Source of the DNA: a virus | Length of the DNA stretch: 23,498 nucleotides | Virus record (IMG/VR): IMGVR_UViG_3300050821_017518 | Location: 1 to 23,498 of that record | Strand: one strand, 5' to 3' | Shown: positions 1-23,498 of the stretch, piece by piece | How the letters are laid out: every line of letters begins with the position of its first letter | Numbering within the stretch: the first letter of the stretch is position 1 | Notes under the pieces: generated by a model | The model's database searches: none | Told to the model about the DNA's origin: nothing | The model's input: only the letters and a program-made list of their open reading frames with translations | Program-made: the position numbers and the translations under genes

Positions 1-1
1 G

Positions 2-280
2 CACGAGCTCTTGCGTTTGCGCGGCTACCGGTTTAAGTGGCTCCTGGTCGTTGGCAGCCGTGAAGACATCGCTGCCGGTCACTACCATTCGAAGATTTCG
101 CCGAAAGCTTTTCTGGCGACTGTAGGCGCATTCGAGGTGCGCTACGATTTGCCAATCGTATTTACTGAGACGCCTGAGGCTGGCGCGCGAGAGATCGAAC
201 GCTGGTGTTGGTGGGCAGCCCGAGAGGTAGTCGAGAACGCCAACGATCTGCTGCGCGGCAGCAAGGCGGCATCGGCATGA
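2..280 (+). CDS. ERCC4-type nuclease, C-terminal part (5' end outside window)
   Basis: The reading frame is open from base 2 and ends at the TGA at 278-280, so the N-terminus lies outside the window. The visible part reads LLVVGSREDIAAGHYHSKIS, then VRYDLPIVFTETPEAGA and ERWCWWAARE. This matches the second half of the ERCC4 (XPF/Mus81-like) nuclease fold as found in phage proteins: a strand ending in V-x-x, a DIxxGxYxS turn, an S.K.F..TVGAF.VRY segment and a final E-R-W-W-W-A-A-R helix. The family cleaves branched DNA. The catalytic ERK segment would be upstream and is not visible, so activity cannot be judged. The gene overlaps the next one by 4 bp (ATGA), which suggests coupled translation. 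The family call is from recognised motifs, not a search. Confidence 0.75.
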   Translation, partial: HELLRLRGYRFKWLLVVGSREDIAAGHYHSKISPKAFLATVGAFEVRYDLPIVFTETPEAGAREIERWCWWAAREVVENANDLLRGSKAASA

Positions 281-498
281 GCGACAAACTCCAGCTCTCC
301 GAGCTGCAGCGCGATAAGCTACTCGCCTTTATCAGCCGCGCCGATACGGTTATTGGCGACGGCCCGTTTGATCCGCAGGAGGAATGGGGCGATTGTGAGA
401 TTCGGCCGGCGGGAGAAATTGATGACGGCTCGAGGACGATATTACACGCAGCACCGAAACGGCCGGTATGTCGAACACGACAAGGCCCACCGATATAA
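277..498 (+). CDS. Small unknown protein, short paralogue of the 2594-2911 gene
   Basis: The ATG at 277 overlaps the upstream TGA (ATGA); 73 aa. The first 39 or so residues (MSDKLQLSELQRDKLLAFIS, then D-x-x-x-G-D-G-x-F-D-P-Q-E-E-W-G-D) match the N-terminus of the 105-aa product at 2594-2911 (W-Q-R-S-K-L-V-E-F-V-D-R-F, G-D-S-S-F-N-P-Q-D-E-F-S-D). After the shared acidic FxPQ(E/D)E(W/F)xD motif this copy diverges into a basic, unstructured-looking tail instead of the helical region of the longer copy. It also overlaps 422-631 in another frame by 77 bp. It may be a truncated duplicate whose tail is now shared with the next gene. Function is unknown. Confidence 0.6.
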   Translation: MSDKLQLSELQRDKLLAFISRADTVIGDGPFDPQEEWGDCEIRPAGEIDDGSRTILHAAPKRPVCRTRQGPPI

Positions 499-631
499 TC
501 ACGGCTACGCAGAATCACCGGCCACACTGGCCCGCCAGTTCGCCGAGGGGCTCGAGCGCACTCGGTTGCGGCTTGAACAGCAACGCGAGGAACTCAGGCA
601 TTTGGCCGCGGTACGACGACAGAACCGTTAA
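422..631 (+). CDS. Small basic helical protein of unknown function
   Basis: 69 aa from the ATG at 422. A basic, Tyr/His-rich N-terminus (R-G-R-Y-Y-T-Q-H-R-N-G-R-Y-V-E-H-D) is followed by a long amphipathic helix (ARQFAEGLERTRLRLEQQRE), probably a short coiled coil. An earlier in-frame start at 353 exists, but its extra residues look like antisense noise, so I prefer 422. The start lies inside the 277-498 gene in a different frame, which is an unusually long overlap for this genome. The gene is not recognised. The Arg-rich ends would suit nucleic-acid binding, but that is only an inference from composition. Confidence 0.55.
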   Translation: MTARGRYYTQHRNGRYVEHDKAHRYNHGYAESPATLARQFAEGLERTRLRLEQQREELRHLAAVRRQNR

Positions 632-803
632 AAGCGCGGGTCCGCTACAATCACCCTCCTGAGGCATCAAGCGCGGCAGGATCGCTGCCTGCGCACGCCG
701 CAAAGGGAGTGTCTGTGGATTAAGCCGACAAAGAATACAACACGTATAATTCCAAAAATAACTGAGAGTCGTTCAGGATATCGTTCCAATCTCCTAAGAC
801 CTT
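632..803 (+). promoter_or_regulatory. Intergenic region with a possible promoter (-10 TATAAT at 745-750)
   Basis: No gene is seen in these 172 bases. The right half is AT-rich and contains a perfect TATAAT at 745-750. The closest -35-like element (CCGACA, 725-730) is too close at 14 bp, so this is a candidate only. A short inverted repeat, GGCAG/CTGCC around a GATCG loop, lies near 677-691. The region would drive the small zinc-ribbon gene at 804. Confidence 0.35.
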
Positions 804-1067
804 ATGGGATTCATTTTTCATCGTTCTGAAATTTCATTTAAACCTGGACTGCAATGCGACTACTGCAAAAAGATCATCAGCGATTCGCACGATGGCCTTT
901 TTATCTCAGGCTTTGCCGAAGATGGTTTCGATAATCTGCTTCTTGTCTGTCGAAATTGTGATCGTGAGGGCGGTTATTCGCTTCGAGCCTCTGAAACCTT
1001 AGAAATCCCAGCTGGACTAGCCCGACTGTGCGCCAATCTAGGGTTAAACATCGAGAAACTATTATGA
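804..1067 (+). CDS. Small zinc-ribbon-like protein
   Basis: 87 aa. There are two CxxC pairs: C-D-Y-C near residues 19-22 and C-R-N-C near residues 49-52, separated by about 26 residues. This is the layout of a treble-clef or zinc-ribbon knuckle. The rest (GLFISGFAEDGFDNLLLVCR, then a helical C-terminus) fits a compact zinc-stabilised domain. Such proteins in phages are often nucleic-acid binders or modifiers of host complexes, but nothing here fixes the role. There is no good Shine-Dalgarno site before the ATG; a TATAAT-like element lies about 55 bp upstream. It ends with an ATGA overlap into a 32-aa ORF. Confidence 0.6.
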   Translation: MGFIFHRSEISFKPGLQCDYCKKIISDSHDGLFISGFAEDGFDNLLLVCRNCDREGGYSLRASETLEIPAGLARLCANLGLNIEKLL

Positions 1068-1162
1068 TCACTGGAACTTTTCAGCCTGATAACCCACCAA
1101 AGAAGTGGAATGGATCACCCACTAACCTGGAACCTGCGCCCCTAGGTTCCACGAACCCGTAA
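1064..1162 (+). CDS. Possible 32-aa ORF coupled to the zinc-ribbon gene
   Basis: The ATG at 1064 overlaps the preceding stop (ATGA), and the frame runs 32 codons to the TAA at 1160-1162. The peptide is Pro/Asn-rich (M-I-T-G-T-F-Q-P-D-N-P-P-K-K-W-N-G). Support is only the ATGA coupling, which is frequent in this window, and the fact that it fills the gap exactly up to the convergent gene ending at 1166. It may be non-functional. Confidence 0.35.
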   Translation: MITGTFQPDNPPKKWNGSPTNLEPAPLGSTNP

Positions 1163-1165
1163 CTG

Positions 1166-1585
1166 TTAAAGAAACTCTCTCTCGCCAAAACTCGTTTCCA
1201 CCTCGATCGACCGGCGCTCCTGATATTCCGAGCGCTCTCTTTCGGAGATTGCGTAGAGCGAAGTACGGTCCCGACAGAGCTCAGCAAAGTGTGTAAGCCT
1301 GCCTCGCAGCCATTTGACCTGTGGATCATCGGACTCGATACCGGCCCAAGAATCGCACAGCTCGCTGAAAAGCTTGGCGGCCTCAGTCCACAGCTGGTGA
1401 CAGGCGTTTACTCTGTCGAACTTACGGCTTTCAACCGTGACTGTGACGAAGAGCGACTGCGCCATAGCAGCTAAGGAGAGCACTTCGGTTTGATCAATCG
1501 GTTCGCCGGCAGACACACTGGCGCGCAACAAACCCGCATCTGCGAGCAAGCTGGAAGCGAATTCTTGAATGGCAGCGCAGAACAT
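1166..1585 (-). CDS. Unknown helical protein, leftward
   Basis: 139 aa on the minus strand with codon use typical of a real gene in this window. The product is largely alpha-helical with several Cys and Trp residues (AAKLFSELCDSWAGIESDDP, then LTHFAELCRDRT) and a charged Arg/Glu-rich C-terminus. No family is recognised. Its ATG lies only 18 bp from the GTG of the divergent gene at 1604, so promoters for the pair must lie inside one another's coding region, or the true start is internal (for example Met41, position 1465). It is the only leftward gene in the first 13 kb apart from the tnpB remnant. Confidence 0.5.
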   Translation of the reverse strand: MFCAAIQEFASSLLADAGLLRASVSAGEPIDQTEVLSLAAMAQSLFVTVTVESRKFDRVNACHQLWTEAAKLFSELCDSWAGIESDDPQVKWLRGRLTHFAELCRDRTSLYAISERERSEYQERRSIEVETSFGEREFL

Positions 1586-1603
1586 GGGTAATATCGTACA
1601 CCC

Positions 1604-2308
1604 GTGGTCGCCCTAATCGAACAAGCATCCGTTCCCGAAGTTGCTTCTATCCCTTTGACGGCGCAAGAACGCGTCCGGCTAGGGCAACTAATTCGCACCA
1701 TTGAGCGTGGATTGTCGACTTTTTTGGAGGTCGCCAAAGCTCTGGCCGAAGTGCGAAGTGCGAGGCTCTACAGAGGCACCCATGCGGATTTCCAGAGTTG
1801 GTGCCGCGAGACGCTCGGACTCGCGAGAAGTTCTGTCGATGGCTTGATCCGTTCCGGTGAAGTCGCACAACTGCTTATCGATTCTGGCGCGAATCTGCCG
1901 GCTAACACCAGTGAAGCCGTAGTTCGACCGGTCTCGACGCTGCCTTCGCCCGAGTTACAGGTTCAAACCTGGCGTCTGGTTCAAGCGGTGTCGCCCGAAC
2001 GCGGTCCGACTCAGCCGCTTGCCAGCAAGGTCGTGCGAACGATCAAGAACGCGATCGAACCGCCGGGAACCAACGGCACCGGGCACAAGCCGCGTAAACG
2101 CGAGCACCCCACAAGGGAACAAAGCTTTATTTCTCCTGTCCGCCGTTTGTCAGCTGATAAAGGTTTCGACGCGCATCTGGTGACCTCGCATGTTGAGAAG
2201 TTCGCGCAAGCGCTCTCGACCTTCACGGCATGCCGGATCATGGCTGACCGGTGTTTAAGTTGCTGCGATATCCTCTCTAAAAGATTTCCGGAGCTGACCG
2301 ATGCCTAG
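1604..2308 (+). CDS. ParB/KorB-like HTH DNA-binding protein
   Basis: 234 aa from a GTG start. Residues about 18-90 contain a region I associate with plasmid and phage HTH proteins: LIRTIERGLSTFLEVAKAL, then A-R-L-Y-R-G-T-H-A-D-F-Q-S-W-C-R-E-T-L-G, then a helix-turn-helix-like SSVDGLIRSGEVAQLL. The pattern of a helix, then RLYR.TH..F..WC...G, then S...LI..A..V, is common in DNA-binding proteins near replication or partition genes. The C-terminal third is basic and ends in a Cys-containing helical segment. There is no Shine-Dalgarno site before the GTG and no better upstream start. The next gene starts at 2301 inside this stop (8-bp overlap), so the two are probably one transcript. Target DNA and role are inferred only. 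Confidence 0.6.
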   Translation: MVALIEQASVPEVASIPLTAQERVRLGQLIRTIERGLSTFLEVAKALAEVRSARLYRGTHADFQSWCRETLGLARSSVDGLIRSGEVAQLLIDSGANLPANTSEAVVRPVSTLPSPELQVQTWRLVQAVSPERGPTQPLASKVVRTIKNAIEPPGTNGTGHKPRKREHPTREQSFISPVRRLSADKGFDAHLVTSHVEKFAQALSTFTACRIMADRCLSCCDILSKRFPELTDA

Positions 2309-2597
2309 TGCTGGACAGCTTAAACGTCTTCGGCGCGTTGAGCGCAGGTCATTACCTGAGGCACTCGCGGCCTATCATGCCGGCCAGCTCAGTGCTCGCA
2401 CACTGGATTCAATGCTTTACATGCCTCGCGAACAGCAGCAGGCCGAACTGACTCGCCGGCTGAGCGAGGCGCGTCAGCGTGAGGAGAACCATCGAACGGT
2501 TGCCACTGCGATCAAGCAGTATGTCGATGACCTCGGGGAGCGGAAAGTTGACCTGATCGAGCTCTCGAAAATCATCAAGAAAGCGTTGGCGGTATGA
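2301..2597 (+). CDS. Unknown small helical, basic protein
   Basis: 98 aa. Basic and helical throughout: L-K-R-L-R-R-V-E-R-R-S-L, then LAAYHAGQLSARTLDSMLYM, then a long charged helix (QQQAELTRRLSEARQREENH) and the C-terminal VDLIELSKIIKKALAV. The AYHAGQLSxRTLDxM segment resembles a short DNA-binding or oligomerisation helix pair. It overlaps the HTH protein upstream by 8 bp and the next gene by ATGA, so the trio at 1604-2911 is probably translated together. It could be a partner of the HTH protein. No family is recognised. Confidence 0.6.
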   Translation: MPSAGQLKRLRRVERRSLPEALAAYHAGQLSARTLDSMLYMPREQQQAELTRRLSEARQREENHRTVATAIKQYVDDLGERKVDLIELSKIIKKALAV

Positions 2598-2911
2598 GCA
2601 CCACTGAGATTTCGTTCGAGCTGCTGCCGTGGCAACGATCAAAGTTGGTCGAGTTCGTCGATCGATTCGACCGGACATACGGCGATTCATCGTTTAACCC
2701 GCAAGACGAGTTCAGTGATGCCGGACTCATCGCCTTGGCGCTGAGAGCGGCGGAACTTCTTGATTTCCGGGGTGAGGCGCTTGAACGGTTCTTTGAGCAT
2801 GAATTCGCGCTGAGCGGCATTAGCCAAGGCGAGCTGGAAACGATGCTGTCGATCGCCCTGCTGGTTGACGCTGAGCGAAGGGTTCGCTGTGCGGCTGGAG
2901 GAAGGAATTAG
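2594..2911 (+). CDS. Unknown 105-aa helical protein (paralogue of 277-498)
   Basis: The ATG overlaps the previous stop (ATGA). The N-terminal half (LLPWQRSKLVEFVDRFDRTY, then G-D-S-S-F-N-P-Q-D-E-F-S-D) is shared with the shorter gene at 277. The second half is an acidic helical region (LALRAAELLDFRGEALERFF, then EHEFALSGISQGELETMLS). The family is not recognised. Two copies in one phage region, both directly downstream of a DNA-binding or DNA-cutting gene, suggest a role tied to DNA transactions, but this is guesswork. The next gene has an in-frame alternative start inside this one. Confidence 0.65.
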   Translation: MSTTEISFELLPWQRSKLVEFVDRFDRTYGDSSFNPQDEFSDAGLIALALRAAELLDFRGEALERFFEHEFALSGISQGELETMLSIALLVDAERRVRCAAGGRN

Positions 2912-2954
2912 TGGCGAGTTTTGTTTTCCTAAGAAAGCTAAGAAACAGCAGTCC

Positions 2955-3908
2955 ATGTCGGCATTGAGTTCAACGGCTCGAAATAAAACTGGAAGACCGA
3001 CCAAGAAAACGCCGGCGCGCTGCCAAGCAATTCTCAAAGGGATCGAATCAGGTTGGCCTTATGTTGTGGCGTGCGCTTCTGCGGGCACCACTTACGAAAG
3101 TTTCAGTACGTGGTGTCGTACTGACGAGCATTTTGCGGCACAGGTTGCTATGGCGGAAGCTGTAGCGATCCGTACTAATCTGGAACTGATTCAGGATGCG
3201 GCGCGCGATAAAATCTGGCCCGCGGCGGCTTGGCTTTTGGAACGCCGGCATCCCGAACTTTTCTCCAGGCCTGAGGTACAGTTGAATCTGATCCAGCAAA
3301 ACAACATCAACACTCAGGGATCAAACGGTCACAGCCTTGAATCAATTATCGTTTCGGACCTGGAATTCTTGAAACTACGCGAGCATGAGAATTACAAGCA
3401 TCGGGCGCATGAACGACAGGCACGCGAGGTCGAAGCTGAAGTTGTTCCGGTCGATCTAAGCGGCACCTTGGCAGTTCAAAGTCATCCAGGCGCCTCCGTG
3501 ATTAGCGAAACGCAAGCTGAAGCAACACAGCGCAGAGTCAGGAAGGCGGATTCGAAGATCGACGAGCTGTTGCGAACCAAGCAGGCTGGCAACGGTAACG
3601 GAGCTTCGCTCGAGTCAACCCCTTCCCAGATGGTGCTCGCGCCGATCGTGATGCCGGCTGAACCCGTGCCGACGCATTGGTGGGCGCAGCTCAGCCAAGG
3701 CAGCGGAGAACGTGAGGTTGAACGCGCGACGGCGATCAAGCTTGTTCGGACAATTTTGGCAGATGTGTTTGGCCAATTGCGCTCGCAGAACACTCCGGTG
3801 GAATTTGTTCCAGGCGCAGCGATCTTGCTGCGCGATGTGCACTCGGCAATCCAGGCCCTTTGCGGGGCAGATGGCTGGGCTGCGCTGCGCAGGCGCGGGG
3901 AGGTTTAG
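2955..3908 (+). CDS. Small-terminase-like HTH protein with long C-terminal extension
   Basis: 317 aa from the ATG at 2955; an alternative start at 2865 would overlap the previous gene by 47 bp. Residues about 11-100 carry a homeodomain-like HTH of the phage small-terminase type: T-G-R-P-T-K-K-T-P, Y-V-V-A-C-A-S-A-G-T-T-Y-E-S-F-S-T-W-C, and the hallmark PAAAWLLERRHPELFSRPEV. Such proteins recognise phage DNA for packaging. After this come a Gln/Asn-rich strand (LNLIQQNNINTQGSNG), a charged helical stretch and the segment RRVRKADSKIDELLRTKQ. A separate domain of about 80 aa starts at W-W-A-Q-L-S. A second, shorter protein at 22101-22568 shares the WLLERR motif, the QN-rich strand and the DxKI-x-x-LL segment. 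No large terminase is adjacent, so a different DNA-binding role is possible. Confidence 0.65.
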   Translation: MSALSSTARNKTGRPTKKTPARCQAILKGIESGWPYVVACASAGTTYESFSTWCRTDEHFAAQVAMAEAVAIRTNLELIQDAARDKIWPAAAWLLERRHPELFSRPEVQLNLIQQNNINTQGSNGHSLESIIVSDLEFLKLREHENYKHRAHERQAREVEAEVVPVDLSGTLAVQSHPGASVISETQAEATQRRVRKADSKIDELLRTKQAGNGNGASLESTPSQMVLAPIVMPAEPVPTHWWAQLSQGSGEREVERATAIKLVRTILADVFGQLRSQNTPVEFVPGAAILLRDVHSAIQALCGADGWAALRRRGEV

Positions 3909-3910
3909 CG

Positions 3911-4189
3911 GTGGATGCGCCGGGGCGTTATCGAAGGGCGTTGCTGCGATATCTCCGAGGCGAGCTGGCCCGGCTCAAGGATCCTGCGCTCGACGAACGA
4001 GTCGCCTCGATTGTGGCCGCATTCGACCAGGCCGAAGCCTCTGGCCACGAGCTGAGTCCGTGGATAATGGGCGCCGCCGAGCAGTTGCAGCGTGAGCTTG
4101 CGGAGCGGCAAGCGGAACGCAGCAGGCTGATCGCGGAGCTGGACCGCTGGATTGAGTTCCGAGCCGGCAAGGCGCTGGAGAAGAACTGA
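3911..4189 (+). CDS. Unknown 92-aa helical protein
   Basis: I choose the GTG at 3911 because a strong Shine-Dalgarno (GGGGAGG, 3897-3903) sits 7 bp upstream and the previous gene ends at 3908. The longer frame from 3860 would overlap that gene. The product is helical and highly charged: RYRRALLRYLRGELARLKDP, then E-R-V-A-S-I-V-A-A-F-D-Q-A, then a coiled-coil-like QLQRELAERQAERSRLIAEL and WIEFRAGKALEKN. No family is recognised. It is the last intact gene before the tnpB remnant. Confidence 0.65.
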   Translation: MDAPGRYRRALLRYLRGELARLKDPALDERVASIVAAFDQAEASGHELSPWIMGAAEQLQRELAERQAERSRLIAELDRWIEFRAGKALEKN

Positions 4190-4257
4190 CTCTGATCGTT
4201 TCCACAGAGTGAGCAAACTGTTCAGCACGCGAGCAAAAACTCGCATTTCCGGGGCGA

Positions 4258-4859
4258 ATCGTCTACGCTCCGAAGCGTTGTGGACCAAACGCTTGGGTGA
4301 GAAGATCGCTAATCCGCGCTTTCTCAAGGAAGAGCTGCCAGCACTGCGCCGGGCCCAGCGTTCTTTGGCGCGCAAGAAGAAGCGCAGCAATAACCGCAAG
4401 AAAGCCAAGTGCAAGGTGGCTCGCATTCACGCTCGGGTGGCCAACTGCCGACGTGAACACCAACACAAAGTTTCCAATGATCTGATTTCTCGCTACGGCA
4501 AAGTCGCTGTGGAAAGCTTGAACGTGCAAGGCATGGTCAAGAATCACAGGCTTAGCCGAGCGATTGCCGATGTAGGCTGGTCGGGCTTCATCGACGTACT
4601 GACCCACAAAGTTGTGAAGACTGGTGGCGAGGTAAAACAAGTGTCTGCGAACTACACGAGTCAGGAATGCCCGGAGTGCCACGCAATCAAGCCAAAGACG
4701 TTGGCTGAACGCGTACACCGTTGCCCCTGTGGATTGGTGATAGATCGGGACCACGCTAGTGCGCTTGTAATCCTTGAGCGTGCTTGGCCTGGAACGGGCC
4801 AGTGGAGCGTAACGCCACCAGTAGGTAGCGTGCTCCAAGAAGCTGTCTGCTTTAGCTGA
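4258..4859 (+). pseudogene. tnpB: tnpB 3' half (inverted), RuvC-II/III and zinc finger
   Basis: The frame from EKIANPRFLKEELPALRRAQ onward is a canonical TnpB C-terminal half. It has the Lys/Arg-rich helix (RSLARKKKRSNNRKKAKCKV), RuvC-II with its Glu (VAVESLNVQGM), the zinc finger (C-P-E-C-H ... C-P-C-G) and RuvC-III with its Asp (IDRDHASA). The end QEAVCFS is a natural TnpB C-terminus, so the 3' end is complete. Upstream of EKI, inserting one base between 4261 and 4262 restores RIDLRSEALWTKRLGEKI, equal in length to the canonical G-I-D-L-G-L-x-A-L-A-T-L-S-x-G-E-K-I. The catalytic RuvC-I Asp codon has therefore lost a base. There is no start codon or N-terminal half on this strand. Confidence 0.85.
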
Positions 4860-4862
4860 CGG
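4845..4862 (+). repeat. IS605-type right-end hairpin
   Basis: GTCTGCTTTAGCTGACGG: an imperfect hairpin, stem GTC-GC/GC-GAC around a TTTA loop with one T-T mismatch. It overlaps the last codons and stop of the tnpB 3' half (Q-E-A-V-C-F-S-stop), as right-end hairpins of this family often do, and is followed by AGTGTTCAC, which may be the element tip. In pre-inversion orientation it lines up with the 5408-5423 hairpin at 16 of 18 positions. Confidence 0.65.
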
Positions 4863-4875
4863 AGTGTTCACAGCC

Positions 4876-5381
4876 TGCTCGCACGCCAGCACTACAAACC
4901 ATTTGTCGGCTTCGCGTTTAAGCGAGAGCGTCTTGATCGTTCCTTCAACTTCGCGATGAAGGCAAACACGGATCGTGCCGACATGTTGAACCCGCAATCG
5001 ATTGCATTTAAGCCGGATGCCGTTGCCATGCTTTGGGAAAAGGATCGAGTCGAATCTGTCCGTGGATTTAAACCGCGGATAACCCGGCTCTTGCCCAGCT
5101 TTTACCCGGCGAAAGAAATTCTCGAATGCCCGGTCGAGACGGCGCAAGGTGCCATAAGAGCTATTGCAATTGATTGCCGCAAACCAGGAATTAGTTTTGC
5201 GTTCATCCACCAACCAGGCGCACTGATCCGAATAGCTGCGCGAGATTTTCCATTCATCCCAGAACCAGCGGCGTTGACCCAGCGCGGAATTATAAAGCCG
5301 CCTGTGCGTTTCAAGGGCAATTCCCAGCTCACGCTCTTGGTTGGCGTTGGTCCAAAGACGAAATTTATAGGCTCGAAACAC
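4876..5381 (-). pseudogene. tnpB: tnpB 5' half, truncated by inversion
   Basis: From a GTG at 5381 the minus strand encodes a typical TnpB N-terminus: F-R-A-Y-K-F-R-L-W-T-N-A-N-Q, then LETHRRLYNSALGQRRWFWD, LDRAFENFFRRVKAGQEPGY, PRFKSTDRFDSILFPKHGNG and KREADKWFVVLACEQ. After the C-E-Q at about 4876 the frame leaves TnpB homology and reads the antisense of the inverted 3' half until 4263. No RuvC motif is on this piece. On paper, flipping the 4229-4882 segment joins A-C-E-Q to K-L-A-F-P-G-R-I and then to the 3' half, with one missing base. The product is certainly not an active nuclease. Confidence 0.85.
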
Positions 5382-5405
5382 GATCTAACACTATCGGCAA
5401 TTCCC

Positions 5406-5425
5406 CCGTCAGCTGAAGCGGACGG
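5406..5425 (-). repeat. Left-end hairpin copy beside the 5445 start codon
   Basis: On the minus strand this reads CCGTCCGCTTCAGCTGACGG, the same imperfect hairpin as at 4845-4862, positioned upstream of the tnpB start at 5381 as a left end would be. The surrounding sequence, from about 5395 through the ATG at 5445, is nearly the same as 6703-6755, so it could instead be a duplicated phage leader. Confidence 0.55.
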
Positions 5426-5444
5426 TCCCCTTGCCTAAGAATTT

Positions 5445-6671
5445 ATGGCCAGCAACTTTCGCCCGTACTATCCGCGCGTCCAGAACAGACCGCAAACCGC
5501 AGAAACTAACGATGTTCAGCGCGGGATGATGATTGGATCCGCCTTTGGTAAGGATATCCAAGGGCTTGGCACGGCTTTAGCTCAGGGGATACAGGAAGCG
5601 CGCAAGAACGCACTGGCCAATCAGCTGATGGACGAAGCGTCTATCGGTGACCAGCCTGGGGCAGGCCAAACGATGAGTTTGGGAAAGCTTGGGGGCGACG
5701 GTGGTGCGGGTCAGACCCAAGATCTGGGAACCGTGCCCGCCGATTCCACGTTCACCAATCCGGCAACCGGCAACGTTGAACCGTTACAACAAGACCAGGG
5801 CGTTTCCGATGACGATTTTAGCAGAGCGATAGCTGCGGCCCGACTGCAAAGTTCTCCGTCTGCGGCCACGGTTGGGAATGCGCCGGCCACTAGCGCTAAT
5901 GGCCGGCTTGGAGGCGATTTCACTTTGAACCCGTCCGATTATTCGGCGGGCGGAACCGCGTTTGGAGATACCGGGAGTAGTGCCGGAACAGTGGGCGGTT
6001 TGATTCATACTGGCGGGGTGCAAGAGATGGAGCTGCGCAAAGAGATGCTGGCGCAACGGCTTCAGCAAGAGGCCGCTAGAGCGAAAGCTGCTGACGAGCA
6101 GGCGAAAGCTAGTGGGACGGGCCAATACGCTCTGGAGGCTGCTCAGAAGCGGGCGACTTTAGCGCATACCCAGGCGGAAACCGAAGCTCTCAAAAACAAA
6201 CCCGCCAAAGAAGAAAAGAATCCCCCAGCGGTGAATATCGGCAGTGAACCGGTGACTGACCAAGGGCAACTAAACAGGCATATCGACGGTATTTACGGCA
6301 ACGGAACTGCTAACGACATAGCTGCAACTTTGAATGAGCCTGATACCATTGCTGATCCCACTGATCCGACCAAAACTATTGCCAACCCCAACGCGCCAGT
6401 GGTGACAGGAAATTCCGTCGCGGTTGGACCTGAGAAACATCGAGTTACCATGTCGCTTGCCGAGGCTCAAATTTATACGAAACAGGCCAACGCGTTACGG
6501 CTCAAACAAGGTTTGCCGGCGTACAGGGTGCCGGGCGAAGATCAGAGCGTGGGAGCAACAGCAGCGAACCCATATCCAGCAAAAACTAATTTGGACGTTT
6601 ATAGTCGGGCGCCTGGAACCTGGGTAAGACTGCCGAACGGCAAGATCGCGCAAGTGCCAGGCAAACAATAA
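5445..6671 (+). CDS. Unknown 408-aa protein, probable virion component
   Basis: 408 aa. The N-terminal region is basic and aromatic (NFRPYYPRVQNRP). Next comes a helical stretch (GMMIGSAFGKDIQGLGTALA, then GIQEARKNALANQLMDEAS). A long low-complexity Gly/Ala/Thr/Asp-rich region covers residues about 70-200. A charged coiled coil (MELRKEMLAQRLQQEAARAK, then LEAAQKRATLAHTQAETEAL) runs over about 200-255, before a mixed C-terminal part ending in a strand-rich WVRLPNGKIAQVPGKQ. There is no signal peptide. This composition, directly before the giant peptidoglycan-hydrolase gene, fits an internal virion or tail-associated protein. The ATG has no Shine-Dalgarno site; a reading frame ending at 5438 lies 6 bp upstream, so reinitiation is possible. 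The tnpB element sits just 5' and may have displaced its original leader. Confidence 0.65.
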   Translation: MASNFRPYYPRVQNRPQTAETNDVQRGMMIGSAFGKDIQGLGTALAQGIQEARKNALANQLMDEASIGDQPGAGQTMSLGKLGGDGGAGQTQDLGTVPADSTFTNPATGNVEPLQQDQGVSDDDFSRAIAAARLQSSPSAATVGNAPATSANGRLGGDFTLNPSDYSAGGTAFGDTGSSAGTVGGLIHTGGVQEMELRKEMLAQRLQQEAARAKAADEQAKASGTGQYALEAAQKRATLAHTQAETEALKNKPAKEEKNPPAVNIGSEPVTDQGQLNRHIDGIYGNGTANDIAATLNEPDTIADPTDPTKTIANPNAPVVTGNSVAVGPEKHRVTMSLAEAQIYTKQANALRLKQGLPAYRVPGEDQSVGATAANPYPAKTNLDVYSRAPGTWVRLPNGKIAQVPGKQ

Positions 6672-6687
6672 AAGGAGTTTCTTTTTT

Positions 6688-6765
6688 GTGGCGACTAAGA
6701 ACGGCATTCCCCCGCCAGCTAAAGCAGACGGTCCCCTGCCTAAGATTTTATGGCCACGACACTAG
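6688..6765 (+). CDS. 25-aa leader peptide overlapping the giant gene start
   Basis: A GTG at 6688 follows a good Shine-Dalgarno (AAGGAG, within 6672-6677) after a T-run. The frame encodes 25 residues (A-T-K-N-G-I-P-P-P-A-K-A-D-G-P-L-P-K) and stops at 6763-6765, 16 bp past the ATG of the 1560-aa gene, which has no Shine-Dalgarno of its own. Translational coupling through this leader is a plausible way to start the giant gene. The I-P-P-x-A-x-A-D-G-P-L core recurs in the same frame at 5399-5435 before the 408-aa gene. Confidence 0.5.
   Translation: MATKNGIPPPAKADGPLPKILWPRH
6712..6731 (+). repeat. Third copy of the hairpin motif, beside the 6750 start codon
   Basis: CCGCCAGCTAAAGCAGACGG shares AGCTAAAGCAGAC exactly with the reverse complement of the tnpB right-end hairpin at 4845-4862, and differs from the copy at 5406-5425 at three positions. 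It lies inside the 25-aa leader. It could be a solo relic of the same IS or a phage sequence that the IS end resembles. Confidence 0.6.
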
Positions 6766-9700
6766 AGGATGCGATCAGACGACGGCAATTGGAAGAGGCT
6801 TTAAGTCATCTCGACACCGGGGCTGCTCCTCTCGACACGACTGATACGAGCACTCCAGCGCCTGAAGAAGTTCCCTCTGGCAGCGATTATCCGGCTAGTG
6901 AAAGCGGCCAGAAGATCAAGGTTCCCAAAGAAGTCAAAGGGGAATACGGCGACTGGAACAAGTGGTCAACCTTGGATCAAGCCCCAGCTGGCCACATCGA
7001 TCTGGCACCGCCCGGACCTACACCAACGCCGGAATCCTCCTTCGGTCCAGATCTCCAGACCGACCCGGAAACCGGCACCCGATATGTCACGGACCCAAGC
7101 GTTGCTTCTGGACTTGTTCCGTTCGCCGAGCTCGCCACTGAAGCAGATAAGGAAAAATTCAAGCCAACTGACGTCACGCTCCCAAAGGTGGTCAGTGAAG
7201 CGACCGCACCGGTCACTTATCCCACGATTGCCGAGGATCAACCTTTATCCCTTCCGCCCGACCCGAGAGAGATTTGGCAACAGTATAGAGATGGTAAAAT
7301 CTCTAGAGATGAAGCGATTGCCCAAGCTGCGCAATTACAAGAACAAGTTAAACGCGCGACCTTAGTCCAGTTTCCCAAAGGCGAGCCGGCGACCATGCCG
7401 TGGCATCCGGCGGGGCAGAAGCCGGTGCCAGGATTCGTCGAGGGAAGTCAGAACGCCATCCTTAACCCCGCGGCTGGGGTTATCCCACCAACGCCAGCGC
7501 CAGATAAATTAACTCAAGTCGAGCGTGGCGAGCTAGTCAGTACGCCTTCAGGGACCGCACCAAAGGCCGTGGGTGTTGCTGCTCCGGTCACTTATCCGAC
7601 CATCGCGGAAGATCAAGGAGCGCCAGGGACACCGCCAAAGGTGCAACCGGCACAGCCTGTAACAGGTCCGCAACCGAGCGGGCCTAAGGCGCCTGGAACA
7701 CACACCGAGCTCGCGCCTCCGGGCCAGATGGATTTGCGGCCAGATGAGCCTCAGACAGTTCAGCCCGCTGTCCAGCCAACACCCTCCACTCAACCGCCGT
7801 CTACTGCACAACCAGCAGTGAAGCCGGCCGCTGATGACTGGAAGACTTGGACCACTGTCGATGGCACGCCGGCTGAACCGCCGCAAGTAACGACGCAACC
7901 TTCTGGTCCAGCACCATCCAGGGATGACCTGAATATTAATACGGATCATCCGGCAGTAAATTATTATACTCCTGGTCGTGGGAAAAATGGGATTCAAGGA
8001 ATTGTTCTGCACGCCAGCGACGGGCGTGAAGGTGGGGACATCAATACTCTTACTGGTCACGATAAAGATCACCAGGTTTCATCCAATTATTACGTGACTC
8101 GTGATGGCCGTATTTACCAGTTCGTTCCCGACGGCGACACTGCTTGGCACGCTGGAAGAAATTTAGTTCCGGTTCACGGTAAGGTTTACGACAACTCGAA
8201 TACGATTGGGATCGAGCAAGAACATTACGATGGAAAAGAGGAGTGGTCTCCGGCCCAAGTTGCAGCTACGGCCAGGCTGGTGGCAATGCTCAAGGCCAAG
8301 TATGGTCTGAAAGATAACGATATCATTGGGCACTCCGACATTGCGCCGGAACGCAAACAGGATCCGTACAATTATCCGTGGAAAGAATTCCGTGCGGCGG
8401 TCAATGGCGCGGTTCCCGATACGACAACCACCAGTACCTCCCAGACTGGGGAGGTCGCCTCACAACTAGATAGTCAGTTAGGGGGATTATTAAAGAATAA
8501 AGGCGCGGTCTTTGCCGAGATGGGGGCAAAGTACAACGTCAATCCGAGATTAATTGCCGCCATTGCCATGGAAGAAACTGGCAACGGCACCAGTCATCTG
8601 TTGGCTACGCGCAACAACATCGGCGGGATTACCGGCCCAGGGCATACAGGGAAGGGCGGCGATTACATGTCCTATGATTCGCTCGATGAAGGAATCGAGG
8701 CCGCAGCCAAGCATTTGCGAGAGCGCTATCTCGACCAAGGGCTGACCACAATTAAAGATATCGGCGCAGTCTGGGCACCTCCCGACGCTGAGAACGATCC
8801 GCAAGGTACGAATAGGCAATGGCCTGGAGCAGTTACCAAGTTTTATGCGGCTCTGGGTGGCACGGGTGACCTGCAAGGCAAAGTAGCAGCTCAAGCCAAA
8901 AAACAAGATTGGGAATCCTGGGCAACGTTATCACCGGCCGAAGAGACTGCGGCCCAAACAGCGGCACGAGCTGATCAACAAAAACAGATAGGCGTCCTTG
9001 ATGATCTGAACCGGAGCACCCAAAATCCGGGGCAGTTATGGAAGACACTCAATCAGCCTATCCCAGGCGTATCCGACGCCAACCGCAAAGCCTACCAAGA
9101 TAATTTCAAGCAACAGCTGACCAAGTACGCGCAAGATCACTACGGTGAGCCTGATCCTGACAAAGCGTTTAATAGAGCGGTGGGCGATCCGAGTTTTGGT
9201 GCATTTGGTCAAGATTTAATACGAGGGGCTATCAGTGTTGCCGGACAAACAGATGTCGGGCTGAATCAGGCGGCTAAATACAGCGATTTTAATATCTTGG
9301 ATGGTTTTGCCAAGGTGCTTCATCCTGAATCGGATGGGATGGGGAGAGCGGCGTTCATCAAGACGATTACGGATATCAAAGATCCGGGCGATCGGTCGCG
9401 AATGATTGGTAAGCTGTGGGCTAGTCTGGATCCGCAGAAACAAGCGTCAATTGATATCAACGGATTAGTGCAAAGCGCTCAGAACGTATCGAGTCCTCAA
9501 TATCAGGCATCACAAAACGCGGATATTGCGAATAAAAAAGCATTAGTAGAAAAACTGGTCACGCCTGATCCGTCGCTGAAAGGGACAATTGGCGAGTGGG
9601 GTACTCAAGGTGGCCAAGTGTTGGCAAATATCGCAATGACTGGATTACCTAAAATTCTCCAGACAAGCGCATTTGCTGGTCAGATTTATGGGGCTACGAT

Positions 9701-11432
9701 GGATCGGATAAAACAGGAGCATCCTGATTGGACCGATCAGCAAATATCGTCGAATGCAGCAACGAGTACGGTTGCGCAATTGGCACCGCAAGAAGCTCTC
9801 ATGGCGCTGTCGCATGGTATCCTGGCGCCGTTGTATAAATGGATGGGTGCAGCGGCAAATCCGGTGGCCCGTTTCGGGATAGGCGGCGGGATCCATTTAG
9901 CGACCGGAGCCGCCGGCGGGGCGATCATGCAAGCCGGGGCGAATATTGCCGAGGGTCAACCGATCGGGCAGGATGTAGGTCAAGCGGCAATAGGTGGTGT
10001 GATTCAGGCTGCGCCTTTTGCGGTTCATGGCGCCATTCACGGTGTTTTATCTCCTCCTGAGGCACCGACGAAAGCGCCTCTGGGACAGGAGCCAGTTACG
10101 CCTCCGCCCGAGACTGGGCCGGCTGGCGGAGCGGTGCGCGGCGCGCAGCCCGAGACGATGGCGACTGGTGGCCAGGAGGCCACTGCTGGCGCAGAAGCTG
10201 CATCTGCGCAGCCGATAGAGGGCAATGCTCCAGTGACGCCTCCTTCGCCCGTTGTTACTCCTCCTGTGGTTACTCCTATTCAAGGTCTTCATCCTGATAA
10301 CGAAATTAAGGTGGGGGTAAATCCGTTAACTAAAAATCTCCAGATTTATCTTTACGGAAGAGAAGGGCAGCGAGGTGCTTTACCATTGTGGGATGGAGTA
10401 ACCAGAGAAGAGGCTGAGGCACTGGCAGAAAATTTACGGCAACGCGGGACAGGTGGTCAATACGTCGATCCCGGCCTTTTAAATAAAGCATTCAACCGTG
10501 CGCGTGAACGATCCGGTCAATCTGTTAGTGAAGCCAGGGAAACCGCGATTAACGCTATCTTCGGGCCGGAGAAGCCAGCGCCAACATCTACAAGTACAGC
10601 GTCGGTTACTCAGGAAGCTGTAGCGCGCCGAGCGTACGAACTGTACGAGGAACGGACAAAATCCGGACAACCTGGAACCGCGGCGGACGATTACACTCAA
10701 GCCCAAAAAGAATTGAGTCAAGCGACCGAACCGCCTCCGGCTACCGTGAGCGAGGCCGAACCGATAAAGAGCGCTATTGCCAACCGGTATGTTCAGGAAC
10801 GTATGGCGGCAGGCGAACTTGGTCAGATTGATCCCAGCGAGGGGCAATCTACTGAAGACATGGTGAAACAGGGTTTGCAGATGAGCAGGGATCAAAGGGA
10901 GGGGCTGATTAAAAATTTCATGAAAGGTCAAGGCGGCGACCTTGACCAGCAAGGCGCTGCCATCAGAGCCAGGGAAGCTATCTTGAGCGAGCAGGCTCGG
11001 AGTGCGTCCAGGGCAGCAAATGCTGATCCGACTAACCCCCAGCTACAGTCTCAAGCTAAGGTGGCATCGGATGCAGTGACTGCTTTTCATAATGGACCAA
11101 TCAAGAAATTTAAACAGGTATGGAGCAATGCTGGCAGGGGTTTGCAACGGGAGATCCCGCTTGATTACACGACGTTGAACGGAATGAAAGAAGCTTATCT
11201 CAAGGGGCAAGGGAAGGGGAACGAAGCGCCGCCAGAGTTAGAGCCAAAATTAAAGAAAATGGCTGATACGGTAAGCAAATCCGCAGACACAGAACGCGCG
11301 GCGATGAACAATTATGGTAAAGAGGTTGGGGATTATGTTGAAAAAAAATCTCGTGGAAAAGTTATTCCGAATGACGATCAGATCCGTACCCGGCTGATGG
11401 AAATAATGAAACATCTGCCTTGCCGAACATAA
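6750..11432 (+). CDS. Giant virion-type protein with Amidase_2 and GH73-like peptidoglycan hydrolase domains
   Basis: 1560 aa. Residues 1-390 are Pro/Thr-rich and disordered, with repeats: A-P-V-T-Y-P-T-I-A-E-D-Q at 153-164 and 278-289, and D-W-x-x-W-x-T at 68, 363 and 720. Residues about 395-555 are an Amidase_2/PGRP domain (N-acetylmuramoyl-L-alanine amidase). It has zinc-ligand candidates H421 (IVLHAS), H528 (IIGHSD) and D538, plus the AWHAGRN motif at H467. Residues about 577-703 look like a GH73 glucosaminidase: YNVNPRLIAAIAMEETGNGT with Glu608/609, then the NNIGGI segment. A helical part and Ala/Gly-rich hydrophobic segments (about 955-1100) and another low-complexity linker follow. Such proteins are usually injected or tail-tip lysins that open the cell wall during entry. 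The end (…K-H-L-P-C-R-T) looks frameshifted into the next ORF. Confidence 0.85.
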   Translation: MATTLEDAIRRRQLEEALSHLDTGAAPLDTTDTSTPAPEEVPSGSDYPASESGQKIKVPKEVKGEYGDWNKWSTLDQAPAGHIDLAPPGPTPTPESSFGPDLQTDPETGTRYVTDPSVASGLVPFAELATEADKEKFKPTDVTLPKVVSEATAPVTYPTIAEDQPLSLPPDPREIWQQYRDGKISRDEAIAQAAQLQEQVKRATLVQFPKGEPATMPWHPAGQKPVPGFVEGSQNAILNPAAGVIPPTPAPDKLTQVERGELVSTPSGTAPKAVGVAAPVTYPTIAEDQGAPGTPPKVQPAQPVTGPQPSGPKAPGTHTELAPPGQMDLRPDEPQTVQPAVQPTPSTQPPSTAQPAVKPAADDWKTWTTVDGTPAEPPQVTTQPSGPAPSRDDLNINTDHPAVNYYTPGRGKNGIQGIVLHASDGREGGDINTLTGHDKDHQVSSNYYVTRDGRIYQFVPDGDTAWHAGRNLVPVHGKVYDNSNTIGIEQEHYDGKEEWSPAQVAATARLVAMLKAKYGLKDNDIIGHSDIAPERKQDPYNYPWKEFRAAVNGAVPDTTTTSTSQTGEVASQLDSQLGGLLKNKGAVFAEMGAKYNVNPRLIAAIAMEETGNGTSHLLATRNNIGGITGPGHTGKGGDYMSYDSLDEGIEAAAKHLRERYLDQGLTTIKDIGAVWAPPDAENDPQGTNRQWPGAVTKFYAALGGTGDLQGKVAAQAKKQDWESWATLSPAEETAAQTAARADQQKQIGVLDDLNRSTQNPGQLWKTLNQPIPGVSDANRKAYQDNFKQQLTKYAQDHYGEPDPDKAFNRAVGDPSFGAFGQDLIRGAISVAGQTDVGLNQAAKYSDFNILDGFAKVLHPESDGMGRAAFIKTITDIKDPGDRSRMIGKLWASLDPQKQASIDINGLVQSAQNVSSPQYQASQNADIANKKALVEKLVTPDPSLKGTIGEWGTQGGQVLANIAMTGLPKILQTSAFAGQIYGATMDRIKQEHPDWTDQQISSNAATSTVAQLAPQEALMALSHGILAPLYKWMGAAANPVARFGIGGGIHLATGAAGGAIMQAGANIAEGQPIGQDVGQAAIGGVIQAAPFAVHGAIHGVLSPPEAPTKAPLGQEPVTPPPETGPAGGAVRGAQPETMATGGQEATAGAEAASAQPIEGNAPVTPPSPVVTPPVVTPIQGLHPDNEIKVGVNPLTKNLQIYLYGREGQRGALPLWDGVTREEAEALAENLRQRGTGGQYVDPGLLNKAFNRARERSGQSVSEARETAINAIFGPEKPAPTSTSTASVTQEAVARRAYELYEERTKSGQPGTAADDYTQAQKELSQATEPPPATVSEAEPIKSAIANRYVQERMAAGELGQIDPSEGQSTEDMVKQGLQMSRDQREGLIKNFMKGQGGDLDQQGAAIRAREAILSEQARSASRAANADPTNPQLQSQAKVASDAVTAFHNGPIKKFKQVWSNAGRGLQREIPLDYTTLNGMKEAYLKGQGKGNEAPPELEPKLKKMADTVSKSADTERAAMNNYGKEVGDYVEKKSRGKVIPNDDQIRTRLMEIMKHLPCRT

Positions 11433-11436
11433 CCTT

Positions 11437-13056
11437 ATGCCTAACCCCTGCTATTCTGGATCGAATCCTATCGGAAAACTGACCGAAGAAGAACGTTTAG
11501 GGTTATGGAAATGGGTTACGGAAAACGCTATTCAGCTTCATTCACCCGGCGATCCTGTTGGCGCGGCAATGCCCATGGAGCAGCTTCACGAAGCGTTCAA
11601 CAACCATTTCTTTGGAGGGAGTTTGACCGGTGAAAAAGCTGCCTGGATCAATGAATTTTTGGCTGCTCGGAAAACGCCTTTTAGACGAGCCAGTGACGCG
11701 GCTTGGGCCGCGCAAGCTAATCGCAGAGCTATCCAGCAGCAAGCTAAACACTTGGTCAATAATCGGAACGCAACCAACCTGGAGCGTGCCTTTAACGCGG
11801 TAATCGCTGCTCCCAGATACACCACGGTTGGTGGCGGCACGCACTTCGCAGTATTCCCCTTCTCTCATGGTGGTGCGCTCTTGCTTAATCCATTGAGATG
11901 GAAAGCGTTTGCTAGAATGGTCCGTAATACCTGGAGGAATTTAAGTCCTGCTGAAGCTGAAATATTGAGGGACACAATGGCCAGGAGCCCGCGCTTTACT
12001 CTGGCTAAGAGGTCACAGCTAGATTTAAGCACGCATGGTAACGAAACAGGTGGGGGGAATCTCTCTACTCGCGGCTGGGCGGCGATGGTTGAAACTCGGT
12101 TTCGTTTATGGGATGCGGCTATGGAACGGCATATTAATAGCGGGAAGTTCTCGGCTGACGACATCGATTCGATTGGCAAAGAATTAGCTGTTTGGGCTAA
12201 TCACGCAACCGGAAGCGGGAAAGGCTTGCTCACTTCTAACAAATATATCTCTTCAGCATTCTTCGGCCCTAAACTGGCGCAATCCTACTGGAATCGAATG
12301 GTTGCTGACCCGCTTAAAACAATTGCCACTTTCAGTAGCTGGAACAGAGCGACTTCGGGTGAAAAAGTGGTTGCCATGCAACGGTTGCGAGGGTCTGTGA
12401 CAGCCGCGTTGACTTACACTGGAATGCTGTTAGCTAATCAGGCATTGCTAGCGGCGACGGGTCAAAAAGACCAGATCAATTGGAACGACCCATCTCAGAG
12501 TGATTGGCTTGGCTTTAAGGGGGGTGGGTTCAGATGGGGATTACCAGGTGCGATGCGTACCGAGATCAACCTGATTGGTCAGATCATAGCTGCTCAGTCC
12601 ATGAAATCGGAAGACTTGGCAGCGGTAGGCATTCTTGGCCCTAAAAATGCTGATACAAGCAGATTATTGTCCATGAGGGAATTATATGTCGCACGCCAGC
12701 TTTGGAGTTACGTCCAAAACAAGGCGACTCCGGCCTATGGTCTGGGAAAAGAGCTGTTGACTGGACACGACTTCAGGGAACGTCCGTTACCCTGGAGTTC
12801 TGACAAAGGAGATCCAAAACATCCGCCGATATCCTGGGGGGAATTTGGAGCGAGTAAGCTTCCAATCCCGTTAAGTGCCGCTGCTGGGTACGTGTATGAT
12901 CAGTTGCGCAAGTCTGGTTCCAGCGTGAAGGAAGCTTCGATGTGGATGCGGGCGGCTATGGTTGGCGGTGTTTCCTTCGCGATGGGAATAGATCCGAAAG
13001 AGGTGAAGGATAACGCACCACATCGTACCCGGGAACAGGCGCGAGTTGGGCGCTAA
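11437..13056 (+). CDS. 539-aa protein, likely C-terminal continuation of the giant protein (polyvalent-protein-like)
   Basis: The region around residues 245-300 (LAVWANHATGSGKGLLTSNK, then ISSAFFGPKLAQSYWNRMVA) resembles the conserved core of C-terminal 'large polyvalent protein associated' domains of phage giant proteins; I think the LPD38 type, from memory. A hydrophobic helix follows (VTAALTYTGMLLANQALLAA), then SDWLGFKGGGFRWGLPGA and further membrane-prone helices. The ATG at 11437 has no Shine-Dalgarno site and lies 4 bp after the upstream stop, in the +1 frame. Removing one T at 11420-11421 fuses the two frames cleanly (K-H-L-P-A-E-H-N-L-M-P-N-P). I therefore read it as the C-terminal third of one protein of about 2100 aa, split by an indel or frameshift. 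Independent translation is possible but poorly supported. Confidence 0.7.
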   Translation: MPNPCYSGSNPIGKLTEEERLGLWKWVTENAIQLHSPGDPVGAAMPMEQLHEAFNNHFFGGSLTGEKAAWINEFLAARKTPFRRASDAAWAAQANRRAIQQQAKHLVNNRNATNLERAFNAVIAAPRYTTVGGGTHFAVFPFSHGGALLLNPLRWKAFARMVRNTWRNLSPAEAEILRDTMARSPRFTLAKRSQLDLSTHGNETGGGNLSTRGWAAMVETRFRLWDAAMERHINSGKFSADDIDSIGKELAVWANHATGSGKGLLTSNKYISSAFFGPKLAQSYWNRMVADPLKTIATFSSWNRATSGEKVVAMQRLRGSVTAALTYTGMLLANQALLAATGQKDQINWNDPSQSDWLGFKGGGFRWGLPGAMRTEINLIGQIIAAQSMKSEDLAAVGILGPKNADTSRLLSMRELYVARQLWSYVQNKATPAYGLGKELLTGHDFRERPLPWSSDKGDPKHPPISWGEFGASKLPIPLSAAAGYVYDQLRKSGSSVKEASMWMRAAMVGGVSFAMGIDPKEVKDNAPHRTREQARVGR

Positions 13057-13059
13057 GAC

Positions 13060-13081
13060 CTAGCGACCTTACTAACGCTAG
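13060..13081. terminator. Stem-loop between convergent genes
   Basis: CTAGCG at 13060-13065 pairs with CGCTAG at 13076-13081 around a 10-base loop, in the 41-bp gap between the rightward gene ending at 13056 and the leftward gene ending at 13098. There is no T-tract on either side, so termination is suggested by position only. Confidence 0.35.
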
Positions 13082-13097
13082 CAAGTTCGTTCCACCT

Positions 13098-13457
13098 CTA
13101 GTTGCCGAAGATAGTGGGTCCGTCTGGCTGATGTTCCTCGTCCTGGGAAACGCTGTTTTCGCTTATGTACTTATTCTCGACAATAAAGAATATCGCCACC
13201 GCCCCGATGGCAATCCACATAAAGATTTGCCTGATGATGTTCAAGTGTCGCGCTTTGGCCACTTGCTTGACCCACCATTTGTCGAAGGCGGGATCTTTAC
13301 CCCAAGTTGAGCCGCATGCGTACTTATTACGCAAAGCCCAGACTTCCTCGTTAATTCGCTCGATGACGAGAGGATCAGAATGGTTATCGATAGCGTCTTG
13401 CTGCTCCCGCAGCAACTTCGCGAGGTCCGGCTTAGGTGAGGAGGATTGGTGATTCAT
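13098..13457 (-). CDS. Small single-span membrane protein
   Basis: 119 aa. A cytoplasmic-looking charged N-terminus (DLAKLLREQQDAIDNHSDPL, then a W-W-V-K-Q-V basic stretch) precedes one clear membrane helix at about residues 75-93 (IFMWIAIGAVAIFFIV) and a short polar C-terminal tail. It is the last gene of the leftward run; its ATG overlaps the stop of the upstream gene at 13454. The set of small membrane and exported proteins is the kind found in phage lysis modules, but no holin or spanin signature is recognisable, so the role is open. Confidence 0.65.
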   Translation of the reverse strand: MNHQSSSPKPDLAKLLREQQDAIDNHSDPLVIERINEEVWALRNKYACGSTWGKDPAFDKWWVKQVAKARHLNIIRQIFMWIAIGAVAIFFIVENKYISENSVSQDEEHQPDGPTIFGN

Positions 13458-13798
13458 TGGTTAGCGAATCGTCCGCTCTTTGACGGTGGGGAACCTTTGA
13501 TCCAATGCCAACCAATTTTCGGGTTGTCGCTTTCGACCCAGTAACCGCCCGGGATATCTTTTGGCTTAGGCGGACTCTTTGGTTCTTCATTTACTGGAAC
13601 CAACACGTAGCTGGGTTTGTGATGTCGCGGGGTATAGACAGGAGTTGGATCGGGCACGAGTTGATCCAGCTTGTCGTTGGCCTCGTCCAGCTTGGAATTC
13701 AGTTCGTCTATCTGGTCTGAGAGGTCGTCCAGGTCAGTGGCGAACGCCGATGCGCCAATGGATGATATGGCGATGAGGGTGAGGAAAAAGATTTTCAT
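13454..13798 (-). CDS. Small exported protein with coiled coil
   Basis: 114 aa. It has a clear Sec signal peptide (MKIFFLTLIAISSIGASAFA, cleavage probably after A-F-A at about residue 20), an acidic heptad coiled coil (LSDQIDELNSKLDEANDKLD), then a Pro-rich region and the C-terminal GYWVESDNPKIGWHWIKG. There is no lipobox Cys. The mature protein should be periplasmic or outside the membrane. It overlaps both neighbours in the leftward operon by 4 bp, so co-expression with the two small membrane proteins is strongly suggested. A spanin-like or cell-envelope role is possible but unproven. Confidence 0.7.
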   Translation of the reverse strand: MKIFFLTLIAISSIGASAFATDLDDLSDQIDELNSKLDEANDKLDQLVPDPTPVYTPRHHKPSYVLVPVNEEPKSPPKPKDIPGGYWVESDNPKIGWHWIKGSPPSKSGRFANQ

Positions 13799-13959
13799 TT
13801 GAAGTGGAGCAGGAAATAAACCGCGGCCAGGGTGATCGAGAAATAGGCGATCTGGATGCCGACACTCCAGCGCACGCTTTTTAGCTCGCGGTTCAGGATA
13901 AAATTTTCCAGCCGGCGTTCGAGGTCGAGCAGGTCTTGTTTAGTGGCGGGTTCGTTCAT
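13795..13959 (-). CDS. Small tail-anchored coiled-coil membrane protein
   Basis: 54 aa from the ATG at 13959 (MNEPATKQDLLDLERRLENF). An in-frame ATG at 14001 would add 14 residues that look unlike the family. A charged coiled-coil N-terminus of about 30 residues is followed by one C-terminal membrane helix (VGIQIAYFSITLAAVYFLLH). Phages often carry such 'xxKQDLxxLExRLE + TM' proteins, generally unannotated and sometimes near lysis genes. It overlaps the next leftward gene by 4 bp. Confidence 0.6.
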   Translation of the reverse strand: MNEPATKQDLLDLERRLENFILNRELKSVRWSVGIQIAYFSITLAAVYFLLHFK

Positions 13960-14017
13960 GGAATATTGTTGAATAACATCCTTACGGTTTGGATGGTTCA
14001 AGCTTTAGAAAAAGCCT

Positions 14018-14239
14018 TTATCCGCGCTGCAAAAGTTCCGGCTCGATTTGCTTGTCGAGAAAGATCCTGATCAGGTCGGAGCGATTCAGTTGCCCGCGGT
14101 ATTTGTCCTGGGCCAGCAGATCGAGCTTTTCTATCTGATCTTGAAAAATCCGGACACTGCACTGGACCATTTTGCGTCTGATGGCTTTGGCTTTGAGCTC
14201 CATGAGTGCGGTTTTGAGTGATGTTGCCACAGGGATCAT
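14018..14239 (-). CDS. Ribbon-helix-helix regulator
   Basis: The C-terminal 50 residues form an RHH DNA-binding domain: a short strand (V-Q-C-S-V-R-I-F), helix 1 (QDQIEKLDLLAQDKYRGQ) and helix 2 beginning N-R-S-D-L-I-R-I-F-L-D-K. The frame is open to 14356, but residues encoded before 14239 do not look protein-like. I place the start at the Met at 14239 (73 aa), with 14203 as an alternative; none has a good Shine-Dalgarno site. It is first in the leftward run and faces the AT-rich divergent region, so it may control that region, itself included. Confidence 0.65.
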   Translation of the reverse strand: MIPVATSLKTALMELKAKAIRRKMVQCSVRIFQDQIEKLDLLAQDKYRGQLNRSDLIRIFLDKQIEPELLQRG

Positions 14240-14356
14240 ATCGACGCAAGAAAAACAAAATAAAGCCAACTGGACGATTTTTTGTGATTGACTCATGGTG
14301 TGATTCAATGGATATCTGACGTAATACAAATTTCGCTCAGAGCTTGTGGCACCCAT

Positions 14357-14526
14357 GAAAAAAGCAGCAAAAGCAGATTGCTATTTTATATGACATCTAT
14401 TGTATTTATCTATCGGTCACTCGTTGTATTTCTGTTGTGATATAGTGAACAGACAACGAATATCTCTTGTCATTAAAACGGCTTAATGCTCGGCAAAAGT
14501 CAGCACTAGCCAGAATTTAAACTGTC
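14357..14526. promoter_or_regulatory. AT-rich divergent control region with inverted and direct repeats
   Basis: This 170-bp gap separates the leftward and rightward regulators and is much more AT-rich than its surroundings. It contains a 7-bp inverted repeat, TCGTTGT at 14421-14427 and ACAACGA at 14453-14459, and a direct repeat TTGTATTT at 14400 and 14424, spaced 24 bp. TATAGT lies between the inverted-repeat arms. Together these suggest operators for one of the flanking RHH proteins and promoters in both directions. The exact -35/-10 pairs are not clear. Confidence 0.5.
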
Positions 14527-14703
14527 ATGCCTAACAAGAAGCGTAAACGTAGCGATTACCGTTTGGAGCTGGACGCGAAGCAGCTTGAAGCGTTTAGCAA
14601 GATCGCAAAAACCAAAGGCCAGTCGGTTGAGGAAGCTGTTTTGACGGCTCTAGACCGATTTATCGAAATCGAGCAACAAACATGTCAACTACCGAAATCC
14701 TAA
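14527..14703 (+). CDS. Small ribbon-helix-helix-like protein
   Basis: 58 aa. A basic arm (P-N-K-K-R-K-R-S-D) precedes a strand (Y-R-L-E-L-D), helix 1 (KQLEAFSKIAKTKGQ) and helix 2 (SVEEAVLTALDRFIEIEQ). The strand-helix-helix layout and length fit the RHH (Arc/MetJ-type) fold. It is the first gene rightward from the divergent control region. It overlaps the next gene (14682) by 22 bp in another frame. Confidence 0.6.
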   Translation: MPNKKRKRSDYRLELDAKQLEAFSKIAKTKGQSVEEAVLTALDRFIEIEQQTCQLPKS

Positions 14704-14897
14704 ACCCGACGGAGTGGGGGAATGCCGAGCAGATCTATTTTCAATTTGGTCTTACCCGCGGCACTCTTTACAAGCTCGCCGACGCCGGTCGAATCAAGTC
14801 GGTGACCATCAAGACACGCGCGGAAGCTGTTAAAGGTGTTCGCCTTTTCAATATCCAATCGATTCGGGAAATGTTGGAGGGCGCCAGTGTCTCTTAA
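14682..14897 (+). CDS. Excisionase/AlpA-like HTH protein
   Basis: 71 aa. The product reads E-W-G-N-A-E-Q-I-Y-F-Q-F-G-L-T, then RGTLYKLADAGRIKSVTIKT and RLFNIQSIREMLEGAS. This is the winged-helix (HTH_17/MerR-like) layout of phage and plasmid excisionases: an 'x-E-x-A-x-x-F-G-L-(S/T)-x-x-T-L-Y' recognition helix, the G-R-I-K-S turn and the wing ending with a helix that starts after F-x-x-x-S-I. It may act as an excisionase or local regulator; no integrase is in the window. It overlaps both neighbours, the convergent RHH gene at its 3' end by 4 bp. Confidence 0.65.
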   Translation: MSTTEILNPTEWGNAEQIYFQFGLTRGTLYKLADAGRIKSVTIKTRAEAVKGVRLFNIQSIREMLEGASVS

Positions 14898-15157
14898 TCT
14901 TTCCCTCGCCGGATCCGCGGTGGCACCTTTGGTAGAAGCGTTTTCCCATCGCCCTGAGGCGGGGTGCGCGCCTGAAAATAAATGTCCTGCTGAACCAGCC
15001 AGCAAATGTACTGCGAGCGGTTCATGCCTTTGGCGGCGGCGGCTTGGTTCATGGGGTCCTCGAGTTCCAGCGGTGCAGTAAAGGACAGGCTGATGTGAGT
15101 TTTAATCTGACCGGAATGATGTTTGGGTTTGCGGGTTTTGATTGTCTTTCTGGGCAT
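14894..15157 (-). CDS. Ribbon-helix-helix-like protein, leftward
   Basis: 87 aa from the ATG at 15157, preceded by a weak GGAA; a GTG at 15166 is the alternative. A basic N-terminal arm (PRKTIKTRKPKHH) is followed by T-H-I-S-L-S-F-T-A-P-L-E and a helix-turn-helix pair ending in AAAAKGMNRSQYICWLVQQD, an RHH-like layout with N-R-S at the start of helix 2. The C-terminal tail is basic and Pro-rich. It is convergent with the excisionase-like gene and divergent from the RHH gene at 15197. Confidence 0.55.
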   Translation of the reverse strand: MPRKTIKTRKPKHHSGQIKTHISLSFTAPLELEDPMNQAAAAKGMNRSQYICWLVQQDIYFQARTPPQGDGKTLLPKVPPRIRRGKD

Positions 15158-15196
15158 ACGTTCCACAACATTCAGTCATATCGATAAGAAAGCAAA

Positions 15197-15364
15197 ATGA
15201 AAAGATCGAATATCAAGGCGCGAACGACCCGCGCGTATTCAATCACGGTTCCGGTAGCGTTCTTGCCGGAAATCAAACGAGCGGCCTTCGAGGCTGGGCA
15301 CGGCACTGTGTCCTCGTATTTGTCGTACTTAATCAGAAGGGACACAGGAATCTGGCGAAAATAA
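15197..15364 (+). CDS. 55-aa ribbon-helix-helix-like protein
   Basis: M-K-R-S-N-I-K-A-R-T-T-R-A is a basic arm, followed by a strand (Y-S-I-T-V-P-V), helix 1 (AFLPEIKRAAFEAG) and helix 2 beginning G-T-V-S-S-Y-L-S-Y-L-I-R-R-D. It fits the RHH fold in size and order. It lies 39 bp from the divergent RHH gene at 15157, so the pair probably share operators. Translation would rely on a weak upstream purine stretch (AAGAAAGCAAA). Confidence 0.55.
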   Translation: MKRSNIKARTTRAYSITVPVAFLPEIKRAAFEAGHGTVSSYLSYLIRRDTGIWRK

Positions 15365-15402
15365 TTCTTTAGTTCCATGCTATTCAGCCGTATGGAGCAA
15401 GT

Positions 15403-15498
15403 GTGACAACTGAACTCATCAACCACATCTCGCCGTTGTTGCTCCTCTTACTGGGGCCGCTAATCGGCGCCATCATCTGGAGCACCATTTACAAATGA
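15403..15498 (+). CDS. 31-aa single-span membrane peptide
   Basis: A GTG start at 15403 follows a good Shine-Dalgarno (GGAG, 15394-15397). The peptide is almost entirely one membrane helix (SPLLLLLLGPLIGAIIW) with a polar N-terminus. It ends in an ATGA overlap with the next gene. Tiny membrane peptides of this kind are common in phage early regions and usually have no assigned function. Confidence 0.55.
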   Translation: MTTELINHISPLLLLLLGPLIGAIIWSTIYK

Positions 15499-15668
15499 AT
15501 CAAACTGCTAATCTTGAACGCGCGGCCGAACATGTTTGGGACGCCATCAAACTAATCAAACGCGAGGAACATCCGGAGATCCGTGCAGCTCTGGAAAGCG
15601 TCTTCGACAGAATCGACAACCAGGTTGACTGGATCGACGAGCAAGTCGCTTCCCAGGAGGACAAGTGA
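15495..15668 (+). CDS. 57-aa acidic helical protein
   Basis: It starts with an ATGA overlap on the membrane-peptide stop. The product is helical and acidic: LERAAEHVWDAIKLIKREEH, then A-L-E-S-V-F-D-R-I, then a Trp/Asp-rich end (VDWIDEQVASQED). It is not recognised. Its stop overlaps the GTG of the ATPase gene, and the Shine-Dalgarno for that gene (AGGAGG) lies inside it, so expression is linked to the recombination module. Confidence 0.6.
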   Translation: MNQTANLERAAEHVWDAIKLIKREEHPEIRAALESVFDRIDNQVDWIDEQVASQEDK

Positions 15669-16513
15669 ACGACGAGCAAGTTTTGACGATTGAGCCGCCG
15701 AAGCCGATTACCCAGGCTAACCCGTTTGCCGAGAGGGCTTCCCTGGAGGAAGCGAAGCCGAAAAAGGCTAGCCTGCTGGATCTGGTCACTACACGCAAAC
15801 GCCGCCGGCCAGTGCTAGCGATGCTTTACGGGCCTCCGGGCGTAGGTAAATCGACCTTTGGCGCCAGTGCGCCAAATCCGATCTTTATTCCATGCGAGCG
15901 CGGGCTCGATCAGATCACGGTGCCAAAGTTTCCGACGCCCAAGACACTGGCCGAGTTCGGCACTTACTTAAATGCTGTCGATACCGAGGAGCACGATTAT
16001 CAGACACTGATTGTCGATACGGCTGATGCGCTTGAACTCCTGATCTTTGATGCCGTCTGCAACGAAGGTAATGTCAAATCAATTGAAGACTTCGGCGGCG
16101 GTTATGGAAAGGGATTTACCAGAGCTCGCGAATACTGGGCGCGTCTTTTGACGCGGCTGACGGCGTTATCAGAACGGATGAACGTCTTATTGGTGGCTCA
16201 TAGCCATTTGCGCACGGTCAATGATCCGATGTTAGCGACCGCGTATGACATTCACGAACCGAAAATCCAGGCCAAATCGATCGAGTTAATCCGCCAATCG
16301 GTTGACCTGATCATGTTCGCCCGGATCCAAACCTCCGTCGTCAAGGATGGGCCCAAGGCGCGCAAGGGGCGCGGTTTGATTGGCGACGATCGGGAGATGT
16401 ATACCCAGCCGACGAGCGGCATTGAATGCAAGAACCGTTTCAACCTTGAAAGCCCGATGGAGTTTAACTGGGCCACCCTGCAAGCAGGGATCGACAACTT
16501 TTACAACAAGTAG
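15665..16513 (+). CDS. RecA-like (AAA_24 / Sak4-type) recombination ATPase
   Basis: 282 aa; GTG start with a strong Shine-Dalgarno (CAGGAGG) and a GTGA overlap with the upstream gene. Walker A is GPPGVGKST at residues 56-64; Walker B is the hydrophobic strand ending L-I-V-D-T-A-D at about 114-119. The sensor-like strand MNVLLVAHSH and the downstream basic R-K-G-R-G-L-I segment fit the AAA_24 family. Its best-known phage members (Sak4) are RecA-like single-strand annealing or exchange proteins. The next gene encodes an SSB-like protein and the one after that but one a Cas4-like nuclease, a standard phage recombination trio. The family is confident; the exact activity is inferred. Confidence 0.8.
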   Translation: MNDEQVLTIEPPKPITQANPFAERASLEEAKPKKASLLDLVTTRKRRRPVLAMLYGPPGVGKSTFGASAPNPIFIPCERGLDQITVPKFPTPKTLAEFGTYLNAVDTEEHDYQTLIVDTADALELLIFDAVCNEGNVKSIEDFGGGYGKGFTRAREYWARLLTRLTALSERMNVLLVAHSHLRTVNDPMLATAYDIHEPKIQAKSIELIRQSVDLIMFARIQTSVVKDGPKARKGRGLIGDDREMYTQPTSGIECKNRFNLESPMEFNWATLQAGIDNFYNK

Positions 16514-16519
16514 AAATTT

Positions 16520-17014
16520 ATGAGTTCAATCTATCGCTATCAAGAACCAACGGCACGCACTTCCAGCGTGCTTCCAGCCGGCGATTATATCGCGGTGATC
16601 AGCCAAGTAGAGGAGCCTTACGAAAAAGGCGGCAAGCTAATTCTTAAAACCACGCTAGCTATTCAACCGAGCGGCACCACGGTGTTCTATTATCCATGGG
16701 CAGGGCACACCACGGCTGGCGAATATCGCGACTCAATCGGCGAGCTGCTCTTTGCCGCCAACCGTGCTCCGGATAGCGGGGAAGAACCGAATTGGGCGAA
16801 GCTGGTGGGCGCTAAAATCAAAGTCCGCCTGAAAGTTGAGCCTGATCAGATGGGGATTGATCGCAATTCGGTTCACTACGTCCACACGCCGAAGAGAGCG
16901 GACACGGTGAAGCCGACGGAGCAGAAATTTTCGCAGAGTGAATTCCTGAAAGCGCGCGGGAAACAAATCGAAGCCTCAGGAGGTGAACCTGAGCCAGATA
17001 ACATTCCGTACTGA
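16520..17014 (+). CDS. Single-stranded-DNA-binding-like protein (DUF669-type)
   Basis: 164 aa. Strand-rich core: LPAGDYIAVISQVEEPYEKG, then G-K-L-I-L-K-T-T-L-A-I, and later AKLVGAKIKVRLKVEPDQMG, typical of the OB-fold-like phage proteins (DUF669/SSB-like) that accompany Sak4-type ATPases. The C-terminus is acidic and ends E-P-D-N-I-P-Y, strikingly like the D-D-I-P-F tip with which bacterial SSB recruits partners. It is therefore likely to coat ssDNA and bring in the recombination or replication enzymes encoded beside it. It starts 6 bp after the ATPase stop. Confidence 0.7.
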   Translation: MSSIYRYQEPTARTSSVLPAGDYIAVISQVEEPYEKGGKLILKTTLAIQPSGTTVFYYPWAGHTTAGEYRDSIGELLFAANRAPDSGEEPNWAKLVGAKIKVRLKVEPDQMGIDRNSVHYVHTPKRADTVKPTEQKFSQSEFLKARGKQIEASGGEPEPDNIPY

Positions 17015-17020
17015 ATAAAA

Positions 17021-17188
17021 ATGAAGAATAACCCACCAGCATTTATACCCGATTTCAGTATAGACCCGTTTGAACGGGAGCTTGCTTATTGGGTATCAGA
17101 GGCGCGCTCTCGTCACCTCCTTTCTTTAGCCCAACAGATCGCCCTCTTAGAAAAATGGAACGCGCTCTGGGATAAAGCGATCGAGTAA
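17021..17188 (+). CDS. 55-aa unknown helical protein
   Basis: ATG at 17021, 6 bp after the SSB-like stop. The product is M-K-N-N-P-P-A-F-I-P-D-F-S, then acidic and aromatic helices (PFERELAYWVSEARSRHLLS, then LEKWNALWDKAIE). It is not recognised. Position between the SSB-like and nuclease genes, with 2-6 bp gaps on each side, makes it part of the same operon. Confidence 0.6.
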   Translation: MKNNPPAFIPDFSIDPFERELAYWVSEARSRHLLSLAQQIALLEKWNALWDKAIE

Positions 17189-17190
17189 AT

Positions 17191-18294
17191 ATGACTAACG
17201 AACATAAAGGGTTACCTACCGCTTCGCCGTGGCGTCGTCGCGAGCTGTGCGCTGGCTCTTATCAGCTTGAGCAGGAGGCCGAACGGATTGGCCAGAGCGC
17301 GCATCTGGAGAGCGACGATGCGGCGAGCGGAAATCGGATTCACGCTTGGCTGAACGGTGAAAAGCCAGAGCTCACCGACTCGGAGGCCACGACCGCGGCC
17401 AACCTGAAAGAGCGTGGCGACTGGCAGATTGAGCGAATCTTCGAGGGGCGGGAATATCAGCAACTGCGCGAGAAACGGCTCTGGCTGCATCTCGATGGCA
17501 AGCCCGCGCTCTCGGGCCGGTTCGACGTGGTCAGCTACACGAACGAGCTGGCGCTGGTGCAGGATTACAAAACGGGTTTCCGCGAGCCGGACGCAGCCGA
17601 AGACAACGCGCAACTCCGCGTTCTCGCGGTCTTGATTGCGCTGAATCTGCCGACTGTGAAAGAGGTCATTGTGCAGATCGTCAGCGGGCCATTTGGCATC
17701 ACGGAAGCTCGTTACAGCCTCGCTGAGCTCTCGGCGGCCTACGAGGATATCGTCAAGACCCTCAGGGCGATCAATGCGCCAGACGCGCCGTTTAATCCAT
17801 CGCCTGAGGCCTGCAAGTTCTGTGGTGCCAAGCTGATCTGTCAGGCGATTAAAGATCAGGTTGTTAAACCACTGACCAAACTGCAGATGAGCGCGCTGCC
17901 TCTAGACGGACCACGTGCGGCCAAGCTGCTCGATGAGGTCGAGATTATGGCCGGCTTACTGAAAGAGATAAAGAAGTTCTACGCGGCCCAGTTCGAGGAT
18001 CCGGCGTATTCGATTCCGGGCTATGCGATGGTGCCGGGTGCATTGGTGCGTGAAGTCGTTGATTGGGACGCCGCACGATCCCGGCTGGCCGAATTCCTGC
18101 CCATTGAGCAGTTGAACAGCGCGGCCGACTACCGGCTGGGCGAGCTCGAGAAATCGCTCGGCAAAGCGCTCAAGCTGAAAGCGAAAGAGGCCAAGGAAAA
18201 GATGAATCAAGTTCTCAAGGGACTAGTAACAGAGAAGCAGAACGCTTCGAGCCTCAAGCGGGTAAAGGGCGAAATGGCGACAATAAACAACTGA
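17191..18294 (+). CDS. Cas4-like PD-(D/E)XK nuclease (DUF2800-type)
   Basis: 367 aa. Motifs in order: an N-terminal S-P-W-R-R-R-E-L-C20-A-G-S; H51 within G-N-R-I-H-A-W-L; the catalytic G-R-F-D112 and V-Q-D125-Y-K127-T-G of the PD-(D/E)XK fold; and a cysteine knuckle C208-K-F-C211-G-A-K-L-I-C217. One upstream plus three downstream cysteines is the arrangement that binds an Fe-S cluster in Cas4/AddB-type nucleases. A Lys-rich helical C-terminal part follows. In phages this group processes DNA ends for recombination, which fits the ATPase and SSB-like genes upstream. All catalytic and cysteine positions appear intact. Confidence 0.8.
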   Translation: MTNEHKGLPTASPWRRRELCAGSYQLEQEAERIGQSAHLESDDAASGNRIHAWLNGEKPELTDSEATTAANLKERGDWQIERIFEGREYQQLREKRLWLHLDGKPALSGRFDVVSYTNELALVQDYKTGFREPDAAEDNAQLRVLAVLIALNLPTVKEVIVQIVSGPFGITEARYSLAELSAAYEDIVKTLRAINAPDAPFNPSPEACKFCGAKLICQAIKDQVVKPLTKLQMSALPLDGPRAAKLLDEVEIMAGLLKEIKKFYAAQFEDPAYSIPGYAMVPGALVREVVDWDAARSRLAEFLPIEQLNSAADYRLGELEKSLGKALKLKAKEAKEKMNQVLKGLVTEKQNASSLKRVKGEMATINN

Positions 18295-18305
18295 AAAACA
18301 CAGTG

Positions 18306-18311
18306 TATAAT
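18306..18311 (+). promoter_or_regulatory. Possible -10 element before the AT-rich 18329 gene
   Basis: A perfect TATAAT followed at once by CTTTTTTTC lies in the 34-bp gap, 18 bp before the ATG at 18329. No convincing -35 is seen at the usual distance. Whether it is a promoter or chance AT-richness is unresolved. Confidence 0.35.
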
Positions 18312-18328
18312 CTTTTTTTCAAGGCACG

Positions 18329-18829
18329 ATGAACACTAAAAACAACTGGTGGACGGTAAACGGATGGATGGAAGGCATAATTCCGGTCCCTCACGCCGAA
18401 ATGTTAGCAGACTCTATGGAAACCGATTGGCAAAAACTTTTAAGTAAAGCCGGATACGCTTTGCGAGCCAAAGGAGGCGATGAATTCGACACCTTCGAAA
18501 TAGAGATTTGGGGGCATAAATCGGACTACCTCTATGTTAATATCATGCATATGGGAGAAGAGGTTAGTAATTTTTTCGTCGCAACGAAAGACCAGGACGC
18601 CTTTTTTGCCGAATGGTATCCCAAGTTTGTTTTTCAAACCTGTATGCTCGAGCTTCGTGCAGAGCTCTATAAGCTTGTCAAAACCGCAGTGGCATTTGTC
18701 AGATACGGTCAAGGCGAGGAGACGATCGACCGAGGCGGTGTTTACTCCCGTGATGACCATTTGGATTGGTTAGAACAAAAGCGGCAACGAGAGATAGAGA
18801 AGAGAAAAAATGCTCAAACAAAGCCATGA
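18329..18829 (+). CDS. Unknown 166-aa protein, AT-richer than its neighbours
   Basis: 166 aa. The N-terminus is Trp-rich (N-N-W-W-T-V-N-G-W-M-E-G), followed by W-Q-K-L-L-S-K-A-G-Y, the mixed FDTFEIEIWGHKSDYLYVNI, then AFFAEWYPKFVFQTCMLELR, and a charged helical C-terminus (WLEQKRQREIEKRKNAQ). No family is recognised. The codons use clearly more A/T than the recombination genes on both sides, and the gene has its own TATAAT-like element, so it may be a recent acquisition (moron-like). Its stop nevertheless overlaps the next start by ATGA. Confidence 0.65.
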   Translation: MNTKNNWWTVNGWMEGIIPVPHAEMLADSMETDWQKLLSKAGYALRAKGGDEFDTFEIEIWGHKSDYLYVNIMHMGEEVSNFFVATKDQDAFFAEWYPKFVFQTCMLELRAELYKLVKTAVAFVRYGQGEETIDRGGVYSRDDHLDWLEQKRQREIEKRKNAQTKP

Positions 18830-19236
18830 GCAAGCAACGCATTTTCGTTCCGCCCAACATCGCCCGCCTGATGTCGCCTGAAGACCGAAAAACCCACGGT
18901 ATCCTTACGCCGGAAGAAGAATCGGCCCAAACTAACCTGACCCTCGAGCGCGAGATCCATCATCAGTTCGGCGGCTGGCTTTACCGGCATGGTTTTGAAG
19001 ATTACTACCACTCCGACCCGGTGCGCCGACCGACCATCAAGGCGGGCTTGCCAGATTTCGGCATTTACCGGGATTCACGGATTCTGTTCGTGGAAATAAA
19101 GGTGAGGCCAAACGGCCTCTCGCCGGCGCAGGAAGAAGTTTTCCAGCGGATGGGTCGCGCCGGCAACGTCATCCTGGTTTGCTACAGCTACGAAGAAGCG
19201 ACCCAGGCAACCGCGAAATTCTTCAACCTCCTATGA
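18826..19236 (+). CDS. VRR-NUC domain nuclease
   Basis: I choose the ATG at 18826 (136 aa) because it overlaps the preceding stop; the frame extends upstream only through antisense-like residues. The stretch EREIHHQFGGWLYRHGFEDY, the catalytic G-L-P-D77-F, the strand ILFVE90-I-K92-V and L-S-P-A-Q102 make a complete VRR-NUC (PD-(D/E)XK) active site. Stand-alone VRR-NUC proteins in phages act as structure-specific or resolvase-like nucleases. The length is normal for the stand-alone form. It lies between the Cas4-like nuclease and the primase. Confidence 0.85.
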   Translation: MSKQRIFVPPNIARLMSPEDRKTHGILTPEEESAQTNLTLEREIHHQFGGWLYRHGFEDYYHSDPVRRPTIKAGLPDFGIYRDSRILFVEIKVRPNGLSPAQEEVFQRMGRAGNVILVCYSYEEATQATAKFFNLL

Positions 19237-19295
19237 ACTACGTCATCCTCATACTCATCGCCCTGTTCTTTCTCTACGCATGGAAAACCAAATAA
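19233..19295 (+). CDS. 20-aa membrane micropeptide
   Basis: ATGA overlap with the nuclease stop. The peptide M-N-Y-V-I-L-I-L-I-A-L-F-F-L-Y-A-W-K-T-K is one membrane helix ending in a positive anchor. It also overlaps the next ORF by 16 bp. The coupling and perfect helix argue that it is translated; function is unknown. Confidence 0.45.
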   Translation: MNYVILILIALFFLYAWKTK

Positions 19296-19438
19296 ACGAT
19301 AACGATCCCACGGCCTTGGCCGCCGTAATCAAAGAACTTAAAATGCAGGTCGAGGTCAACCGCCGGCTGGCGCGTGAACTGATCGATGTGCGGCTCGAGC
19401 TCGAGCAGCTAAAACTCAAAATACAGCGCAGTAAATAG
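19280..19438 (+). CDS. 52-aa coiled-coil protein
   Basis: ATG at 19280, inside the micropeptide gene in another frame. The acidic start (E-N-Q-I-N-D-N-D-P-T) leads into one long heptad helix (LAAVIKELKMQVEVNRRLAR, then L-I-D-V-R-L-E-L-E-Q-L-K-L-K-I-Q). It is probably a small dimeric coiled coil. No family is recognised. It ends the operon before the gap upstream of the primase. Confidence 0.55.
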   Translation: MENQINDNDPTALAAVIKELKMQVEVNRRLARELIDVRLELEQLKLKIQRSK

Positions 19439-19463
19439 CAGTAAAGCGCATTTAACACGATCG

Positions 19464-19487
19464 AGCCTGCGAAGAGGCTTTATATCT
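19464..19487 (+). terminator. Weak terminator-like hairpin before the primase
   Basis: AGCCT (19464-19468) pairs with AGGCT (19475-19479) around GCGAAG, followed by TTATATCTT. The stem is short (5 bp) and the tail only partly T-rich, so it may be an attenuator or nothing. Confidence 0.3.
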
Positions 19488-19514
19488 TCGACAGATCAGT
19501 CGGGTGAACAATTT

Positions 19515-20507
19515 GTGAACAGCCAGATCGAGCGCATCAAGTCGAGCCTTTCGATAGCCGCCGTCTGGAGTCATCTCGGCCTGCGCGGTTCTTGCGGCAA
19601 AGAATGCCGCTCACCCTTCCGCGACGACAAACGCGCCAGCTTCAGCGTCTACCGTCAAGATGGGTGGGAACGCTGGTGGGACCACGGATCTGCCTCAGGA
19701 GGAGATGTCATCGATTTCTGGGCCCGCGCCAAGCAGATCAGCGTCAAAGAAGCAATCGAGGATATCCTCGCCTCGATGCCGCATCTAGGCGGCTCCGTAA
19801 AGGCCCCTAATCGCCCGCCTGAGGCGTTTTGCGCGCCGAGCGGCATAAGATGGCCTCCGGATATCAGAATGCCTCAGGAAGAGGAATGTCGCGCTTTAGC
19901 CGAGCTCCGGAGTCTTTCCCCTGAGGCATTCTTCCTCGCCGGTCGTTTGGGCACCCTCAAGGTCGCCACCATCTATAACCAGAAATGCTGGATCATCACC
20001 GACTGCAATGCACGTTGCGCCGAGGCCCGGCGCTTTGATGGCGCGCTCTTTCCCAACGGCAAGAAAGGCTTCTGTTTGCCGGGGAGCAAAAAAGACATGC
20101 CCATCGGCCTCCAAACCAGCAATCCGCAATTCGATGCCCTTGACAACCTGCTCCTGGTCGAAGGCATGCCCGACTATTACGCCGCCCTCCAACTCGCCTT
20201 AGGCAGTGAAATCTCTTTCCGCCCCATAACCATTCTAGGCGCCAATATCCATGTACTAAATCCCTCTACAAACCAGTACCTACGGCAAAAAAACATCCTG
20301 TTGACATGTCATAACGATCCCCAAGGCCAAATCGCACTATCCAAGTGGGTTAAAGAACTCTATCGCCTCGGGGCAAAAAGTGTCGTCAGTCAAGCCCTCC
20401 CATTTCTCCATGACGACCTCAACGATTTCCTGCAAAATCCAGGGCCCGATCAACCCCTCGATCTCTTGAAAGGATTCAATGCCACTGGAGGACGCTCAAC
20501 ACCATGA
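19515..20507 (+). CDS. Zinc-finger/TOPRIM DNA primase
   Basis: 330 aa from a GTG. The N-terminus follows the CHC2 primase zinc-finger plan: IERIKSSLSIAAVWSHLGL, then C27-G-K-E-C31-R-S-P-F-R-D-D-K-R-A-S-F-S-V, then W-W-D-H57-G-S-A-S-G-G-D-V-I-D-F. The usual C-x-x-C pair after the W is replaced by W-D-H-G, so zinc binding may be altered. The TOPRIM-like part has LLLVEGMPDYYAALQL (near residue 210; Glu of the VEG motif) and ILLTCHNDPQGQIALSKW (near 262; Asp). It should lay primers for phage replication. It overlaps the helicase gene by 29 bp, and a heptamer array follows downstream. Confidence 0.75.
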   Translation: MNSQIERIKSSLSIAAVWSHLGLRGSCGKECRSPFRDDKRASFSVYRQDGWERWWDHGSASGGDVIDFWARAKQISVKEAIEDILASMPHLGGSVKAPNRPPEAFCAPSGIRWPPDIRMPQEEECRALAELRSLSPEAFFLAGRLGTLKVATIYNQKCWIITDCNARCAEARRFDGALFPNGKKGFCLPGSKKDMPIGLQTSNPQFDALDNLLLVEGMPDYYAALQLALGSEISFRPITILGANIHVLNPSTNQYLRQKNILLTCHNDPQGQIALSKWVKELYRLGAKSVVSQALPFLHDDLNDFLQNPGPDQPLDLLKGFNATGGRSTP

Positions 20508-21519
20508 ACCGCCATCGCCACCGCCATGGTTTAAAATTCAAAGTACGCTTGATCTTCCCACCGAAAAACAGCCTGTCATTATCGAGGGACTATGGCGTCA
20601 GGGTGAAGTCCTGCTTCTGGGCAGTCATGCCAAAAGCTGGAAAAGCTGGAACCTCATGGATCTGTTTTTCTGTGTCGCAAACGGGATGCCTTACCTTATC
20701 TGGAACAAAGGCACTCATTCAGGAAAAGTCTTGTATATCGACATGGAGCTTACGCAAGCTACAATCAGAGAACGGTTTGAATCAATTCAGGCGTCTTACG
20801 GAGTCGGTAATCTGGCCAATATCGACATCCTTTCACTCCGCGGCATCTCAGAATTCAAGTGGAAACAATTCCAACAGCTCAAAGATCATATCGAATCCGG
20901 CAAATACACCGCCATCGCTTTTGATCCGACTTACAGGCTCCTGGCCGGTTCCAATATGAGCGAAAACGATACCGGTGTGATTACCGAACTCATGAATACC
21001 GCCACCAATCTTGCCACCAGTTCTAAATCTGGCGTTGCTCTGCTCCAGCATTTTTCCAAAGGGGAGCAGTCCAACAAAGAAGCCATCGACGCTTTTAGCG
21101 GTTCAGGGGTTTGGGGCCGCGCTCCAGACAATCTTTTACTCTACCGGCAACATGAAGCCGAAAAATCTTTCACCGTTACCGCTTACCTCAGGGATTGCGA
21201 AGGTGTGGACGAGTTTGCCGTCACTTACGAAAAACCAAGGTTCAAAATAAACGCCACTCTCGATCCGGACGATCTCAAGAAACCTGCTCCCAGAAATCAG
21301 AAGAAATTTACTGTCGATGATCTCTGCCGCGTCATCGACGACGGCGAAAACATCTCCTTCGATATTCTCAAACGCCGCCTCGGGTGGAAAAAACGCACCC
21401 TCGAGCGCCGCATCAACGAAGCCAAAACCCAAAACCTCGTCAGCCTCAGGGTAACAGATGACACTTATTTCCTCACTTCTTCCTACCTTTCCAAAGCCCG
21501 AAACGGCCATCCATTTTGA
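20479..21519 (+). CDS. RepA-type (AAA_25) replicative helicase
   Basis: 346 aa. The order is the RepA-like one: L-L-L-G-S-H-A-K-S-W-K-S-W (Walker A region, residues 45-57), VLYIDMEL (84-91), AIAFDPTYRLLAGSNMSEND (Walker B), VALLQHFSKGEQSNKEAIDA and FSGSGVWGRAPDNLLLY. A C-terminal winged-helix region follows (FTVDDLCRVIDDGENISFDI, then LKRRLGWKKRTLERRI). The Walker A Gly just before the Lys is Trp here (K-S-W-K-S rather than K-S-G-K-S); I cannot say how common this is in the family. With the primase it would form the replication unit, and its stop codon runs into the first ACCGCCA heptamer of the downstream array. Confidence 0.8.
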   Translation: MPLEDAQHHEPPSPPPWFKIQSTLDLPTEKQPVIIEGLWRQGEVLLLGSHAKSWKSWNLMDLFFCVANGMPYLIWNKGTHSGKVLYIDMELTQATIRERFESIQASYGVGNLANIDILSLRGISEFKWKQFQQLKDHIESGKYTAIAFDPTYRLLAGSNMSENDTGVITELMNTATNLATSSKSGVALLQHFSKGEQSNKEAIDAFSGSGVWGRAPDNLLLYRQHEAEKSFTVTAYLRDCEGVDEFAVTYEKPRFKINATLDPDDLKKPAPRNQKKFTVDDLCRVIDDGENISFDILKRRLGWKKRTLERRINEAKTQNLVSLRVTDDTYFLTSSYLSKARNGHPF

Positions 21520-21700
21520 CCGCCAACCGCCAACCTTTAATTTGGCGGTAGGTGGCGGTGCTGGCGGTTGGGGTACCTCCAAGTTGACCGCCAAATCGCC
21601 TTATAAGGAAATGGCGGTAAAGAAGTTCCCTTATAAGGCCATTTGTCTGTCTAGTCGCAAGCTCCAACTTGGCGGTTACCCAACTTAAGGCTGACCGCCA
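21519..21700. repeat. Nine-copy heptamer array TGGCGGT/ACCGCCA, candidate replication origin
   Basis: Five TGGCGGT (21543, 21553, 21562, 21612, 21670) and four ACCGCCA (21519, 21526, 21587, 21694) lie within 182 bp. The flanks are partly conserved (TTGGCGGTnA, TGACCGCCA). Two CCTTATAAGG palindromes sit inside the array at 21599-21608 and 21629-21638, plus a GGTACC. ACCGCCAA at 21526-21533 can pair with TTGGCGGT at 21542-21549. No ORF crosses the block credibly. Position directly after a primase/RepA pair suggests iterons of an origin; operators for a local regulator are the alternative. Confidence 0.75.
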
Positions 21701-21714
21701 GCGCAATACAACGT

Positions 21715-21978
21715 ATGAACACAGAAACAAATCTCTCAATCCAGCTTTCTCCAGAAGTTCAACTCAGTCTCTTAACCCAAATCACTTCAGGCCTTCTTGC
21801 CTCAGGTCATTTCACTGATGGAATTGAGCGCGGCGGCAATCCAGGTGGTGAACAAATTATTCGCGGCGTCTATACCAACGAAAATAACAAGAGAGTTCAC
21901 TATCTCGCTGTCGAGGAAGCCGCTTCTCTCATACTTTCGAAATTGATTCAGTCCGTAGAGGAGGATATCAACCGGTAA
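21715..21978 (+). CDS. Unknown 87-aa protein
   Basis: 87 aa: a Ser/Leu-rich N-terminus (NLSIQLSPEVQLSLLTQITS), a Gly-rich middle (ERGGNPGGEQIIRGVYTNEN) and a helical end (AVEEAASLILSKLIQSVEED). No family is recognised. It starts 14 bp after the heptamer array, so its transcription could be controlled by whatever binds there. A hairpin with an A/T tract follows its stop. Confidence 0.55.
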   Translation: MNTETNLSIQLSPEVQLSLLTQITSGLLASGHFTDGIERGGNPGGEQIIRGVYTNENNKRVHYLAVEEAASLILSKLIQSVEEDINR

Positions 21979-21985
21979 CGAAAAA

Positions 21986-22020
21986 GAGCGCCTGAAGCCA
22001 ACACTCGCTCCAGGCGCCCT
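21986..22020 (-). terminator. Hairpin terminator oriented for leftward transcription
   Basis: GCGCCTG at 21988-21994 pairs with CAGGCGC at 22011-22017. On the minus strand the hairpin is followed by TCTTTTTCG, a typical T-tract. On the plus strand there is no T-tract, so it would terminate rightward transcription poorly. It closes the gap after the 87-aa gene. Confidence 0.55.
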
Positions 22021-22100
22021 CTCGTATGCTGTCTCCGATTTTTACGTACACATGAACTCCTCTCTCCTATCACACCCATCCTTTTGCTACCATCATTTTT
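22021..22100. promoter_or_regulatory. Leader region with a minus-strand Shine-Dalgarno and ATG
   Basis: No plus-strand gene is seen. On the minus strand, GGAGAGAGGAG is followed 3 bases later by ATG-TGT-ACG-TAA (ATG ending near 22053), a three-codon ORF, and then by the leftward terminator. This could be a short antisense or leader RNA, or chance. Confidence 0.25.
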
Positions 22101-22568
22101 ATGCCAAAGCTCGGCCATCCAACCAAGCTCACCCCTGTCTTAGAACGTAAAATTGCAGAGTGTTTCTTCGACGGCTTGACTGATTCCGAGACTGCTTTGC
22201 TCTGTGATATCTCTACTAAAACTATCCAATTAGCACGCCACGGTGACAGATTTCCACGTATCAAAAAAATCGAATTGGATCGTAAACGCTTCTACGTGGC
22301 CAAAATACGTGACGGTGACAATCGCGACTGGCCGCGCATCGCTTGGTGGCTCGAACGCCGTTGGCCAACCGAATTTGCCAAGCCTGAGGTGCAGTTGCAA
22401 ATCAACACAACGAATCAAACTGTCAACAATACGCTTATCGTTACCGCCGAAGTAGCGCACGGCATTTCATCGCGTGTCAAAGAGGTGGACGCCAAGATCG
22501 AGCGCCTGCTCAAAGACAAACGCGGCTCAAACGGCAACGGTCATCACCCTGAGGCAAACGGCAAATGA
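22101..22568 (+). CDS. Second small-terminase-like HTH protein (paralogue of 2955-3908)
   Basis: 155 aa. G-H-P-T-K-L-T-P, then KIAECFFDGLTDSETALLCD, I-S-T-K-T-I-Q-L-A-R-H, and the hallmark RIAWWLERRWPTEFAKPEVQ, make the same homeodomain-like HTH plan as the 2955 protein. Both proteins then carry a QN-rich strand (LQINTTNQTVNN here) and a segment VKEVDAKIERLLKDKRGSNG followed by a Gly-Asn-Gly stretch. The longer copy has an additional C-terminal domain that this one lacks. There is no Shine-Dalgarno before the ATG. It is followed by an ATGA overlap into the coiled-coil gene array. Packaging or regulatory DNA binding is inferred from the family. Confidence 0.65.
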   Translation: MPKLGHPTKLTPVLERKIAECFFDGLTDSETALLCDISTKTIQLARHGDRFPRIKKIELDRKRFYVAKIRDGDNRDWPRIAWWLERRWPTEFAKPEVQLQINTTNQTVNNTLIVTAEVAHGISSRVKEVDAKIERLLKDKRGSNGNGHHPEANGK

Positions 22569-22942
22569 AGCGGAGCAAAGATGCCGAGATCGAGCGGCTG
22601 CTTTTGAAGCATGCGAAGGAACAGAACGTCCTCCTCACTTCGCTGGAAGCGGCAACCAAAGAGATCGAGCGGCTGAGGGTACAGGTTAAAGAACTTTCAG
22701 AGGTTTACCAGAAAGCAATTGGACCGATAAGGCCAGCTGAGAGAGACGCGGAGATCGAGCGATCGAGGGCACTCATCACCGAACTGGCGGACGCGCTGAG
22801 ACATCGTTTAGATTATCGGCTCACGGATGAGCAGGAGTCCGATGATAGAAAACTCCTTGCGAGGATTTGCGATTCAGAGGGCAGGCCGTACAGCGACGTA
22901 AGTTTTCAGCAATGCTCTTGCGCACGGGAGGCAACACGATGA
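22565..22942 (+). CDS. Coiled-coil protein, first of the right-end gene array
   Basis: 125 aa, starting by ATGA overlap. Heptad coiled coil with a repeated D-A-E-I-E-R motif: K-D-A-E-I-E-R-L-L-L-K-H, later KEIERLRVQVKELSEVYQKA, and R-D-A-E-I-E-R-S-R-A-L-I-T-E-L-A-D-A-L. The I-T-E-L-A-D-A-L block recurs in the truncated gene at 23357, and the C-terminal C-A-R-E-A-T-R resembles the R-A-R-E-A-A-K ends of the next two genes. Its 3' end contains CGCACGGGAGGC, which serves as the Shine-Dalgarno of the next gene. No family is recognised. Confidence 0.65.
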   Translation: MKRSKDAEIERLLLKHAKEQNVLLTSLEAATKEIERLRVQVKELSEVYQKAIGPIRPAERDAEIERSRALITELADALRHRLDYRLTDEQESDDRKLLARICDSEGRPYSDVSFQQCSCAREATR

Positions 22943-23202
22943 CTTGGGATGATGCACGGAAGGCTATCTCGGATAAGAACGCCGAGATCGAGCGGCTGAA
23001 GGGTGAATTAGCTAGAGAAAAAGCGACTTCCGACAAGTTTTTAAAAGATTTACAAGACCAGACGCGTCTGGCTGGAAAATACATGGCAAAGCTTTTCACT
23101 GCTCAGGATTTCATCACCGAACTCTGCGATGCAATGATTGATTCAGGATGTACCAAAGAGCAATTGGATCTCATCCAACGCGCACGGGAGGCGGCCAAAT
23201 GA
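22939..23202 (+). CDS. Coiled-coil protein, second of the array
   Basis: 87 aa from the ATG at 22939, chosen because of the GGGAGG Shine-Dalgarno at 22925-22930 and the ATGA overlap; the longer frame from 22867 overlaps the previous gene. T-W-D-D-A-R-K-A-I-S-D-K-N-A-E-I-E-R-L-K matches the start of the 23357 gene. A coiled coil (GELAREKATSDKFLKDLQDQ) and F-I-T-E-L-C-D-A-M-I follow, and the product ends I-Q-R-A-R-E-A-A-K. It is one of several variants of the same small module. Confidence 0.65.
   Translation: MTWDDARKAISDKNAEIERLKGELAREKATSDKFLKDLQDQTRLAGKYMAKLFTAQDFITELCDAMIDSGCTKEQLDLIQRAREAAK
23176..23202 (+). repeat. 27-bp gene-junction repeat, copy 1 (copy 2 at 23334-23360)
   Basis: The 27 bases from CAACGCGCACGGGAGG through the ATGA are identical at 23176-23202 and 23334-23360. 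They encode the end of one protein (Q-R-A-R-E-A-A-K), its stop, a GGGAGG Shine-Dalgarno and the next start codon. The 12-base core CGCACGGGAGGC also occurs at 22921-22932, at the first junction. Confidence 0.85.
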
Positions 23203-23360
23203 GCGAGAAAGATTTCAAAGATACACTCAGAATATTCGAGTTCGCAGCCAAGGGCATTCGTAATGACGCAAGCCTTGGAGACTTCCTGGTTAAGCTAGGA
23301 AGCGAATTGGTTGCTTTAGGTGTTCAGGAAAATCAACGCGCACGGGAGGCGGCCAAATGA
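23199..23360 (+). CDS. Unknown 53-aa protein, third of the array
   Basis: ATG at 23199, preceded by GGGAGG and overlapping the previous stop. The body (EKDFKDTLRIFEFAAKGIRN, then LGDFLVKLGSELVALGVQEN) is unlike the neighbouring coiled coils, yet it ends with the same Q-R-A-R-E-A-A-K tail and the same 27-bp junction to the next gene. It looks like a different insert carried in the same cassette frame. Confidence 0.6.
   Translation: MSEKDFKDTLRIFEFAAKGIRNDASLGDFLVKLGSELVALGVQENQRAREAAK
23334..23360 (+). repeat. 27-bp gene-junction repeat, copy 2
   Basis: Identical to 23176-23202; it links the 53-aa gene to the truncated fourth gene of the array. Confidence 0.85.
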
Positions 23361-23498
23361 ATTGGTCTGAAGCTGAAAAAGCCATCTCTGACAAGAACTA
23401 TGAGATTTATTGCCTGAAACAGCTTGTCACCGAACTGGCGGATGCGCTGGAGGAATACCAAGGAAAATGGGTTCCAGCATTTAACGATAAACGATTGG
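23357..23498 (+). CDS. Coiled-coil protein, fourth of the array (truncated by window end)
   Basis: The frame is open to the last base (47 codons visible). N-W-S-E-A-E-K-A-I-S-D-K-N-Y-E-I is homologous to the start of the 22939 product, while L-V-T-E-L-A-D-A-L-E-E-Y matches the inner block of the 22565 product. It is therefore a mosaic of the earlier two. Start and Shine-Dalgarno come from the shared junction. Confidence 0.65.
   Translation, partial: MNWSEAEKAISDKNYEIYCLKQLVTELADALEEYQGKWVPAFNDKRL

Follow-up and report, generated by a model that had tools for sequence, protein, structure and literature searches.

The origins of SaPI and PICI elements lie directly 3' of the gene of the initiator helicase and are read by the C-terminal domain of that helicase; they consist of multiple short, element-specific iterons, and a primase gene adjoins (PMC7581432, PMC6092414). 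The Cch2 helicase of SCCmec binds, via its C-terminal domain, direct repeats located just downstream of its own gene (PMC7581432). In RSF1010, hairpins at ssiA and ssiB direct priming by the primase of the replicon (PMC4434180). The SaPI/PICI Rep-ori is the closest working precedent for the phage locus described here. The alpha protein of P4 unites primase and helicase in one polypeptide and carries a C-terminal origin-reading domain that acts on short iterons, with ori and crr as separate sites. PMC6092414 refers to alpha and the site it recognizes.

The locus resides in an IMG/VR virus record of 23,498 nucleotides, probably a fragment of a virus, which was analyzed over its whole length (the window). 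Its replication genes are followed by an array of short repeats, which the sequence-only reading had put forward as a candidate iteron origin:

15665 to 18294, + strand: genes of a Sak4-like AAA_24 ATPase, an SSB-like protein and a PD-(D/E)XK exonuclease, forming a replication/recombination block whose order is conserved in relatives
19515 to 20507, + strand: DnaG-type (CHC2 zinc ribbon) primase, overlapping the helicase start; weak but consistent Pfam and PHROGs matches
20479 to 21519, + strand: RepA-type (AAA_25, RecA-fold) helicase, the proposed initiator; AAA_25 match
21310 to 21477, + strand: C-terminal winged-helix domain of the helicase in the predicted structure, the proposed iteron reader
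21519 to 21702, no strand: iteron array with nested inverted repeats, the proposed replication origin
21519 to 21532, − strand: tandem iteron pair ACCGCCA-ACCGCCA; its first copy overlaps the stop codon of the helicase gene
21543 to 21568, + strand: three direct TGGCGGT iterons, spaced by 10 and 9 bases
21567 to 21684, no strand: outer inverted repeat with arms at 21567-21586 and 21665-21684 (20 nt, 85% complementary)
21575 to 21582, − strand: tenth iteron, degenerate (one mismatch), TTGGAGGT, overlapping GGTACC
21587 to 21593, − strand: iteron ACCGCCA, located 5' of both CCTTATAAGG palindromes
21599 to 21608, no strand: palindrome CCTTATAAGG, copy 1
21612 to 21618, + strand: iteron TGGCGGT between the two palindromes
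21629 to 21638, no strand: palindrome CCTTATAAGG, copy 2, the pairing partner of copy 1 within the large hairpin
21670 to 21676, + strand: iteron TGGCGGT
21694 to 21700, − strand: last iteron, ACCGCCA
21705 to 21717, + strand: AATACAACGTATG border of the next gene, whose start codon it includes; L121, L008 and L005 have a similar one

Exact TGGCGGT/ACCGCCA heptamers occurred nine times at 21519-21700, five of them forward (starts at 21543, 21553, 21562, 21612 and 21670) and four reverse (21519, 21526, 21587 and 21694), precisely as counted in the sequence-only reading. The two identical palindromes and the GGTACC site (21573-21578) that it had listed were also present, as was the overlap of the first ACCGCCA with the helicase stop (TGA, 21517-21519). 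The heptamer was not equally common elsewhere: the entire 23.5-kb window, which is the whole virus record and sets the scope of this count, contained 16 copies, nine of them in the array, as compared with 3.0 ± 1.6 (maximum 8) in shuffled windows. No 7-mer exceeded four copies per stretch in a 260-base scan outside the array, while the array stretch had nine, and such an array occurred only once in the window. The palindrome CCTTATAAGG was found twice in the window, both times within the array, and never in shuffles. The repeats are specific, clustered beside the gene of the proposed initiator and enriched over background, as is characteristic of iteron origins.

The assignment of the genes preceding the array to a primase and a RepA-type helicase was supported by Pfam and PHROGs matches, which were weak for the primase, and for the helicase also by the predicted structure. 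The only domain match of the helicase was AAA_25. Its AlphaFold model (pLDDT 83.5) matched RSF1010 RepA (1olo) in a Foldseek search with a target TM-score of 0.70 at 3.1 Å, the best target TM-score among the listed matches, which also included 1nlf and 1g8y. By its fold, the protein appears to be a RepA-type helicase, predicted to be hexameric. The C-terminal part, which lies outside the RepA-like core, folds in the model as a winged helix resembling the DNA-binding domains of IclR, MarR and ArsR with weak E-values, and a Pfam search with this domain returned only weak HTH matches. A gene of a VRR-NUC-like protein is also located upstream of the helicase in the replication block. A scan of ten proteins, from Sak4 to the right, detected no separate RepC.

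By analogy, the array would work like the SaPI/PICI and RSF1010 systems, while belonging to neither. As in SaPI/PICI, it starts at the helicase stop, immediately 3' of the proposed initiator gene, a primase gene lies beside the helicase gene, and the short iterons are multiple and differ from element to element. The iteron word correlates with the winged helix of the helicase (see below), which makes the tail a putative reader. In contrast to SaPI/PICI, the element is a tailed phage and not a satellite, the helicase is of the RepA/RecA-fold AAA_25 type and not of the DUF927 or D5/Primase_Cterm type, and the center of the region is occupied by a long iteron-armed hairpin, where SaPI/PICI have an AT-rich stretch flanked by iterons on both sides. 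With the oriV of RSF1010 (IncQ) the locus shares the RepA helicase fold, origin hairpins and a replicon-dedicated primase. However, RSF1010 has a separate RepC, whereas the winged helix of the window is fused to the helicase; the RSF1010 iterons are about 20 bases long, and those described here have 7-9 bases; and its primase is RepB', not a DnaG-like protein. The likeness to P4 consists in the short iterons and in a helicase with a C-terminal reader (a proposed one in the window), but the helicase belongs to another family, and primase and helicase are separate proteins. The SCCmec Cch2 system also has repeats downstream of the helicase gene with inverted repeats beside them; there, however, the helicase is of the D5 type, the iterons are only three and of 5 bases each, and the inverted repeats are dispensable for binding. 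The closest homologous arrangement was found in phages of Streptococcus, Bacillus and Paenibacillus with 'repA' primase-helicases (Javan85, BCJA1c, Vadim). Their helicase is homologous to that of the window (about 34% identity in Javan85) and its gene is directly followed by an array of a phage-specific word, although the helicase is fused to the primase and has a shorter HTH tail. In the records of these phages that we inspected, the array carried no origin annotation.

A search of viral contigs with the helicase sequence alone returned no relatives, but searches with Sak4 and the helicase followed by alignments yielded 66 distinct helicase loci. A single locus was found in genome contigs, in a Verrucomicrobia MAG, and the plasmid search gave one weak match. 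Gene order was conserved across the related loci. All of the 22 closest distinct loci had an array and/or an iteron-armed hairpin after the helicase gene, at the helicase stop in 20 and displaced in two, in agreement with the origin proposed for the window. In the two displaced cases, L121 and L140, the lack of an array was only apparent, as an iteron-like or hairpin region is present there with a displacement of about 150-250 bases. About 20 related environmental phages carry the array at the equivalent site, and repeats follow the helicase gene also in cultured phages of Streptococcus, Bacillus, Paenibacillus, Enterococcus and Faecalibacterium and in one streptococcal satellite. The satellite phage Javan594 of Streptococcus (L191), which encodes a distant helicase homologue, has a dense GTTAAT-type array of 13 sites after the gene (2700-3030). 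In a more distant marine clade with primase-helicase fusions of about 665 aa no array followed the helicase, so that not every member of the wider family shares the arrangement.

In 44 loci the array started a median of 9.5 (about 10) bases after the helicase stop. In a calibrated motif search, the post-helicase stretch outscored each of 30 control windows from the same locus in 38/44 loci; 30 of these 44 were IMG/VR loci picked partly because their arrays had already been seen. Among the 14 cultured-phage loci, which were chosen before their arrays were seen, except for L178, which was inspected first, the stretch exceeded all 30 own-locus controls in 13. Neighboring iterons on the same strand were 9-11 bases apart in 51/170 cases, about twice the 26 ± 4 expected from random placement (maximum 39 in 500 trials). 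The usual layout in close relatives was two or three direct copies followed by a long hairpin with the forward word on one arm and the reversed word on the other, and the outer stems differed in sequence between phages but retained their complementarity. The mixed orientation and embedded palindromes, in which the sequence-only reading had seen a specific architecture, are part of a layout that is conserved across phages while the word changes.

The word itself was lineage-specific. It was, among other examples, GTCCGATAA in L005/L133, TGTGCCA in L115, GTCGACA in L116, GTGTCAAAA in L120 and L089, GGTTCAAAA in L122 and L124, TGACAAAAC in L123, CTACTCCAA in L139, and GTCCAG in L141. Reading of the word by the helicase tail would predict similar words wherever the tails are similar. 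We compared iteron similarity with winged-helix identity, given the identity of the core, by a partial Mantel test, which may be overly liberal for loci with a shared phylogeny, and obtained r = 0.25 (p = 0.0005) for 40 loci. The partial correlation was 0.24 both for the 29 IMG/VR loci (p = 0.003) and for 19 close relatives (p = 0.005), and 0.22 (p = 0.012) after a near-duplicate had been dropped. Conversely, core identity given the winged helix correlated with the iterons at about 0 in the 40-, 29- and 19-locus sets. In these correlations the word appears to follow the winged helix and not the ATPase core. Individual pairs showed the same pattern: the cores of L115 and L119 are 40% identical, and both loci combine the word GTGCCA with SKRTFERRL as the recognition segment; L089 and L120 combine GTGTCAAA with STFDRRL. 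Judged from these comparisons, the likely iteron binder is the helicase, via its C-terminal winged helix, rather than an HTH/RHH protein encoded nearby.

The array stretch of the window is a nest of inverted repeats. It includes an R-R-F-F inverted repeat (21520-21555), a large hairpin with arms at 21586-21611 and 21626-21651, and an outer hairpin closed by GCTGGCGGT (21560-21568) and ACCGCCAGC (21694-21702). Its folding z-score versus shuffles was -6.3 as DNA, and it formed the most stable fold of its locus, as was also the case in about half of the loci tested. The hairpin with the most pairs in any locus was that after the helicase of L113 (7011-7160), with arms of about 55 bases and 48 pairs. 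The middle of the window array (21619-21669), which is hairpin sequence with two iteron groups around it, was only slightly AT-rich (57% AT). The AT palindromes, suggested earlier as possible melting sites, look more like hairpin apices. A CTWWAG motif was present at the apex of 11/44 best hairpins, as compared with about 4% of 14-base windows, but as this pattern was picked after inspection we treat it as a lead only. The GC-skew check proposed for the origin was uninformative, as the skew was negative on both sides of the array with no switch there.

We conclude that the array is very probably the replication origin of the phage, recognized by its own helicase; readings as an RNA, a terminator, an operator or a packaging site fit less well. 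If transcription running out of the helicase gene produced a structured RNA here (a terminator, an attenuator or a small RNA), this would account for the strong fold as RNA (z = -6.4) and for the inverted repeats kept in relatives. However, in stems found without favoring G-U, the mismatches were 8 G-T, 17 A-C and 28 others, that is, without the G-U excess on the transcribed strand that is expected of transcript-level structure, so that the array looks like a DNA feature. In addition, copies outside the stems bear the same word as those within them, Rfam contained no matching family, and no terminator-like site was found in the array, which makes this reading very unlikely. Mixed-orientation repeats and a DNA-binding tail would also suit an operator through which the winged helix of the helicase, or another phage regulator, controls the replication operon or the following genes. 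Iteron initiators often autoregulate, and the array closely precedes the next gene, which starts at 21715 behind a conserved border. Nevertheless, we regard the operator reading as unlikely: the array follows the replication genes instead of preceding them, a search of 21300-21900 for sigma-70-like promoters found none, up to 13 copies and a long hairpin far exceed the usual need of an operator, and the proposed reader domain is part of a replicative-type helicase.

The terminase small subunit (TerS) encoded just downstream (22101-22568) could in principle read the array as a packaging (pac) site, and a TerS-like gene does follow the array in the window, L005, L008 and L092. In L007 and L094, however, the array stays at the helicase while another gene is next, in Streptococcus, Bacillus and Enterococcus phages the next genes are hypothetical or encode a nucleotide hydrolase or a resolvase, and the word follows the helicase tail. 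As the array accompanies the helicase and not TerS, we reject this highly improbable reading. Finally, GCTGGCGGT...ACCGCCAGC resemble terminal inverted repeats, as if the array were a functionless remnant, either of low complexity or of a mobile element (MITE- or REP-like). This is barely credible given the unrelated words at the equivalent site in dozens of phages and the single such array in the window.

For the origin, we infer the following course of binding, loading, priming and origin activity. The RepA-type helicase would bind the nine exact heptamers and the degenerate copy in double-stranded DNA through its winged helix, with same-strand sites in the family often about one helical turn apart, and would assemble as one or more hexamers beside the long inverted repeat, whose arms carry iterons in opposite orientation. 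Melting or extrusion of the hairpin, with AT-rich apices at CCTTATAAGG, would then expose single-stranded DNA, onto which the helicase could load and on which the adjacent DnaG-type primase could start synthesis; the relation of primase and hairpin is proposed by analogy.

To our knowledge, the origins of most environmental phages are unknown. This origin variant is apparently widespread and unannotated, and in the open-access literature we found no paper describing the type. More tentatively, phage origins of this kind may form a large class that has escaped annotation. In this class, a self-recognizing RepA-type helicase would act on short iterons in a long hairpin with a partly conserved CTWWAG-like apex, the hairpin would serve as the loading structure for helicase and primase, and winged helix and word would co-diversify, leaving relatives unable to share origins; we consider this possible but would not presume it. 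If the array is indeed the origin, then in any phage with this helicase the sequence directly downstream of the helicase stop would reveal both the origin and its recognition word. Winged helices paired with their iterons would form a natural series of data from which to study how winged helices read DNA, and could also be used for testing origin incompatibility between phages.

Downstream of the array, the window encodes a small protein without an assigned function, followed by the TerS-like protein. A conserved (A)ATACAACG(C/T)..ATG border leads into the next gene in the window, L121, L008 and L005, and the arrays before this border differ. The window encodes a 1560-aa virion-type lysin protein as well as terminase small subunits, and is thus not a small satellite island. 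The 1560-aa protein (6750-11432) contains an amidase and a glucosaminidase domain. The two terminase-small-subunit-like genes are different, although both belong to phrog_4102, and lie near opposite ends of the record (2865-3908 and 22101-22568). A TnpB/OrfB (IS605) gene is apparently split by an inversion, which may be real or an assembly artifact, with its N-terminal part on the − strand (4263-5381) adjoining its C-terminal part on the + strand (4152-4859), the latter comprising OrfB_IS605 and Cas12f1-like TNB domains.
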